Origin: an uncultured Paraprevotella sp.
GTDB taxonomy: Bacteria > Bacteroidota > Bacteroidia > Bacteroidales > Bacteroidaceae
Length of the DNA: 64,000 nt
Reading direction: 5' to 3'
Assembly: GCA_944321345.1 (NCBI GenBank)
Contig: CALUKY010000005.1
Coordinates: 62,001-126,000 of the forward strand
The position numbers were made by a program, and so were the translations under genes. Under the pieces are notes generated by a model. The model did not search any database. It was not told the origin of the DNA and was given only the letters and a program-made list of their open reading frames with translations. Positions 1 to 64,000 of this stretch are shown piece after piece; positions within the stretch are counted from its first letter, which is position 1, and each line of letters starts with the position of its first letter.

Positions 1-1
1 T

Positions 2-157
2 TTGATTTATAATGATCAATGGCAGATATCGGTTGTCGGCAGCCAGAATGCCACCCACAATCCGAAACTGGAGAGGGGTATCATCCACTCCCTGCCGGAA
101 GTTTTTGAATTCGATTATAAAATCTTATCTGATGAATTTAACTCAGGAACAGCTTAA
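2..157 (+). CDS. C-terminal end of an upstream phage gene (partial)
   Basis: An open frame enters from the left edge and gives 51 codons ending in TAA at 155-157. The visible tail is mixed polar and aromatic (it contains WQISVVGSQN and SLPEVFEFDY) and has no motif I can name. It overlaps the next gene by 26 bases, which is typical of tightly packed phage operons. It precedes the terminase genes, so a virion protein is possible, and the missing capsid gene is one candidate, but that is inference only. Confidence 0.55.
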   Translation: MIYNDQWQISVVGSQNATHNPKLERGIIHSLPEVFEFDYKILSDEFNSGTA

Positions 158-413
158 AATCGTAAAAGAGATGGCTTATCGCCTGATCTCTCCGGAACTC
201 ATTGCCATTAATCTTGAAGTCGATGTGTATGACTTCAAGATGGCGCTAGAAGCCGACGGCCCCATCCGGACCGCCTTCTTCTCCGGCTATTTGCAGCAGC
301 TGATCGAAACGCGCGACGCACTGATCAAATCCGCTCACAATGGCAGTAATCCCGCCCAGCTGGAACTTCTGAAATTCATCCGCGATTTGAACAGACAGAT
401 GAAATATGGCTAA
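132..413 (+). CDS. Small phage protein upstream of terminase (93 aa)
   Basis: The gene encodes a 93-residue, mostly helical, charged protein starting MNLTQEQLKI. I chose the ATG at 132 because an upstream in-frame ATG at 12 would run through the end of the preceding gene and adds a segment without protein-like composition. The stretch around residues 18-35 (SPELIAINLEVDVYDFKMAL) reads like a helix-turn-helix, as in DNA-binding small terminase subunits. Its stop overlaps the next start by 8 bases, suggesting coupled translation. It could be an accessory DNA-recognition subunit for packaging; no firm family assignment is possible. Confidence 0.6.
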   Translation: MNLTQEQLKIVKEMAYRLISPELIAINLEVDVYDFKMALEADGPIRTAFFSGYLQQLIETRDALIKSAHNGSNPAQLELLKFIRDLNRQMKYG

Positions 414-990
414 AAAAGGAACACCTTCACTGAGCGAACAGCGTTATGAAGTGATTCAGGCCCACATTCTGGATCCGGAACACTCTCCGCTTCCGGAGAA
501 TCTTCGTGAGCAGTTCAACCGGGTGCTGCAGGTGGCTCGTCTTATCGATGATTATCCTGATGATAACCACATCATCAACCTGATGATGACCAAATATCGG
601 GTGAGCCAGACGCAGATCCGCAAAGACATCGCGCTCGCCAAAGAACTTTTTAAGACCAATCACACCTTTGACTGGGACTTCTGGCAAGCCTGGCAGATCA
701 AGGACCAGCTGGAGCTGATCCAAGAGTGCAAGTTGCGCGGCGACCTGAAGAACTGGAATGCGGCCAAAAAAGTGTTGGCGGTCATGATCGGCCAGAAGCC
801 GGAGGCTGTAGATGATCCTCGGCGCATGGAGAAGAACGTCTTCAATGTCCAGGTGAACTATAACGGCCAGACATTGAATATTGACCTCGATAAGATCCGG
901 AATCTACCGGCCAATGTAAAGCAGGATATCCTGCAGCAGTTGTATAGTTCGGTCGATGACATCACCGCCGAAGAGATTATGAACACATAA
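406..990 (+). CDS. Probable terminase small subunit
   Basis: This 194-residue protein has a helical N-terminal half. Around residues 60-80 (MTKYRVSQTQIRKDIALAKE) it resembles a helix-turn-helix of the kind that recognises packaging DNA. The C-terminal half (QVNYNGQTLNIDLDK onward) may form the oligomerisation or terminase-contact part. It lies two genes before the large terminase and overlaps the preceding gene by 8 bases. Size and position fit a small terminase; the assignment rests on context plus the helix-turn-helix-like stretch, not on a diagnostic motif. Confidence 0.6.
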   Translation: MAKKGTPSLSEQRYEVIQAHILDPEHSPLPENLREQFNRVLQVARLIDDYPDDNHIINLMMTKYRVSQTQIRKDIALAKELFKTNHTFDWDFWQAWQIKDQLELIQECKLRGDLKNWNAAKKVLAVMIGQKPEAVDDPRRMEKNVFNVQVNYNGQTLNIDLDKIRNLPANVKQDILQQLYSSVDDITAEEIMNT

Positions 991-1000
991 TTTTTTAAAT

Positions 1001-1216
1001 ATGGAACGATTAACGAATAAAGAGCTGGTTGCTTACTGGATGGACCAGCGCAAAGTAAATGATATTATTATCCGTCCGACGAAGATTGTGATTCAGGTTC
1101 GCAAGTCTATGACTCCCGCAGAAGCTGATAAGCTAGTCGAACAGTGTGGCCACACTAAAGATGCACAGGCAGGAGTCAGCAATGGCCAGCATTACATCAT
1201 TATTTCGAGATATTAA
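1001..1216 (+). CDS. Small phage protein between terminase genes (71 aa)
   Basis: This 71-residue protein starts MERLTNKELV and ends HYIIISRY. It sits 10 bases after the small terminase candidate and 6 bases before the large terminase, so it is part of the same operon. A basic central stretch (RPTKIVIQVRKS) is followed by an acidic helix. I recognise no family. Its conserved-looking placement between the terminase subunits suggests a packaging accessory, by inference only. Confidence 0.6.
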   Translation: MERLTNKELVAYWMDQRKVNDIIIRPTKIVIQVRKSMTPAEADKLVEQCGHTKDAQAGVSNGQHYIIISRY

Positions 1217-1222
1217 CGGCCT

Positions 1223-2950
1223 ATGGAATATAATGTATGGGAAGAGCCGATTTATGTCAATCCGGCTCAGCTGGCACTGATGCTCAATCCATGCAAAACC
1301 AAATATGCGTTGATGAGCCGTGCCAGCGGCAAATCATTCATCACGGGGTATGAGATCGACGAAAATGTCCGGCTCATGCCCCGTGGCATTACGACCATAG
1401 CTCAGGCTACCATCGGGCAAGCGTTGACCAAGACTCTTCCTTCAGCGTTCAAGATGATGGAGTTCCTGGGCTATAAGCGTTATGATCCGAAGACACAGAC
1501 GGGTGACTATGTGGTCTGCAGACGACCGCCAGAAGGCTGGTACCAGCCATACGAGCATATCATGTCTACCGACTACCTGATATCCTTTTCCAATGGGCAC
1601 GGCCTATATCTGCTGTCACAGGCTACAAATTCACGTGGTCCGAATGCCGATTACAACATCACGGACGAGGCGCTGACGATCGACAAGGAACAGTTCGATC
1701 AGGAGGTAGCACCGACCAATCGAGGCAATGAGCATATCTTTGGCCGGCAGTCTGCTCACCCTCTTCTGAAGCACCACGGTAACACCTTCCTCTCGTCAAT
1801 GGCATACACGCCGGAACAGCGTTGGCTGTTGGATCCGGCGGCCTACTATGAAGAAGAGCGGGATATCCGCCTGTTCGATGTCTGGAACCGGATCGTCGGA
1901 TTGCAGATGCAGCTCATCGAGGCGCATATCAACAAGGAACCGAAACTGTTCAAGGATATCTGGAATGAGATGCAGCGCCTTCGACGCACGATCACGCCGT
2001 TCGTGTCCAAGGATGGGGTGTTATTCCTGCTCGGATCTATCTTCGACAATATCGCCAATGTGGGCATGAATTACATTATCAACCAGTATAAAGTGATGGA
2101 TAAGTTCTCGTTCATGGTTGAGATCCTGAATTACATTGTCGATAAGATTGATCATTGTTATTACAATATTACCGACCGGCACAGGTATTACAACGCCACC
2201 AATGACAGCTTCATCCGGGACTTTGCCGAGGATACCGATTTTAATTGGAAGCAGCTGGCTGATACCGACAGTCGCATGGATGCGGATTGTGATCCGAACA
2301 AACCTCTGGAGATTACACCCGACTGGGGGTCTTCTGCCAGCTTCCTTGAGGTTGGTCAGCCCGGTCATTTTGATTGGGTGACCAAGCGGCTTTATCCGGA
2401 CCGCATCGTCGACAACAACATTAACGAGTTCTTTGTCAAGCGTGACGAAACGGACGACACCGAAATCAATACCCTGATGGATATGTTCTGCCACTACTAC
2501 CGTCATCATGGGCGTAAGGTGGTGGAGTTTTACCGTGACCGCTATGGTGATGCACGCCGGGCAAACTCAAAGAAGAGTTACAACCAGCTGGCCATTGAGC
2601 GTTTACAAAAGAATGGTTGGACGGTCATCCAGCATGTGCATCGAGGCATCGAACCGCCCCAGCATGACAAGTATCTGCTCTGGTCGTACATCCTTGCGGA
2701 GACAGACACCCGCTTCCCGATTAAGCGCTTCAATGGTAACAAGTGCAAATACACACTGCTCTCCATGAATAACACTCGAGTTAGGCAGTCTACCGATGGG
2801 CGCTTCGAGAAGGACAAGCGGAGCGAGCGTAACGCATCCATCCCGGCTGAAGAAGCGACGCACTTCGGCGACTGTGTAGACAAGCGCATCTGGACAAAGT
2901 ATGGCGATCTGCTCACTAAGCGCAGTACATTCGTGTCAGCGAGATATTAG
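1223..2950 (+). CDS. Terminase large subunit
   Basis: The large terminase drives phage DNA into the prohead with an N-terminal ATPase and cuts concatemers with a C-terminal RNase H-like nuclease. Here a Walker A-like P-loop (SRASGKSF) lies at residues 32-39 and a Walker B-like ITDEA at 146-150. A candidate first nuclease acidic motif (EITPDWGSSASF) appears near residue 365, and further acidic residues (EEATHFGDCVDK) appear near 540. Length (575 aa) matches the family. It closes the packaging operon; the next 690 bases hold no confident gene. The P-loop has alanine-serine where many terminases have glycine-rich residues, as is common in this enzyme class. Confidence 0.88.
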   Translation: MEYNVWEEPIYVNPAQLALMLNPCKTKYALMSRASGKSFITGYEIDENVRLMPRGITTIAQATIGQALTKTLPSAFKMMEFLGYKRYDPKTQTGDYVVCRRPPEGWYQPYEHIMSTDYLISFSNGHGLYLLSQATNSRGPNADYNITDEALTIDKEQFDQEVAPTNRGNEHIFGRQSAHPLLKHHGNTFLSSMAYTPEQRWLLDPAAYYEEERDIRLFDVWNRIVGLQMQLIEAHINKEPKLFKDIWNEMQRLRRTITPFVSKDGVLFLLGSIFDNIANVGMNYIINQYKVMDKFSFMVEILNYIVDKIDHCYYNITDRHRYYNATNDSFIRDFAEDTDFNWKQLADTDSRMDADCDPNKPLEITPDWGSSASFLEVGQPGHFDWVTKRLYPDRIVDNNINEFFVKRDETDDTEINTLMDMFCHYYRHHGRKVVEFYRDRYGDARRANSKKSYNQLAIERLQKNGWTVIQHVHRGIEPPQHDKYLLWSYILAETDTRFPIKRFNGNKCKYTLLSMNNTRVRQSTDGRFEKDKRSERNASIPAEEATHFGDCVDKRIWTKYGDLLTKRSTFVSARY

Positions 2951-2955
2951 GTGCG

Positions 2956-2985
2956 ATAAGACAGCCAGTGCGAACATAAGACAGC
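2956..2985 (+). repeat. Tandem 10-bp direct repeat after terminase
   Basis: ATAAGACAGC occurs at 2956-2965 and again at 2976-2985, a 20-bp period, immediately after the terminase stop. The surrounding GTGCG and CGCAC pieces add partial inverted symmetry. A packaging or regulatory protein site is possible; nothing in the sequence decides it. Confidence 0.45.
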
Positions 2986-3184
2986 TGCGCACCGCATAGG
3001 ACCGCCGTGTCCGTTCTGGGTGGGGGGGATACCCCTTTCATATTTCCTTTTTGGGTGCGGTCGGCGGTGCGGCGGAGTTTAGGGCGCGTTTGAGTTCATT
3101 CGAAGCAACAGACTCAGCCCGATGGGCTTCTGTCTGTAATAAATTAGGAATAAATACCTTATCTTTTTTTTAACTTTTCTTTTT

Positions 3185-3346
3185 TTACCCTGCGAAAAGA
3201 GAGCGAAACCCTTCGGCTGCTCTCTTTTCGCATTTTTTGTATCTCCGATGGAGTTCTAACGCCGTTACGCACGGAGCGGCGGAAACGCATCCGCAAGCGT
3301 TGCTCTGTTTTTCTCTTCGGTCGTCAGGCTTTCTTATCTCCATCAT
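3185..3346 (-). CDS. Possible 53-aa minus-strand protein
   Basis: A minus-strand frame starting at the ATG at 3346 gives 53 residues, cysteine-containing and basic (ACGCVSAAPCVTALEL, then RRYKKCEKRAAEGF). A longer frame reaches 3418 but would begin upstream of the leftward promoter at 3370-3400, so the internal ATG about 17 nt after the predicted start site fits better. Its last codons coincide with the stem of the rightward terminator, so the apparent coding could be a by-product of a conserved RNA. I recognise no function. Confidence 0.25.
   Translation of the reverse strand: MMEIRKPDDRREKQSNACGCVSAAPCVTALELHRRYKKCEKRAAEGFRSLFAG
3192..3238 (+). terminator. Rho-independent terminator after terminase operon
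   Basis: Arms GCGAAAAGAGAGC (3192-3204) and GCTCTCTTTTCGC (3219-3231) pair perfectly over 13 bp with a 14-nt loop and are followed by a T6 run. The T-run lies only on the right, so it stops rightward transcription from the terminase operon. Confidence 0.85.
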
Positions 3347-3369
3347 AGCCGGATCGCCTTTTTGAACTG

Positions 3370-3400
3370 CAAAGGTATTGAGGCGGTCTGTCACAGCAAG
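3370..3400 (-). promoter_or_regulatory. Leftward Bacteroides-type promoter
   Basis: On the minus strand, CTTG (3397-3400) is followed by 19 nt and then TACCTTTG (3370-3377), a good match to TTTG-N19-TAnnTTTG. Transcription would start near 3363 and run left across the 53-codon frame. No leftward terminator was found before the terminase gene. Confidence 0.5.
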
Positions 3401-3640
3401 GACGTTCCTGGTTGGCATAAAAAATCTCCACCCTCTCTCTGTTCAGGTAGTATTCAGGCACCTGTGTTTTAGCCAATCCTTGCTTTTTGTGCATCCAGCC
3501 TCCCTTTGTCAGCAGTATCAAAAGGCGAAACAAACCGGCCACGATGGTGACGGAATAAAAAAAAAACTCCCTCAGAGCAGAGCAACATTTTAAAAGGCTC
3601 ACACCCAGCTCTCAGGTTCAAGAATATAAATTTTACAGCC

Positions 3641-4216
3641 ATGACAAAGAACGATTTTAACAAACTACCTGAATGTGTGAAAAAACAATTTTCTAAGCCT
3701 CTTACAGCGCTTTATAACTATCTGCCTACAAGACAAACAGCCAATGAAATGCAGTGGAAAGTGCGCCGTTTCGTTTGGAAATTCAAGGACGGTGACCATG
3801 CCGCCGCCATGTTTGCTGCTGAAACAGTAGCAAAGAACATCATCCGACTGTATGGTGATACCGCTAAAGACCTGACTTTTGTTTGTGTACCAGCGTCAAC
3901 CAGCGAAGCTAATCGCAAACGCTACAAGGATTTTTCCGCAAAAGTTTGTGAGATAACAGGCATGAAAAACGGCTTTTCTGCTGTTACCGTCAGCGGTGAA
4001 AAACTGGCAATCCACGAACAGCACAAAGGAGAAAAGAAATTCTTTTCTACACGAACTGTTGAACTCAAAAAGAAAATGTTACAGGCTAGCAAGGTGCTTT
4101 TATTCGATGATATAATCACCAAGGGTATGAGTTATGCTCAGTTTGCCGCCTCTTTGGAATCTGTTGGCGCTGCTGTAGTTGGAGGCATTTTTTTAGCGAA
4201 GACCGTTATTTCCTAA
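3641..4216 (+). CDS. Phosphoribosyltransferase-fold protein (ComF-like)
   Basis: The C-terminal half carries a type I phosphoribosyltransferase PRPP-binding motif, VLLFDDIITKG at residues 152-162, preceded by a beta strand (FVCVPAST, 80-87) as in ComF-type proteins. The substrate is not indicated, and members of this fold include enzymes and regulators. At 191 residues it lacks the N-terminal zinc-binding cysteines of classic ComF. It heads a two-gene unit with the RadC-like gene 19 bases downstream. Both are AT-richer than the structural phage genes, suggesting later acquisition. A role in nucleotide salvage, defence or anti-defence is open. Confidence 0.75.
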   Translation: MTKNDFNKLPECVKKQFSKPLTALYNYLPTRQTANEMQWKVRRFVWKFKDGDHAAAMFAAETVAKNIIRLYGDTAKDLTFVCVPASTSEANRKRYKDFSAKVCEITGMKNGFSAVTVSGEKLAIHEQHKGEKKFFSTRTVELKKKMLQASKVLLFDDIITKGMSYAQFAASLESVGAAVVGGIFLAKTVIS

Positions 4217-4235
4217 CCCTATAAATATTACTGTT

Positions 4236-4817
4236 ATGACACTTTTTGAAATCGGAACTTTTGAAACCTATAGAGTTAAAGAAACAGCAGAACTTTTTGC
4301 AGAGTTTGGGCAAAAAGGTGCTCAGTTAGAAAACTATTCCTGTTTTACGGACTTCGCAGATTCTTTGCCACCAGCCAAACGGAAATTGGTTTACAGTGCG
4401 GTAGAACTTTATAAACGGATGAACGCAGAACGGGACGAGCGGAAGAAAATCACATCGAGCGAGGATATTTTTTCGGTGATGAAACCTTTGCTCATGGACC
4501 TGATAAATGAGGAAGTTTGGATAATTTATTTGAATCAATTCTGTAAAGTTATATCGAAAAAAAGAATTTCGGTCGGCGGAATGACAGAAACAGCCGTAGA
4601 CATTCGCCTGTTACTAAAACACGCAATTTTGCAAAATTCTACTGTTATAGCGATGGCGCACAATCACCCGAGCGGGAACAAGAACCCAAGCAACGAAGAC
4701 AGGCGACTAACCGAAAAACTCGCCCAGGCTTGCAAAATGATGAATATACATCTTTTAGACCATGTAATAATCGCAGGAAACAGCTATTATTCATTCAGGG
4801 ATGAAGGGTTATTCTAA
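4236..4817 (+). CDS. RadC/JAB-domain protein
   Basis: Residues 85-193 form a JAB/MPN domain of the RadC type with metal-binding HNHPSG at 142-147 and an aspartate at 155 (SNEDRR), plus an upstream glutamate around 92-93 that completes the JAMM set. RadC proteins were once linked to DNA repair, but their activity is unsettled; JAMM domains elsewhere are metallopeptidases. At 193 residues the N-terminal helix-hairpin-helix part is reduced or divergent. Such genes are frequent on Bacteroidota mobile elements. It shares an operon with the phosphoribosyltransferase and is followed by a strong GC-rich hairpin. Confidence 0.85.
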   Translation: MTLFEIGTFETYRVKETAELFAEFGQKGAQLENYSCFTDFADSLPPAKRKLVYSAVELYKRMNAERDERKKITSSEDIFSVMKPLLMDLINEEVWIIYLNQFCKVISKKRISVGGMTETAVDIRLLLKHAILQNSTVIAMAHNHPSGNKNPSNEDRRLTEKLAQACKMMNIHLLDHVIIAGNSYYSFRDEGLF

Positions 4818-4846
4818 GGAGAACGGCGACGGTGCCTCTGGGCGCC

Positions 4847-4892
4847 GCCGCCGATGGCTCCGCCTCACAATTTCACCGGAGCTATCGGCGGC
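4847..4892 (+). other. GC-rich 16-bp hairpin after radC-like gene
   Basis: Arms 4847-4862 and 4877-4892 pair over 16 bp with a single G-U pair and a 14-nt loop. There is no T-run directly after it. A second small palindrome, CGCAAAA/TTTTGCG at 4921-4935 followed by T4, may be the actual terminator. The GC-rich island contrasts with the AT-rich genes on both sides. Confidence 0.5.
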
Positions 4893-4943
4893 GGGTAGAA
4901 AGCGGAATTTTTGTATTTGACGCAAAAGTTTTGCGATTTTTAG

Positions 4944-4999
4944 TAGTAAAATTACTATTATTTTCTTGTTTTCCTTTGCTATTAATAGTAAAATTACTA
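4944..4999. promoter_or_regulatory. Paired operators upstream of hicA
   Basis: TAGTAAAATTACTA occurs at 4944-4957 and 4986-4999. Each copy has 6-bp inverted arms (TAGTAA and TTACTA) around AA. The copies are exactly 42 bp apart, four helical turns, so they face the same side of the DNA. The second copy lies between the two promoter boxes. This fits autorepression by the HTH-bearing HicB. Confidence 0.7.
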
Positions 5000-5005
5000 T
5001 CTTTG
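4975..5005 (+). promoter_or_regulatory. hicAB promoter
   Basis: TTTG (4975-4978), 19 nt and TATCTTTG (4998-5005) match the Bacteroidota consensus exactly. The hicA start lies 24 nt further on. The inner operator fills the spacer, so a bound repressor would block polymerase. Confidence 0.8.
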
Positions 5006-5029
5006 TAGTGTAATCAAAAAGAATGGTAT

Positions 5030-5227
5030 ATGAAAGTAATCAAGGTTTCGGCCATTCTTGATGCCCTTCAGGCGGATGGATGGCAATTGGTTCACCAAGT
5101 AGGAAGCCACCGACAATTCAAGCACCCTACCAAAAAAGGTAAAGTTACTGTTAACGGTAAAAAAAGCGGTGATGTTTGGGGAGACCTACTAAAGAGCATT
5201 GAGAAGCAATCAGGGTTAAAGTTCTAA
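5030..5227 (+). CDS. hicA: HicA toxin, mRNA interferase
   Basis: HicA is a small double-stranded-RNA-binding-fold ribonuclease that cuts mRNA on ribosomes and is held inactive by HicB. The 65-residue protein has the family pattern: a helix, then GWQLVHQVGSHRQFKHP with catalytic His27 in GSHR, and a basic C-terminal part. It is the first gene of a toxin-antitoxin pair with 101 bases to the chosen hicB start, driven by a consensus promoter with two operators. On a phage such pairs can stabilise the element or give defence against other phages; which applies here is unknown. Confidence 0.9.
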   Translation: MKVIKVSAILDALQADGWQLVHQVGSHRQFKHPTKKGKVTVNGKKSGDVWGDLLKSIEKQSGLKF

Positions 5228-5328
5228 CCCTGAGCTTCTCGCTCAATTCTCTTCGAGATTACAAGAGCGGTTCTTCAGGAACCGCTTCTAAAAAGCATTT
5301 GATATTTTATAATTATAGTTTTGTGGTT

Positions 5329-5736
5329 ATGGATAAGTTATTAATGAATACAGCACGTACCGAAAACGGTTATAGCTGTTCTTGCGATTTATTGCCGGGC
5401 TGGATTGTTGCTTCTGAAGGCGATTTTGAAACCTTTAAAAAAGAAGTTCAAGAGAGCATTGATTTTTATGTCGCATGTGCAAAAGAAGATGGTGATCCTT
5501 ATCCGGCGGTTCTCGATGAAGAATATGAATTGGTCTACAAATTTGACGTTCAAAGCCTGTTACAGTTCTTCCAAGGTATATTTTCTTTTTCTGCCTTACA
5601 GACGATTACAGGCATTAATCAAAAACAACTGGCTCATTATGCTGCAGGCCGATCAAAACCAAGACCGCAACAGGCGCAAAAGATTGCAGATGGTTTGCAT
5701 CGGTTAGCCCAAGAGATGATGGCGGTTACTGTTTAA
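5329..5736 (+). CDS. hicB: HicB antitoxin with HTH domain
   Basis: HicB neutralises HicA through an N-terminal degenerate RNase H-like fold and usually binds its own promoter through a C-terminal DNA-binding domain. Here the N-terminal part (ENGYSCSCDLLPGWIVAS) is followed by a Cro/XRE-like helix-turn-helix near residues 82-130 (ITGINQKQLAHYAAGRSK). I chose ATG 5329 (MDKLLMNTAR, 135 aa) over ATG 5299, whose extra ten residues are not family-like. The HTH explains the paired palindromes upstream of hicA. A 10-bp hairpin terminator follows 7 bases after the stop. Confidence 0.88.
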   Translation: MDKLLMNTARTENGYSCSCDLLPGWIVASEGDFETFKKEVQESIDFYVACAKEDGDPYPAVLDEEYELVYKFDVQSLLQFFQGIFSFSALQTITGINQKQLAHYAAGRSKPRPQQAQKIADGLHRLAQEMMAVTV

Positions 5737-5742
5737 TAATTG

Positions 5743-5772
5743 AAAGTGTGTCTTTTGTGACACACTTTTTTG
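5743..5772 (+). terminator. Terminator of hicAB
   Basis: AAAGTGTGTC (5743-5752) pairs with GACACACTTT (5759-5768) over 10 bp with a 6-nt loop and leads into a T-run. It ends the toxin-antitoxin transcript. Confidence 0.85.
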
Positions 5773-5880
5773 TTCTTATACAAAAAAGCCTTGCTGTTTC
5801 TTTATTTTTCTAAAAAGAATAGTTATATTCGTGACGTACATTTATGTACGCTTTCTTTTCGTAACTTTAAAATTTATATT

Positions 5881-6621
5881 ATGACAGAAGAAGAAAAAAA
5901 AGAATTTGAAGAATTCTTAGAATGGAAAAAAAGTAAAGCTGCTGCCAAACCAGAAGAAGGCTTAGATCAGATCAAAGTATCTCCACCACCCCCTCCTACT
6001 CCAAAATCCTCGAGTAATTCGGGTAATTCCGAACCTCCTTCTACTCCAAAAAATTCCCCTAATGGGTGTTTGATTGTTTTCCTCATATTGATCGTTGTTT
6101 GCGTCATCTGGGGCATTTCCAAATGTTCGTCCTCTCCTGATACCAAACAGATGGAAAATATTGAAGACTGGTCTTCGGATACATTGCTGACAGACTTCAG
6201 CAGTGATACTTTAGAAATCTCATCTCAACCGGCAAAAGTAGACACCGCGGCACGAATTGAGACACTGAAGCATACAGTCAAAATCAAATCAGCCTATTTG
6301 TCTTCTCCGAATTCAGCCGGTGGAGTTGATGCTATTGTCTATTATACGAATAAGTCAAAAAAGACTATCAAGTATCTGACTTGGGAAGGTTGTGCGATTA
6401 ATGCCGTCGGAGATATGGTTGCTTGTGATATTCGTAATACCTATTATTTCCGTGGCAAAGATACGGGCCCAGTAAAACCTGGTAAAACTAGTGGGGGAAA
6501 CTGGGACTGTGCCTGGTATAATTGGACAGCGAAAAAATTAAAACTCAATCAGATAGATATTGAATACATGGATGGTACCACCGAAACCATTACAGAGTCT
6601 GAAATAAAATATGTTCGATAA
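5881..6621 (+). CDS. Membrane-anchored protein with exported C-terminal domain
   Basis: This 246-residue protein has an acidic, lysine-rich N-terminus (residues 1-30), a proline/serine linker (34-60), one transmembrane helix (about 62-80, CLIVFLILIVVCVIWGIS) and a soluble domain of about 165 residues. The last 110 residues (VDAIVYYTNKSKKTIKYLTWEG onward) read as a beta-sandwich like those in bacterial surface or periplasmic stress proteins. I chose ATG 5881 because the 37-residue upstream extension is hydrophobic and overlaps the leader. It stands alone between two terminators in the AT-rich cargo block. A superinfection-exclusion or host-modifying role is possible but unproven. Confidence 0.65.
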   Translation: MTEEEKKEFEEFLEWKKSKAAAKPEEGLDQIKVSPPPPPTPKSSSNSGNSEPPSTPKNSPNGCLIVFLILIVVCVIWGISKCSSSPDTKQMENIEDWSSDTLLTDFSSDTLEISSQPAKVDTAARIETLKHTVKIKSAYLSSPNSAGGVDAIVYYTNKSKKTIKYLTWEGCAINAVGDMVACDIRNTYYFRGKDTGPVKPGKTSGGNWDCAWYNWTAKKLKLNQIDIEYMDGTTETITESEIKYVR

Positions 6622-6629
6622 TTTTTTAC

Positions 6630-6654
6630 AGCGGAGAAAATTTCTCCGCTTTTT
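6630..6654 (+). terminator. Terminator after the membrane-anchored gene
   Basis: AGCGGAGAAA (6630-6639) and TTTCTCCGCT (6641-6650) are near-perfect 10-bp arms followed by T4. It isolates the upstream gene from the structured leader that begins about 35 bases later. Confidence 0.8.
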
Positions 6655-6655
6655 C

Positions 6656-6686
6656 TTTGCCATTCCAAAAACATTCCCCATATTTG
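6656..6686 (+). promoter_or_regulatory. Promoter of the structured leader
   Basis: TTTG (6656-6659), 19 nt and CATATTTG (6679-6686) match the consensus with one change. The predicted start near 6690-6693 falls at the 5' arm (GCTCTACA) of the leader's outer stem, which supports the assignment. Confidence 0.65.
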
Positions 6687-6916
6687 TAGTGCTCTACATT
6701 TTTAACCTAGGCGGGGTGATGTCCGCCAATATTTATTTGCGGGCTTTTTTTATGCCCGTAACATAAACTATAATACCCTCTATGGGGGTAGACTTTCTTT
6801 CTGGTTCCGTCCCGTGCAGGTGCTTAATGGCCCTGCTGCCTAGGTCAAGGTGTAGAGCAACGGGGAGCGGAACCTCTTTTTGTTTCCGCAAGTGAAACTT
6901 TTTAATGCTCTACATT
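6687..6916 (+). ncRNA. Long structured leader with competing pairings
   Basis: GCTCTACA (6691-6698) can pair with TGTAGAGC (6851-6858) and CCTAGGC (6706-6712) with GCCTAGG (6838-6844), closing a domain of about 168 nt with small hairpins inside (GCAGG/CCTGC near 6817-6836, GGGC/GCCC near 6741-6757). An alternative stem GTCCGC (6721-6726) with GCGGGC (6739-6744), followed directly by T7, looks like an intrinsic terminator and competes with GGCGG/CCGCC (6710-6727). The 10-mer GCTCTACATT recurs at 6907-6916 against the start codon at 6917, so TGTAGAGC could pair there instead and cover translation initiation. This suggests a regulatory leader; no known class was recognised. Confidence 0.5.
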
Positions 6917-7174
6917 ATGGCTAAATCAAGAACTTTGTCAGCTCCAAAGGCTGGCGCACGTAGCAGCTTCCAGATTTGGGCTGCACAGACCAATCATTTC
7001 TTATCTGCCCTGCTCGAGCAGAAGATCAACAACAAACAGATGCTTCTCATTCTGCATTGCCTGTTTGCCTTCTTCATGTTTATTTCCCTTTCCGGCCACC
7101 TGATCACCGCTTCCATCGGCTTTATCTGGTTTGCTTTGTCGCTCTTTTCAGCGAAGAAAGGAGGCTTGAAATGA
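6917..7174 (+). CDS. Small membrane protein (85 aa)
   Basis: The gene encodes an 85-residue protein with two hydrophobic segments (LLILHCLFAFFMFISLSG and LITASIGFIWFALSLF) in its C-terminal half and a basic N-terminus (MAKSRTLSAPKAGARS). The ATG at 6917 is preferred over 6905 because it starts a plain cytoplasmic N-terminus; the alternative adds MLYI. The start lies next to the second copy of the leader 10-mer. Its stop overlaps the next start as ATGA, indicating translational coupling. It might be a small phage membrane or holin-like protein; no family recognised. Confidence 0.6.
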   Translation: MAKSRTLSAPKAGARSSFQIWAAQTNHFLSALLEQKINNKQMLLILHCLFAFFMFISLSGHLITASIGFIWFALSLFSAKKGGLK

Positions 7175-7539
7175 GTCTGATTTTCATTGATAAGGTTTTA
7201 ACTTACCGGGCAGTAATAAACAAGAAATGTTCAGAGCTCGAAACCTATGTTGCCGCCAATTTCACCCATGTGCTCACAGATCATAAAGGTCTTATCCATC
7301 TGGACGAAGAAATCCGGAACAAAATTGCAGATTTGGAGGCGAAGTATCCGAAAAGCACTCCCATCCGGTGTGATTCCAATCTCTCTTCGGTCAGTGGCCA
7401 GATTACTGCTTATCCCGAACATCATCCCGAAAAGACTATCTTTAGATTGTCTTACCAGGCTGTCATTGCAGACTATTTCCCGCGTGGCGTAGATCAGCAA
7501 TACCGCAGACAACCTATTCAGAAAGGAGGTGACAAATGA
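7171..7539 (+). CDS. Phage hypothetical protein (122 aa)
   Basis: The 122-residue protein starts MSLIFIDKVL behind an AAAGGAGG ribosome site, which is unusual for this group and fixes the start. It overlaps the stop of the preceding gene by 4 bases (ATGA) and the next start likewise. The C-terminal half (PEKTIFRLSYQAVIADYFPR) looks globular. No family is recognised; it is part of a four-gene coupled operon expressed from the structured leader. Confidence 0.6.
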   Translation: MSLIFIDKVLTYRAVINKKCSELETYVAANFTHVLTDHKGLIHLDEEIRNKIADLEAKYPKSTPIRCDSNLSSVSGQITAYPEHHPEKTIFRLSYQAVIADYFPRGVDQQYRRQPIQKGGDK

Positions 7540-7754
7540 AACGGAAGGTCGCTTTTTCTATGAATATCACCAACATCCTCAATGAAGACGGTAGTCATGA
7601 AGAATTTTACCTGATTCAATCTTCAGATTCAGATGGCGGCACAGGAATAGGAGTCAGTTCCAGCTCTGATCTGATTGCACTCCGGGATTTCCTCGATGCT
7701 CAAATTCCAAAAATTGTTTCATCTCAAAAAGCATTACAACATGAAGAAAAGTAA
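7536..7754 (+). CDS. Phage hypothetical protein (72 aa)
   Basis: The gene encodes 72 residues starting MKRKVAFSMNITN. A GGAGG ribosome site sits 6 nt before the ATG, and the start overlaps the preceding stop as ATGA. The serine/glycine-rich middle (DSDGGTGIGVSSSSD) probably forms a loop. It overlaps the next gene by 14 bases. No recognisable domain; a small regulatory or adaptor protein would fit the size. Confidence 0.55.
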   Translation: MKRKVAFSMNITNILNEDGSHEEFYLIQSSDSDGGTGIGVSSSSDLIALRDFLDAQIPKIVSSQKALQHEEK

Positions 7755-8007
7755 AGAAGAAACCACCGCTCAGCGCCTTTTTCGTGATTTCCTGATGGCC
7801 AATTATGACACAGAAGGGCCACAACATAGAATCATCCTGTTATCTACCAGAGAATTAATTTACAGATTTCGGGGAACAGCAGAGATTTCAGTCCCTGAAG
7901 CTCTTGAGATACTTGAATACCTTGGCTATCACTCCCGGCAGGATGCTTCCGGAACAGTACAATGGGTGTTGTATGAGCTGCACGATCCAATCGACAGCTG
8001 GGTTTAA
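7741..8007 (+). CDS. Phage hypothetical protein, winged-helix-like (88 aa)
   Basis: Starting at ATG 7741 (MKKSKEETTAQRLF), the 88-residue protein has alternating helices and a short beta end (TVQWVLYELHDP). Residues 35-75 (RELIYRFRGTAEISVPEALEILEYLGY) resemble a small winged-helix, so DNA binding is possible. The start overlaps the preceding gene by 14 bases, and a strong terminator follows 7 bases after the stop, closing the operon. I chose this start over 7675 because the longer form would run antiparallel to the compact gene spacing seen here. Confidence 0.55.
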   Translation: MKKSKEETTAQRLFRDFLMANYDTEGPQHRIILLSTRELIYRFRGTAEISVPEALEILEYLGYHSRQDASGTVQWVLYELHDPIDSWV

Positions 8008-8014
8008 TCCTTTT

Positions 8015-8047
8015 GAGGTTGCGCAAAAATGCGTAACCTCTTTTTTT
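8015..8047 (+). terminator. Terminator of the leader-controlled operon
   Basis: Arms 8015-8025 and 8030-8040 (GAGGTT...AACCTC) pair over 11 bp with one G-U and end in T7. It directly abuts the next promoter's GTCCT box at 8048. Confidence 0.9.
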
Positions 8048-8082
8048 GTCCTATTTCTGCCGGTGGTCCTTTCTTATTTTTG
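8048..8082 (+). promoter_or_regulatory. Phage promoter, GTCCT-N22-TATTTTTG form (copy 1)
   Basis: GTCCT (8048-8052), then exactly 22 nt, then TATTTTTG (8075-8082), 17 nt before the start at 8100. No TTTG box is at the usual distance; the GTCCT box takes its place at about -36, as in activator-dependent promoters. The same arrangement occurs at 13071 and 18619. Confidence 0.6.
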
Positions 8083-8099
8083 TGTCAAACGTAATTCTT

Positions 8100-9239
8100 A
8101 TGGCACTAACTTATCAAGGACTTGACTCTGGCGGCCTGTGGGCTGGTAACCGCGATGATATCATCATCGGCGGAGTGACGGATGATGTCCGCATCCGCTT
8201 TACCGTGAGTGACAGCAGCGGCCAGCTGGCAACCTTTACGGAGAGATATACGGCCATCGATGGCAAGATCCGTATTCTTCGATTAGGCGAGATCGCAAAA
8301 ACTTACTTCAAAATGCCATCTCTGGAATCTGCATCTCAGCTTTGGGGCGTTCGACCGGTTATATCCGGAGAAGTATTTGATCTGGATGGCGGTTCGCTTG
8401 GATCATTCAGCCAGGCATATTATTACAGCGAATTCCCGATGGAGATTCCCCTTCCGGCTAATTACAAGAGCTTCCTGACACGATACTCCTCCCGGACAAT
8501 CTTGCCCGGGCAACTGGAATATCTGGCCTGGATAGATCACTCTCAAGATTTGATTATCGGTATTTTATACTCTGATGAAATCCCCGTTTATGGCCAGACT
8601 GCGACACAACCCAAATATAAACAGATTTCGGTCAAGGCTGGAAATTCTCATAATATCCGCATCGAAAAGCTGTCATTATCTCGCATTCAACTTCTTCTTT
8701 CTGCGAATGGTATTTCCGTATCTGAAGACCATATCCTGTCTTTTGATGCATACCTCTACGAGGGTAATATATTGATTGATAAAATCCAGTTCCGGATAGA
8801 TCGAAATTCTAAAATCCAACGTCAGGATGTTATCTACTTCAATCCCTTCAGGATTCCTGCCGCACTTATCCTTACCGGCCAAAACCAAAGGTCAGCTGAT
8901 TTTAATGCGACCTATCTCAATATTGGAACACTATACCGAAAAGTAGATACCAATCTCGTAATTAAAAATGAATGTTACACTGGATATATTGACCGCCAGT
9001 CCCGTGATGCTGTCTATGATCTGGCCGTGAGTGAACCTCTTTTTCGCTTCGAAAACAGCAAGCTGCAGCAGATCACACTTTTGGATCTGGATATTTCCGA
9101 GTCGGAACCTAGCTCAGAACCTATATGCCTTAAAATCACATTCCGCATATCAGACGATGAACGTCAATTAAACTTCACTCGTCCAACATGGAACAATAAT
9201 AAAGTCTTTGACATAAGCTTTGATAATTCCTTTAATTAA
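8100..9239 (+). CDS. Phage virion-associated protein, unknown (379 aa)
   Basis: This 379-residue, beta-rich protein starts MALTYQGLDSGGLW. The ATG at 8100 is chosen because the 18-residue upstream extension would overlap the promoter. Repeated short strands and few charged helices suggest a capsid-decorating, tail or receptor-interacting protein, but no family is recognised. It is the first gene of the structural operon that continues with the portal. The sequence just upstream (8082-8092) is complementary to the small RNA encoded at 18493-18565. Confidence 0.6.
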   Translation: MALTYQGLDSGGLWAGNRDDIIIGGVTDDVRIRFTVSDSSGQLATFTERYTAIDGKIRILRLGEIAKTYFKMPSLESASQLWGVRPVISGEVFDLDGGSLGSFSQAYYYSEFPMEIPLPANYKSFLTRYSSRTILPGQLEYLAWIDHSQDLIIGILYSDEIPVYGQTATQPKYKQISVKAGNSHNIRIEKLSLSRIQLLLSANGISVSEDHILSFDAYLYEGNILIDKIQFRIDRNSKIQRQDVIYFNPFRIPAALILTGQNQRSADFNATYLNIGTLYRKVDTNLVIKNECYTGYIDRQSRDAVYDLAVSEPLFRFENSKLQQITLLDLDISESEPSSEPICLKITFRISDDERQLNFTRPTWNNNKVFDISFDNSFN

Positions 9240-9240
9240 T

Positions 9241-9561
9241 ATGACTGAAACTACAATTACACAAAGAGAGATGCTGCAGCTGCTCGATGTCCGTTATCAT
9301 CCCAACGGCAAACCGATGATCTATTCAGTAAAATTTGTGCAACTGGACGGAAAGCTTCGCTTCTTCCCGCAAGCCATAGTCTGCGGAGCCGGAAAAATGC
9401 ACAACAAGGCTTATCGAATGCGTGGTTTCCAGCCTTGTGACTGCAAAGGCTTTCCTGAAGATCATGTTTACCCTGTACGCATAAACAATATTCTTGAATT
9501 CAATGGCCGTAGAGTCATTTTTACCAAAAACGAATTAAAAGATGCAGATACTGTTCAATAA
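9241..9561 (+). CDS. Phage hypothetical protein before portal (106 aa)
   Basis: The 106-residue protein starts MTETTITQRE, two bases after the preceding stop; the frame could begin earlier at 9220 but would overlap that gene. It contains two cysteines in a CDCKGFP stretch and basic beta segments (VRINNILEFNGRRVIFTK). It overlaps the portal start by 20 bases. No known family; its position suggests a small head or packaging accessory. Confidence 0.6.
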   Translation: MTETTITQREMLQLLDVRYHPNGKPMIYSVKFVQLDGKLRFFPQAIVCGAGKMHNKAYRMRGFQPCDCKGFPEDHVYPVRINNILEFNGRRVIFTKNELKDADTVQ

Positions 9562-10903
9562 AAAAGGCACTCCGCTGATGATGGATTCTACCTCTTTTTT
9601 CGGGGAAACAACCGGCCGCCCGTCGGATTATGAGGAACAAAAAAGAAAAGTCCTGGCTCCATACTCCCTGAGCAAGGTAAAAACAGTGATATATCAAGGG
9701 CTAAAGATTATGTCATGGGGAGATAATAACAAGTTCCCTCAGACTGCAGCTGCGACCATCAGCTCGACATCCGTTCTGAACACCGGTCTGAAGTTCTTGC
9801 GCACGCTGACCGTCGGCCAAGGTATCTATCCCTGCAGGGTGACCGGTTATGATGCTAAGGGTAACGAAATACTGGAACCGGTGAATGATCCGCAAGTTCA
9901 GCGAATGGTGAGCAGCCGAATGGTGCGGCGATATCTCGAGAAAGCCAGCCGTGATTATTTCAAGTTCGGTTGTGCAGCTGTAGAACTCCTGCCGAATTCA
10001 GCCGGAAAGATTGTCGGTTTGAATCCGCTCAATGCCCTCTTCTACCGCTTTTCTCTTCCTGATGCCTATGGAAGCTGCAAATGTCTGATCTCTGGCGACT
10101 GGCCGGATAAACCGGGGCGATATGACAAAAATCCCAAACTGCTGGATGTCCTGATGGAGTATGATCCGGAACTGCATGCCGACTGGCTGACACTCAAAGG
10201 CAAGATGAAGCAGCCGGTTGTTTATGCTCTTCGCGATAGTTGGAGCAATAACGATTATTATTCAGAACCGGTCTGGCTCCCGGCATATATCTTGGGATGG
10301 GTGGAGATTGCTCATCTGGTACCGCGCTTCCTACAAAAAGCCTACAAAAATCAGATCACGTGGAAATGGCATGTGCAGATTCCTTATTCCTACTGGGATA
10401 AAAAGTTCCCGGAACAGGATTTTGAATCGGTCGAAGCCCGACAAAAAGCTATACAGAAATCCATGGACGACATCGAGCGCAATCTGTGCGGTACCGAGAA
10501 TGCAGAGAAGCCCCTGTTTACCCACTATGCCGTAAACGAGGCCAACGGTAAGATCGAAGAAGAATGGAAGATCACTGCACTGGATAATAAGTACAAGGGT
10601 GGTGAGAATCTGGTTACTTCCGCGGCGGCCAACTCGGAAATTTTGTTTGCCTTGCTGGTTAATCCGAATGTTTTCGGTGCCGGAATGCCGGGGGGAACCT
10701 ATGCCGGTAATCAAGGCGGTAGCAATATCCGAGAAGCCTTCCTGGTGAATATTGCGAATGCCTGGATTGACCGCCAGAATCTGCTTGATCCGGTAAAAAT
10801 CTATCTCAAGAGTCATGGCTATGATGATGTTGAACTCCGTTTCCGGAATACAGTCCTTACCACCCTGGATAGTGGTGCCGGAACACAAAAAACTTTGAGC
10901 TGA
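9542..10903 (+). CDS. Phage portal protein
   Basis: The portal forms a 12-subunit ring at one capsid vertex through which DNA enters. This 453-residue protein has features seen in Bacteroidota phage portals: an N-terminal segment leading to MSWGDNNKFPQTAA, a clip-like middle, a long helical stretch (SVEARQKAIQKSMDDIERN) and a C-terminal wing (SNIREAFLVNIANAWIDRQNLL). Length is typical. The next gene starts on its last base region. The assignment rests on overall pattern and position, since portals share little sequence. Confidence 0.78.
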   Translation: MQILFNKKGTPLMMDSTSFFGETTGRPSDYEEQKRKVLAPYSLSKVKTVIYQGLKIMSWGDNNKFPQTAAATISSTSVLNTGLKFLRTLTVGQGIYPCRVTGYDAKGNEILEPVNDPQVQRMVSSRMVRRYLEKASRDYFKFGCAAVELLPNSAGKIVGLNPLNALFYRFSLPDAYGSCKCLISGDWPDKPGRYDKNPKLLDVLMEYDPELHADWLTLKGKMKQPVVYALRDSWSNNDYYSEPVWLPAYILGWVEIAHLVPRFLQKAYKNQITWKWHVQIPYSYWDKKFPEQDFESVEARQKAIQKSMDDIERNLCGTENAEKPLFTHYAVNEANGKIEEEWKITALDNKYKGGENLVTSAAANSEILFALLVNPNVFGAGMPGGTYAGNQGGSNIREAFLVNIANAWIDRQNLLDPVKIYLKSHGYDDVELRFRNTVLTTLDSGAGTQKTLS

Positions 10904-11874
10904 TGAATAATATTTTTCTTTCCGACAAGATTACTTCTCTGTTACACCTCTACATTCCGGTGTCTTCAGGATTAAGCGACGAACAAATCCTTCCTTCACT
11001 TTGTTCCGCTTTCGACCTGTTCCTTGTCCCTTTGCTGGGACAGGAACTGGCCGATAAAATCATCCAGATGCAAAACACGGCAGAAGATGATCCAAAGATG
11101 GCCGTTGTAGATACCTGCCGACGGGCAGTCGCTAATCTGGCATTTTGGTACAATTACACGGAACTCAATGTCCGGATCACAGACCAAGGCTTCCAGAGAC
11201 AGGAAAGTGACACCTTCAAATCACTCTATAAATATCAAGAGGATGAACTGAAGCAGCGGTTCAAGAATAAAGGCTTCAACGCTTTGGACTCTTTACTCTC
11301 CCTGCTCGAGCAACATCAGGATCTGTTTCCGGACTATGTGACCTGTCCCGCTCACACCACTCGCGAGAGAGAGCTGGTTCGCAGTGCAGCCGAAATAGAC
11401 CGCATCTATTTCATTAACCGGTCGCACCTCATATATCTTCGTCTGCAGCCCATCATCCACAATACGATGATGACCGTGCTTCCGGGCGTGATCGGTCAAT
11501 CCTTGTTCGCGAAGGTTCAGGCTTCCTTATCCGGCAAAGTACCGGAAGGCTTCGATTTCGAATCTCTCCGCCTTCAGATTCTTCCGTTTCTGGTGCTGCG
11601 CTCTATCTATGACCTGATCGAGTCTACCGGTAGTCTGACTGACCGTGGCCTCTATTACTCTTCCATTCTGGCCACTTCGGGCGGTACCGTCCAAACTGAA
11701 CCAGTAGATCCGGAACAACGAGCACAGCAGTTGAACCAGATCAACAACACAGCTCAAGCCTACAGGCAGCAGCTGGTAGCTTATCTCAAGATACATCATC
11801 CTGATGATTTTTCAGGCAATCCGTCTTGCCTGTTCCAGCGTGACAATGATCATAAACGAACATTTTTTGCATAG
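10903..11874 (+). CDS. Phage structural protein after portal (323 aa)
   Basis: The 323-residue, mainly helical protein has two similar-looking halves: each opens with a helix-rich connector-like segment (residues 20-130 and about 160-260). I have a recollection of a Bacteroidota-only phage family (DUF6712) of this look, but could not check it. Position right after the portal suggests a head-tail connector or adaptor. Its start overlaps the portal stop and the next gene begins at once after its stop, so it belongs to the same operon. Confidence 0.6.
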   Translation: MNNIFLSDKITSLLHLYIPVSSGLSDEQILPSLCSAFDLFLVPLLGQELADKIIQMQNTAEDDPKMAVVDTCRRAVANLAFWYNYTELNVRITDQGFQRQESDTFKSLYKYQEDELKQRFKNKGFNALDSLLSLLEQHQDLFPDYVTCPAHTTRERELVRSAAEIDRIYFINRSHLIYLRLQPIIHNTMMTVLPGVIGQSLFAKVQASLSGKVPEGFDFESLRLQILPFLVLRSIYDLIESTGSLTDRGLYYSSILATSGGTVQTEPVDPEQRAQQLNQINNTAQAYRQQLVAYLKIHHPDDFSGNPSCLFQRDNDHKRTFFA

Positions 11875-12654
11875 ATGAAAACGGTTACGATTAAATATCC
11901 TGGTCTTATCGGTGAGCGGGAACTTTCCTTTTCCGCTCCGGAGAACTGGGCTGAACTGACACCCAAACAATATCTTGAAGTCATCCGATATATGCTTGGT
12001 GAGATTTCTCCGGATACCATCTTTTTCCGACTGTACCCCATTCCTAAAAAATTGGTCGCACAGTTCGATGGCTATTATATGTATAAATTAGGGGAACTTC
12101 TTTCCTTCCTTTCTGATGATCGTATCGAAATGGATCATTTTATTTTGCCTTCGCTCAAAATTTCGTTGATTGAATCTTATCCGGCTCCGGCTCCAAAGCT
12201 AGCAGATGTCAGCTTGCAGCAGTTCATGTCTGCCGATACCTATTTCAGTTATTATTCCATTAAGCAAGAGGATCACTTCTTATCATTATTCGTTGCCAGT
12301 TTGTATAAGCCGACTGACGAAAAATTTGCTGCCATTTCCGGAAACGATCGCCTGATTAATCTCCCGATTAACGCAAGCAAACTATCTGCTCTTCCGCGTC
12401 ATCAGCTTTTTGCAGTCTTCCTTAACTGGAGCTTTATCAAGATCTGGCTCGGCAGAATCTTCCCTTATATGTTTCCGCCTTCCTCTCCTTCGGCCGGTCC
12501 AACCGGTCTTCCAAAGCCAAAAGGCCCCGACTGGCTGACCTTGTTTGACAATTTTGTCGGCGACCACATTGCCGATATGCAAGCTTATCAGGCAATGCCT
12601 TGTATGGATGCCTTTCGAATTATCAACCGTAAGATCAAAGAAAACTCAAAATGA
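11875..12654 (+). CDS. Phage tail or assembly protein (259 aa)
   Basis: This 259-residue protein has a beta N-terminus (TVTIKYPGLIGERELSFSAP), then helices and a proline-rich loop near residue 205 (PPSSPSAGPTGLPKPKGP). Size and position before the tail genes would suit a tail assembly chaperone or tail completion protein, but neither a slippery frameshift site nor a family motif was found. It overlaps the following gene by 4 bases (ATGA), so the two are coupled. Confidence 0.5.
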   Translation: MKTVTIKYPGLIGERELSFSAPENWAELTPKQYLEVIRYMLGEISPDTIFFRLYPIPKKLVAQFDGYYMYKLGELLSFLSDDRIEMDHFILPSLKISLIESYPAPAPKLADVSLQQFMSADTYFSYYSIKQEDHFLSLFVASLYKPTDEKFAAISGNDRLINLPINASKLSALPRHQLFAVFLNWSFIKIWLGRIFPYMFPPSSPSAGPTGLPKPKGPDWLTLFDNFVGDHIADMQAYQAMPCMDAFRIINRKIKENSK

Positions 12655-13127
12655 AATTCCCTGAATACCTCGAAAAACTGGCAAAAGAGCATTCCATGAT
12701 CAAGCACTCAGACGATGAGTGCCATTTCAGTGACATGACTATTGACCATGCAAATAAGCTCTCTCACTTAATGCACTACCCCATGATCGCAGTGGATATG
12801 GATAGTTTCAGTCTATCCGGCGGATCCGGCCAGTACTTTTTCAATGACCAGTTCAATATCTACTTTTTGACGCACGTCCGAGATACCTGTTCACAAATTG
12901 AGATCCGCCAGGCACTCCATACAACCCGCGAGATTATGACCGATTTTATTGCCCGGTTCAGTCGGGATAAACGTCGTCAAGTGGATGCCGTCGTCCGGAT
13001 TGAGTTGTCGCAAGCTGACGGAATACCTATCTTTTTTAAAGATGTTTCCTTATATGGTTGGTGTCTTTCTGTCCTGTGCCCAGACATATTAAATGATCAT
13101 CTTTGTAATAATCACTTTTCAATTTGA
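12651..13127 (+). CDS. Phage tail completion-like protein (158 aa)
   Basis: The 158-residue protein has an alternating strand/helix pattern (FNIYFLTHVRDTC, then EIRQALHTTREIMTDFIARF) that resembles small tail-terminator or completion proteins of siphoviruses. No diagnostic motif is present. Its 3' end contains the GTCCT box of the next promoter, and the tail fibre gene starts 5 bases after its stop. It overlaps the preceding gene by 4 bases. Confidence 0.5.
   Translation: MKFPEYLEKLAKEHSMIKHSDDECHFSDMTIDHANKLSHLMHYPMIAVDMDSFSLSGGSGQYFFNDQFNIYFLTHVRDTCSQIEIRQALHTTREIMTDFIARFSRDKRRQVDAVVRIELSQADGIPIFFKDVSLYGWCLSVLCPDILNDHLCNNHFSI
13071..13105 (+). promoter_or_regulatory. Phage promoter, GTCCT-N22-CATCTTTG form (copy 2)
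   Basis: GTCCT (13071-13075), exactly 22 nt, then CATCTTTG (13098-13105). It lies inside the end of the preceding gene and 26 nt before the tail fibre start, in the same geometry as copies at 8048 and 18619. Confidence 0.5.
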
Positions 13128-13131
13128 ATCT

Positions 13132-15111
13132 ATGAGTAGCCTAAAAGAACAAGCGCAAATTATTCGTGATGAGACCCTTCCTGGAGCCAACACAGCTCAA
13201 AGGATCGGAGACATGTTCGTGAATCTCGTTAACGAAGTTGAAAAAAAACTCAGTACTGGCAGCTTAGCTCAAGCCACAGGTTCCAGCATCACAAATGCCA
13301 TGAGCCAAGATGCTGTAACAAAAGAACTTGCAAAAAGAGTAAGTAAAGACAGTTTAGCTCAAGGCACAGGTTCCAGTACTACAACACCCATGAGCCAAAA
13401 AGCAGTAACATCTGCCCTCAATACAGTCAATAAGATTTATATCACTTCGTTGGATATTACCACCAAGACCACAGGATATACAATATCAGCAGCAGATAAA
13501 AAAGAGCTTGAAAATATCAGAACCAAGTCTGCTGATATGGCCATTTATTGTAAGTCTAATTCGAGTTGGTACACATTTATTTATCCGGATGGAGATATCT
13601 GGAATCCGATTCTAAAGGCGCTTGTTGGCACTAAAATATATACCGTAACCGATATAATATCTCCGACTACATGGAAGGTCACTTTTGTGGATCTGGCAGC
13701 TGGCGGCACAGAAGCAGGTAATGGAACCTATGTTACGAGCCTGAACATAAAAAACTTATCCGGACAATCTAATCCGTCACAGATTTCCGAAATCCAGAAT
13801 ATCATAGATGCAATCACTAAAGGACAAGTTGTAGTCTTTTATTTGGATCCCGGAACTGTAAACTATAATGAGACACTTTTCTTGTCGGCCCGTAAAACTG
13901 GAGGAACTGATAATCGGTCCTATTACCTCTCTGCGATATCAACAGAAGGTGTTATTTATAAAGCGACAGCAAATGTAACCTCTGATATTTGGGGCGAAGG
14001 TGGTGATACTTATGGTGCCTGGACTACAAGCAAGATTGATATGACTGTTAGTGGCTCTGGAGGTATTGAAGATGTAGGGCAGCAAAGCACAACAGGTTTC
14101 AGCTTTGAGCGAGTTAATAAAGCATGGGTCGCACGAAGTCATTATACAGACAGCAATATAGGTAAGATCCTAGGTGCCAGCAGTTCCGAGTATTTACATC
14201 AAGCACTTGGAGATTTTAGCGACTTTATGCAAGCCGTAGAGCAGGGGTTGAATATTTATTGTGTAGAATATTACAGCAATAAAGATGTTAAAAATTATAA
14301 AGTTCACATTCCGATTTATTATAAGTATGATCCTATTGCAGATATAAAAACAATTGAGTTATCGTGGACCATAGGAACAGTTACGACAACCATTGTAGTA
14401 GATATTACAGACGGATGGGGTGATATTTTAGATTTTAAACGCGTAGACATTGCTAACATAGAACGCCCATACATAGTGCATATTGTAACGGCTCTTAATA
14501 ATGGGCGCGGAGTTGCTGATTTTGACTCGCCAAATAGAATAGAGGTAAGACTTGATAGGGAGTTACAAGAAGGGTATACCCTCGCCTTGTTAAGGAGAAA
14601 AAAAGTAAAATATCATAAAAGAAACGGACGAACAAGAATTAAGGGCATAGGTTATAGATTAGTAACTGAGGCACAAGGATTTATTGATGGTGGTTCCTTT
14701 AGAGATAGGAGCAAATTTATAGCAAAATTGAAATTTCGTTATGACGAAGTAAATCAGTATTATTGCCTCATAGATGATACTGGCGAGCCCGTATCTCCTT
14801 TTAAGTTTGCCTTGCACTATACCGAAGTACGAGACGGTGTATTGAGAGTTTCTTGTGCAGGAAGACAAAGTAAGAGCCTATATGAATTTTCTGATCCGGA
14901 TAATGGCGGTAAAAGGCTAAGATATAAAATGCAATTTGGAATAGCTGTGATTAAATACCAGCACGGAGATAAAGTTGATGGCGGATATGTAGTTTGCTCT
15001 AATATCGCAAAAATGGAATTTAGTTTTAGTAATATGGCCGGCATTACCGAGCTAGACCCGGTTGTAGATGAAGATCTAGAACTTGGATTTAGAGTGCATG
15101 TTATCAACTAG
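13132..15111 (+). CDS. Modular tail fibre / receptor-binding protein
   Basis: The 659-residue protein starts MSSLKEQAQI (13132; the 13-residue upstream extension overlaps the preceding gene). Residues 35-100 carry two copies of a repeat, SLAQ-TGSS-T--MSQ-AVT, common in Bacteroidota phage fibres and probably forming trimeric shaft or linker. The middle is beta-rich, and the last 220 residues (from about RELQEGYTLALLRRKK) are basic and encoded by clearly AT-richer DNA, as expected for an exchanged host-recognition tip. It is the only gene between two promoters, and a leftward small RNA gene begins immediately after its TAG stop. Confidence 0.75.
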   Translation: MSSLKEQAQIIRDETLPGANTAQRIGDMFVNLVNEVEKKLSTGSLAQATGSSITNAMSQDAVTKELAKRVSKDSLAQGTGSSTTTPMSQKAVTSALNTVNKIYITSLDITTKTTGYTISAADKKELENIRTKSADMAIYCKSNSSWYTFIYPDGDIWNPILKALVGTKIYTVTDIISPTTWKVTFVDLAAGGTEAGNGTYVTSLNIKNLSGQSNPSQISEIQNIIDAITKGQVVVFYLDPGTVNYNETLFLSARKTGGTDNRSYYLSAISTEGVIYKATANVTSDIWGEGGDTYGAWTTSKIDMTVSGSGGIEDVGQQSTTGFSFERVNKAWVARSHYTDSNIGKILGASSSEYLHQALGDFSDFMQAVEQGLNIYCVEYYSNKDVKNYKVHIPIYYKYDPIADIKTIELSWTIGTVTTTIVVDITDGWGDILDFKRVDIANIERPYIVHIVTALNNGRGVADFDSPNRIEVRLDRELQEGYTLALLRRKKVKYHKRNGRTRIKGIGYRLVTEAQGFIDGGSFRDRSKFIAKLKFRYDEVNQYYCLIDDTGEPVSPFKFALHYTEVRDGVLRVSCAGRQSKSLYEFSDPDNGGKRLRYKMQFGIAVIKYQHGDKVDGGYVVCSNIAKMEFSFSNMAGITELDPVVDEDLELGFRVHVIN

Positions 15112-15112
15112 A

Positions 15113-15208
15113 ATAAAAAAATGGGGCATCGTGTACCGAAAGCCCCAAGCTTTGGGCATCGTGTACCGAAAGCCCAAGAAATGAGGCATCGTGTACCGAA
15201 AGCCTCAT
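15113..15208 (-). ncRNA. Leftward three-hairpin small RNA
   Basis: Three hairpins share an identical 14-nt loop (plus strand ATCGTGTACCGAAA, starting at 15128, 15158 and 15188, an exact 30-nt period). Their stems differ but stay paired: TGGGGC/GCCCCA, TTGGGC/GCCCAA and ATGAGGC/GCCTCAT. On the minus strand a consensus promoter (15213-15244) places the start at the first stem, and the last hairpin is followed by T6 (15121-15116), an intrinsic terminator. The result is a roughly 95-nt RNA made almost only of hairpins. Repeated exposed loops suggest a protein or RNA sponge, by inference. No known RNA family was recognised. Confidence 0.65.
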
Positions 15209-15212
15209 GCCA

Positions 15213-15244
15213 CAAAGATATAAAAAACATATTCAAAACACAAA
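15213..15244 (-). promoter_or_regulatory. Promoter of the three-hairpin RNA
   Basis: On the minus strand TTTG (15241-15244), 20 nt and TATCTTTG (15213-15220) match the Bacteroidota consensus. The expected start near 15207 coincides with the outer end of the first hairpin. Confidence 0.65.
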
Positions 15245-15316
15245 TTAAAATGCGCAAGATCAGAGCAGAAAAAATGTTTGTTTATACCTGTTTTGACAAC
15301 CAAACTAAAATAAAAC

Positions 15317-15553
15317 ATGAAAAAAATGATTGCTTGGTTGCGTGAGAGCAACCGTTGGAAACACCTCGTTGGTGGTTGTATGATTGGATTGGCATCGTCA
15401 GATGCCTGGTGTGCTACTTTGGCCGGAGTGGGCATCGCTTCGGCGTTGGAGTATAAAGACAAGGCGCACGGAGGCTCATGGGATTGGATAGACTGGGGCC
15501 TGACAATCGCCGGAGTTATTGTTGGATTTGGAGTTAAATGGATGATAGTATGA
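15317..15553 (+). CDS. Small membrane protein of lysis region (78 aa)
   Basis: The 78-residue protein has two hydrophobic stretches (HLVGGCMIGLASSDAWCATLAG and LTIAGVIVGFGVKWMIV) separated by a polar loop (EYKDKAHGGSWDW). It overlaps the holin gene by 16 bases and heads the lysis cassette. It may act as a second holin, antiholin or membrane partner. The gene starts 109 bases after the leftward small RNA's first hairpin, with no clear rightward promoter of its own, so it probably depends on read-through from the tail fibre operon. Confidence 0.65.
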   Translation: MKKMIAWLRESNRWKHLVGGCMIGLASSDAWCATLAGVGIASALEYKDKAHGGSWDWIDWGLTIAGVIVGFGVKWMIV

Positions 15554-16008
15554 TAAGAGCATTGAACACAACAGCCCCACAGCTGGCCGTGATTGGGGGC
15601 TATACCTTCTTGGGAGAAATGAAACAGGTAGTTTTTGATCTTCGATGGATGTTCTTGTTCATCCTGATACTGATTGCCGCAGATTTCATTCTGGGCATTA
15701 TAGACAGTATTATCAAACGGGGTGAGGAGTTCCGCTTCAGCAGGGCCGGGCGCCGGACTATGTGCAAATTTATCGAATACAATTCCTATCTGGTTCTGGG
15801 TTTTACTTTCGGAATTGCGGTTCTGCAGCCGGTCGGCATCTGTAACTACATGATCAGTAGCGTCGGAGGATTATGTCTGGCGATATTGTTCGAGGCGGAC
15901 AGTATCAAAGATCATGTGTGTGCCATCCACGGGATAGAAAACAAATTTTCTGTAAAAAAATGGTTCGTTGAGTTCCTAAAAAAGAAAATCAATAAAATAA
16001 CAGACTAA
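15538..16008 (+). CDS. Phage holin
   Basis: The holin makes inner-membrane holes that release the lysozyme. This 156-residue protein has three hydrophobic segments (about 35-55 MFLFILILIAADFILGIID, 80-100 YLVLGFTFGIAVLQ and 105-122) and a basic C-terminal tail (KKWFVEFLKKKINKI), in keeping with the phage_holin_4 type often seen in Bacteroidota. It overlaps the small membrane gene by 16 bases and precedes the lysozyme by 11 bases. Confidence 0.75.
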   Translation: MDDSMIRALNTTAPQLAVIGGYTFLGEMKQVVFDLRWMFLFILILIAADFILGIIDSIIKRGEEFRFSRAGRRTMCKFIEYNSYLVLGFTFGIAVLQPVGICNYMISSVGGLCLAILFEADSIKDHVCAIHGIENKFSVKKWFVEFLKKKINKITD

Positions 16009-16019
16009 ATTTTAGATCT

Positions 16020-16451
16020 ATGAAATCAAGTAATATCTTAATCGCTAAAATCAAGGAGTTCGAGGGCTTCCGCAGTCAAGCTTACAAATGCCCGGCTGGA
16101 GTCTGGACGATTGGTTATGGCCACACGGCAGATGTCAAGCCGGGAGATAAAATTTCTGAGGCCGAAGCCGAGCGTTTGTTGCGCAAAGATCTGATCCATT
16201 ACGAAGCTTTTGTCGAATCGTTGAATGTCTCCCAGAAACAAGAAAAGTTTGATGCCTTGGTTGACTTTGCCTACAATCTGGGTTGTGCAGCCCTCGAAGG
16301 TTCGACCTTGCTCAAGAAGATTCGAGCTTGCCGACCCGACAAAGAAATCCGCGCGGAGTTTATGCGCTGGGTATATTCCAAGAAAAAGAAGCTTCCGGGG
16401 TTGGTGACTCGTCGCCAGTGGGAGGCAGACCGATACTTTAACCAGGTGTAA
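16020..16451 (+). CDS. GH24 phage lysozyme (endolysin)
   Basis: This 143-residue muramidase cleaves peptidoglycan. It shows the GH24 pattern EGFRSQAYKCPAGVWTIGYGHT: catalytic Glu15, Thr30 and the position of the T4 lysozyme aspartate taken by Cys24, a substitution common in phage R-type endolysins. Later GH24 features are visible (ALVDFAYNLG near 78 and a terminal R-Q-WEADRYF). There is no obvious N-terminal signal or anchor, so release should depend on the holin upstream. It lies 2 bases before the spanin-like gene. Confidence 0.93.
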   Translation: MKSSNILIAKIKEFEGFRSQAYKCPAGVWTIGYGHTADVKPGDKISEAEAERLLRKDLIHYEAFVESLNVSQKQEKFDALVDFAYNLGCAALEGSTLLKKIRACRPDKEIRAEFMRWVYSKKKKLPGLVTRRQWEADRYFNQV

Positions 16452-16453
16452 TT

Positions 16454-16939
16454 ATGAGATTGATATCTATCCTAATCATATTGCTAACGGCAGCAATATG
16501 TTCCTCATGTAGCCGAGTGCAGTATGTCCCTATCGAAAAGGAGCATATCAGCGTCATCAGGGATACGATGTATGTTCGTGACTCTATATCACATGCGGAC
16601 CATAGTAGTCAGCGAGATTCGATCATCCGCAAAGATTCCATTGTTTACGTAGTCGATGAGAGCGGTAAGGTTCTGCGAAAAGAGCTGTATAGCCAAAAGG
16701 AAATATACAGTAATCTGGAGCGAGAATACAGAGCCCTTCAGGACCGATACGAGCGCCTGAAGACCGAGAAGGCCGACACCGTATATCAAGATCGGCCGGT
16801 CTATATCGAAAAGCAGCTGTCCAGATGGCAGCAGCTTCAGCTAGATATCGGTGGCTGGGCGATGGGTGGCTTTATTGTGATGATAATCTTTCTGATTTTC
16901 TACATTTATACGAAATCGGCGGGTGCCGATAAAAAGTAA
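16454..16939 (+). CDS. Putative unimolecular spanin
   Basis: The 161-residue protein begins with a lipoprotein-type signal (hydrophobic residues 4-15, then CSSCS with a likely lipidated Cys at 16 or 19). It continues as a charged coiled coil (about 40-110, including YSNLEREYRALQDRYERLK) and ends in a transmembrane helix (about 135-152, GGFIVMIIFLIFYIY). An outer-membrane lipid anchor plus C-terminal inner-membrane helix is the layout of unimolecular spanins that fuse the two membranes at lysis. It follows the lysozyme by 2 bases. The family itself was not recognised, so the call rests on architecture and context. Confidence 0.65.
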   Translation: MRLISILIILLTAAICSSCSRVQYVPIEKEHISVIRDTMYVRDSISHADHSSQRDSIIRKDSIVYVVDESGKVLRKELYSQKEIYSNLEREYRALQDRYERLKTEKADTVYQDRPVYIEKQLSRWQQLQLDIGGWAMGGFIVMIIFLIFYIYTKSAGADKK

Positions 16940-16958
16940 TCCTGATTCTTATATATAA

Positions 16959-16990
16959 GGTAGGCAGACGGTTGTTTGTCTACCTTTTTT
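16959..16990 (+). terminator. Terminator of the lysis cassette
   Basis: GGTAGGCAGAC (16959-16969) pairs with GTTTGTCTACC (16974-16984), using two G-U pairs, with T6 following. It closes the tail fibre/lysis transcript 20 bases after the spanin-like gene. Confidence 0.8.
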
Positions 16991-17041
16991 GTTACCAAAA
17001 GTCAAAGCAAATATTTTGCACACAAAAATCTGTGTAAATGT

Positions 17042-17072
17042 TTTGCAAATAGAAATATTTGCAGTATATTTG
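17042..17072 (+). promoter_or_regulatory. Consensus promoter with operator palindrome
   Basis: TTTG (17042-17045), 19 nt and TATATTTG (17065-17072) are an exact consensus. The spacer is almost filled by an inverted repeat, TGCAAATA (17044-17051) and TATTTGCA (17056-17063) around GAAA, a likely repressor site. Related TTTGCA strings lie on both sides. This promoter differs from the GTCCT class and looks like host-type, repressible control of the next small gene. Confidence 0.75.
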
Positions 17073-17117
17073 CATTGTCAAACAAAACAATAAGTCAAAC
17101 AATTAAATTTTTAGATT

Positions 17118-17363
17118 ATGAAACTGAAAGGTATTAAAGCAGCAGCAGGTGAGTTGAAAGAAGCTAAGTATGCAAGAATCTATGTCAATATTCAGACTGG
17201 TGAAGTCATCGCAATGACTTACATTGATAGCAACTCTTTCTCTACTTTTAAAGATGAATCAATCTATGAAGTTTGCCGTTACAATTACAGATATAACAAT
17301 CCTACTATGGCATGGATCAAAGAGCAGGTAGAACAAAAGTTATTCGAGTTAGGCATCCAGTAA
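17118..17363 (+). CDS. Phage hypothetical protein (81 aa)
   Basis: The 81-residue protein starts MKLKGIKAAAGELK and ends EQKLFELGIQ. It has a mixed strand/helix pattern (ARIYVNIQTGEVIAMTYI) and no recognised family. A consensus promoter with an operator-like palindrome stands 45 bases upstream. Its leader holds two GTCAAAC motifs (17077-17083, 17094-17100), the same core that pairs with the small RNA at 18493-18565. Separate control from the late genes suggests expression in the lysogen or early in infection. Confidence 0.6.
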   Translation: MKLKGIKAAAGELKEAKYARIYVNIQTGEVIAMTYIDSNSFSTFKDESIYEVCRYNYRYNNPTMAWIKEQVEQKLFELGIQ

Positions 17364-17429
17364 TTTTCCAGCTGTGCTATCGGCTTGACGGGCATTCTGA
17401 ATAATCTTTGTACACAAAATCCATAAATC

Positions 17430-18056
17430 ATGTACATACAAACAATGACTACGGCAGAAATCCTTGGAGAATATGACAAAGACCTGCCACAAATCTTATC
17501 TGTTTGTGATGCAAAACAGACTAAGGTAGATAAGATCATCCGCCGTTCTGCTTTGTTCCCGGTGTATTTGCATAGTTCCGTCAGGAGCAAACGAGGCAAT
17601 GACTGGCTTCTGCTGTTCGAGGCGCGCAGTAAAAAAGAGATTGGAGATAATTGCCGAATTACCCTGATATCCACCTTTGACAGCACTCATGGGCGATATG
17701 CTATCATGTGGACCACAATCAAAGACAGACCGGTCCATATTATATTTCAGCCTCATTTTTTTGGCCGGTATGCAAAAAGGGCAGGGATTGATTTGTCTGG
17801 TATGGAATTAATCCATCGGTATTTTAAGCTCAATAATTCCTTTGGGTTTACGACTCAAAAGGAGCAATATGACAACAAAATATATCTTAATGCTTATGGA
17901 TCATCTAGCGAAGGCATAGCTTTAGGCTACTGGCTCAATTCAGAAAGACCAGCAATCTTTTTTAAAACCTTTATCACATACGATATGTGCAAAGGTCAGC
18001 AGATTGAAAGTTTTGCTCAGGCTGATGAAATCCGAAAAGAAATTCATGAACTTTAA
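17430..18056 (+). CDS. Phage hypothetical protein (208 aa)
   Basis: This 208-residue protein has an N-terminal helical part (MTTAEILGEYDKDLPQ) followed by a beta-rich body (RISLIST, YAIMWTTIKDRPVHIIFQPHFFGRYAKRAG) and an aromatic end. It is clean and full-length but not in a family I recognise. It lies 66 bases after the 81-aa gene and 12 before the RHH-like gene, so the three probably share a transcript. The HFFGRYAKR stretch is conserved-looking and could be an active or nucleic-acid-binding site; that is speculation. Confidence 0.6.
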   Translation: MYIQTMTTAEILGEYDKDLPQILSVCDAKQTKVDKIIRRSALFPVYLHSSVRSKRGNDWLLLFEARSKKEIGDNCRITLISTFDSTHGRYAIMWTTIKDRPVHIIFQPHFFGRYAKRAGIDLSGMELIHRYFKLNNSFGFTTQKEQYDNKIYLNAYGSSSEGIALGYWLNSERPAIFFKTFITYDMCKGQQIESFAQADEIRKEIHEL

Positions 18057-18068
18057 AATCAATTTATT

Positions 18069-18491
18069 ATGGCAACAAAAAATGTAACTCTCCGACTTCC
18101 GGAAGATATCGTGGACTATCTGTCACGCAATAACAATAGTATTAATCAGGCTGTAATCTCAGAAATTTCTTTCCTTCGTCGGATCCGACAAGTAAGCCTG
18201 GGCGAATTAAAAGGCTTTTTTACCGTTGATGAATGGTTGTTTATGGCCGACACTTTCATCGGCGGGCTCAAAGATGAAACTTTTTGCGCGAACAAAGGTG
18301 CTTTTATCGCAGCTTGCGAAGATGCCGTAAAATTTGACGGATTGGATAAAAAGCACCAGATTGATTTTCCGGCATTCCTGAAAAAGGTAGATTCGCTTCA
18401 CGGCGCAAACATTGAAGCCATATACCGCAGAATATCAGAGTTCTGGAATAATTGCAATGAAATCAAGATTGCTGATTGGGCAAAGTTTTAA
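18069..18491 (+). CDS. Ribbon-helix-helix-like phage protein (140 aa)
   Basis: The N-terminal 30 residues (NVTLRLPEDIVDYLSRNNNSINQAVIS) fit a ribbon-helix-helix DNA-binding start: one strand and two helices with a conserved-looking LPEDIVDYL. The remaining 110 residues are helical and aromatic and may bind a partner or ligand. It could be the repressor for the palindrome at 17044-17063 in its own operon, which is an inference. Its TAA stop lies two bases before the T-run of the leftward small RNA terminator. Confidence 0.6.
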   Translation: MATKNVTLRLPEDIVDYLSRNNNSINQAVISEISFLRRIRQVSLGELKGFFTVDEWLFMADTFIGGLKDETFCANKGAFIAACEDAVKFDGLDKKHQIDFPAFLKKVDSLHGANIEAIYRRISEFWNNCNEIKIADWAKF

Positions 18492-18492
18492 T

Positions 18493-18565
18493 AAAAAAAG
18501 GCAGAGGAAAATCCTCTGCCTGGTGTCAAACGTCACAATAAGTCTCCATAAGAAGACTGAAAGAA
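18493..18565 (-). ncRNA. Leftward small RNA of about 73 nt
   Basis: Inside a 186-bp gap a minus-strand promoter (18571-18602) and a minus-oriented terminator (GGCAGAGGA/TCCTCTGCC, 18500-18520, then T7 at 18499-18493) define a short transcript. It can fold into AGUCU/AGACU, then a GUG/CAC stem with loop ACGUUUGA, then the terminator. The terminator has no T-run for the plus strand, so it does not serve the genes around it. The ACGUUUGACAC segment is complementary to 8082-8092, just upstream of the start at 8100, suggesting a trans-acting antisense RNA. No known family. Confidence 0.6.
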
Positions 18566-18570
18566 CGCTG

Positions 18571-18602
18571 CAAAGATAATAAGAATCATAAAGGCGACCA
18601 AT
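18571..18602 (-). promoter_or_regulatory. Promoter of the 73-nt small RNA
   Basis: On the minus strand ATTG (18599-18602), 20 nt and TATCTTTG (18571-18578) form a near-consensus promoter. The start is expected near 18565. Confidence 0.6.
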
Positions 18603-18618
18603 ATAGGCCGCCTTTTTT
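18590..18618 (+). terminator. Rightward terminator before the tape measure operon
   Basis: AAAGGCG (18590-18596) and CGCCTTT (18609-18615) pair over 7 bp and end in T6. It stops the 17118-18491 operon and abuts the GTCCT box of the next promoter, as at 8015-8052. Confidence 0.65.
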
Positions 18619-18653
18619 GTCCTGTTTCCCTTTCTCTAACCTTTTTATTTTTG
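18619..18653 (+). promoter_or_regulatory. Phage promoter, GTCCT-N22-TATTTTTG form (copy 3)
   Basis: GTCCT (18619-18623), exactly 22 nt, TATTTTTG (18646-18653). Directly after it GCTTATC (18653-18659) and GATAAGC (18668-18674) form a perfect 7-bp hairpin at the mRNA 5' end, 3 nt before the next start codon, possibly masking the ribosome site. Confidence 0.6.
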
Positions 18654-18677
18654 CTTATCACTAAATTGATAAGCTAT

Positions 18678-19223
18678 ATGTCCGATGAAAAACTTATGAC
18701 TGTAGAAGAATTTGATACCGCACTGAAAAAATGGGCGGCACAAATCTCCTCTTTATCTCGTAATACTCTTTTCCAGACGCATGGTTCTGGAGAGCTCTTC
18801 CGTAATTTGCATGACTATGTTGATCCAATCAAAGACAACACCGGTCGCCGCGTAGCTTTTAAATTCCCCCGACATGGTGTGTTCCGCCATTATGGAGCTG
18901 GACGTGGATATGTTATTATTAACGGTAAACCAGTCCGCGGATATCGTGTGTTATCGCTCCGTGAAATTGCAAACAAGCAAACTAACGCCGAAGCTCAAGA
19001 ACTCCTTAAACAAGGGTACTCGATGAGGTATGTTCGTTCTGCAAAAAAAGAATATGTTGAACAAAATCGAATTGCCCGAAAACCTCTTAACTGGCTAGAT
19101 CAACATATCACGAATAATTCCCAAACACTTACAGATTTATCTGTTCGGTTCTACGGCGATCAATCGCTGGAAACCCTCCTAAAACAAATTGAACGAATCA
19201 AAATTGTAAAAAAGAAACTATGA
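18678..19223 (+). CDS. Phage protein upstream of tape measure (181 aa)
   Basis: The 181-residue basic protein starts MSDEKLMTVEEF; the ATG at 18678 is chosen because the earlier one at 18651 lies inside the promoter. A helical N-terminus is followed by a glycine/arginine-rich middle (RHGVFRHYGAGRGYVIINGKPVRGY) and a helical tail. Position just before the tape measure gene, with a 4-base overlap (ATGA), would suit a tail assembly or head-tail joining protein. No family recognised. Confidence 0.55.
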   Translation: MSDEKLMTVEEFDTALKKWAAQISSLSRNTLFQTHGSGELFRNLHDYVDPIKDNTGRRVAFKFPRHGVFRHYGAGRGYVIINGKPVRGYRVLSLREIANKQTNAEAQELLKQGYSMRYVRSAKKEYVEQNRIARKPLNWLDQHITNNSQTLTDLSVRFYGDQSLETLLKQIERIKIVKKKL

Positions 19224-22200
19224 GCGACGCAAAAAGAAGTATTAAGCTGTATATTGACGGCTCGGAAATTCCGGGCTCAGTCAAAGAAATTGAAGCGGAA
19301 ATTCGTAAGCTTCAAAGAGCCTGGAAGGAAATGGAAATAGGTTCTGAGGAATATAACCAAACAGCATCCAAAATTAAAACTCTCAAAGGTGTATTGAATG
19401 ATCACAAGCAGTCACTTCGTGATATCAGGCAGGAACAACAGTCTACTCTGTCCAAAGGTGTAGACCTTTTTAATAAATATGCCGCTTCTATTGCTGCAGT
19501 GATAGCGGCCATCACCGGCGTAGTTCTCAAGATTAATGAGTTTCGGAAATTGGCCAACGAGCGCGAAGATGCCTCGGCCGATGTCAAGGCACTCACAGGT
19601 CTGGATGATGCCTCAGTTAAGTGGTTGGAACAGCAAGCTGTCCGCCTGTCTACCAGCATGACCAGTTCTGGAGTCCGAATCAAGCAAAGCGCCAGCGAAA
19701 TTTTGGACGCATATAAATTGGTTGGATCTGCCAAGCCCGAACTGCTTTCTAATAAGGAAGCTCTCGCACAAGTTACCGAACAGACTCTTATCCTGGCCGC
19801 TGCATCCGGCATGAAGCTCACCGATGCGGTCGATGCGGTGACACTCTCGATGAATCAGTACGGCGCTCAAGCTAATGAAGCCGCCCGCTTTACTAATGTC
19901 ATGGCTGCCGGATCTAAATATGGTTCTGCAGCCGTGGAGTCTGTAACACGCTCCATTTTGAATTCCGGAGTAGCAGCTGCTTCTGCAGATGTTCCCATCG
20001 AGCAACTGGTCGGAACTCTTGAAACTCTCGCCGAAAAAGGAATTAAAGAAGAAGTTGCCGGTACCGGTCTGAAGAAGTTCTTCCTAACCCTACAGACGGG
20101 GGCCGATGACACAAATCCGAAAGTCGTGGGATTGTATCAGGCCCTGGATAATCTGGCCGCCAAGGGACTTACAGCAGCTGAGATTAAGAAACAATTCGGC
20201 GAAGAAGGTTATAATGTGGCCAGCGTCCTGATCAACTCTACCGAAAAAGTCAAGAGCTATACAGCTGCAGTTACGGGTACCAGTGTGGCCACTGAACAGG
20301 CTGCCATTAAGTCAGACACCCTTTCGAGCAAAATCGCTCAGGCTCGCAACGAATTGAATGAGCAAGGTATCATTCTGGCCAAGTCCTTAAATCCAGCTAT
20401 TACCCAGCTTCTGAACGGTCTGGTAAACTGGACTCGTTACGGTGTCGAGCTTGTAAAATGGCTCAACGAACACAGGGAGATTCTTGTTCCTGTCATCGCA
20501 GCTCTATCCTCTTATTATGCTACCGTGGGTATGATCAATGTTGCCACAGCTTTGTGGAATAACCGAACTAAAGCTTCAGCCGTCCTGATGGGCACTCTCA
20601 AGAGCGGTATGGCGTTGGCTCGCGTTGCGATGATTCTTTTTACCCAGGGGTTATCAGCAGCAAAAATGGAGATGACCAAGCTTAATACGGTCATCAAGGC
20701 CAACCCTATCGGTCTGCTTGTGTCTATAATCACGACAGTTATCGCCTTGATTTGGGCCTGGAAGTCTGCTTCAGATGATCTTACAGCGTCTTTAACAAAA
20801 GAGCAGCAAATTCAGAAGGATATGGATGACATAAACCGTTCCGTCACCCAATCAACCGCCGAAGAAATCTCGCAGATCCGTATCCTTTCGGCCGTCATCC
20901 ATGACAATTCTCGTTCATTGAATGATCGACGCACCGCCATCGAGAAGCTCAAAACCATCATTCCGGGATATACCGCCCAAATCAGTGATGAAGGTAAAGT
21001 CATCGGTGAAACCACCGACAAAATTAAAGAGCATATTGATAAGCTCAAGGAGATGGCATTGGCGCAAGCTATGACACGAAAAATGACCGAAATTCAGACA
21101 CAACGCCTGGATCTGGAAGAAAGCCGATTGCGTCGCCAATCTGGGCTTTACAAACGTCAGAACCGGATGTCTGCTCTTCTTGCTGATAACCCTTATCTTT
21201 TGACTTATCAGACACAGCTGGATGCCGCTGCCAATGACTCTTCCGCCGGAGATTGGTTGAATGTGAAAGGTATTAGCGACTTTATTTCTAACATGGATAA
21301 ATCTTTGGATAGGGACAAGGTGCGTAATGCAGTCGACAACTATATCGCTATTCAGAAAAGTATTATCGAGGCTAAAGGTTGGGTGAATGAGCGGAACAAG
21401 CAGCTTCAGGATGTAGATGCACGCGAAGCGAATCTGTCTTTGACCGCAAAAAGTCTGAAAGTGAATCTTGATTCTGTGATTCCTTCCGGAAATAACTCCA
21501 CGACAACGACTCCCCCACCTGTAACAGAAAGCAGTTCCGAAAACGACAAAACCGATCCTGTGAAAGAAGAACTCCTGCAGCTTGAAGAAGATTACTTAAT
21601 CAAGAAAAATCAGCTGAAAGAACAGTATCGTCGGGGTGAGATTGCCAGTCAGGACGCTTATGAGCAGCAGCTTCTCAAACTGGAGATGGATTTGCTGGAC
21701 CGAAAGCTCGCGGTGGCTGGGCTGGAACCCAAGCAGCGTGAAGAGATCAAACAGCAGATCTTAGACAAGCAACTCGAATTGAAACACCAGCTGGAGAATA
21801 TATCTGCTGACACGGCCAAGGCTGATACGGCGGCTCAACTGGCAGCAGCTGATGCTACCTACCAGGCGCTTCAATCCCAAATTGAATATGCCTATGAGAA
21901 TGGTATCATCCCGACGATCGAAGAGAAGGAACGTCTTCTGTTGGCAGCAAAACAACAATGCGAAGAACAAAAGAAACAAATCCTTCAGGCATCCGCAGAC
22001 CAGCAACTGGCAGAGCTTACTTCCGCCGAAGAATCCGAACTGCTCGCCCTGAAGGCTCAATATGCCAAAAAGTTGATCTCGGCCGAAGAGTATGAACGCC
22101 AAAAAACAGCGATCTCTCTCAAGTATGCTCAGCAACGTATGGCGGTTGACAACCTGAGTAATGAGCAAAGTACAGAAGCCCAGCAGAACTACTATGACCT

Positions 22201-22951
22201 GATGCTGCAAATTACCCAGAGTAATAATGCCAAGGTCATGTCGCAATACAACCAACTCAAAGACTCGCTGACACAGTTTACCACTTCTATGGGCGAAATG
22301 ATCGGCCAATGGATGATGGGCGAACAGATGTCTTTTAAAGATTTTAGTAAACAGATGCTGATTATAGCACTGGAAGCGGTCGAAAAGATGCTTTTGGTAA
22401 AGTATGCTGAAATTGGGGCGAAAGACGTTGCAACTAAAGGATTCGCCGGATTGGCTACTGCCGCCGCTAAATACGCTGCAATTAAAGGTTTGTTTGCGAT
22501 TGCCAAAGGTGCAGTTTCCAGTTTCGATGTCGGCGGATTTACTGGCCCGGGCGAATGGAACCAGCCTAAAGGCATTGTCCACTCCAATGAGTTTGTGGCC
22601 AATCGCTTTGCAGTTCAGAACCCGGCGGTCCGCCCGGTTCTTGACCTCATAGACCGGGCGCAGAGAAGCAATTCTATAGCTCAGCTGTCAGCTTCAGATA
22701 TTGCATCGGTCGCTTCCGGACGGATGTCCTCTTCATCTTCGCCATCACCTTCAGCCGTCACTGTCAACCCTGTTGATGCCGAACTTTTGGCAATTCTGAA
22801 TCGCATAGACAAAACGATGGCACAAGCTACGGAAGCCTATCAGCAACCATCTCCAGCTTATTGTTGGGCTGACGGGAAAGGCAGTGTCAATGAAGCTCAA
22901 AACCTTTTAAATCGAATCAAGTCCAACGCAAACCGTAAACAGTATGATTAA
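19220..22951 (+). CDS. Tail tape measure protein
   Basis: This protein sets tail length and is injected with the DNA. The 1243 residues begin with a coiled coil (to about 80), continue with a TP901-type core (about 105-400, with LAAASGMKLTDAVDAVTLSMNQYG and VMAAGSKYGSAAVESV), then hydrophobic segments (about 435-520, LLVSIITTVIALIWAW) and a second long coiled coil (about 780-980). The C-terminus contains a glycine-rich SFDVGGFTGPGEW motif frequent at tape-measure ends. Scaling by about 0.15 nm per residue would give a tail near 185 nm. It overlaps its neighbours by 4 and 8 bases. Confidence 0.92.
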   Translation: MSDAKRSIKLYIDGSEIPGSVKEIEAEIRKLQRAWKEMEIGSEEYNQTASKIKTLKGVLNDHKQSLRDIRQEQQSTLSKGVDLFNKYAASIAAVIAAITGVVLKINEFRKLANEREDASADVKALTGLDDASVKWLEQQAVRLSTSMTSSGVRIKQSASEILDAYKLVGSAKPELLSNKEALAQVTEQTLILAAASGMKLTDAVDAVTLSMNQYGAQANEAARFTNVMAAGSKYGSAAVESVTRSILNSGVAAASADVPIEQLVGTLETLAEKGIKEEVAGTGLKKFFLTLQTGADDTNPKVVGLYQALDNLAAKGLTAAEIKKQFGEEGYNVASVLINSTEKVKSYTAAVTGTSVATEQAAIKSDTLSSKIAQARNELNEQGIILAKSLNPAITQLLNGLVNWTRYGVELVKWLNEHREILVPVIAALSSYYATVGMINVATALWNNRTKASAVLMGTLKSGMALARVAMILFTQGLSAAKMEMTKLNTVIKANPIGLLVSIITTVIALIWAWKSASDDLTASLTKEQQIQKDMDDINRSVTQSTAEEISQIRILSAVIHDNSRSLNDRRTAIEKLKTIIPGYTAQISDEGKVIGETTDKIKEHIDKLKEMALAQAMTRKMTEIQTQRLDLEESRLRRQSGLYKRQNRMSALLADNPYLLTYQTQLDAAANDSSAGDWLNVKGISDFISNMDKSLDRDKVRNAVDNYIAIQKSIIEAKGWVNERNKQLQDVDAREANLSLTAKSLKVNLDSVIPSGNNSTTTTPPPVTESSSENDKTDPVKEELLQLEEDYLIKKNQLKEQYRRGEIASQDAYEQQLLKLEMDLLDRKLAVAGLEPKQREEIKQQILDKQLELKHQLENISADTAKADTAAQLAAADATYQALQSQIEYAYENGIIPTIEEKERLLLAAKQQCEEQKKQILQASADQQLAELTSAEESELLALKAQYAKKLISAEEYERQKTAISLKYAQQRMAVDNLSNEQSTEAQQNYYDLMLQITQSNNAKVMSQYNQLKDSLTQFTTSMGEMIGQWMMGEQMSFKDFSKQMLIIALEAVEKMLLVKYAEIGAKDVATKGFAGLATAAAKYAAIKGLFAIAKGAVSSFDVGGFTGPGEWNQPKGIVHSNEFVANRFAVQNPAVRPVLDLIDRAQRSNSIAQLSASDIASVASGRMSSSSSPSPSAVTVNPVDAELLAILNRIDKTMAQATEAYQQPSPAYCWADGKGSVNEAQNLLNRIKSNANRKQYD

Positions 22952-24764
22952 TATATCCATTAATAATTCCCCCATCTATCCAGTTGATGGGGGACAATTT
23001 GAGCTTCATGAAGCCAATCCTATGTTGACTGAAGCTGGAACTTACTCTTATGACATCGATGTCGATTTATCGGCCAAAGAAAATCAGCAAGTTTATGCCC
23101 ATCTTGACCGGTTAAACTCTGACAATGTTTTCAAACAAAGACAAGCTATCATTGACGATGATGGCAGGATCATTTGCATGGGGCGCGAAAGCCTTTTGGA
23201 ACTCAACGGCAAAAAACTGAAGATTCAAATTGTGTCGGGCAATAGCGATCTCAATCTTCTATCTAATAACACTAAAATATTGGACCTTGACTTAGGCTCT
23301 GTCACAACTCCGACTCCGGAAGATGCGTTAAAGACTCTTGAAGATTATTTCCCGAAGTCTAATGGAGTCTATTGTCCCATCATGACCAAATTCAAAGATC
23401 TTCCACGACCGGAAACGACTACATTCGCGAATTTCATTTATCAAAATACGCATGACTCTATTCATTATGTGGAAAATACGACTTTCATTTTCCAGCCATA
23501 TCTGATATTTCTTCTCGAGAAAATATTGCAAGCCCTTGGCTGGTCTATAACTTATAATATTCTGAGAGAAGATGAAAGCGCTTGTCGAATGATCGTTGTT
23601 CACGGCTATAAGACACAAAAGCTCAATGAAATGTTGCCTAATTGGGAGGTCAGTGAGTTTTTATCCCAGATTGAAAAGTTTTTTAATGTGGTTATTCTCT
23701 GCAATGTCGCCGAAAAAACAGTTTCCATTTATCGTGTGGCCGACTTCTACAATAAGGTTGCAGATACCGTTATTATCTCAGATGATCAGATATTATCTGG
23801 CGACCTTGTTGCTTCTCGTAAATTCAACTTAACTGAAACTTTCTCGACGAACTATTCGAATGTTAAATATAATTTCCCGAGTGTCTGGAAGTATCAATAT
23901 GCGAATCTTTCTGATGATGTCCGGAAAATTGTTAAGGTCTTAGAATTCGATTCTTTCGCAGACTTCGATACCAAGGAATATAAATCTGCAGACTATTTCA
24001 ATAAACCTTATATTTTCCGGGATAAGAGTACTTCGACAGATTTTGTCTTAGTGAACTACCGTAGAACATCGACTGCAGTCTACCATTTTGAGCCTGTTGA
24101 CATATTCGCTTCTATTCAATCAGACGATAACTCAGATGAGATCTCCCTGAAAATATGCCCTGCCGAGGTCCTGGCCGTGGATCTTCATCCGGACATTGAC
24201 GGGCCGAAGCTCATGGGTGCAGCCATTCCTTTTGCCCGGAATCAAGAAGTTCTGGAACAGGACTCTTCATCGGACGACGGTCTTAACCAATGGATCCAGA
24301 ATGGCGCACCCGAAAAGTATGATTCTTCCAAGAATAATATTTATGTGTCTTATTATATGGGATTAATTAATGTCCTTCATGGAGAATCTTCAGATCCAGA
24401 TCTTGAGAACCTGTATAACAGTGTTATGTATCCCCAATGTGTAACCTATCCATATATCATGCAATTCTATTCCATATCCGGAACACCAGGAGATATCTTT
24501 TCGTGGCGGAAAATTTTAAAGCGGACAGACTTTGCACACTTTAATTTCAATCTCAAATATTTATCGTCTGCTCTCTATGCCAATAATACCCCGATTGACA
24601 ACTCGACGGAATATGAAATAAATTTCTCATTTAATGTTCGGCCAGACGTGCGTTCAAAATTTATTATTTCTAATCGATTATATTTCTGCAAAGAAATCAT
24701 CTATTATTTTGAACAAGGAAAAATTTCCCCTTATGCTAAAGGGATTTTCTTCCCTGCCAAATAA
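22944..24764 (+). CDS. Tail-tip / distal tail protein (606 aa)
   Basis: Following the tape measure gene with an 8-base overlap, this 606-residue beta-rich protein starts MINISINNSPIYPVDGGQFEL. Its first 130 residues look like a distal-tail or hub domain (TYSYDIDVDLSAKENQQVYAHLDR), the middle has a helix (LLEKILQALGWSITYNI) and the rest alternates strands and loops. In siphoviruses the genes after the tape measure encode the tail tip that holds fibres. It is the last phage gene on this strand and is closed by a terminator. Confidence 0.65.
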   Translation: MINISINNSPIYPVDGGQFELHEANPMLTEAGTYSYDIDVDLSAKENQQVYAHLDRLNSDNVFKQRQAIIDDDGRIICMGRESLLELNGKKLKIQIVSGNSDLNLLSNNTKILDLDLGSVTTPTPEDALKTLEDYFPKSNGVYCPIMTKFKDLPRPETTTFANFIYQNTHDSIHYVENTTFIFQPYLIFLLEKILQALGWSITYNILREDESACRMIVVHGYKTQKLNEMLPNWEVSEFLSQIEKFFNVVILCNVAEKTVSIYRVADFYNKVADTVIISDDQILSGDLVASRKFNLTETFSTNYSNVKYNFPSVWKYQYANLSDDVRKIVKVLEFDSFADFDTKEYKSADYFNKPYIFRDKSTSTDFVLVNYRRTSTAVYHFEPVDIFASIQSDDNSDEISLKICPAEVLAVDLHPDIDGPKLMGAAIPFARNQEVLEQDSSSDDGLNQWIQNGAPEKYDSSKNNIYVSYYMGLINVLHGESSDPDLENLYNSVMYPQCVTYPYIMQFYSISGTPGDIFSWRKILKRTDFAHFNFNLKYLSSALYANNTPIDNSTEYEINFSFNVRPDVRSKFIISNRLYFCKEIIYYFEQGKISPYAKGIFFPAK

Positions 24765-24881
24765 AATTTTTTCCTACAAAACCTTTCATTTTTATACTTC
24801 TTTTGTCATGTGATTCTTCTTCGGCTTCTCTGATGATTTCGTTTCACATTCTCTTTTTCATACTTTAAGTTTATTGTTTTT

Positions 24882-24920
24882 CATCCTGATGGTTTGTGAA
24901 AATCGTCAGGATGCTTTTTT
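24882..24920 (+). terminator. Terminator at the end of the tail operon
   Basis: CATCCTGA (24882-24889) and TCAGGATG (24906-24913) pair over 8 bp, followed by T6. It lies 117 bases after the tail-tip gene and touches the stop codon of the converging integrase gene. Confidence 0.75.
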
Positions 24921-26115
24921 ATAAATCTCCCTCATAATTTTTCAGTTCCGGATGTGCCCGCAGTTGCTCTTTCCGGACATATCGATTTGTTGTTGATATG
25001 TCACTATGCCGCGCCTGATCTTTGGCTATGGTCAAGCCTACCCGGTCTATGGTATCAGTGATTCCTGTATCTTTCAGACTGTAAAACTGGTAGCAGTCCG
25101 GCCATTTCAATGCCTTCCGCACCCGATTCCATTCTTCCCGGAAGATCCGAGCGTCAGCATGTTCTTCCGACGGCCGGAAATCAGATCCAAACAAATAATA
25201 ATGCCCTGGATAAGCAAAATATCCCATATCTATCATGTGCTGCAGTACTTTGGTTGGTAAAGTGACCTTAGCATCCTTGCGGTTCTTACTGATATCCCGG
25301 CTGACAAACATAGTCTGTTCCTTCAGACTGATGTCTTCCAGCTTTATCCATGACAGTTCTCCCGGGCGTACCAGTGTGTAATAATGCACCTGGCACGCCA
25401 ACAGAAATGCCGGATTCTTGTCGGCCAGATACTCCTGAAGGAGTTTCATATCTTCCTTCTCCAGTGGTTTCCTTTTCTTGTCATACTCCGGGAGCTTCTT
25501 TATTTTCTCTACGCCAGTGGCTGACACATAGCCACGATCTGTCAGCCAGCTGCAAAAGCTTCCGAGCCAGTTCAGATAGTTATTCCGGGTTCTAGGACTG
25601 TTGTTCCTGTCATAGTAGATATAATCCAGGAAACTTTCTATAAAGTTTTGATTGAATTGATACGTGTAAGTGATTGATACATCTTCATTTGTGATATATT
25701 TTTTAAGCGCGTTCAAGCGATATACGTAATCTATCTTTGTTTTGTCCTTCAGGATCTGATCTCGGTGTTGCTTCTCCAGATGCCGTTCATACAGATTAAT
25801 GGCATCTGTTATCAAGGTAAATGCTTTCTGTGAGGTCTGCTCATATAGAGGGTTCCAGCCGGTCTTTAGCTTGGCTGAAACCTCACAGATGAAACGGGTG
25901 GCCGCTGCATCTCTCTCTTTCGCATTATGAATATGATTGAATTTCTTCCGCAATCGCTTGAGCTTGGGTTGTCCATCGAGAACCGATTGCGGATCTAAAA
26001 CGTAGAAATAGACATATTTCTCTTTGGATTTCCGGTTATACACCGGTAGCCGGAATTTCTCCAGCTCTGCATAACTGATGCTTTTTCTTTTTGTTGAGCA
26101 CATTTTTTTTAACAT
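24919..26115 (-). CDS. Phage tyrosine integrase
   Basis: The integrase inserts and excises the phage by breaking and rejoining DNA at attachment sites. The 398-residue protein has an N-terminal arm-binding part (to about 95), a SAM-like core-binding domain (100-205) and a catalytic domain with Arg250 (TLVRPGEL), His370 and the nucleophile Tyr379 (DISTTNRYV). At box II the usual H-x-x-R is Y-S-L-K (345-348): lysine replaces the second arginine, as I recall from other Bacteroides phage integrases. It is read leftward, its start 125 bases from the 3' end of the tRNA gene, which suggests that tRNA as the attachment site. Confidence 0.92.
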   Translation of the reverse strand: MLKKMCSTKRKSISYAELEKFRLPVYNRKSKEKYVYFYVLDPQSVLDGQPKLKRLRKKFNHIHNAKERDAAATRFICEVSAKLKTGWNPLYEQTSQKAFTLITDAINLYERHLEKQHRDQILKDKTKIDYVYRLNALKKYITNEDVSITYTYQFNQNFIESFLDYIYYDRNNSPRTRNNYLNWLGSFCSWLTDRGYVSATGVEKIKKLPEYDKKRKPLEKEDMKLLQEYLADKNPAFLLACQVHYYTLVRPGELSWIKLEDISLKEQTMFVSRDISKNRKDAKVTLPTKVLQHMIDMGYFAYPGHYYLFGSDFRPSEEHADARIFREEWNRVRKALKWPDCYQFYSLKDTGITDTIDRVGLTIAKDQARHSDISTTNRYVRKEQLRAHPELKNYEGDL

Positions 26116-26198
26116 TGTTTGGCAACCCCAACCAATGCGATAAAACCATACTCTGAATTTTTTTGTCCCGATTTTGTCCCGGCACCTTTAAACGAATT

Positions 26199-26233
26199 GT
26201 GCGTAACTTGCTGATATTCAGCGAGTTACGCAC
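26199..26233. other. 15-bp hairpin next to the attachment site
   Basis: Arms 26199-26213 and 26219-26233 pair over 15 bp with one G-U and a 5-nt loop (ATATT), 7 bases from the tRNA 3' end. Lacking a T-run, it is not a normal terminator. It may contribute to the attachment region or to tRNA 3' processing. Confidence 0.5.
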
Positions 26234-26240
26234 TTCTTTG

Positions 26241-26313
26241 TTGCGGAGGCCCGACTCGAACAGACGACCTCCAGGTTATGAGCCTGGCGAGCTACCAACT
26301 GCTCCACTCCGCG
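26241..26313 (-). tRNA. tRNA-Met (CAT), probably initiator
   Basis: Read on the minus strand the sequence folds as a tRNA with a CTCATAA anticodon loop (anticodon CAT). The acceptor stem starts CGCGGAG and ends CTCCGCA, giving an unpaired C1-A72, the hallmark of bacterial initiator tRNA. The anticodon stem has G30-C40 and G31-C39 but A29-U41 rather than three G-C pairs. No CCA is encoded. Its 3' end faces the phage integrase, so the integrated phage must rebuild it. Confidence 0.88.
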
Positions 26314-26355
26314 ATGTTATTCGTCATTCAGGAGTTTGTTTCCTGATTTCGATTG

Positions 26356-26387
26356 CAAAGGTAAGGCTTTTATTTATATCCACCAAA
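26356..26387 (-). promoter_or_regulatory. tRNA promoter
   Basis: On the minus strand TTTG (26384-26387), 20 nt and TACCTTTG (26356-26363) form a consensus promoter about 43 bases before the tRNA 5' end. Confidence 0.75.
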
Positions 26388-26498
26388 TTTTTATGGATTT
26401 TTTTTGCGAGAAATACAAAAAAAATCCATAATCTCCATTTACCAAACATATTATTATACTTAATATCCTTTCCAAACTCAAAAGTTTCAAATGTAATT

Positions 26499-26530
26499 TT
26501 TGGCATTCTAAAAAAAAGAATTTACTTTTG
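26499..26530 (+). promoter_or_regulatory. Promoter of the TetR gene
   Basis: TTTG (26499-26502), 20 nt and TACTTTTG (26523-26530) fit the consensus. The start codon lies only 8 bases further, so the leader is very short. The rest of the gap between the tRNA and this promoter is AT-rich and holds nothing else visible. Confidence 0.7.
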
Positions 26531-26538
26531 CATTCATT

Positions 26539-27123
26539 ATGGCAGTTTCAAAAACAAAACTCAAGCTAGTAGAGGTTGCAAGAATCCTTTTTGCAAAAAA
26601 AGGCTTGGAAAATACGACAATGAACGACATTGCCGTAGCTTCCAAGAAGGGGCGGCGCACTCTTTATACGTATTTCAAAAATAAAGAAGAATTATACTAT
26701 GCTGTCATTGAAACAGAGCTAGACCGTCTTAGACAGAAGATGGCAGAAGTAGCCATAAAAAGTATTTCTCCCGAAGAAAAATTGCAAGAATTAGTTTTTG
26801 CCCACCTGAATCTAATAAAAGAAGCCGTTCTGCGTAACGGAAACCTACGAGCTGAATTTTTCCGAGACATATGGATGGTGGAAAAGGTCCGAAAAAACTT
26901 TGATCAGGCAGAAAGCAGTCTGATCCAGAAAGTTCTGGCAGAAGGAATCCAACAGCAAATTTTTGAAATTCAGAATCCACCACTGGTAGCAGACATCATA
27001 CATTATTGTATCAAAGGTCTTGAAGTACCTTACATATACGGCAGGTTAGGAGAAGGCATAGAGCAGGAAAACTGCAAAAACGTTGTCCAGACATTTCTGA
27101 ACAAGGCATTAAAAAATATATAA
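26539..27123 (+). CDS. TetR/AcrR-family regulator
   Basis: The 194-residue protein has the TetR N-terminal helix-turn-helix (ARILFAKKGLENTTMNDIAVASKKGRRTLYTYFKNKEELYYAVIE, residues 15-58) and an all-helical ligand/dimer domain. It sits 47 bases before fabG and probably shares its transcript, so it may adjust fatty acid synthesis by sensing an acyl ligand, in the manner of FabR or FadR-like regulators. That link is inferred from neighbourhood. No clear operator palindrome was found at the promoter. The gene is host DNA, beyond the phage edge. Confidence 0.85.
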   Translation: MAVSKTKLKLVEVARILFAKKGLENTTMNDIAVASKKGRRTLYTYFKNKEELYYAVIETELDRLRQKMAEVAIKSISPEEKLQELVFAHLNLIKEAVLRNGNLRAEFFRDIWMVEKVRKNFDQAESSLIQKVLAEGIQQQIFEIQNPPLVADIIHYCIKGLEVPYIYGRLGEGIEQENCKNVVQTFLNKALKNI

Positions 27124-27170
27124 TCCACTCTAATTGGATAAATAATATTCTAAAATCATAAAAGACAATT

Positions 27171-27917
27171 ATGGGACTATTAACTGGAAAAACAGCATTG
27201 ATCACGGGAGCTGCCCGTGGTATTGGAAAAGCCATTGCACTGAAATTTGCTTCTGAAGGTGCCAACATCGCATTTACTGATTTGGTAATTGACGAAAACG
27301 GTAAAGCTACCGAAGAGGAAATTGCAGCCATGGGAGTGAAAGTAAAAGGATATGCTTCTAACGCAGCAGACTTTGCTCAGTCTGCCGAAGTAGTAAATCA
27401 AGTAAAAGAAGATTTCGGTTCAATCGATATTCTGGTGAATAATGCCGGTATTACTAAGGACGGCCTGATGTTGAGAATGACCGAGGCTCAGTGGGATGCA
27501 GTAATCGGTGTCAATCTGAAGTCTGCATTCAACTTTATTCATGCATGTACTCCTATCATGATGCGTCAGAAAGGTGGTTCAATCATCAATATGGCTTCTG
27601 TTGTTGGTGTTCACGGTAATGCAGGACAGTGCAACTACTCAGCTTCTAAGGCCGGTATGATTGCTCTAGCAAAGTCTATCGCGCAGGAAATGGGTGCCAA
27701 AGGTATCCGTGCAAACGCTATTGCACCGGGATTTATTGAAACTGCCATGACTCAGGCTTTGTCTGAAGAGGTACGCAAAGAATGGATCAAAGGTATTCCA
27801 TTGCGTCGTGGAGGTACCCCGGAAGACGTGGCAAACATTGCTCTGTTCCTGGCTTCTGATCTGTCTAGCTATGTTTCTGGTCAGGTTATCCAGGTAGACG
27901 GCGGTATGAACATGTAA
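27171..27917 (+). CDS. fabG: 3-oxoacyl-[acyl-carrier-protein] reductase
   Basis: FabG reduces 3-oxoacyl-ACP to 3-hydroxyacyl-ACP with NADPH in each round of fatty acid elongation. The 248-residue short-chain dehydrogenase shows the nucleotide-binding GAARGIGKAIA (13-23), NNAG (90-93) and the catalytic Ser143, Tyr156 and Lys160 (YSASK). The ending SGQVIQVDGGMNM is typical of FabG. It lies between the TetR regulator and a pseudouridine synthase starting 5 bases after its stop. Confidence 0.93.
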   Translation: MGLLTGKTALITGAARGIGKAIALKFASEGANIAFTDLVIDENGKATEEEIAAMGVKVKGYASNAADFAQSAEVVNQVKEDFGSIDILVNNAGITKDGLMLRMTEAQWDAVIGVNLKSAFNFIHACTPIMMRQKGGSIINMASVVGVHGNAGQCNYSASKAGMIALAKSIAQEMGAKGIRANAIAPGFIETAMTQALSEEVRKEWIKGIPLRRGGTPEDVANIALFLASDLSSYVSGQVIQVDGGMNM

Positions 27918-27921
27918 TTCA

Positions 27922-28587
27922 ATGAACGTCATTTACGAAGACAACCATATCATACTGGTCAATAAGGCCAGTTCTGAAATTGTTCAAGGAGACAAAACAG
28001 GCGATATTCCCTTATCGGAAACTGTAAAACAGTATATCAAGGAAAAATACCACAAACCCGGGAATGTTTTTCTTGGAGTTACTCACAGATTAGATCGCCC
28101 TGTAAGCGGTTTGGTTCTATTTGCACGTACCAGCAAGGCTTTAAGTCGCCTGAATGAGATGTTCAAAGCCAAAGACATAAAAAAGACCTATTGGGCCATT
28201 GTAAAAAACCAACCTCCTGCATTAGCCGGAGAACTGGTACATTGGTTAGTACGTAACGAGAAACAGAACAAATCATATGCGTATGACCGCGAAGTGAAAA
28301 ATTCCAAGAAAGCAATATTGGATTATAAAGTCATCGGGCGGTCAGAACGCTACTTCTTGTTGGAAATCAATTTGCAAACAGGGCGACATCATCAGATCAG
28401 ATGCCAATTGGCCAAAATAGGTTGTCCGATCAAAGGAGACTTGAAATACGGTTCTCCACGCAGTAATCCTGATGGAAGCATTTGCCTGCATGCCAGAAGA
28501 ATTGAATTTATTCATCCGGTATCCAAGGAAAAAATGTCTTTTGAGGCGCCATTGCCGGAGTCCGCGTTGTGGAATTGTTTTCAATAA
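27922..28587 (+). CDS. RluA-family pseudouridine synthase
   Basis: The enzyme converts uridine to pseudouridine in rRNA or tRNA. At 221 residues it consists of the catalytic domain alone, with the signature HRLDRPVSGLVLFAR (about 54-68) carrying the nucleophilic aspartate, and the later motif RHHQIRCQLA. It lacks an N-terminal S4 domain, as in the RluA or RluC-short types. The start is 4 bases after the fabG stop, so it is co-transcribed. The exact target site cannot be read from the sequence. Confidence 0.9.
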   Translation: MNVIYEDNHIILVNKASSEIVQGDKTGDIPLSETVKQYIKEKYHKPGNVFLGVTHRLDRPVSGLVLFARTSKALSRLNEMFKAKDIKKTYWAIVKNQPPALAGELVHWLVRNEKQNKSYAYDREVKNSKKAILDYKVIGRSERYFLLEINLQTGRHHQIRCQLAKIGCPIKGDLKYGSPRSNPDGSICLHARRIEFIHPVSKEKMSFEAPLPESALWNCFQ

Positions 28588-28590
28588 TAA

Positions 28591-28643
28591 AAAGATGCAC
28601 GAAAAGCTGTTGTTCAGACAGTCTTTCGTGCATCTTTTTTGAT
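28591..28643. terminator. Bidirectional terminator between convergent genes
   Basis: AAAGATGCACGAAA (28591-28604) and TTTCGTGCATCTTT (28624-28637) pair over 14 bp with an inner CTGT/ACAG stem. A-run and T-run flank it on opposite sides, so it can stop both the fabG transcript and the mutL transcript. Confidence 0.92.
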
Positions 28644-28658
28644 ATAGTTACGTTTAAT

Positions 28659-30512
28659 CTATCCAAACAAGCGGTCTATGTTATCTTGTTCCAGAATAGT
28701 AATAATCACCTTTCCATCAGGAGTATAATTAGGAGTAGAGCAAGCAAACAGACTATCCACCAAAGCTTCCATTTCTTCATTACTCAGCACCTGACCAGGC
28801 ACAATTGAGGCATTTCGTGCCAACGCCAAAGCCAAACGGTTATTAATTTCGTCTCCTATATCACTCCCCTTCTCCATAGCTGTATCAATGATATTACGAA
28901 TCAAGGTTTCTGCATGCAACCCTTCGGTTCCCGACGGAATAGCATTCAAACTATAAGAGCCACCTCCCAAACTTTGCAAATCAAATCCCAAGGCATGCAG
29001 TTCATCCTGCAGATGTTCCAGAACAATCGCTTCAGAAGGCGGCAACTGGATTATCTCCGGGAAGAGCAAGCCTTGCGAAGCCCCATGATGAGAACGGATC
29101 TGCTCTAAGAAACGGTCAAACAAAACCCTTATATGTGCCCTCTGTTGGTCAATGATCATCAAACCGGATTTGACTGCCGTCATAATATAACGCCCTTTAT
29201 ACTGGTAATGCTGCGTAGATTTATCAGAAAAGTCTGCACTCTCCTCATAAAGTCCGCCTTCATCGGGCACAGCCGTCTCTGAAGAGTATTGTTCAAATGA
29301 GGCAGAAGCAGCTTCAGTTGGCGCACCATATAATTCTTCCCAATGTGAAGGAACATAACGGGTAGAGTTTGTATTCCGCTGTCCATACGAAGAGGAACGT
29401 GAATCAAAAGGATTAAAATCCGGATTTATCTGTGTCACCGGACGCTCAACATCCAGTTTGCTTTCCTCAAAAACAGGCAAATCAGGACGTCCTTCTGTAT
29501 CAAAATCAATAGCAGGAACCGCATTGAAACGTCCCAATGCTTCTTTGATTGCCGCAATAATAATTTGCCAGATCGCCAATTCGTTCTCAAATTTGATTTC
29601 GGTCTTTGTCGGATGGATATTCACATCAATATTAGCAGGGTCAACCTCAAAATAAAGAAAATAAGATACCTGTTCTCCCACAGGTATCAACTGATCAAAG
29701 GCCTCCATCACCGCCTTATGGAAATAGGCATGCTTCATGTAGCGACCATTAACAAAGAAATATTGATGAGAGCCTTTCTTTCGTGCGAATTCCGGCTTGG
29801 CAACAAAACCTGATAATTTGACCAATGTTGTTTCCACTTCTACAGTAAGTAACTGCTCGTTCAGTTTACGTCCGAATATATTGACGATTCGCTGACGAAG
29901 AGACGAAGGAGACAATGAAAACATCATAGAATCATTGTGCGTAAGCGAAAAGGAAATATCGGGATGTACCAAAGCCACACGTTCAAACTCCTGAAGGATA
30001 TTACCCAACTCTGTTTGGTTGGACTTGAGAAACTTTCGTCTCGCGGGAATATTAAAAAACAGGTTTTTAATCATAAAGCTGCTGCCTGGAGAACAAGCCA
30101 CAGGTTCCTGAGATGTTACCTTCGATGCAGCAATAGATACACAAGTACCAATCTCGGCATCTCTCTGCCGCGTACGTAATTCAACCTGAGCCACAGCGGC
30201 AATAGAAGCCAAAGCTTCACCACGGAATCCCATGGTAGACAGGGCAAACAAATCGCTTGCCTGACGGATTTTGGAAGTAGCATGACGTTCAAAAGCCAAA
30301 CGCGCGTCAGTCTCCGTCATCCCTTTTCCATCATCTACAACCAGTATGGATGTCTTCCCCGCATCAACCACAACCACATCTATGCGTTTGGCATCGGCAT
30401 CAACAGCATTCTCAACAAGTTCCTTGATCACGGAAGCCGGGCGCTGAATCACCTCGCCGGCCGCAATCTGATTCGCAACAGAATCAGGTAACAGATGAAT
30501 AATATCGCCCAT
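28659..30512 (-). CDS. mutL: DNA mismatch repair protein MutL
   Basis: MutL links MutS mismatch recognition to strand removal. The 617-residue protein has the GHKL ATPase motifs ([16 protein letters not shown] near 30, VVDDGKGM near 58, [14 protein letters not shown] near 90) and a C-terminal dimerisation domain. At the endonuclease motif the expected DQHA-x2-E-x4-E reads [14 protein letters not shown], so the nicking site looks degenerate. Start ATG 30512 gives the canonical early sequence [18 protein letters not shown]. It is the last gene of a leftward run starting at recQ or guaB. Confidence 0.95.
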
Positions 30513-30527
30513 AATAATTCCTTTTAA

Positions 30528-30824
30528 TTAAAATCTCCAACTTCCGGTGAGCAGATAATGCCACAGAAACAGACAGGCGGCAATGATAATCAATGCCACA
30601 CCAACTTTCATAGGCTTCTTGCCACTCTCCTTCCTTTTACGAAGATGCTTCGTTGCCTTGACAAAGGTTCCCCGAATATCTTCCGGATTGAATTCCTTGG
30701 GAGGCAGCATACCCAACTCACGTTTGGCACGCTCTTCAATTTCCTTTAACCGGTCTTTTCGTTCATCTACGTACAAATAATTATGCTGAAAAGATCTTGG
30801 TTTTCTTGTCTTGAATAGTCCCAT
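30528..30824 (-). CDS. Small membrane protein of envelope operon (98 aa)
   Basis: The 98-residue protein is basic and helical over residues 1-75 (DERKDRLKEIEERAKRELG, then RGTFVKATKHLRKRKESGKK) and ends in one transmembrane helix (VGVALIIIAACLFLWHYLL). It lies one base before the OstA-like gene stop and 15 bases before mutL, so it is part of the operon. I believe similar proteins occur at this spot in other Bacteroidales, but its job is unknown; a scaffold for the adjacent envelope factors is one guess. Confidence 0.75.
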   Translation of the reverse strand: MGLFKTRKPRSFQHNYLYVDERKDRLKEIEERAKRELGMLPPKEFNPEDIRGTFVKATKHLRKRKESGKKPMKVGVALIIIAACLFLWHYLLTGSWRF

Positions 30825-30825
30825 A

Positions 30826-32496
30826 TTATTTCTTCTTTAAAATCTGATCCAGTTTCTGCAAAGGTGCCTGATGCTTATACGAAACCTTTAATTCCGTACC
30901 CTTTTTCTTTCCTCGCCATTCAAATACGTCCATCTTATTACGTGGACGAATATAGTCAAACCAGGCAAAATTCTCCAAATAAAGTTTATTGGGTGGAATC
31001 ATTCCTAAAGGATACATTGTTCCTACTGCAGCCGGCATCCAGATACGATATACTTTCTGCTCCTTCATAAACAGTTTCAGCTCACTCGTCTCGACATAGT
31101 TCATTCCGATCATCAGACTGTCACTGTCAAACGGATAGTAGTCTACGTATACATTACCTATCACCCAAGTATAGTCCATGGCACCATCCTTAAAATAAGT
31201 ATGAATCTCGCGGCCTGCCACTTGATTATAATGCACACTGTCTATACGCTCCACAGACAGTGCCTGATACAGTACCTGCAACGAATCAATGGTTGAGTCA
31301 TTCATGAAGACATGTATCTGTTCACCTAAAACCTGTTGAGGACCATTCCATACAATAGGATCCTTATACATACTCATACAGGAATCTTTTGTATTGTAAA
31401 TCAATGAATCACATACAGCCTGAACATCTGTCCGGTAAGAACGGACTTTATGATAAGCGTGCATCACCCGATACATCGAATCCGTATCCATATGGTACGT
31501 AAAGATTTTAAATGTATCAGCATGAAGATACAAAGTATCCTTTTGCGAATAGTCTATGGCCAAAGCACTGTCGGCCGCCTCAGAGTAACCGGTATGTTCA
31601 TTGTAATAACAGTAATTTCCCGTAAACATATTCTTGTTGACTTCATCCTCATAACGTATGTTTCCAAAAGCCTTGCCTATACCCGACGGACTGTCATAAT
31701 ACAAACTGTCACCAACCAGTTTTTTTCCTTTGTTAGTCAGTAAAGAACGTTCCAACAGATAAGCCTGATCTTTCTGAGTATCATAATAACCGGACTCGGA
31801 ATAAATGTGATTGTCACCACTATCAATATTAGAAGGTCCCACAATATGGGCCATATTCGTGCGAGTATTATAATGCAAGGTATCTGAAACGATGGTAAAT
31901 TTGGGATTTTCCAGTTTGACATTATAATTAAAGACAGCCTCTCGGGTTGTCGGACTATACTCACCCCAATCAGACGTCAGCACGTTGTCCTTGTCTATCA
32001 GTTTTCCCCCTTCAAAAAAATATCCCAGATCATATAACCGGTCATAATCCAGACTATCGGTATACAAAACGGACTTCAAATGTGTCAACACCACGTTATG
32101 GCGTACACGCGCCAACTGTTGCATTCCGTCATAATACAGCACATCTCCTATGAGTGACAAGGTATCCCCCTGCACCATACGCACATGTCCGAAAGCGTCA
32201 AAAGAATTATCTTCTTCATAAAAGCAGGCACTGTCACAATACATAAAGACATCATCATGCCTAAACTGAACATTACCCACCAGGATCTGAGCTCCGGGAT
32301 TTCGGAACTGATCATGGCTCAACACATCAGCATGCAACAAATAAATGCGCGATTCATTTGTATCCGATGTTTCGCGTTTTTTATCATTTTGGGCTATCAC
32401 AAATAACCCAAACAGGCATAGAATACAGAATATAAGTAATCTATGCCCGTCATATCTCTTTCGTGGGTTTCTTCTTGTTATGTTCATTTGATCCAT
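30826..32496 (-). CDS. OstA-like periplasmic protein
   Basis: The 556-residue protein has a signal-type segment (residues 20-36, HRLLIFCILCLFGLFVIA) and then repeated short strands with aspartate/tyrosine patterns (GNVQFRHDDVFMYCDSACFYEE, GDTLSLIGDVLYYDG) that match the OstA/LptA-like beta-jellyroll. LptA-type proteins bridge LPS across the periplasm; this long, barrel-less form is typical for Bacteroidota and may act in LPS export with lptB elsewhere in the window. Its start overlaps the SurA-like gene by 13 bases. Confidence 0.85.
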   Translation of the reverse strand: MDQMNITRRNPRKRYDGHRLLIFCILCLFGLFVIAQNDKKRETSDTNESRIYLLHADVLSHDQFRNPGAQILVGNVQFRHDDVFMYCDSACFYEEDNSFDAFGHVRMVQGDTLSLIGDVLYYDGMQQLARVRHNVVLTHLKSVLYTDSLDYDRLYDLGYFFEGGKLIDKDNVLTSDWGEYSPTTREAVFNYNVKLENPKFTIVSDTLHYNTRTNMAHIVGPSNIDSGDNHIYSESGYYDTQKDQAYLLERSLLTNKGKKLVGDSLYYDSPSGIGKAFGNIRYEDEVNKNMFTGNYCYYNEHTGYSEAADSALAIDYSQKDTLYLHADTFKIFTYHMDTDSMYRVMHAYHKVRSYRTDVQAVCDSLIYNTKDSCMSMYKDPIVWNGPQQVLGEQIHVFMNDSTIDSLQVLYQALSVERIDSVHYNQVAGREIHTYFKDGAMDYTWVIGNVYVDYYPFDSDSLMIGMNYVETSELKLFMKEQKVYRIWMPAAVGTMYPLGMIPPNKLYLENFAWFDYIRPRNKMDVFEWRGKKKGTELKVSYKHQAPLQKLDQILKKK

Positions 32497-33854
32497 CCTG
32501 GATATTGGAAGTTACAGTTCCGCCACTCTTCGTTAATTCGTATATAAGTAGTTTTCTGTTTATCCACAATCCACTGCTTTATTTTTTCCTCTCTTTTCTT
32601 TGCCAAAACAATAGCTTTCAGAACCTGAAAATCCTCAGTCATACTTGCTCTGTGTGCCTTAATCCGGGTTTTCAGTTTCACGATAGCACAAACTTCCTTT
32701 TGATTCTTCATCATCAAAAAGGGTTTTGAAATTTCACCGGTATTCATTTCTGCTACAACCTTGGCAACCTCGGCCGGTAATTCCTGCATTTCAAAGCGAG
32801 ATGTACGTTCCATACGCTCACCATCCGGACTCATTTTCAAATTAATCATGACTCCGAAATTATTACGTGTATCCTTATCCTCGGAAATAATAGCCGCCGC
32901 ATCTTCAAACGAAAATTTCTCGGCACGGATTTCCTCCGCAATAGAATCCAAACGAGCCAGAGTAGCGTCCACATTTTCCTGAGAAGGTTTCGGGATTCGC
33001 AATATATGACGCACCTTTACCTTATCTCCGCGTTTGTCAATCAATTGAATAATATGAAATCCATATTCACTCTCTACAATCTTCGAAACTTTTTTCGGAT
33101 CGGTCAGGCTGAATGCTACATTGGCAAAGGCCGGATCCAGCATTGACTTTCCGACGTAATCCATCTCTCCTCCCTGACGGGCTGATCCCGGGTCTTCTGA
33201 ATACAAAATTGCCAAAGTCGAGAATGAAGAGGAACCCGAATTAATACGCTCCGTATAATCACGCAACTCTTCTTTCACCCGATCAATCTCACCTTGAGAT
33301 ATAATAGGATTCAGGGCAACGATTTGTACTTCAACCTGTTCAGGTATCATTGGCAGACTGTCAGCAGGAAGTTTTTTGAAGAACTGACGCACTTCAGCCG
33401 GTGTCACCTTAACATCCTCAGCCAACTTTCGGCGCATATTCTGGGCTGTCAGATAATCTTTCATCTGATCGTATAACCCCTCCCGAATCTGCGTCATCGT
33501 CATATTCTTGTATTCCTCAAGCTTTTCCTTCGATCCGGCAAGCATAACCCATTCGTTCATCTGTGCCTCTACAGCACGGTTTATCTCTGTCGGAGTAGCC
33601 GTAATACTGTCAATGGCAGCCTGATGCAAAAAAAGCTTCTGGATAGCCAATTGTTCAGGAATCACACAATAAGGATCACCTTTTACCGGCCCGCCGGTTA
33701 AACGGGCAGCCTCCACATCCGAACGCAATATAGCTTCATCGCCGACAACCCAAATCACTTCGTCTACAACGTTGTTTTGAGCAAACAATGGCATTTGCGC
33801 CCCTAATACCAGGAGCGCAAATGCAATCTTAATGGATTTGAATATTTTCATCAA
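32484..33854 (-). CDS. SurA-like peptidyl-prolyl isomerase
   Basis: SurA-type chaperones help outer-membrane proteins fold in the periplasm. The 456 residues show a signal peptide (IKIAFALLVLGAQMPLFA), an N-terminal chaperone domain (about 25-175) and two parvulin domains, the first with the clear pattern AILYSEDPGSARQGGEMDYVGKSML and FSLTDPKKVSKIVESEYGFHIIQL (about 205-280), the second more degenerate. It precedes the OstA-like gene and follows another isomerase, forming an envelope biogenesis unit. Confidence 0.9.
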   Translation of the reverse strand: MMKIFKSIKIAFALLVLGAQMPLFAQNNVVDEVIWVVGDEAILRSDVEAARLTGGPVKGDPYCVIPEQLAIQKLFLHQAAIDSITATPTEINRAVEAQMNEWVMLAGSKEKLEEYKNMTMTQIREGLYDQMKDYLTAQNMRRKLAEDVKVTPAEVRQFFKKLPADSLPMIPEQVEVQIVALNPIISQGEIDRVKEELRDYTERINSGSSSFSTLAILYSEDPGSARQGGEMDYVGKSMLDPAFANVAFSLTDPKKVSKIVESEYGFHIIQLIDKRGDKVKVRHILRIPKPSQENVDATLARLDSIAEEIRAEKFSFEDAAAIISEDKDTRNNFGVMINLKMSPDGERMERTSRFEMQELPAEVAKVVAEMNTGEISKPFLMMKNQKEVCAIVKLKTRIKAHRASMTEDFQVLKAIVLAKKREEKIKQWIVDKQKTTYIRINEEWRNCNFQYPGWIK

Positions 33855-33906
33855 ATAATTGTTATTGTAAATTCTATGTGCTAAATTACAGCAAAAGAAG
33901 CTTACA

Positions 33907-35334
33907 TCAGTGATTATTAACCGTTTTTAAAACCTCTTCAAAAATTTCTACCGAATACTTTTTCCGAAGTTCTTCAACATATTCCTTCTCTTTAAAAGCC
34001 TGATAATCCGAAATGACCTCGCTTTTCACATCAGTCCATTTCTGTGGTCCTTTTGTCAACTTCTTCCCATAAGCATCAAAATATGGGAATGTAGGACGCT
34101 CTTTTGGCTCTTCTTTTGATTTAAACACGCAATAATCTACATAAGGATTGTCTCCCTTAACAAACATCTTGGCTATTGTACGAACCGTAGACAAAGAGTC
34201 ATTATTAAAATTCTCACGAATAACCCTTACCCACTCTTTTTCATCCGTTCTCTTCAGCATTTTCCGTACCTTCTTACCAACCTTCGGTTCTCTATAAAAA
34301 TAGAGAATACCACGGAAACGAGGAACGTCCCAAGCATAATGCTTTTTGTTCTTACGGAAAAACTTCTTCAAACCATCTTCGTCTTTTGCAGCCTTCTGCC
34401 AAATTTCACGTGAAGACAATTCAAACAGCAGCAAACCGTCATGATATTCTTGAATCAAATATTTCAGATCTGAATCCTGGGCACAAAAACGCTCGGTTTC
34501 ACGATCGAGTACCTGATCTACTGTCAACTGCTTTCCACTGGCTTCTACCATAGAATCAAGAACCTGATCTACCATCTTATTCTGTAAACCTTGCGACTCC
34601 AGATATTTCAAAATATTATTGCGCAAAGAATCATAAGGTTCAAGCTGTTTCCGTCCCAAAAACTTTACAATATGATATCCCAACGGAGACAGGAAAGGCT
34701 CTGAAACTTCATCCGTAGCTTTCATCTTGAAAGCTACATCCTCAAATTCCTTGATCGTTTGTTTGCGGGCAAGCCACGGTAATTCACCGCCTTGAATAGC
34801 AGACATCTTATCATCAGAGTTTCTCAAGGCTAGTTCAGCAAAATTACTACCCTTCAGAATCTCCTGATAAACAGAATCAATCTTTTTCTTTGCGGCGTCA
34901 ATTTGCGCTTCAGAAGCTTTTTGAGGGACCTGCACAAAAATATGAGCAACACGAACCAGACCATCAGGACCGATATTTTGCTTCAGCTTGTCATAATATT
35001 TCCGTGCCTCCTGCTCTTCAACTTTCGGATCTACCAGTAAAGAACGGATCTGTTGGTTACGATACATCAAAAACTCTTTTTTAAAAGAACTCAGTGTATC
35101 GTAACGGGCATCCTTGGCAGCCTCAACCTTCAGTTTATAATTCACAAACAACGGCACATACTCATCAATGCCTTTCGGATCAGCAACACCCGTCGTATTG
35201 TTTTTATTGTAATTGTATTCAAACTCAGAACGCGGGACATCAATCCCGTTAATTTTCATCACAATGGGATCATCCTGCCCATAGCAGGATAATCCCATTA
35301 CTGTTAATGAAAATGCTATCAATAACTTTTTCAT
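33907..35334 (-). CDS. PpiC-type periplasmic isomerase
   Basis: The 475-residue protein has a signal peptide (KKLLIAFSLTVMGLSCYG) and a parvulin domain near 115-225 (VRVAHIFVQVPQKASEAQ, FAELALRNSDDKMSAIQGGELPWL, FLSPLGYHIVKFLGRKQ). The rest is helical and has a KKHYAWDVPRFRG segment, probably a second degenerate domain. I chose ATG 35334 over 35382 because it yields a proper signal peptide and avoids overlap with guaB, which ends at 35351. It pairs with the SurA-like gene 52 bases downstream. Confidence 0.88.
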   Translation of the reverse strand: MKKLLIAFSLTVMGLSCYGQDDPIVMKINGIDVPRSEFEYNYNKNNTTGVADPKGIDEYVPLFVNYKLKVEAAKDARYDTLSSFKKEFLMYRNQQIRSLLVDPKVEEQEARKYYDKLKQNIGPDGLVRVAHIFVQVPQKASEAQIDAAKKKIDSVYQEILKGSNFAELALRNSDDKMSAIQGGELPWLARKQTIKEFEDVAFKMKATDEVSEPFLSPLGYHIVKFLGRKQLEPYDSLRNNILKYLESQGLQNKMVDQVLDSMVEASGKQLTVDQVLDRETERFCAQDSDLKYLIQEYHDGLLLFELSSREIWQKAAKDEDGLKKFFRKNKKHYAWDVPRFRGILYFYREPKVGKKVRKMLKRTDEKEWVRVIRENFNNDSLSTVRTIAKMFVKGDNPYVDYCVFKSKEEPKERPTFPYFDAYGKKLTKGPQKWTDVKSEVISDYQAFKEKEYVEELRKKYSVEIFEEVLKTVNNH

Positions 35335-35350
35335 TGAATTCTCTATTATG

Positions 35351-36835
<1,485 letters not shown>

Positions 36836-36858
36836 TTAGGATATAAAATTATTGCGTG

Positions 36859-36866
36859 CAAATATA
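36859..36866 (-). promoter_or_regulatory. guaB promoter -7 box
   Basis: On the minus strand TATATTTG stands about 30 bases before the guaB start. No good TTTG box is at the usual spacing, so only the -7 element is supported. Confidence 0.5.
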
Positions 36867-36922
36867 TAAATTTTTTCTGATTTTTTTATGGTGGCAGCCA
36901 GATTATTTCATTAAAAAAAGCA

Positions 36923-36969
36923 TAAAAAAATGCAGAAGAAAGTCAGCGTGTCAACTCTCTTCTGCATTT
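36923..36969 (-). terminator. Terminator of recQ
   Basis: Arms 36928-36939 and 36958-36969 (AAATGCAGAAGA and its complement) pair over 12 bp. On the minus strand a T-run follows, so it ends the recQ transcript before guaB. Confidence 0.85.
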
Positions 36970-37014
36970 TAATTTTATCTTTTAACCCTCGCAGTAAAGG
37001 AAATTAATCGCAAA

Positions 37015-39189
37015 TCAGTTTGCCATTTCGGAAAGGAATTTAACACGAACCAAACGTATTTCTTCTTCGGTGTAGTCTTCTCCCAATTCATCCATAGCGT
37101 CATCCAGACTGTCCGTTTCCGATTCCTTGAAATAATCATAGATATCCAGCATATGATCTTCATCCATAATCTCTTCCAGGAAATAGTCAATGTTCAGCTT
37201 GGTACCGGAATAAACGATCGCTTCAATTTCATCCAGCAATTCAGAGAAATCAATCCCTTTGGCCGAAGCAATATCATCCAAGGCTACCTTTCGGTCAATG
37301 CTCTGAATAATGCTTACCTTCAGTTTTGACTTATTGGCCACCGTACGTACTCTCAAATCTTCCGGACGGTCTATCTCATTCTCTTCACAATGACGCTTGA
37401 TCAGATCACAGAACTCCGCACCGTAGCGTTTGGCCTTTCCAGCTCCGACTCCCGGAATGTTCTGCAATTCCTCGATACTGATCGGATACACCGTAGCCAT
37501 AGCTTCCAAAGAAGGATCCTGGAAAATAACGTAAGGCGGAACATCCAACTGTTTAGACAACTTCTTACGCAAATCCTTCAGCATGGAAAACAATGCCGGA
37601 TCGGCAGCTCCTCCCCCTTTTTGCGGAACAGGTTCCTCATCTTCATCAAAATCATTATCCTCCGTCACCTTAAAGGATACAGGCTTTTTCATATACTTGT
37701 ATCCATCGTCTGTAATTTTCAACAGTCCGTAATTCTCTACTTCCTTTTCGATATAACCGGCAATCATCGCCTGACGAATCACTGCATTCCATTTCTTTTC
37801 GTCTTCATCCTCTCCGGCACCAAAATATTTCAGTTTGTCATGCTTATGTGCTAAAATCTCTTCAGTTTCATTACCGACCAGCACATCTATAATATAGTCT
37901 ACCTTAAAATTTTCCTTTACGGCACTGATTACGTCAAGTGCCAGTTTCAACATATCTTTAGCTTCCACTTTTTTCTTTGGATGTAAACAGTTATCACAAT
38001 TACCACAATTTTCTACCTCAAACACCTCTCCAAAGTAATGCAATAAAAATCTACGTCGGCACACCGAAGTTTCGGCATAAGCAGCAGTTTCCTGTAACAA
38101 CTGCCGACCGATATCCTGCTCTGCAACAGGCTTTCCTTCCATAAACTTTTCAAGTTTCTGCAGATCTTTTTGTGTATAGAAGGTAACACACTTGCCTTCG
38201 CCACCATCCCGACCGGCACGCCCGGTTTCCTGATAATATCCTTCCAGGCTCTTTGGTATATCATAATGAATCACAAAACGGACATCCGGTTTGTCAATAC
38301 CCATACCGAAGGCAATGGTCGCGACAATAACATCTATACGTTCCATCAGGAAGTCGTCCTGCGTCTGAGACCGGGTCGCAGAATCCATTCCGGCATGATA
38401 GGCACGCGCGTTAATATCATTGGCGCGTAATATTTCAGCAAGTTCCTCTACTTTCTTCCGGCTCAAGCAATAAATGATACCGCTTTTTCCATTATTCTGT
38501 TTGATAAACTTGATAATATCCCGGTCAACATCCTTCGTCTTGTTGCGTACCTCATAATAAAGATTCGGCCGATTGAAAGAGCTCTTGAATTCTTTAGCAT
38601 GAAGCATACCCAAATTTTTCTTGATATCTCCGCGAACCTTATCTGTGGCCGTGGCTGTCAAGGCAATCAGAGGTGCAGTACCAATTTCATTTATTATCGG
38701 ACGGATGCGCCGGTATTCCGGACGGAAATCATGCCCCCATTCCGAAATACAATGCGCTTCATCAACAGCATAGAAAGATATCTTCACATTTTTAAGGAAT
38801 TCGATATTTTCCTCTTTAGTCAAAGACTCTGGAGCCACATAAAGCAACTTGGTCTTCCCGGAAAGGATATCAGTCTTCACCTGATCCACAGCAGCCTTAT
38901 TCAGCGATGAATTGATGAAGTGAGCCACACCATCTTCAGCACTGAACTGGCGGATCGCGTCCACCTGATTCTTCATAAGGGCAATTAAAGGAGAAATGAC
39001 AATAGCCGTTCCGTCCATAATCAATGACGGCAACTGGTAACAAAGAGATTTTCCCCCACCTGTCGGCATTAATACAAAAGTATCATTACCCTCCAAAAGA
39101 CTACGAATAATCGCTTCCTGGTCACCCTTAAAAGCATCAAAGCCAAAATAGCGTTTTAGCTGCTCCGTTAAATTGATATCTGCATTCAT
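37015..39189 (-). CDS. recQ: ATP-dependent DNA helicase RecQ
   Basis: RecQ unwinds DNA 3' to 5' during repair and fork restart. The 724 residues show a Walker A motif (LMPTGGGKSLCYQLPS, about 39-54), DEAH (VDEAHCISEWGHDFRPEYR, about 137-155), helicase motifs IV-VI (YYQETGRAGRDG), zinc-binding cysteines (CGNCDNCLHP near 390), a winged-helix and an HRDC domain (LEAMATVYPISIEELQNIPGVG near 580). The acidic C-terminal extension is longer than in E. coli. It has its own consensus promoter. Confidence 0.96.
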   Translation of the reverse strand: MNADINLTEQLKRYFGFDAFKGDQEAIIRSLLEGNDTFVLMPTGGGKSLCYQLPSLIMDGTAIVISPLIALMKNQVDAIRQFSAEDGVAHFINSSLNKAAVDQVKTDILSGKTKLLYVAPESLTKEENIEFLKNVKISFYAVDEAHCISEWGHDFRPEYRRIRPIINEIGTAPLIALTATATDKVRGDIKKNLGMLHAKEFKSSFNRPNLYYEVRNKTKDVDRDIIKFIKQNNGKSGIIYCLSRKKVEELAEILRANDINARAYHAGMDSATRSQTQDDFLMERIDVIVATIAFGMGIDKPDVRFVIHYDIPKSLEGYYQETGRAGRDGGEGKCVTFYTQKDLQKLEKFMEGKPVAEQDIGRQLLQETAAYAETSVCRRRFLLHYFGEVFEVENCGNCDNCLHPKKKVEAKDMLKLALDVISAVKENFKVDYIIDVLVGNETEEILAHKHDKLKYFGAGEDEDEKKWNAVIRQAMIAGYIEKEVENYGLLKITDDGYKYMKKPVSFKVTEDNDFDEDEEPVPQKGGGAADPALFSMLKDLRKKLSKQLDVPPYVIFQDPSLEAMATVYPISIEELQNIPGVGAGKAKRYGAEFCDLIKRHCEENEIDRPEDLRVRTVANKSKLKVSIIQSIDRKVALDDIASAKGIDFSELLDEIEAIVYSGTKLNIDYFLEEIMDEDHMLDIYDYFKESETDSLDDAMDELGEDYTEEEIRLVRVKFLSEMAN

Positions 39190-39252
39190 AAACCTAATAG
39201 TCCCTCTATGTTATCAAATTCAAGTTATGCTTGGCAAAGAAATGCCCTATAA

Positions 39253-39285
39253 CAAAGTTATAAACAAAACCGTCATATTTGCAAA
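39253..39285 (-). promoter_or_regulatory. recQ promoter
   Basis: On the minus strand TTTG (39282-39285), 21 nt and TAACTTTG (39253-39260) form a consensus promoter about 64 bases before the recQ start. Confidence 0.7.
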
Positions 39286-39339
39286 TCCTAGAGTAACTAT
39301 TTTTAATTTTATTGCAAAAAACTTTTAGAGCACAGTTAC

Positions 39340-40575
39340 TTATTCTCCCGAAAAACAATTCAGGTTTGCCTTTTCAAGCTGTTGTTTCGCATAATCCAGC
39401 GTTACAACAAACTTTTTGGCTTTTTGCGAAGGTTTTTCAAACATCGCCTCCATCATAATGCTTTCCATAATAGAGCGCAGTCCTCGGGCACCCAAATTAT
39501 ACTCTACAGCCTTATCAACAATATATTCCAAGGTTTCATCCGTAAAAGACAATTTGATACCATCCATGGCAAACAGCTTGATCTGCTGCTTGACAATAGA
39601 ATTCTTCGGCTCGGTCAGAATATTACGCAAAGCCGTACGGTCCAAAGGATTCAAATAAGTAAGCACCGGCAAACGACCGATGATCTCCGGAATCAGTCCG
39701 AATGATTTCAAGTCTTGCGGCAGAATATACTTCATCAGATTGGATTTATCTATATGCTGCATATTCTGAACAGAATTATATCCCACCACATGAGTATTCA
39801 GGCGCTGGGCAATTTTCTTTTCTATTCCGTCAAAAGCTCCGCCACAGATAAACAATATATTGCGTGTATCCACATGAATATAATCCTGATCCGGATGTTT
39901 GCGTCCTCCTTTTGGCGGCACATTGACCATCGATCCTTCCAACAGCTTCAGAAGCCCCTGCTGCACACCCTCACCGCTGACATCTCGGGTAATGGACGGA
40001 TTATCACTCTTGCGGGCAATCTTATCAATCTCGTCAATAAAGACAATACCCCGCTCTGCCGCCTCTACATCATAATCTGCAACCTGAAGAAGACGCGACA
40101 GAATGCTCTCCACATCTTCACCCACATAACCGGCTTCTGTAAATACGGTAGCGTCAACGATAGTAAACGGCACATGCAATAACTTTGCAATGGTACGAGC
40201 CAATAATGTTTTTCCCGTACCGGTGCTTCCTACCATGATAATATTGGATTTCTCTATCTCCACGCCATCATCGGTAGCATGCTGAGCCAAACGCTTATAG
40301 TGATTGTATACCGACACAGCCAGATATCGCTTGGCATCATCCTGCCCGATAACATACTGGTCCAGATACTCCTTAATATCTTTAGGTTTCGGCAACTGTT
40401 CCAAATCAAAGCCCAAATCCCCCTTCCGGGAAGCAGCCCCTTTTAATGCCTCTTTAGTGATCTGATAAGCCTGCTCCGCACATTCATTGCAAATAAAACC
40501 GTTCATACCGGTAATCAGCAAACTGACTTCCTGCTCACCGCGACCGCAAAACGAACAAACTTTTTTCATTTTCAT
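39340..40575 (-). CDS. clpX: ATP-dependent Clp protease ATPase subunit ClpX
   Basis: ClpX unfolds tagged proteins and feeds them to ClpP. The 411 residues have the N-terminal zinc domain (CSFCGRGEQ then CNECAEQ, 7-34), Walker A (GSTGTGKT, 116-123), the pore loop GYVGED, Walker B ([10 protein letters not shown], about 182-191) and the sensor region of HslU/ClpX proteins. The start ATG shares one base with the clpP stop (TAATG), giving coupled translation from the clpP-clpX operon. Confidence 0.97.
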
Positions 40576-41240
40576 TATGGCTTTCTCATTAACACCTGAT
40601 CAATCATACCATACTCTTTTGCCTCTTCCGAAGTCATCCAATAATCACGGTCTGAATCGGCCCATACCTTGTCAAAATCAGTATGAGAATGATTGGCAAT
40701 GATCTGATACAATTCATTTTTCAGTTTCTGAATCTCACGGGCGGTAATTTCTATATCCGATGCCTGTCCTTGCGCCCCTCCCATTGGCTGGTGAATCATC
40801 ACTCTACTGTGCTTCAGCGCAGAGCGTTTGCCTTCCTGACCTGCAACCAGCAAAACAGCCGCCATGGAAGCTGCCATACCGGTACAGATTGTAGCCACAT
40901 CACTGGAAATAAACTGCATGGTATCATAAATGCCCAGTCCGGCATATACCGATCCGCCCGGAGAATTGATGTAGATAGAGATATCCTTTCCCGGATCTAC
41001 AGAATCCAAATAAAGCAACTGAGCCTGAAGTGTATTAGCCGTATAGTCGTCAATCTGTGTTCCCAAAAAGATAATACGATCCATCATCAGTCGTGAAAAC
41101 ACATCCATCTGAGTTACATTGAGCTGTCTTTCTTCCAGAATATAAGGATTAAGATACTGATTCTGAGCAGAAATCACATCATCAAGCACCATACTGTTCA
41201 ATCCCAGATGCTTTACGGCGTACTTTTTAAAATCGTTCAT
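40575..41240 (-). CDS. clpP: ATP-dependent Clp protease proteolytic subunit ClpP
   Basis: ClpP forms the tetradecameric serine protease chamber. The triad is visible: Ser125 ([10 protein letters not shown]), His150 (RVMIHQP) and Asp199 (DSDRDYWM). I chose the ATG at 41240 ([10 protein letters not shown], 221 aa); an upstream frame to 41300 would run into the promoter hairpin and has no family-like sequence. It stands downstream of tig and upstream of clpX, the usual bacterial order. Confidence 0.96.
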
Positions 41241-41268
41241 ATATTCTATTTTTTCGTTATTCAAAAAA

Positions 41269-41326
41269 AGGCTTCCGAGCCTTCTCGTATCGTGTAGCAA
41301 AGATACGAAAATAAGCTCAGAAGCCT
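41269..41326 (-). terminator. tig terminator enclosing the clpP promoter
   Basis: Arms 41269-41280 and 41315-41326 (AGGCTTCCGAGC and GCTCAGAAGCCT) pair on the minus strand through eleven Watson-Crick pairs and one G-U, with T7 following. The 34-nt loop contains TATCTTTG (41298-41305 on the minus strand), a -7 box. The element therefore seems to end tig and also start clpP transcription. Confidence 0.65.
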
Positions 41327-41365
41327 ATCTTTTTACAGAAAGATTTTTAATGAGAACTCTCTGAA

Positions 41366-42724
41366 TTATTCAGAAAACATTTTATTGAAATCCTCAACGC
41401 TTACAGTCTTGTGGTTCAACTTAACCAGACCCTTGATAGCCTCAGCCAGTTTAACCTCAATGCTTCTGTTTACCAAGCCATCAATCTGCTCTTTCTTCTT
41501 CAACATTTCCTTGGCATAGTTTTCCAGAATATCTTCCGGAATATTCATCATACCATACTGAGCGAACTGCATCTTGGTCATATCCTTGGCTGCATTCAAC
41601 AGGTCATCCTGCTCAACCTTGATACCGAAGGCCTTAACCAGCTGCTCCTTAATCAGGTGCCACTGCAACTCCTCGATGCTCTGATCGTAATTCTTCTCAA
41701 CGAAGTCCTCGCCCTTGTCTGCATTGTTCAACTTCATGACACGCTTCAGGATAGCATCCGGGAACTCCAATTTACCGACTTTCTCAGTCAGGAAGTTACG
41801 TACATCCAGCATCAACTTATAGTTGCTGTCAGAAACCAACTGCTCTTCCAAAGTCTTCTTAATGTGTGCACGGAACTCTTCCTCGCTGCTGACAACACCT
41901 TCACCCAAAATCTGGTTGAAGAATTCCTGAGTCAGTTCAGCCTCTTTGAAACGAGTAATTTCCTGAACCTGGAAGCTGAAATCAGACTTCATCTCAGCGG
42001 CAGCCTCTTTTGAAATCTTCAGCAGAGAAGAGATCTCTACATCATGACCGTCATAAGCCTTGAATGGATTGAATACCAACACATCGTTTACCTTACAATC
42101 CTTGAAGATAGCCTTCTGCTCATCGTTCTTCATATAGTCCGGCAACATAACAGCACCTTCTACCTGAATACCGCCTTCTTTTGTATTGCCGTTCTCATCC
42201 AACTCAGCCAACAGACCCTTCACCATATCTTTCTCCTGGTAAGAATCCACCTTCTCATAGCTACCGCCACGCTGAGCGTACATCTTCACCTGCTTTTCGA
42301 TCATGTCATCGCTAACCTCGATGTCATAGTAATCCAAAGTATCATCAGCAGTCAGTTCTGCCTTGAATTCAGGAGCCAAAGCAATATCAAAAGCGAACTC
42401 AAATTCTTCCATAGTGTCAAAGTCAACCGGCTTCTGACGCTCCTCATTTGGAAGAGGCTCACCCAACATGTTGATATTATTATCCTTGATATATCCGTAA
42501 AGAGACTCGCCCAGCAATTTATTAACTTCCTCTGCTGTAACTTCCTTACCAAAACGCTTCTTCAACAAGCCCATTGGAACCTGACCTGCGCGGAAACCCG
42601 GCATGCTGGCCTTCTTACGATAGTTTTTCAAAGCAGCGTCAACCTTACCGGCATAATCAGCCTTGTCAATCTTAATGGTAAGCACAGCGCTCACCTTGTC
42701 TACATTTTCTAATGAAATATTCAT
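41366..42724 (-). CDS. tig: Trigger factor
   Basis: Trigger factor is the ribosome-bound chaperone that meets nascent chains. The 452-residue protein has the ribosome-binding N-terminal domain with a signature-like stretch (ASMPGFRAGQVPMGLLKKRFG, about 39-59) and the helical C-terminal arms (about 270-440). The central FKBP-like domain is divergent, as in other Bacteroidota. It has its own promoter and precedes clpP and clpX, a conserved proteostasis cluster. Confidence 0.93.
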   Translation of the reverse strand: MNISLENVDKVSAVLTIKIDKADYAGKVDAALKNYRKKASMPGFRAGQVPMGLLKKRFGKEVTAEEVNKLLGESLYGYIKDNNINMLGEPLPNEERQKPVDFDTMEEFEFAFDIALAPEFKAELTADDTLDYYDIEVSDDMIEKQVKMYAQRGGSYEKVDSYQEKDMVKGLLAELDENGNTKEGGIQVEGAVMLPDYMKNDEQKAIFKDCKVNDVLVFNPFKAYDGHDVEISSLLKISKEAAAEMKSDFSFQVQEITRFKEAELTQEFFNQILGEGVVSSEEEFRAHIKKTLEEQLVSDSNYKLMLDVRNFLTEKVGKLEFPDAILKRVMKLNNADKGEDFVEKNYDQSIEELQWHLIKEQLVKAFGIKVEQDDLLNAAKDMTKMQFAQYGMMNIPEDILENYAKEMLKKKEQIDGLVNRSIEVKLAEAIKGLVKLNHKTVSVEDFNKMFSE

Positions 42725-42790
42725 TTTTGAATTTTCTTTTATGATTATTGTTGTTATTAAAATTCATGTACACCTTTTGCGAAGGGTCTG

Positions 42791-42822
42791 CAAAAATACT
42801 CTTTATCTTTCAAAAAATCAAA
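42791..42822 (-). promoter_or_regulatory. tig promoter
   Basis: On the minus strand TTTG (42819-42822), 20 nt and TATTTTTG (42791-42798) match the consensus, 66 bases before the tig start. Confidence 0.75.
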
Positions 42823-42871
42823 TAAGTAATAAAAAAACATGCTTCGAAAAGAAAATAAGCCAGAGAAAAAA

Positions 42872-43675
42872 CTATTCCGAAGCCTTCTTTTCCTCATCAA
42901 TTTTCTGAAAATCCTTCAATCTCAGCACAAAGCTATTCGTCAGATATTTAGCACGTACCACCTCGTTCTCAGCCAGTTCCTGTGGTTTTCCCTGAAAAAG
43001 GATTTGTCCTTCAAAAAGCAAATAAGCACGATCCGTAATACAAAGTGTTTCCTCTACATTATGGTCCGTAATCAACACTCCGATATCCTTCTGCTTCAGC
43101 TTCCATACAATATACTGAATATCTTCTACGGCAATAGGGTCTACACCGGCAAACGGTTCATCCAACATAATAAACTTTGGATCTATAGCCAGGCATCGGG
43201 CAATTTCCGTACGTCGTCGCTCACCACCGGACAAACGGTCACCCAAATTTTTCCGGACTTTCTGAAGACGGAATTCCGAAAGCAGACTTTCCAACTTTTC
43301 TTTCTGATAATCCTTGGGCTTACCGGTCAATTCCAAGACTGAGGCAATATTATCTTCCACACTCATTTTGCGGAAAACAGAAGCTTCCTGAGCCAGATAG
43401 CCAATACCTGCACGCGCTCTTTTATATACCGGATAATTCGTAATCTCCAGTCCCCCCAGAAAGATACGGCCGGCATTCGGTACAACCAAGCCGGTTGTCA
43501 TATAAAACGAAGTGGTCTTTCCGGCTCCATTCGGGCCCAAAAGCCCCACAATCTCTCCCTGCTTCACATCAAACGACACATTGTTCACAACCGTCCGCTT
43601 GCCATAAGTCTTGACTAACCCTTCCGTTCTCAGAACCAGACGCTCCGTATTGTTCAAATCCATATTTTCAGCCAT
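42872..43675 (-). CDS. lptB: LPS export ABC transporter ATPase LptB
   Basis: LptB powers extraction of LPS from the inner membrane into the Lpt bridge. From ATG 43675 (267 aa; an in-frame TTG lies two codons upstream) it shows Walker A GPNGAGKT (47-54), a Q-loop (YLAQEASVFRKMSV), the signature LSGGERRR and Walker B FIMLDEPFAGVDP. The combination YLAQEASVFR and LDEPFAGVDPIAV is typical of LptB. The transmembrane partners LptF/G are not in the window. It diverges from mlaE. Confidence 0.95.
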   Translation of the reverse strand: MAENMDLNNTERLVLRTEGLVKTYGKRTVVNNVSFDVKQGEIVGLLGPNGAGKTTSFYMTTGLVVPNAGRIFLGGLEITNYPVYKRARAGIGYLAQEASVFRKMSVEDNIASVLELTGKPKDYQKEKLESLLSEFRLQKVRKNLGDRLSGGERRRTEIARCLAIDPKFIMLDEPFAGVDPIAVEDIQYIVWKLKQKDIGVLITDHNVEETLCITDRAYLLFEGQILFQGKPQELAENEVVRAKYLTNSFVLRLKDFQKIDEEKKASE

Positions 43676-43695
43676 ACGCAATTCTTATTTGGATG

Positions 43696-43785
43696 CAAAA
43701 ATACGAAAATATATAGAAAAAGATTGTAATAATAAAAAAGCAATTCATCGATTGCGGTTTTTTAGTAGGATTTTCATTATTTTTG
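43696..43785. promoter_or_regulatory. Divergent lptB / mlaE promoters
   Basis: A TATTTTTG box on the minus strand (43696-43703) faces lptB and another on the plus strand (43778-43785) faces mlaE, about 75 bp apart. Clear TTTG boxes at the normal spacing are missing for both, so strength and activator need are unknown. Confidence 0.5.
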
Positions 43786-43812
43786 TAACTTAAAGAATAA
43801 AGCTTTATCATT

Positions 43813-44559
43813 ATGTTACTTTTAAAATCATTATCCACATTCGGCAAATACCTTATGCTGATGGGAAAAACATTCGGAAGACCTGACCGCTGGCGCATGT
43901 TTTTCAAACAATATATCAAAGAAATGAGCCAACTGGGTGTTGATTCCATCGGTATCGTGTTGCTGATTTCATTTTTTATCGGAGCGGTCATCTGCATCCA
44001 GATCAAACTGAATATTCAAAGTCCGTGGATGCCTCGTTTCGTAACCGGATACACCACCCGAGAAATTATGCTTTTGGAGTTTTCTTCCTCCATCATGTGT
44101 CTGATTCTGGCGGGAAAGGTAGGTTCCAACATAGCTTCTGAAATCGGAACCATGCGTGTAACCCAACAAATTGACGCCTTGGACATTATGGGAGTCAACT
44201 CAGCCAATTTCCTGATTATGCCTAAAATCATCGGAATGATGACTATGATTCCTGTTTTGGTAGCGTTCAGCATCTTTGCCGGATTCGTTGGCGCCTATGC
44301 CACTTCTGTCATTGGACATGTCATCACCATTGAAGATCTCACGTTAGGTTTGCAACACGATTTCAAGGAGTGGTACGTTTGGATGGGATTCATCAAATCC
44401 ATTTTCTTTGCTTTTATTATTGCCAGTGTATCAGCCTTCTACGGCTATACCGTCGAAGGCGGTTCTGTCGAAGTCGGCAAAGCCAGTACCAATTCTGTGG
44501 TAAGCAGCAGTGTACTTATTCTTTTTGCGGATGTATTCTTAACTCAACTTCTTTCATAA
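43813..44559 (+). CDS. mlaE: Phospholipid transport ABC permease MlaE
   Basis: MlaE is the membrane subunit of the Mla system that moves phospholipids between the two membranes and keeps outer-leaflet lipid asymmetry. The 248 residues have the MlaE family pattern: an amphipathic N-terminus, then hydrophobic segments from about residue 50 (GIVLLISFFIGAVICIQ), a conserved EIGTMRVTQQIDAL coupling helix near 110-125 and further segments to the end. MlaF follows 6 bases downstream. No MCE-domain (MlaD) gene follows, unlike many operons of this type. Confidence 0.93.
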   Translation: MLLLKSLSTFGKYLMLMGKTFGRPDRWRMFFKQYIKEMSQLGVDSIGIVLLISFFIGAVICIQIKLNIQSPWMPRFVTGYTTREIMLLEFSSSIMCLILAGKVGSNIASEIGTMRVTQQIDALDIMGVNSANFLIMPKIIGMMTMIPVLVAFSIFAGFVGAYATSVIGHVITIEDLTLGLQHDFKEWYVWMGFIKSIFFAFIIASVSAFYGYTVEGGSVEVGKASTNSVVSSSVLILFADVFLTQLLS

Positions 44560-44565
44560 ACCATC

Positions 44566-45321
44566 ATGATAGAAATCAATTCTCTATATAAGTCTTTTGA
44601 CGACAAAGAAGTCTTGAAAGGCATCAACGCTGTTTTTGAAAACGGCAAAACCAATCTGATTATAGGTCAGAGCGGATCAGGAAAGACCGTTCTGATGAAA
44701 TGTATTGTTGGACTGTTGCTCCCCACCAGTGGAAACATTCTTTACGACGGACGTAATTATGTGGCCATGGGCAAGAAGGAAAAAATGCAAATCCGTCGCG
44801 AAATGGGCATGATTTTCCAAAGTGCGGCACTGTTCGACTCCATGACCGTTTTGGAAAATGTCATGTTCCCGTTGGATATGTTCTCCAACGACACTTTAGG
44901 TGAACGCATCAAACGCGCACGCTTTTGTCTGGACCGAGTAAATTTGATCGATGCACAAAAAAAATATCCGGGCGAAATCAGTGGTGGTATGCAAAAACGT
45001 GTAGCCATTGCACGAGCCATAGCCCTTAACCCGCAATATCTGTTCTGCGATGAGCCCAATTCCGGTCTGGATCCGAAAACATCAATCGTCATTGACGAAC
45101 TGATCCATGATATTACCGAAGAGTTCAACATGACTACCATCATCAATACACACGACATGAACTCTGTAATGGGCATTGGAGATAATATCGTTTACTTATG
45201 CGAAGGCCATAAGGAATGGCAGGGAAATAAAAATGATATTATGCACTCTACCAATGAAAAGTTGAACAGCTTTATCTTTGCTTCGGACTTGTTCCGTAAA
45301 GTCAAGGAAGCCAACCAATAG
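44566..45321 (+). CDS. mlaF: Phospholipid transport ABC ATPase MlaF
   Basis: MlaF hydrolyses ATP for the MlaE permease. The 251-residue protein has Walker A GQSGSGKT (34-41), a Q-loop (MGMIFQSAALFDSMTV), the signature ISGGMQKRVAIARAI (near 135-150) and Walker B YLFCDEPNSGLDP. QSAALFDSMTV and EPNSGLDP are typical for MlaF. It ends the two-gene operon, followed by a long terminator hairpin. Confidence 0.94.
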   Translation: MIEINSLYKSFDDKEVLKGINAVFENGKTNLIIGQSGSGKTVLMKCIVGLLLPTSGNILYDGRNYVAMGKKEKMQIRREMGMIFQSAALFDSMTVLENVMFPLDMFSNDTLGERIKRARFCLDRVNLIDAQKKYPGEISGGMQKRVAIARAIALNPQYLFCDEPNSGLDPKTSIVIDELIHDITEEFNMTTIINTHDMNSVMGIGDNIVYLCEGHKEWQGNKNDIMHSTNEKLNSFIFASDLFRKVKEANQ

Positions 45322-45347
45322 CAGACACCCTTGTGAGCAAATAATCA

Positions 45348-45392
45348 AAAAGTCAATTTTGCCCTGTTTCTTTACAGGCAAGATTGACTTTT
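45348..45392. terminator. Long terminator after mlaF
   Basis: AAAAGTCAAT (45348-45357) and ATTGACTTTT (45383-45392) enclose a second CTGT/ACAG stem. A- and T-runs on both sides make it usable in either direction. Confidence 0.85.
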
Positions 45393-45406
45393 CTTCATTT
45401 TTTTAC

Positions 45407-45414
45407 TAACTTTG
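45407..45414 (+). promoter_or_regulatory. Promoter box of the glycosyltransferase genes
   Basis: TAACTTTG stands about 60 bases before the first glycosyltransferase gene. The upstream TTTG box is replaced by a T-rich stretch, so only the -7 element is firm. Confidence 0.5.
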
Positions 45415-45473
45415 TCGTGAAAACATACTGAATAAAGGCTTTTATCTCAAACCATTATAATATAAAATCCAAA

Positions 45474-46256
45474 ATGGCCAAGCAACAAGTCATCGTATCG
45501 CTGACGTCTTTTCCGGCAGCAATACCCTATGCGACACAAGCCATCCGATCTATTCTGAACGGCTCTATCCTTCCGGAAAAGATTGTACTGTATCTTACCT
45601 TTTCTCAATTCGAGGAGAAAGGGATACCAGCGGATCTGCTTGAACTGTCGGAGAATAACCCCATTTTTGAAATACGCAACTACGATCAGGACATCCGCTC
45701 ATACCGTAAACTGATTCCGGCCTTACAGGACTTCCCGGACGCAATCATCGTTACAATAGATGATGATGTTGCTTACCACAAACATATGTTACGGGACTTA
45801 TTGCGTCTGCACGCACAAATTCCAAAGGCCGTATTGGCACATCGGGCCAAAAGGATAAAACCGGGAAGCCCTTATAAACAGTGGAAGAAATATAGATGGT
45901 ATCACTTCTTACTGAAAAAGATTCATCTGGACTACCGGAATATACAGACGGGAGTCGGAGGTGTCTTATATCCGCCCAAGGCCTTAAAGGCAGAGATGCT
46001 GAACATTGATTTGTTTACGCAAATAGCTCCTACAACAGATGATATCTGGTTTTGGGCCGCCGGAGTTGCAAACGGAATACCAGTCATCCCGGTACCATTT
46101 GGATACAATAAGCCGAAAGGTTTGAAAAAACCTCGTGAACTGTCCCTGAAAACAACTAATTTCAAAACAGGAACCGACCGTAATGCGGCGGCACTGCAAG
46201 CGATTATCGAGAAGTGGCCGGAGATAGGAAAAAGAATTGACTACAACTTAAAATAA
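45474..46256 (+). CDS. Glycosyltransferase, tandem paralog 1
   Basis: The 260-residue protein opens with a strand (QQVIVSLTSFPAAIPYATQAIRSIL) and carries a DDD metal-binding motif at 96-98 (IVTIDDDVAYHK), consistent with a GT-A fold enzyme. A second conserved part, NIQTGVGGVLYPP followed by APTTDDIWFWAAGV, resembles the acceptor-side motifs of small Bacteroidota glycan transferases. The sugar is unknown. The next gene is a clear duplicate. With the LPS-related genes around it, a core-oligosaccharide or capsule step is likely. Confidence 0.8.
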   Translation: MAKQQVIVSLTSFPAAIPYATQAIRSILNGSILPEKIVLYLTFSQFEEKGIPADLLELSENNPIFEIRNYDQDIRSYRKLIPALQDFPDAIIVTIDDDVAYHKHMLRDLLRLHAQIPKAVLAHRAKRIKPGSPYKQWKKYRWYHFLLKKIHLDYRNIQTGVGGVLYPPKALKAEMLNIDLFTQIAPTTDDIWFWAAGVANGIPVIPVPFGYNKPKGLKKPRELSLKTTNFKTGTDRNAAALQAIIEKWPEIGKRIDYNLK

Positions 46257-46271
46257 ACAAACCCTACGAAA

Positions 46272-47042
46272 ATGAATAACGAACAAAAAATAATCGTTTC
46301 ACTCACATCATTTCCAGCGGCATTACCTTACGCCGTGCAGGCAATACGTTCTGTATTGGAAGGTACAGTACAACCTGATAAGGTGGTGTTATACCTTGAC
46401 ACCCCTCAATTTCCGGATGGTATTCTCCCAGCCGATCTGGAAAAGCTAAAAAGCGAGTTTCCGATTTTTGAAGTCAGATTCGATCCGAGCGAGATACGTT
46501 CCTACAAAAAGCTCATTCCGGCATTAAAGGATTTTCCCAATGATATTATTGTAACCATTGATGATGACATCTGTTATCATCCTGACTTGTTACGCGATCT
46601 GATACAGGTACACAAAAAGTTCCCCGAAGCCATAATAGCCCATCGTGTTAGAAAGGTACTTCTGGATACCCCTTACCACAAATGGAGAAAATACAAGTGG
46701 TTTGATTTTATTTTCAAAAAATACCTATTTGACTACCATGCCATGCAGACAGGAGTTGGAGGAGTGCGGTATCCGCCCCATTGCCTGGACGCAACCATGA
46801 TGGATCCCGAGCAATTCATGACCCTGGCTCCTACAAATGATGATATCTGGTTTTGGGCAGCAGCCGTATCAAAAGGCACTTATGTGATTCCGCTTCCAAA
46901 CGGAAAACGCAAACCGTTTGAAATTGGAAAACCGGGAGCTGTATCCCTCAAAACCATTAACCTAAAACCGGGAGACGACAGAAACCGTGAGGCACTTGAA
47001 AATATTCTGAAACACTACCCTAACATCAGAAAGAAGCTATAA
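46272..47042 (+). CDS. Glycosyltransferase, tandem paralog 2
   Basis: The 256-residue protein is a close copy of the preceding one: the same N-terminal KIIVSLTSFPAALPYAVQAIRSVL, the DDD motif at 97-99 (IVTIDDDICYHP), MQTGVGGVRYPPH and APTNDDIWFWAAAV. Shared residues are spread over the whole length, and the DNA differs widely at third positions, so the duplication is not recent. The pair probably adds related sugars in succession or the same sugar to different acceptors. It starts 15 bases after the first copy and precedes a third transferase gene. Confidence 0.8.
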   Translation: MNNEQKIIVSLTSFPAALPYAVQAIRSVLEGTVQPDKVVLYLDTPQFPDGILPADLEKLKSEFPIFEVRFDPSEIRSYKKLIPALKDFPNDIIVTIDDDICYHPDLLRDLIQVHKKFPEAIIAHRVRKVLLDTPYHKWRKYKWFDFIFKKYLFDYHAMQTGVGGVRYPPHCLDATMMDPEQFMTLAPTNDDIWFWAAAVSKGTYVIPLPNGKRKPFEIGKPGAVSLKTINLKPGDDRNREALENILKHYPNIRKKL

Positions 47043-47073
47043 AACAAACATCTCACATTCACCCCATTCTGTC

Positions 47074-48114
47074 ATGAAATACTACTTACCGAGAGATTAT
47101 AAATACAAGCATATCAACGATGCCGGAAGCAAGGCCCGCATAGACATCGAACGGATTATGGAAGGTATAGGAATACAACCGATAGCCAAGCCCTATACCA
47201 TCAGCAAAAACCGTATCTGCCACTTCATGCGTACCCTTGCCATTGTGATGCGCATGGCGCAGCGCATCCGACGTAACGATATACTTGTATTGCAATATCC
47301 TACAAAGTATTATTCTAATATTTGCCGCTTTGCTCATCTGCGGGGAGCGAAGGTTGTTACCTTTATACATGATTTAGGATGTTTCCGTCAGAAACACAAC
47401 ACCCCACAGAAAGAGATGAGACTGATGAATCAGTCTGATGCGCTTATCGGCTGTAATGACATGACCTGTAAATGGCTGCAGGAACACGGGTTTACCGGTT
47501 ACAGCAATCTAGGCATATTACAATCATTAAATGCCTTCGATTTTTTATCAGACGCGATTTGTCCGGACCGGAAAAAGACATGGCCTCTGCATCAGATTGT
47601 ATATGCCGGACAGCTTGCCTTACGGAAAAACCGCTTTTTATATGAGTTTGGACAATGCATCAACAATTATACCGTCAATATCTACGGCAAAGGGTTTGAT
47701 TCATCCAAAGCTGCTGCACCAGAAAAATTTCATGTAAAGGGCTTTATGTTTCCAAATGATCTGATCCGTTTGGCCGAAGGCGATTTCGGACTGGTATGGG
47801 ATGGGGATTCCATTGACTGTTGCAGTGGAAACTGGGGAGCTTACCTGATGATTAACACTCCTCATAAAGTTTCATTATATATCAGATGCGGTTTACCCAT
47901 CATCATCTGGAAAAAAGCAGCAATGGCCAGGTTTGTCGAAGAGAATGGTATCGGAATCTGTATAGATTCACTGCATGATCTTTCTACCATTTACGATACG
48001 ATTACTCCTGACGCATACAATCGGATGTGCGACAATGTGATGCGCGTCAGCCATCAGATGGCAGAAGGCTGGTACTTCAGTAAGGCTGTTTCCGAAGTCA
48101 TATCCAAATTATAA
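47074..48114 (+). CDS. GT-B glycosyltransferase, galactofuranosyl-like
   Basis: The 346-residue protein starts MKYYLPRDYKYKHINDAGSK. Features such as NDILVLQYPTKYY, KVVTFIHDLGCFR (about 97-109), QIVYAGQLALRKNRF and the late GLVWDGDSIDCCSGNWGAY suggest a GT-B fold enzyme resembling beta-1,6-galactofuranosyltransferases of Gram-negative surface glycans. That recognition is moderate. It ends the rightward glycan genes and faces a convergent terminator with a 15-bp perfect stem. Confidence 0.72.
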   Translation: MKYYLPRDYKYKHINDAGSKARIDIERIMEGIGIQPIAKPYTISKNRICHFMRTLAIVMRMAQRIRRNDILVLQYPTKYYSNICRFAHLRGAKVVTFIHDLGCFRQKHNTPQKEMRLMNQSDALIGCNDMTCKWLQEHGFTGYSNLGILQSLNAFDFLSDAICPDRKKTWPLHQIVYAGQLALRKNRFLYEFGQCINNYTVNIYGKGFDSSKAAAPEKFHVKGFMFPNDLIRLAEGDFGLVWDGDSIDCCSGNWGAYLMINTPHKVSLYIRCGLPIIIWKKAAMARFVEENGIGICIDSLHDLSTIYDTITPDAYNRMCDNVMRVSHQMAEGWYFSKAVSEVISKL

Positions 48115-48131
48115 ACGCCTTTATAAATATG

Positions 48132-48179
48132 GCATGAGTGGAAATACGAGTCTGCATCGATTCATATTTCCACTCATGC
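48132..48179. terminator. Convergent terminator between glycan operons
   Basis: GCATGAGTGGAAATA (48132-48146) and its perfect complement (48165-48179) form a 15-bp stem with an 18-nt loop between convergent genes. T-runs are weak, so the stem strength must do most of the work. Confidence 0.7.
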
Positions 48180-48199
48180 TATATATACACTTCCTGTTT

Positions 48200-49315
48200 T
48201 TAAGAACCTGAAGAGAGGACCGAAGCAAAAGCATCTTCCACCTTCTTCCGGTCTTCCTCCAGAATCAGACGGATCTCATCCCACTTTATACTCTCGGCAT
48301 ACAAACTGCCGTCATAATCTTGCGCAGAAGATATTAACCGATTCTTCAGATGAAACTTGTCTAACAAGGAATGAAATCGGCTCATACCTCTTTTCTTGTT
48401 TCCAAAAGCGACAAACTGTTTTTGGAAGATCAGTGAAAACACGACACCATGAAAACTGTCCGTAAAGACATAGGCCGCCTGATGAAAAGCCTGTAACCAC
48501 TCTCCCGGAGAAGATACCAGTTTGTTTCCCTTATCACGGTCATACCATTTATATGGTTTCCGCCTTACGGTAAATGGTTTCACATTCAATTCCTGAGCTA
48601 TTCTTTGAATAAGATTCCATTTCTCCTCGGTCATATCCAATACGTAATAGAACAAACCACCCGTATTCTCATCATGATGACATGAAGCGGAAACCTTGAT
48701 ATAATCCTCTTTCGAAAGCAACAAGGTCGGATCCAATGTCTGCATCGGCGCTTTCTTGCATTCCCATCGATACACGTCATTAATGAGCGGAAGCGCGCTT
48801 TCTTCCCGAACCGTAACCAGATCAAAATCTTTTATCAGCTCACCGCATCGGTCTTTCTGTTCCTCCGAATATTCGGCAGAATCGATTCCGAACGAAGCAG
48901 AAAAAGCAATCTTCTTCATCCGCTTACAGCCGTTTCCCGTCTTTACAAAGTCCAGAAAGTAAGTTTCAAGATCCGGATAAGCATAACGCACCCTCCATAC
49001 CTGATCCGAGCCTACGACAATCGCGTCAAATCTTGAAAAGTCATACTTGAGCAGGTCCTTCTTATTATAGATCGGATCGGTCAGGACGATGTTTTTATGG
49101 ATAAAACCGTCTACTTTCTGTCTGGCTCCCGACTTTAAAGAGTCTATCAGTCCTCTCAGGCAGGGGATATCATATTTTTTAGCCAGCAGAATCTTCTTCA
49201 GATTGATGGTTTCCACCTCATACCCCATCTTCCGTAACGCCGTCTGCAGGGCATAGTTCTGGATAATACCGCCATAATTGATATGGAGCGGAAGAGTTAG
49301 TATCGCGATTTTCAT
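48200..49315 (-). CDS. Polysaccharide pyruvyl transferase family protein
   Basis: Enzymes of this family (CsaB/WcaK-like) transfer pyruvate ketals onto glycans. From ATG 49315 the 371-residue protein starts with the family-like KIAILTLPLHINYGGIIQNYALQTALRKMGYEV; a longer start at 49351 would overlap the preceding gene. Further family features are VVGSDQVWR (about 100), KIAFSASFG and the late FTDSFHGVVFSLIF. It follows an FrhB-type gene, a pairing often seen in Bacteroidota surface-glycan loci, where the two may act together. Confidence 0.85.
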   Translation of the reverse strand: MKIAILTLPLHINYGGIIQNYALQTALRKMGYEVETINLKKILLAKKYDIPCLRGLIDSLKSGARQKVDGFIHKNIVLTDPIYNKKDLLKYDFSRFDAIVVGSDQVWRVRYAYPDLETYFLDFVKTGNGCKRMKKIAFSASFGIDSAEYSEEQKDRCGELIKDFDLVTVREESALPLINDVYRWECKKAPMQTLDPTLLLSKEDYIKVSASCHHDENTGGLFYYVLDMTEEKWNLIQRIAQELNVKPFTVRRKPYKWYDRDKGNKLVSSPGEWLQAFHQAAYVFTDSFHGVVFSLIFQKQFVAFGNKKRGMSRFHSLLDKFHLKNRLISSAQDYDGSLYAESIKWDEIRLILEEDRKKVEDAFASVLSSGS

Positions 49316-49341
49316 ATTGTCTTCATTAAAATCATCTTTAT

Positions 49342-50466
49342 TCAATTCCATAGCATGGCTTTTATCCTTCTCATCAGACTGAAAGGCATCAGGAAAGCTC
49401 TTTTGGTATGGCGCGCCTTCAGCTTTTTAAAGAAAGCCGCTCTTTTCCTGTTCTCCGACAGATGTTCCGCAAATCCTTTATTATTTACAAGACACTCCTC
49501 ATAGCCTGTTTCTATAAAGTTGAGATTACCGGATACAGAATGAAACAGCCGATTCCCTTTCTCCGAATGAATCAACACCAGGCTCACCCCTCTATTGTCA
49601 TTAAAATCAGGCCGCACATTCTTAATGTTCCAATAATCAGCGATGACAAGATCACTGCCGGATCTTCCGTTCTTACACCGGCAATGATAGCAGGATGGCC
49701 TTAAATAAAGATTCTTCAGAAAGCCCCTGAAATACGGATCCTTTCTGTGAGGCTTTTCATACACCTTTCCATTCTCAAACCCCAGAACCACGTTGTAGTC
49801 CGACCATCCACCTTTTTTATCCCGGAAATTTATCTGTCTGATTCCAGTGCAGCGACACTCCTTCTTTTTCTGGTCCAGATACTTTTGCCAGACCATCGGA
49901 CTGGGAACGCCATGGCATAATATTTCAAGCGTCACAAGATTCGGATATTCCTTCCCCAGAAACCTGTTCAGCCCCGCAATCTGGCACGACGTACCGGAAA
50001 AAAGGACCATTCGTCCCTGCTTCAGAAACTCTCTCGCCTGAAGATACGATCCGCCGATCTTGCTTTGCACATACTTTGAGCCTCTGAATGCTTCAAGTCC
50101 TTTTTCGTTTTCGGTATAGGTGTGTCTGACATTCCACTGATCATCAAAAGCAGCTCCAAAAACAACACCGTTCTGACGAATCACCGCCTCAGCCAATGGA
50201 GTAAATACGCCGCCGGAGGAACTTCTCGCTCTTACTCCTTCATCTTGATTCTTGGCGGCACAGACCTTGAGCGGTATCTTTGAAGCACCAGGATTCAGCA
50301 TCGGGCAAACCCGTTCACAGAGTCCGCAGTTCACGCATTCCGAGGTATTGACAGAGGGGTATTCAAATCCCTCTTCATCAACACACATCCGTATACATTG
50401 TTTGGGACAGATCTGCACACACGCAGAACAGCCACAGCAATCTTTCTTGTCTTTTATAGCTATCAT
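49342..50466 (-). CDS. FrhB-type iron-sulfur protein of glycan locus
   Basis: The 374-residue protein begins with two 4Fe-4S motifs, C10-x2-C13-x2-C16-x3-C20-P and C44-x2-C47-x2-C50-x3-C54-P, followed by the coenzyme F420 hydrogenase beta-subunit domain (RARSSSGGVFTPLAEAVI, MVLFSGTSCQIAGLNRFLG, CHGVPSPMVWQKYL). Bacteroidales do not make F420, so the redox partner is unknown; versions of this gene regularly lie beside pyruvyl transferases, suggesting redox tailoring of a glycan. Confidence 0.85.
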   Translation of the reverse strand: MIAIKDKKDCCGCSACVQICPKQCIRMCVDEEGFEYPSVNTSECVNCGLCERVCPMLNPGASKIPLKVCAAKNQDEGVRARSSSGGVFTPLAEAVIRQNGVVFGAAFDDQWNVRHTYTENEKGLEAFRGSKYVQSKIGGSYLQAREFLKQGRMVLFSGTSCQIAGLNRFLGKEYPNLVTLEILCHGVPSPMVWQKYLDQKKKECRCTGIRQINFRDKKGGWSDYNVVLGFENGKVYEKPHRKDPYFRGFLKNLYLRPSCYHCRCKNGRSGSDLVIADYWNIKNVRPDFNDNRGVSLVLIHSEKGNRLFHSVSGNLNFIETGYEECLVNNKGFAEHLSENRKRAAFFKKLKARHTKRAFLMPFSLMRRIKAMLWN

Positions 50467-50495
50467 ACTTGGGATATGAAACGGAAATCAGGCTC

Positions 50496-51500
50496 TCAGA
50501 TTACAATACTTTCAAATGGAATATCATGCACTTTTGCGGCATACATGGGAAACTCACTCGGATACATATACGAAGTTCCTATTCTATAGATTTTCCGGGC
50601 CCCGCTGAGCACATAGAAATCAAGAAAGGACTTTAAATATATTTCATATTTATTCTCTACCGGCTCATCCTTGCAACCGTCCATATGAACCAGTTTTCCG
50701 GGTATGATATGCACTCCTTCTATCTGTACGGCTCTTTGCAGGAAAGTCACACTGTCCGAGGTGACCAGCAAGGCTCTGTCTCCCATATCCGCTTTCAGTG
50801 CCTTGATGGCCTGAAGACATTTCTCGATAAGTTTCTCAGCCTCACTTTTATCGCCAATGGACTTAAAGCTGTATTCCTTAAAGTCTCCCAGCAAATTCTG
50901 AAAACGGAAGACCGCGGCATCGTAGTTATCTCCCAATTCTGCAGAAACCGCCTGAATGCGTTCTTCCAGAACAGGTCCCGGACGGAACAGTTCACGGAAC
51001 AGTCCTCCCCAGGTAAAAGCTCCAGGAGCATTTCCCTGCCCCAAAAAACTTTCATTGATATAAGCCAGACTGTCACGGTTTCCATAAAAGTGAATCTGCT
51101 TTTGGGTCTTGAGCTTCAGCAATCTTCTGGCCAGATATTCTTTCCGCATATACAGGATTCTGCTATATCTGGGATTATCCGTATATTCTCCTTCTTTTAT
51201 CCTCCAGTCATAGGTAGCCGGAAACAGATAATCTTCCAGCTTAAACGGATATGTATACTTTATTCTGAAGGGGTTGCCCGTATATTTGCAATAGGCATAC
51301 AGGGAAATAATAGCCTTAAACCGGTCACACATTCCTCCATGCACTGCGCTACCGTCAATCATGGCAATATAAACAGGCCTGTCACCGACAGGCTTGCCCA
51401 TCATTTTTGATTTTAACGCAATCTTATACGCAAGGACAGTTTCCTTCAAGGCATGCTTTTTTTCCAGCATTTTATATTTTCGTCCGCAATCTACAGCCAT
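50496..51500 (-). CDS. Fucosyltransferase-like glycosyltransferase
   Basis: The 334-residue protein contains GGMCDRFKAIISLYAYCKYTGNPFRI (about 54-80), resembling the GG-x-x-D-R-x-x-G motif of the O-fucosyltransferase/NodZ superfamily, where that arginine contacts GDP-sugar. The C-terminal ALLVTSDS (about 245) also fits that fold. Donor and acceptor are unknown. It lies between the GT92 gene and the FrhB-like gene in the leftward glycan operon, with a start giving a basic N-terminus. Confidence 0.65.
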   Translation of the reverse strand: MAVDCGRKYKMLEKKHALKETVLAYKIALKSKMMGKPVGDRPVYIAMIDGSAVHGGMCDRFKAIISLYAYCKYTGNPFRIKYTYPFKLEDYLFPATYDWRIKEGEYTDNPRYSRILYMRKEYLARRLLKLKTQKQIHFYGNRDSLAYINESFLGQGNAPGAFTWGGLFRELFRPGPVLEERIQAVSAELGDNYDAAVFRFQNLLGDFKEYSFKSIGDKSEAEKLIEKCLQAIKALKADMGDRALLVTSDSVTFLQRAVQIEGVHIIPGKLVHMDGCKDEPVENKYEIYLKSFLDFYVLSGARKIYRIGTSYMYPSEFPMYAAKVHDIPFESIVI

Positions 51501-51603
51501 TTCTCCAACTTAATTAAAACACGACAGTTTTGTCATTCCGATCATATGTACCGGGAAATACATTCATAAAAGATAACACGATTCGGGTGATCCGGTCAGG
51601 AAT

Positions 51604-52476
51604 TCAATCCTCAATATCATTCTGGTCATACAGGTTAAAGTAACCGAAGTTTCGTGTGCCGTTTACCCGGGCACGTCCCCGGGCTCGCTTTGCCATAAAT
51701 TCCTCTTCGGACTTGATCGCATAATGGTTTATCCGGATCACATCCTGCTGCGGTTTGCGGTCACCGAAACCTTTTTTAAGCGGCACGCCATGCGAGTCGG
51801 CAGCCTTTCCGGAAATACGGGCGGCCTCATGACATCCCACCATGGTACATACCCGTCGGGGGTCGGCGATAGACTTCACATGCGTGTTCAGTCTGTTTTC
51901 CGGAAGCGAATGCTTTCTGAATCGTTCCATCACGCCTCCCGGCTCCCGTTTCTTTTTTCCGCTGCTTCCATACACCAGCCAGTTGATCTCCACCGATGAG
52001 AATTTTTCCATACGATGCAGGAAGTCCGGTATGGACTGGTCCTTTATCGGCACAATAAACTCGTCTAAATCAATGACAGCAATCCAGCGTGCCTCCGTTC
52101 TATGACGTTCAAAACAGTCATCGTAAGCGGCCAGCTGCTGTTTCTTTCCGGGCCAGTAGGTATATTCCACCAGTCCGGCCTCAACAAAAGGAGCAAGTAC
52201 TTCACGTGTACAGTCCGTGCTCTCATTATCATAGATGTAGAATTTCTCTACTCCCTGCTTATGATGCCATTCGATCCATTCCTTAAAGTAAGTACCCTCA
52301 TTTTTGGCAATGGCGCAAACAGCCAGATAATATTTCGGAACGGTATGGTCACGCTTCATCCGATACTTCAGTTTGATTGCGTTCCAAAGCCCATAACGCA
52401 AAATGCCACGCCATTTGTTACGTGTCATTTTATGAGGTATTACTCCGGCTATGATTTCAGCAAGAACTTTATTCAT
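51604..52476 (-). CDS. GT92-like glycosyltransferase
   Basis: The 290-residue protein has the GT92 (formerly DUF23) pattern: YLAVCAIAKNEGTYFKEWIEWHHKQGVEKFYIYDNESTD (about 50-88), then WIAVIDLDEF with the metal-binding DLDEF at 136-140 and a later HVKSIADPRRVCTMVGCHEA. GT92 members transfer galactose or related sugars in eukaryotes and to surface glycans in bacteria. It sits 103 bases before the fucosyltransferase-like gene and 32 bases after the Stealth gene, in the same orientation. Confidence 0.85.
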   Translation of the reverse strand: MNKVLAEIIAGVIPHKMTRNKWRGILRYGLWNAIKLKYRMKRDHTVPKYYLAVCAIAKNEGTYFKEWIEWHHKQGVEKFYIYDNESTDCTREVLAPFVEAGLVEYTYWPGKKQQLAAYDDCFERHRTEARWIAVIDLDEFIVPIKDQSIPDFLHRMEKFSSVEINWLVYGSSGKKKREPGGVMERFRKHSLPENRLNTHVKSIADPRRVCTMVGCHEAARISGKAADSHGVPLKKGFGDRKPQQDVIRINHYAIKSEEEFMAKRARGRARVNGTRNFGYFNLYDQNDIED

Positions 52477-52508
52477 ATTCGTATCTGTTTACTGCTCAAA
52501 GAAAGGGT

Positions 52509-53501
52509 TTATAATTCAAAACTTGATTTTTCCGGCAGGATTGTCTCAAAAGCGTTTTTGATATTTTCCATGACCTGCTCGTAATTTCGTATATGCACAT
52601 TGTCATTCAGGCAGATCAGCGAATAAGACTGTTCGTAGATAGCCCTAACCGCCTGCTTGGGTCGAACCATAAGCGGAAACATTTTCGTATCGCTGTAAGT
52701 ATTGTAAGGTTCAAAGTTACCCCGGCAGATCTGCCAGGTGCGGAACAGTTCCGGAGTATAATCGTTCAGCGCGCGGAACTTGTTGACAGAAGTTTCGGTC
52801 AGTTCTTTTTCCGCCACGGCCCACACCTCTTCAAAAGTGGATTTCAGATAAGGCTGGGCATTATGCGGCGTACGCAAGGTAATAAACTTATTGTATGGTT
52901 TCAGGATATAATTCCACCGGGCCCGTGATCCGTAACTTGGGTGGAACCATTTGTCATGATCACGTCGCATAACCTCTTTCTTGTCAAAATGACGGTTGAT
53001 AATGCGCAGGTTATTCTTGATTCTTTTATACCACTGCGACCACGAAGGGTTATAAAGGAAAGCGGCGATATCACACGGCAGGCCATTCTTGAAGAAACGC
53101 TCCTGACTGATCTTGTTGATGATATAGAAGTCATCGTTGAAGTACACAAAATGTTCCGCCAGACCGGGAATCCGGTGCAAGTAGCGTTCAATGACGACCG
53201 AGTTATATGTAGGCAGGAACTGCTCTGGAATATAATCCTTATGATCAACCAAATGGATTTTCGGGTTCTTTTCATCCAGCCATTCCGGTTTCTGTCCGCT
53301 GGTCACGAAATGAATCTTGCGCACCCAGGGAGCAAACTTCTCCACCCCCCGGAACCAGTATTTCAGAAAACCGTAATCGCGAAAACGAGCCTCAGATACT
53401 CCGTTTTTTGTATTTTCCTTCTTGCCGGAATATTTGGCAAACTCAACTTGCCATTTCGGATCGTTCATATCAACCCAGGTGATTACAAAATCTATATCCA
53501 T
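52509..53501 (-). CDS. Stealth-family sugar phosphotransferase
   Basis: Stealth proteins link sugars through phosphodiester bonds in capsules and LPS. The 330 residues show conserved region 1 (DIDFVITWVDMNDPKW, 2-17), region 2 (RDYGFLKYWFRGVEKFAPWVRKIHFVTSGQKPEWL, then YFNDDFYIINKI), region 3 (MRRDHDKWFHPSYGSRA, from about residue 175) and a shorter region 4 near the C-terminus. NDD in the middle is a likely metal site. It suggests a phosphodiester-containing polymer or core decoration in this locus. Confidence 0.9.
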   Translation of the reverse strand: MDIDFVITWVDMNDPKWQVEFAKYSGKKENTKNGVSEARFRDYGFLKYWFRGVEKFAPWVRKIHFVTSGQKPEWLDEKNPKIHLVDHKDYIPEQFLPTYNSVVIERYLHRIPGLAEHFVYFNDDFYIINKISQERFFKNGLPCDIAAFLYNPSWSQWYKRIKNNLRIINRHFDKKEVMRRDHDKWFHPSYGSRARWNYILKPYNKFITLRTPHNAQPYLKSTFEEVWAVAEKELTETSVNKFRALNDYTPELFRTWQICRGNFEPYNTYSDTKMFPLMVRPKQAVRAIYEQSYSLICLNDNVHIRNYEQVMENIKNAFETILPEKSSFEL

Positions 53502-53542
53502 ATATTATAGAGTTTCTGATTATAAATTCTCCTTGTTCTATA

Positions 53543-54421
53543 TTAATTACTTTGTTTCTTGGCATGCTTGAAACGTCTGTGCGACCACAAATACAGCTCC
53601 GGCTGGGCCTGTATGGCCTCTTCCAGCATCCGGAAATAAATCCCGGTCAGCTCATAGTCTGGCAATGTCTTCGGGTCTTCGTGCATCCGGATCACATCCG
53701 CTTCGTAAAAGCCTCTGCGCACCCGTTTCACACGTACAAACCAGGCCGCAAAGTCATAATGTTTGGTCAGTTTCTCTGTTCCTACCAGCACCGGTACCTG
53801 ATGATTCAGGAAAGGCAGGAAGTAACGCACATCCTTCATTCTGGGCGACTGGTCCGCAATAAATCCCGTTACACAGACCCGATGCTCCTTGACCTGTTCG
53901 TTGATATAGCGTGCCGTTTTCCGCATCTCGATGCAGGTTGCTCCCATACGCTCGCGGTTATGCAGTATCAGCCTGTCCATATTCTTATTGCGCAGCTGAT
54001 GATAAATCTGCGCGGAAGTTATCCCGTCTATAAAATGCAACGGAATGGAGGAGCACCACTCCCAGTTTCCGAAATGCCCCAGATACAGAGAGATAGACTT
54101 TCCGGCCTTGAGGTCGTCGTTAAACGCGTCCATATTGTTGAATTTCATGCGGCGTTTGATTTCCTCCTGCGATATGGTAGTCATTTTACAGCTCTCCAGC
54201 AGGTTGTCCGTAAAGAAGCGATAGAACTTTTTCTCAATGGACTTGATCTCCTTCAGGTCTTTTCCGGGAAAAGATTCCGTCAGATTCTTCCATACTACCT
54301 TTCGTCTGTATCGTGCCACATAGTATATCAGATAAAACAGGCAGTCCGATATCACATACAATATCCGAAAAGGAATTGAAGACAAGAGTTTCAAAAAAAA
54401 GGAATACAGGTAATATGCCAT
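53543..54421 (-). CDS. Lipid A acyltransferase (LpxL/HtrB-like)
   Basis: The enzyme adds a secondary acyl chain to lipid A. From ATG 54421 (292 aa; a longer start at 54475 adds a basic AT-coded extension) it begins with hydrophobic anchor segments (residues 1-37), followed by the catalytic motif HFGNWE (His116, Glu121) and later FIADQSPRMKD and CVTGF motifs. Bacteroides lipid A normally carries five acyl chains, so which step this serves is unknown. It heads the leftward glycan operon and confirms an LPS context. Confidence 0.9.
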   Translation of the reverse strand: MAYYLYSFFLKLLSSIPFRILYVISDCLFYLIYYVARYRRKVVWKNLTESFPGKDLKEIKSIEKKFYRFFTDNLLESCKMTTISQEEIKRRMKFNNMDAFNDDLKAGKSISLYLGHFGNWEWCSSIPLHFIDGITSAQIYHQLRNKNMDRLILHNRERMGATCIEMRKTARYINEQVKEHRVCVTGFIADQSPRMKDVRYFLPFLNHQVPVLVGTEKLTKHYDFAAWFVRVKRVRRGFYEADVIRMHEDPKTLPDYELTGIYFRMLEEAIQAQPELYLWSHRRFKHAKKQSN

Positions 54422-54534
54422 ATCTTTATTATTCGTTCTTTTAAAGAATTGAATTTTCAAATAAATATATAGCAAAAGTAATCTAATTTTCTCAATTTAT
54501 ACCTATTTCACACCTCAAAATATTATAAAGATAA

Positions 54535-54587
54535 AAATCCTGATGCCTGCGGCTGTCGTTTGGGAACAGCCCCAGGCATCAGGATTT
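54535..54587 (-). terminator. Terminator of sprA
   Basis: Arms 54535-54549 and 54573-54587 pair perfectly over 15 bp and enclose a second GGCTGT/ACAGCC stem. A T-run follows on the minus strand, directly after sprA. Confidence 0.92.
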
Positions 54588-54613
54588 TGTATCAGATAAA
54601 TTCGCCACTCCGG

Positions 54614-57600
54614 TTAGCGTGTCAGCGAGAAACGCAGGCTAAAGCCGAAGTCCTGAGTAATGGTCGGATAAGAATTCGACGAAAGCAACGGCATGTTTCG
54701 CTGACGGTCGTAATACAGCGTAAAGGTCATATATTTGCTCAGCGTATAATCAGCGCTGAATGAAGCCTTCACGGCACGGTTTCCACTGGTCGCCTCAGAT
54801 AGCGAATTCTGGATATCGCGGGTAATTGAACTCTGCGAACGGTAAGAAAAATCAAACTGCAGATTCAGCTCCCGGTTAAATGAATTCTTTGAAGTCTGTT
54901 TCTGTTCCTCTTCATCCGATGACGAGCGCTTACTTTTCACCCGGCGCCGCTTGTTGAAGAGGCTTCCGATACGGAAATCATTTACCCGATACCCCCAACC
55001 GAATACAATGTCATCACTGCCAGACTCATTCAGCTGGACAGACGTCATACTCAGAGTCAGAATGCGGGTTTTCTTATACTCGGCTTTCAGTGTCATATTA
55101 TTCTTCAGTGTTACATTGACACCGACCAAAGGAGAAAACGATTCGTTTATCGAAACCGAACTGATATCATACATACTGCTCGGCAGATAGCTTCCCGTAG
55201 TAGTATTGGACACAAATCCCAGATCACCCATATATTGCAACCAGGTACTGTATGTATTGTACGCTCCAACCGAATAAATGCTTCGATAAGCATGACTCAG
55301 CGTAACACTCTTCAGATGTTCCTTCACCCATGGCAAACGGCTCAGTCCCTTATACGACATGCTCCAATTAGGCAACATACGGAACAACGAAGGGAAGATA
55401 TCCAGTTTGTCTCCTCCGGTATATGCCGAAAGAAAAGCCGGAATCATCACATCAGAAGAGTACTTGTCCACAGTTCCGTTCTCAGGATTGAATTTTCCGC
55501 TCATACCGGTACCCTCAGGATAAGTAGCTCCTATGTACTGTTTTTCCACCCGCTGCTGATAAGTGCCCAACAGATTCTGGAATTTGCTGAAACTTTTGCT
55601 GGCATAACCGTTATCGGCATTTCCTGCTCCTTCAAAAGCCGACCCGATGGATATGGTGGTCATATTAAAGCTACCACTGCGAGTCGAAGGCATACCGGCA
55701 TACATATATTGAATACTGTTGCTGGCATTCGTCGTACGCGATGCGCTGAGATCTATCTTCAAATCCGGAAGAGGTTCCAACGTTACCTTCAGCTGCAGGT
55801 CTTCAGTCGTACTGCTTACCGCAGGCGAACTCACGCTGTCATTATTCAGCAGCCAGCCCCGGTCATTGGCCTTGCGGATATAATTGTCATCAACAAATCC
55901 AAAGGCAAAATCCAATCCGGGCTGCAATCCTCCGGCAGAACGCTGACCGAACATATCACCTACATTAGGCAGGAAACCCGGCAAAGCCATAGAGTAACTG
56001 TTCCGGTAACTGATGCTGGCATTACGTACCATCATCAAAAGGCGGGCGGCTCCCTGAGCATAAACATACCATGGTTTATCCTCCGCTTTAGGCAATGCAA
56101 TGACATTCAACCGGACTTTCACACTGTCCTGTCCTTTGATCCGAATGGTATTCTCATCTACTTTTTTGTATTTGAGTTCATAGCGCTTGCCGTTCTCCGA
56201 CACGGCTGTTACCCGGATTTTCTTGCTCTTCTGATTATGTTTCACAACTAACTGCGAATCGGGAAAGAGTGATATCTCCTTGGCAAATCCCTTGAAAGCA
56301 GTTTTTTTCTTGGCATTAGCCACTCCCTTGGCATTCGTCAGTGCTGTCAGACTGTCAGCCGCGGCAGTTTTTCCCTCAGCCAGCAGTTTCTCACGCTCTT
56401 GGAGCATCTTTTTGCGCTCTTCCTTTTCTTTCTCTTTTTCCTGAGCCTTCTTTTGGCGTTCTCTTTCCGCTTTACGCCGTCCGGCCAAAGAAAAACGCTG
56501 GTTGGCGTCTTTCAGGAAATCCCAGTGATTATACAGTTTTTCCAGATTGATCTTTCCATTGATATTCACATCACGCTGTGTATTCACCGTATTTCCCAGC
56601 GTACTGCCATCCTCCATCTGGGCGCCACGCACCCACGAATAGGTTGCGTTATAACTTCCGTCACCGTCAATCCAGTCAAAACACGGAATCTGGCTTAACG
56701 GAAGTTTATACGATCCATTAAAGGTCTGCTGATAATCCAATGGAGTTCCGAATCCTTTGATACTATGCCATACAGAATCTTTCCATGCTGTATACGAATC
56801 CGGATACAGATCCTTGTTCACCGGTGTATAAGGTTCTTCGATTTCTGCACGGGTAGCCGATGAGAATGACAAATGCAAAGCCTTTGTCAAATCCCAGCGG
56901 ATATTGAAATCACGGTTCCACAGGAAATCTTGGGCAAACGACAGCGGCAATGAAGTCGGATATTCCAGATTCTCCATATCTCGTTCCTGGAACTCATAAT
57001 AATTCCGCGAGATATCCGTATTGAAGCTCAAACTCTGAGGCAGATAGTTCAAATTGATATTCTTCACGATATCCAGCCACTTGCTCTTGCTTTTGATCTT
57101 CTTTTTAAAAGGCTCCAGAGGTTTGTAATTGGGCGAGTAAGCATAGCTCATACCGCCGCTCCATCTCTTTTCCGTTTCCCAAGCCGTAGTTTCTCCGGTT
57201 TTGTACGAGCTGCTATGGGCATAGTTAAACGAGAAGTTGGCCGGGTCATAAGGCATGGCATGGCGCGGAGTAACTATATTCACCCGTACATTACTCAAAC
57301 TCAAGTTCTTGTTTACCGTACGCGTCGTCGTCAGATTCGACAACGAGTCACGCTCATGGTCGGTTGTCAAAGCATCCATGGCATCGCGTAACAGCATATC
57401 CGTATCCAACGGATTGTATTTGGGTTTGATAATCTCCTTACTGTAAGAATAATACAACGGGAACGACACACGTGCCTTTTCCGGAAGGAGCTTACCCAAT
57501 TCCAGACTGGTAGTGATGCTGTAGTTATAGGTATCCTCATTCCGGCGTTCACTTACCGACTGTTCCAAGCCACCGAATCCGGCAGTCACGACCTGTCCTT

Positions 57601-60600
57601 GCAAAGTCACACTACCCAAATCGGAAAGTTGCACGTTCAGGTTTCCTTGAGCAGCCCATCCGCCGTCATTGTTAAACTCCTGCATACGCAACTCGTTAAT
57701 CCATACCTCTACAGATTTCGTCACCCCGGAATTATTACGCACTCCCACCATAATGGTTTTCACCTCTCCTAAAGTGGGATTTCCCATGATACTGACCTTA
57801 TTGTTCGGTTTGTCCGGATCATACTCCGAATAGAGCTGGTTCATGGATATCATTCCCATACTCTTGGAATGATTCCGGTTTTTCTTCACATTGGTCAGCA
57901 ATGACAGATTTATGTCAAGCATATTTTCTTCAGGCCATACCACTTTCCGGTGCTCGGGGTTGCGCTGACCGTACTTTCCTTCCGGAGTAAGTTTCAGCGG
58001 AATCTCATACTCATAGAAATTATTCCGGTAATCCGATCCTAACCGGATAAACACGCTCATCTGATTATCCTCCAGATCCGTATAATCATCGCTCACGGCA
58101 TTCGCATGCACAAACATCTGCAAATGCTTGTACTGGCGCATGTCCAGATTCATATTCTTATATACGGCACGTGCATCACCGCTACCCAAATTCTTCACGA
58201 CCATAGCCAAAGCCTGTTCATTATCCTCTGCCAACTGGGCCTGACTTGGATCAACCACCCGGCTGATGCCCGGCGGTACGACATAATTCACCGGAGTCTT
58301 CTCTCCGTTTTCTTCAATATTCACCGCCGACACATCCATGGTACCGTCTGTAGCAGGAGCCTCGCCGGTATTCAAAGCCTGTTCATAGGTTCTCCACTGG
58401 CCTTGTACCAGATCCAGCGTAGCCAGACGCATGATTACCGGTTGCTCAAAATCGGTCAGGAACATACGTACAAAACGAATACTGGTAAAGTCATTGATAT
58501 TTCCCACCTTTTTCTGATACTGGTCAACCGGAATACGGAACAGGTACCAGTCCACTTCTTCCGTTTCATTATTACGCAACTTTACGCTGGTGTGGCGCTT
58601 ATCCACCACATAATTCTTACCCACCACCAGATCTTCAGGACGAATGCTGACCTTGTACTGAAAATAGCGTTCATACTCATTCAGGGTATAGTCCTGATTG
58701 ATGTCCTCTCCATCGGGTGTCGTCTTGTATGACGTATCATACGCTTCCGGTGAACTCTCTGCCGACCGTGAGTTTCCTTCAGGATTATTGATACGCTTGT
58801 AACGGTCCAGAATACTCAGTTGCTTCTTATCATAGTCCGAACCTCGGAAATAATGATAATCATCCCCGGCAGGGTCGTTCAGCAACGAATCAAACACGGC
58901 TGGCGACACCTTACCTTGTACTGCTGCCAGAAACTCCTTATAGGCACCGTAATTCTTCTCATCGGCACTGCTTAGTCCGTTCAGACCGATATCCTGTTTG
59001 TCACGTGCTCCGCTCTCATTGTTAAAGGCATAGGTAATACTATTGGTGGTAGGCACTCTTCCCCATACAGTTTCAGAAAAATAGTTCGTGCTGCCATCGG
59101 TCGGCATACTGCTTTCAACGAACTTTTTTCCGTCCTTCAGGATGTCTTCACTCACCTCACCCAGATTAATGTAGAAATCACCACCATAATTTCCTCCCTT
59201 ATCACGAGTATAAATAAACGGGTCAAGCATCCAGAATTCAATATACTCAATATTCGAGGTTTCGAAATCACTGACATCCAGTTTGCGCATCATTCCACCC
59301 CAATGCTGAGCCGGAGTAGGCAGTTTACCATTATAATCCAAATTCGGATTCAGGTTATAAGGACCGCGTTCCGAAGGATAATAAGCGATGTTCATTACAG
59401 ACAACGACGTAGATGAGTTGTATGTATTTTGAGATTTGGTTGGATACAGCTCACGCTCGGGAATTTCTCGCACATAATGATTTGAAAGCTGGTTCAAGTC
59501 ATTTTTGATATGCGTAGGAGTCAGAGTAGAACTGCGTCGCGTAAAGATCGGATCCACATAATACCAGCTCAACAGGGCACGGTTATATCCGGTACGCACA
59601 TCATTGCTCAGCTTGCTTTCTGCAAAATCGCTCGGCACACTGGATATCGTCCACGAAGTGGGTTGCATGATGCTGATAGATGTTTCCGCACTCTCGAAGT
59701 CATCGATATACGAAGCCGATCCCTGCACTTTGTGATTCTGCCCGGCAATCAATTGGGCAAACTCTCCGGTAAAGTTAATCTGCGAAGGAGTCGTACATTG
59801 TACCAACGGAAGCATATCAAGCAGATTGGTCAGCCATTGGCTCTCATGTTTCCACGACAGATTTACGCCCCACAAGGTATTCTTCAAAGGTTCCTCTCCC
59901 ATATTTACTTTACTGGTAAGAGGCTGTTCATTCAAAAACATCAAGGTACCGCCCAGCACCAGATCCTTCGAAAAGTCATATTGCAGATTCATACCCAGCA
60001 TCGTTTTACGCTGCATGCCATAATTCTCGTTACTCTCGAAACTGGCGCTTACGTTTGTTCCCGCATCAATAATACTTTGATTAATGATCGTAACACGACC
60101 CATAGAGTAATCCACCGTATAGTCCACATTTTCGGTCAGCGTTACACCGCCGGCCGTAACCACAACCGATCCCTGAGGTATATTCATGGATCCCAGATCT
60201 ATTTCGGCTCCATTGTTTCCCTTATACTCACCAGTCAGCAGGTATTTGTCTTTTTCGGCAATCTGCTTCGCTACGGTTTTGGTAGAATCATACAACTCCT
60301 GGAAACAATATTTATCAGCCAGGCGTTCATCATTCAGATAATTACGCAAATGGCTTCCAAACGGCTCTACTACAGGAAAATAGATACGGCCTTTGCTGAT
60401 AGTATAACCTTCCAGATAATCAAACTGTCCGTTAGGATAAGGATTGTTCTTGGCATCCAGACGGTCCAGATTCATGACACGCAACAAAGGAGTGCTTTTA
60501 AATTTTTCTTCAGGCAGGTAATTCAGATACACACCGGCCGAATCACTCTGATATTTGATGTCCAGTTTGAATTTCTCTGATTGGGTTGTCGTAGCATTCA

Positions 60601-62185
60601 GACTGTAAACGTTCTTCATCATCAGGTCCCAGTTTCCGATCGAAGGTGATACGGCTGTATTTTTCAATGCTTTGACATACAAAGCCTGTGCATTATCTGT
60701 CAGGTCTGTCGAAAACTCACCTACCTGATAAGTCTGTCCGTTATAAGTATATTCAAAGGCAACTGCCAGAACTTCGTCACTCTGCAGCGTAAAATTCAGC
60801 GACACATATCCCAATGCTTCATTAACCGTGTATTCGCTGCTGCTCAATTTGCGTGCGCTCTGTAACTTTTCATAATCAGTTCCTCCCTGAAAATTGGGTA
60901 TGGCGTCAAGGACCTGAGTCGTGGAACTGATGTTACGGGCTTCGGAATACTGGTTCACCATCGCCTCATAAAGCGAGTTCGAACGGTTTACCGGATTGGT
61001 ATTTCCGGTTTTCACCCAAATAGGATTACTGATATGATCAGCCTCACCCAGATCCGTAAAAGCCACAATATTACGGTTACTTTCGTTGTTTCCGGTTTTG
61101 TTGGTCACCCAAAGCTCAATACGCTTTATAGTCACTCCGGAAGCAATATTCGGAGCCGATTTCATGCTCTTGTCATAATTGTCCCGAAAGAAATGCGCCA
61201 GGAAATAGTGACGGTTCTCTTCATAGGCCGTAGCTGTAAACTCAAAGGAATGCAGCTGCACTCCTCCTTTCGAAGAAACTGTTTTCGAGGCGGATTCCTT
61301 CTGTGATACCACAGTTTGTAATTTCAGCTTTCCAAACTGCAAATCGGTACGGATACCGAACAAGGCTGATGATCCTTGGATAAGCGAAGAATTTGAAGGC
61401 AATGAAACATTTCCAGCTTCAATCAACTTAATGATTTCATCTTCCTTTCCCTCATATTTAAGTTTCAGACTTTGGGCATCCATATCAAAGGTTGCGTCCG
61501 TATTATAGTTCAGGTTCATATTGATTTTGTCACCCACGCTACCTTTCAGACTCATATTGATATTCTCGTCAAAATCAAAGCCTAACGTTTTCCGCTTACT
61601 GGCAGCAAGTGCCGGATTCTGCACATTACGCATGTTGGCTCCGATTTTGAGTTCTGCCGATCCCTGCGTCTTGATCTGCACGCCACCGGGACCGAAGATT
61701 TTCTCGGCCGGTCCCAGATCAAACTGCATGTTGGTAAAGTCAAATTTGTTCTTTCCTTCCGAATCAAAGGCTTCCTGATTCTTCTGCCGGTAATAGTCAC
61801 GCAATGACTGCTGAAGAGTCCACTGCTGATACTCTTCTGCTGTCATCAGAATCGGAGCACTCAAATAACCGTCACCCACTTTCTTTCCGATAATGTAAGT
61901 GTTGGTCTTGGCATCGTATATGGTATCCGGTTTTATATTTTCCGGACTTCTCAGATCCATGTTCTTCTTGCGCAAATCTCCCTCGTCCTGAGGCACAGTC
62001 CGTGCTACCGGAAAACGGCTCACAACCGTATCCGGCTCCTTTGCCTGAATCACATCCGTCGGCAAACGGTGTGACTGGCGTGCCTTTGCCCCGCCGATCA
62101 TGGGATGATTCCAGGAAGCCCAGGCATTGATTCCCATGAACAGAAGCAGCGACAAGTAAAGAATATGTTTCAACTTGTTTTTCAT
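54614..62185 (-). CDS. sprA: Giant outer-membrane protein SprA
   Basis: SprA (Sov) is the 36-strand outer-membrane barrel through which type IX-secreted proteins leave the cell in gliding Bacteroidota. The 2523 residues have a signal peptide (LKHILYLSLLLFMGINAWA), long repeats of beta strands with SprA-type segments (GADYTVDYSMGRVTIIN-like near 700), a charged coiled-coil insertion of about 60 residues near 1890-1950 (AERERQKKAQEKEKEKEERK) and a C-terminal barrel end (FGFSLRFSLTR). It lies 27 bases behind ruvA. No other type IX genes are in the window, so its role here may be different or the partners lie elsewhere. Confidence 0.95.
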   Translation of the reverse strand: MKNKLKHILYLSLLLFMGINAWASWNHPMIGGAKARQSHRLPTDVIQAKEPDTVVSRFPVARTVPQDEGDLRKKNMDLRSPENIKPDTIYDAKTNTYIIGKKVGDGYLSAPILMTAEEYQQWTLQQSLRDYYRQKNQEAFDSEGKNKFDFTNMQFDLGPAEKIFGPGGVQIKTQGSAELKIGANMRNVQNPALAASKRKTLGFDFDENINMSLKGSVGDKINMNLNYNTDATFDMDAQSLKLKYEGKEDEIIKLIEAGNVSLPSNSSLIQGSSALFGIRTDLQFGKLKLQTVVSQKESASKTVSSKGGVQLHSFEFTATAYEENRHYFLAHFFRDNYDKSMKSAPNIASGVTIKRIELWVTNKTGNNESNRNIVAFTDLGEADHISNPIWVKTGNTNPVNRSNSLYEAMVNQYSEARNISSTTQVLDAIPNFQGGTDYEKLQSARKLSSSEYTVNEALGYVSLNFTLQSDEVLAVAFEYTYNGQTYQVGEFSTDLTDNAQALYVKALKNTAVSPSIGNWDLMMKNVYSLNATTTQSEKFKLDIKYQSDSAGVYLNYLPEEKFKSTPLLRVMNLDRLDAKNNPYPNGQFDYLEGYTISKGRIYFPVVEPFGSHLRNYLNDERLADKYCFQELYDSTKTVAKQIAEKDKYLLTGEYKGNNGAEIDLGSMNIPQGSVVVTAGGVTLTENVDYTVDYSMGRVTIINQSIIDAGTNVSASFESNENYGMQRKTMLGMNLQYDFSKDLVLGGTLMFLNEQPLTSKVNMGEEPLKNTLWGVNLSWKHESQWLTNLLDMLPLVQCTTPSQINFTGEFAQLIAGQNHKVQGSASYIDDFESAETSISIMQPTSWTISSVPSDFAESKLSNDVRTGYNRALLSWYYVDPIFTRRSSTLTPTHIKNDLNQLSNHYVREIPERELYPTKSQNTYNSSTSLSVMNIAYYPSERGPYNLNPNLDYNGKLPTPAQHWGGMMRKLDVSDFETSNIEYIEFWMLDPFIYTRDKGGNYGGDFYINLGEVSEDILKDGKKFVESSMPTDGSTNYFSETVWGRVPTTNSITYAFNNESGARDKQDIGLNGLSSADEKNYGAYKEFLAAVQGKVSPAVFDSLLNDPAGDDYHYFRGSDYDKKQLSILDRYKRINNPEGNSRSAESSPEAYDTSYKTTPDGEDINQDYTLNEYERYFQYKVSIRPEDLVVGKNYVVDKRHTSVKLRNNETEEVDWYLFRIPVDQYQKKVGNINDFTSIRFVRMFLTDFEQPVIMRLATLDLVQGQWRTYEQALNTGEAPATDGTMDVSAVNIEENGEKTPVNYVVPPGISRVVDPSQAQLAEDNEQALAMVVKNLGSGDARAVYKNMNLDMRQYKHLQMFVHANAVSDDYTDLEDNQMSVFIRLGSDYRNNFYEYEIPLKLTPEGKYGQRNPEHRKVVWPEENMLDINLSLLTNVKKNRNHSKSMGMISMNQLYSEYDPDKPNNKVSIMGNPTLGEVKTIMVGVRNNSGVTKSVEVWINELRMQEFNNDGGWAAQGNLNVQLSDLGSVTLQGQVVTAGFGGLEQSVSERRNEDTYNYSITTSLELGKLLPEKARVSFPLYYSYSKEIIKPKYNPLDTDMLLRDAMDALTTDHERDSLSNLTTTRTVNKNLSLSNVRVNIVTPRHAMPYDPANFSFNYAHSSSYKTGETTAWETEKRWSGGMSYAYSPNYKPLEPFKKKIKSKSKWLDIVKNINLNYLPQSLSFNTDISRNYYEFQERDMENLEYPTSLPLSFAQDFLWNRDFNIRWDLTKALHLSFSSATRAEIEEPYTPVNKDLYPDSYTAWKDSVWHSIKGFGTPLDYQQTFNGSYKLPLSQIPCFDWIDGDGSYNATYSWVRGAQMEDGSTLGNTVNTQRDVNINGKINLEKLYNHWDFLKDANQRFSLAGRRKAERERQKKAQEKEKEKEERKKMLQEREKLLAEGKTAAADSLTALTNAKGVANAKKKTAFKGFAKEISLFPDSQLVVKHNQKSKKIRVTAVSENGKRYELKYKKVDENTIRIKGQDSVKVRLNVIALPKAEDKPWYVYAQGAARLLMMVRNASISYRNSYSMALPGFLPNVGDMFGQRSAGGLQPGLDFAFGFVDDNYIRKANDRGWLLNNDSVSSPAVSSTTEDLQLKVTLEPLPDLKIDLSASRTTNASNSIQYMYAGMPSTRSGSFNMTTISIGSAFEGAGNADNGYASKSFSKFQNLLGTYQQRVEKQYIGATYPEGTGMSGKFNPENGTVDKYSSDVMIPAFLSAYTGGDKLDIFPSLFRMLPNWSMSYKGLSRLPWVKEHLKSVTLSHAYRSIYSVGAYNTYSTWLQYMGDLGFVSNTTTGSYLPSSMYDISSVSINESFSPLVGVNVTLKNNMTLKAEYKKTRILTLSMTSVQLNESGSDDIVFGWGYRVNDFRIGSLFNKRRRVKSKRSSSDEEEQKQTSKNSFNRELNLQFDFSYRSQSSITRDIQNSLSEATSGNRAVKASFSADYTLSKYMTFTLYYDRQRNMPLLSSNSYPTITQDFGFSLRFSLTR

Positions 62186-62212
62186 TACTGCCTATCCTCG
62201 TTTATCTGAATT

Positions 62213-62815
62213 CTAAAGACGCTTAAGTGCCAGTTTGATTACCTGTTCCACAGGCAATTCCGGCTCTTCTTTAAGAATAGCACTGACCACTTTATGGGTC
62301 GGAGCCGGCGGAAAGCCTAACATTCCCAAAGCAGCCAGAGCCTCATCAAACACCTCTTTGTTCGGCGCTTCTTCCACTTTTTTACCGGGCAGTGCAGCCG
62401 GAGCTACTCCTTCCACAGCCACAATCTTGTCTTTCAGATCCACAATAATACGCTGTGCCGTTTTCAGTCCGATTCCTTTTACGGTTTTCAAGACTTTTTC
62501 ATTTCCGGTACTGATTACCTCATACAGTTCGGCCGGAGTCAAAGCAGACAGAATCATACGCGCCGTATTACCTCCGATACCCGACACACTGATTAGCTGC
62601 ACAAACAATTCGCGCTCCAGTTTTGTAGAAAATCCGAACAACTGATGCGCATCCTCACGGATGGCTTCATAAATCCACAATTTGATTTCCTGCTTACCCT
62701 GTATTTCAGAAAAAGTATTGAGTGAGATACTGATGCCATAGCCCACCCCCCGACAGTCTACCACCGCCAGCGTTGGGGTAACCTCTGCAAGTTCTCCTTT
62801 TATATATTCGATCAT
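62213..62815 (-). CDS. ruvA: Holliday junction branch migration protein RuvA
   Basis: RuvA binds four-way junctions and positions the RuvB motor. The 200 residues show the OB-like N-terminal domain ([28 protein letters not shown]), tandem helix-hairpin-helix motifs ([18 protein letters not shown], about 76-93, and [19 protein letters not shown], about 107-125) and the C-terminal RuvB-contact domain ([12 protein letters not shown]-like). ruvA upstream of sprA is a typical Bacteroidales arrangement. Confidence 0.96.
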
Positions 62816-62894
62816 AATCTTATCCGCTTTACTGATATATTATTTTGAAACGTATTTTCCCGTATAATATTGTGTCGCTCTATAAAATTAATGA

Positions 62895-62927
62895 AAAGCA
62901 AGCTCCGGTTCTTCAGGAACTTGCTTT
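62895..62927 (-). terminator. Weak terminator between the nucleotidyltransferase gene and ruvA
   Basis: AAAGCAAG (62895-62902) and CTTGCTTT (62920-62927) form an 8-bp stem; on the minus strand the following bases are only partly T-rich (TTTTCATTAATTTT). Read-through into ruvA is possible. Confidence 0.45.
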
Positions 62928-62949
62928 CCATGCATATCATTCTTCCACA

Positions 62950-64000
62950 TTACTTTTTGGGTTCCAATCCCAATTCCTTGGCCTTTTCCAGCATAAAGGC
63001 ATAAGCCGGATCATGCTCATTAGGTACCACGCCATCCAGAATAGCGTCTTTGATGGCACTCTTCAACAATCCGATTTCCCGACACGGTTGCAGGTCGAAC
63101 ACTTCCATGATCTCCTCTCCCGTTACCGGCGGCTGGAAATTACGGATGCGGTCACGCTCCTCCAGGTCCACCAGTTTGCGGCGCACCAGTTTGAAGTTAT
63201 CCAGGAAACGCTGTTTGCGTTGCACGTTACGCGAAGTGATATCCGCCTCACAAAGCATCATCAGATCCTCAATATCATCTCCCGCCTCAAAGAGCAGACG
63301 GCGCACCGCCGAGTCCGTCACCTCATCATCGGCAATGACAATAGGACGCATGTGCAGACTTACCAGTTTCTGCACATATTTCATTTTCTCATTCATCGGC
63401 AACTTCATTTTCCGGAAAATCTCCGGAACCATTTTTGCTCCGATAAAATTGTGATTTTTAAACGTCCACCCCACTCCCGGTTCATAACGTTTGGTGCGTG
63501 GCTTGCCGATATCGTGCAGCAGAGCGGCCCAACGAAGCCACAGATTATCGCTCACGGCCGCCAGATTATCGAGCACCTGCAACGTATGGTAGAAATTATC
63601 CTTGTGAGACTTGCCCTGAATCGTATCAACACCTTCCATAGCCGCCAGTTCCGGAAAAATCAAAGGCAACAGTCCGCATCGTTGCAACTCCACAAAGCCC
63701 TTTGAAGGCGTGCGCGTCATCATGATTTTATTCAGTTCGTCGGCAATACGTTCGCGCGAGATGATCTTGATACGTTCCTTATTCCGTTCCAGCGCCTCGA
63801 AAGTTTCGTCATCAATATAGAAATTCAGCTGAGTGGCAAAACGGACGCAACGCATCATGCGCAACGGATCATCACTGAACGTGATATCCGGGTCAAGAGG
63901 TGTCCGGATCAGACGGTCTTCCATATCCCACACCCCGTCAAACGGATCTACCAGTTCTCCGAAACGCTCCTGATTCAGGCATACGGCCAGCGCATTGATG
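62950..64000 (-). CDS. CCA-adding-type nucleotidyltransferase with HD domain (5' part cut)
   Basis: The protein adds or repairs the CCA end of tRNAs, or belongs to the related poly(A) polymerase branch. The visible 350 codons run in from the right window edge: INALAVCLN continues the nucleotidyltransferase head (the catalytic DxD region is outside), then LVDPFDGVWDMEDRLIRTPLDP, the neck ERIADELNKIM, and an HD-type phosphohydrolase domain with HDIGKPRTKRYE and HNFIGAKM. Length and domain order match the tRNA nucleotidyltransferase/HDIG family of Bacteroidota. Separate from ruvA by a weak terminator. Confidence 0.93.
   Translation of the reverse strand, partial: INALAVCLNQERFGELVDPFDGVWDMEDRLIRTPLDPDITFSDDPLRMMRCVRFATQLNFYIDDETFEALERNKERIKIISRERIADELNKIMMTRTPSKGFVELQRCGLLPLIFPELAAMEGVDTIQGKSHKDNFYHTLQVLDNLAAVSDNLWLRWAALLHDIGKPRTKRYEPGVGWTFKNHNFIGAKMVPEIFRKMKLPMNEKMKYVQKLVSLHMRPIVIADDEVTDSAVRRLLFEAGDDIEDLMMLCEADITSRNVQRKQRFLDNFKLVRRKLVDLEERDRIRNFQPPVTGEEIMEVFDLQPCREIGLLKSAIKDAILDGVVPNEHDPAYAFMLEKAKELGLEPKK

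Follow-up and report, generated by a model that had tools for sequence, protein, structure and literature searches.

The locus

The window, that is, the whole stretch of 64,000 nucleotides analysed here, comprises the right-hand portion of a prophage together with the host sequence beyond it. The prophage is 42.3 kb (42,296 bases) long, as delimited by a 16-bp repeat of the 3´ end of a tRNA-Met found at both of its ends, with an integrase gene adjoining the right repeat and a helix-turn-helix repressor-like gene adjoining the left one. A direct repeat of 22 bp, TTTTGTCCCGATTTTGTCCCGG, has one copy at 26161-26182 of the window and the other at C5:46054-46075 of the contig, each just inside a prophage end, and these copies are likely arm sites of the integrase. 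A second integrase gene inside the prophage, located beside a gene with a weak methyltransferase match (L240:1199-3266), is possibly part of a nested or invertible element. Within the host portion of the window, an open reading frame of 2523 aa is located on the minus strand (54614-62185).

The rightward genes of the prophage include terminase-like, portal-like, tail-tape, holin-like and lysozyme genes, the terminase match being weak (19.4 bits, cut-off 22). The following features frame the array that is the subject of this work:

Contig C5:45960-45975, left attachment repeat, outside the window, partner of the right repeat
13093-15111, plus strand, tail-fibre-like gene, upstream of the array (PHROG tail fiber, E 2.5e-5 and 3.1e-4; no Pfam match)
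15317-15553, plus strand, 78-aa gene of an ORF136a-like family, first gene after the array (phrog_38535, E 1.3e-29)
15538-16008, plus strand, holin-like gene (Phage_holin_4_1, E 8.6e-4; with 19.8 bits it falls short of the curated cut-off, 22.2)
16020-16451, plus strand, phage lysozyme (PF00959, E 1.1e-44)
26240-26255, right attachment repeat in the 3´ end of tRNA-Met (16-bp repeat pair)

The array lies in the intergenic stretch between the end of the tail-fibre-like gene at 15111 and the start of the 78-aa gene at 15317. It had been placed antisense between the fibre and the lysis genes in an earlier reading made from the sequence alone (here the sequence-only reading), and this location holds. 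Those of the neighbouring genes that match a family run rightward, and none of six minus-strand frames near the array (14319-15462) has a family match above the cut-off. The 78-aa gene has tblastn matches in 88 phage records, 75 of them from Bacteroides phages, and together with the type of the promoter these matches suggest that the host is one of the Bacteroidota.

An array of three hairpins with one constant head

The array and its signals comprise the following elements, all on the minus strand:

15213-15244, predicted promoter of the Bacteroidetes primary-sigma type, TTTG-20 nt-TATCTTTG (consensus match)
15181-15208, hairpin 3, the first in the RNA, ATGAGGC / GCCTCAT (sequence and predicted fold)
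15185-15204, identical 20-nt core, copy 3, GGC TTTCGGTACACGAT GCC (0/20 core columns vary)
15152-15177, hairpin 2, TTGGGC / GCCCAA (sequence and predicted fold)
15155-15174, identical 20-nt core, copy 2 (0/20 core columns vary)
15122-15147, hairpin 1, the last in the RNA, terminator stem, TGGGGC / GCCCCA (sequence and predicted fold)
15125-15144, identical 20-nt core, copy 1 (0/20 core columns vary)
15115-15121, T7 run, predicted intrinsic terminator tail after hairpin 1 (sequence)
15115-15208, predicted small RNA of about 94 nt (5´ end estimated by means of the -7 element, 3´ end by the T-run)

Each 30-nt unit contains a 14-nt segment between complementary arms of 6-7 nt. The same 14-nt loop, ATCGTGTACCGAAA on the plus strand, occupies 15128-15141, 15158-15171 and 15188-15201, so that the three hairpins with an identical loop and a constant period (30 and 30 nt), as described in the sequence-only reading, are confirmed by their coordinates. 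A search for the 15-mer with up to two mismatches gave three occurrences in the window, all within the array, where 0.06 were expected. In an alignment of the three units none of the 14 loop columns varies compared to 8 of the remaining 16 (p 0.0027); with the 20-nt core, the limits of which were set post hoc, the ratio is 0/20 to 8/10 for outer stem and spacers (p 7.7e-6). The hairpins are not listed by the general inverted-repeat scan, which takes only arms of at least 12 nt and gave no hit, and they are outside the reach of the terminator scan, which takes loops of 3-8 nt only. Repeated identical loops of 8-18 nt were found in 2.46 Mb of fetched records, a non-random sample containing the locus itself several times (redundant hits merged), only in the array and in one other locus, L011, a two-copy repeat with near-identical stems. 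Since no homologue of the array was found, it is possibly young, and the identity of its units may in part reflect recent duplication.

The stems differ in sequence and keep their pairing, as had been noted before: all 27 cells of the nine counted structure pairs pair, and two of the nine pairs are exchanged on both sides (on the minus strand GC to UA and GC to AU). This count leaves out the outermost possible pair, which reads A/A, T/G and A/T on the plus strand and lacks conservation. Column shuffles matched the observed pair count in 59 of 500 cases, which with three rows is a weak control, and the compensation argument therefore rests on the two independent double exchanges. Both compensations were reproduced in a fraction of 0.00077 of trials in a post-hoc draw with two random changes in the 3´ arm. 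Taken together, the constant core, the diverged outer stem and spacers and the two double exchanges suggest selection on the sequence of the head and on pairing, not on the sequence of the stem.

Within the 14-nt loop an inner helix of 3 bp is predicted, leaving a 5-nt GUACA apex. The former description of the loop as exposed is thus probably too generous, with 6 of the 14 nucleotides predicted to be paired.

Predicted promoter, terminator and transcript

The consensus TTTG / TAnnTTTG is quoted for Bacteroides promoters (PMC7366714). A consensus promoter on the minus strand had been reported to start at the first stem, and this putative promoter is present, separated from the stem by 4 nt. It is one of eight consensus sites in the window, where 1.13 were expected, and being about seven times commoner than in shuffled sequence, these sites may mark transcription start sites. 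At the other end of the array the T-run claimed in the sequence-only reading is found as well, its length being seven (15115-15121) and not six. Terminator-like sites number 24 between 8000 and 27000 (17.3 expected), and since further ones on the minus strand are located in the late region, for instance at 18521-18499, a leftward terminator alone is weak evidence. When stems were required to have perfect arms of 5 bp or more and T-runs a length of 6 or more, the joint pattern of promoter, stem and T-run within 140 nt had a single occurrence in the window, at the array, and none in any of 60 dinucleotide shuffles. Thus, with respect to what is expected of a bacterial intergenic small RNA, an own promoter and an intrinsic terminator are both present as sequence signals.

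Folding predictions differ between the strands. On the minus strand three local hairpins are predicted, with mean stem pair probabilities of 0.75, 0.89 and 0.81, whereas the respective plus-strand values are 0.04, 0.83 and 0.19, with the outer two units pairing together; a fold into three separate hairpins is predicted for the minus strand alone. Taken singly, the plus-strand hairpins are less stable by about 2.3 kcal/mol each, and within the array two of them are mostly unformed. The folding energy of the minus strand has a z of -5.47 (0 of 200 shuffles as good) and that of the plus strand a z of -5.36, better than all 200 shuffles, for one long-range structure. As shuffles are far less stable than either strand, folding energy by itself does not discriminate between the two. 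The strand choice rests on local structure together with promoter and terminator, and these predictions favour the minus strand. The anatomy of the single leftward RNA of about 95 nt that had been suggested earlier is in this way supported by sequence and strand-specific folding, the predicted length being 94 nt.

Search for relatives of the array

The array is rare within the sequences searched: it was seen nowhere else in its own genome, in 300 other genomes of the family, in 44 viral portal relatives or in Rfam. A search of related phages for the loop had been proposed together with the sequence-only reading, and among the relatives examined it yielded no array. The exact 15-mer is absent from all 199 other genomes of the genus, family and order. 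The exact loop was found in at least 119 genome-contig stretches and 17 viral ones, and among the matches listed none has a stem of more than 5 bp or a second exact copy. One match to the 14-nt loop lies in a host gene that looks from its translation like uvrA (contig C8:85065-85092) and was judged to be chance. The tandem loop pattern matched 34 viral stretches and 15 of 393 other genomes, none of them alike (the 15 genomes were judged by eye). A nearly palindromic tandem 21-nt repeat, TGTACCGAGTAAYGGTACTGT, was observed in another genome of the order (G618:C20:123438-123613); it differs from the array. With two free bases the core pattern matched a single viral stretch, in a long open frame read as portal-like, and this was attributed to chance; with four free bases, among 320 loci searched, it was found besides the own copies only in L297 and L320, both in long open frames and both rejected.

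A covariance model of the three units gave its own three sites scores of 45.6-48.4 bits, and no match in the 300 other genomes of the family exceeded 24.4 bits. At E values up to 1, with stricter filters used, 51 of 301 genomes match; the four matches inspected (L291, L292, L293 and L297) are all in long open frames and were discarded, and the best other match (E 0.012 per genome) is at chance level because so many genomes were searched. Rfam gave only a tRNA at gathering score in the whole window. Four sub-threshold matches fall into 14900-15400, one of which, suhB, overlaps the array with 14.1 bits where 41 are needed. BLASTN hits of the array, to three plasmid and 22 phage records, were all short or partial with E values of 0.04 or worse.

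The neighbouring genes were followed in the same way. The 78-aa gene is present in 15 of 301 genomes (its own included) and in nine viral loci, and the stretches upstream of it in 28 fetched loci contain no array except the own copy. Upstream of a 78-aa relative in loci L146-L149 and L158, near-identical copies vary, by eye, at scattered positions within a short part of a coding repeat; this part resembles the variable region of a diversity-generating retroelement. The fibre gene was found in none of the 300 other genomes, in no phage record and in no viral contig, and the holin-like gene has no match in viral contigs. Relatives of the portal gene were detected in six phage records and 44 viral loci, and in none of 17 other genomes of the genus. 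Among the 44 loci, 12 contain p12651 and p18651, which flank the fibre-lysis segment, in the order of the window; in L280, L281 and L282 the two are adjacent with no segment between them, and in L270 and L277 their order is different. None of the 44 loci matches the fibre, 78-aa, holin-like or lysozyme protein, and the comparison is for this reason not like for like. These loci, all without this fibre-lysis segment, contain no array and no model match above 13.3 bits, and none of the 11 minus-strand promoters found among them leads into such an array. Relatives may exist in metagenomes beyond the genomes and viral contigs covered here.

A possible decoy for a trans-acting partner

We tentatively propose, with somewhat less than even confidence, that the array encodes a prophage small RNA, about 94 nt long, in which one recognition hairpin for a trans-acting partner is present three times and which would act as a decoy for this partner. 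From its own promoter, of the host-sigma type, the prophage would produce a leftward, self-terminating RNA, and it would most likely do so in the lysogenic state, as long as the late operon is not expressed. Three separate hairpins with stems that differ in sequence would present the same 20-nt head, consisting of a lower stem GGC/GCC, an inner UCG/CGA helix and the GUACA apex. These heads would serve as three sites for one partner in trans, most likely a host or phage RNA-binding protein, which would be titrated as several copies of it are bound, and the differing outer stems would prevent the hairpins from pairing with one another. Upon induction, late transcription running rightward across the array would block its promoter, the resulting transcript would anneal to the RNA, and the decoy would thereby be switched off.

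A sponge in the manner of CsrB had been suggested in the sequence-only reading. Constant heads on changed stems would fit the trans recognition implied by a sponge, whereas the CsrB type does not stand. CsrB/RsmZ-type sponges carry GGA (A(N)GGA) motifs in their hairpin loops, and GGA is absent from the loop UUUCGGUACACGAU. CsrA (PF02599) was found in 3 of 14 control genomes and not in the own genome, a draft that is 91% complete. Since the loop is without GGA and no CsrA was found, we do not regard the RNA as CsrB-type. RRM proteins gave no match in the own draft genome and matched in 2 of 14 control genomes. An RNA anti-CRISPR, a mimic of CRISPR repeats, would call for a CRISPR-Cas system in a host, and Cas1 (PF01867) had no match in the own draft and matches in 9 of 14 controls. 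The search for RNA targets in trans gave a best duplex of -12.9 kcal/mol with 125 contig start regions, and 41 of 60 shuffled loops were equal or better. An antitoxin RNA of type III was considered and rejected, the six minus-strand frames at 14319-15462 being without a toxin-like match in Pfam or PADLOC; one sub-threshold Pfam match in these frames (E 0.032) is to an unrelated viral family. Among eight prophage proteins encoded on the plus strand, no PADLOC match fell below E 0.0083.

It is a more doubtful claim that this would be a new kind of decoy RNA in phages, probably those of Bacteroidota, titrating an RNA-binding regulator in a host in which no CsrA or RRM protein was found. In the literature search no paper on a noncoding small RNA of a Bacteroides phage was found, nor one on a phage small RNA with tandem identical-loop hairpins; among the matches listed, none names one in its title or the start of its abstract.

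Alternative explanations

The next best explanation is a cis-antisense RNA. It would first make loop-loop contact with the late mRNA that runs from the fibre to the lysis genes, then pair with it over its full length, and would reduce late expression in the lysogen or that of a superinfecting relative. Perfect complementarity to the late mRNA would follow from the position alone if read-through from fibre to lysis genes occurs, and no plus-strand terminator is listed between these genes by the scan of loops 3-8. Precedents are described with STnc6030 (PMC7067206), with OOP and sar (PMC12197685) and with DonS-type RNAs in Bacteroides (PMC7366714), and by analogy this explanation has the closest precedent of all in STnc6030 of prophage BTP1. 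However, it leaves three identical heads with changed stems unexplained, and the predicted RNA covers no start site, ending just before the fibre stop and beginning 108 nt upstream of the 78-aa start. We rank the decoy above it because constant heads, changed but paired stems and insulated hairpins suit one trans partner, whereas a cis-antisense RNA needs no identical loops, as its target changes along with it. Cis-antisense action appears rather unlikely as the explanation, and both roles could be combined.

It might also be possible that the late mRNA on the plus strand is the functional form, for instance as a structured spacer with an RNase III site or a stability element. Its one long-range structure does fold well below shuffles, but the weaker and largely unformed single hairpins speak against this and the leftward promoter and terminator would be left unexplained, and we consider it improbable. 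A double-stranded DNA element, in which a repressor or another DNA-binding protein would occupy three sites, each about 20 bp long and all on the same face of the helix, would suit the identical 20-bp cores, the 30-bp spacing and the position beside a promoter, in a prophage that has a helix-turn-helix repressor-like gene. Binding to the duplex does not explain two-sided stem exchanges, though, other model hits on the searched stretches of contig C5 do not exceed 13.4 bits, and no match to the four-free-base version of the core pattern was found in the repressor locus (L289), making this a highly improbable reading. Just as improbable is a small tandem duplication with no function as RNA, perhaps a peptide repeat (HRVPKA repeats in an open reading frame at 15121-15345), the frame of which is preserved by the 30-nt period, since the encoded residues differ at the exchanged stem positions, the peptide matches no family in Pfam or PADLOC and only two phage records at E 0.7, and promoter and terminator frame the array.

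If the array is a decoy, its three-copy recognition head is a ready-made bait, and a pull-down could name a regulator directly. If it is antisense instead, it would be a candidate regulator of lysogeny or superinfection, and control of this kind is known from phage BTP1 of Salmonella (PMC7067206).

Comparison with known systems

As is the case for the decoy proposed here, several hairpins show the same motif to one partner, which is titrated, in CsrB/CsrC and RsmY/Z, the multi-hairpin protein decoys. Unlike these, the array is prophage-borne, has three hairpins only and no GGA in its loops, and CsrA was not found. The antitoxin RNAs of type III toxin-antitoxin systems (ToxI/CptI) consist of tandem repeats with units of some tens of nucleotides, and the array resembles them in being a tandem-repeat RNA of such a unit size; it differs from them in its separate hairpins with changed stems and in that the adjacent minus-strand frames have no match to a toxin family.

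Among phage RNAs, OOP of phage lambda is 77 nt long (PMC12197685) and overlaps the 3´ end of cII (PMC7067206). Like OOP, the array RNA would be a short RNA opposite a phage operon, but it overlaps no gene with family support and carries three repeated heads. AgvB, an RNA of prophage Sp5, mimics the mRNA targets of the small RNA GcvB (PMC12197685). The role proposed here, a prophage RNA acting in trans as mimic or decoy, would be similar, whereas for the array RNA no pairing partner was found. The late genes of BTP1 to which STnc6030 is antisense include the tailspike gene and one for DNA injection, and plasmid-borne expression of STnc6030 confers protection against this phage (PMC7067206). STnc6030 is annotated with 786 nt and is antisense to coding genes (PMC7067206), unlike the array RNA, which is predicted to be about 94 nt long, intergenic and made of repeated hairpins. 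Like STnc6030, however, the array is located opposite prophage late genes and beside host-recognition genes, and it is thus a candidate for a similar role in superinfection or lysogeny.
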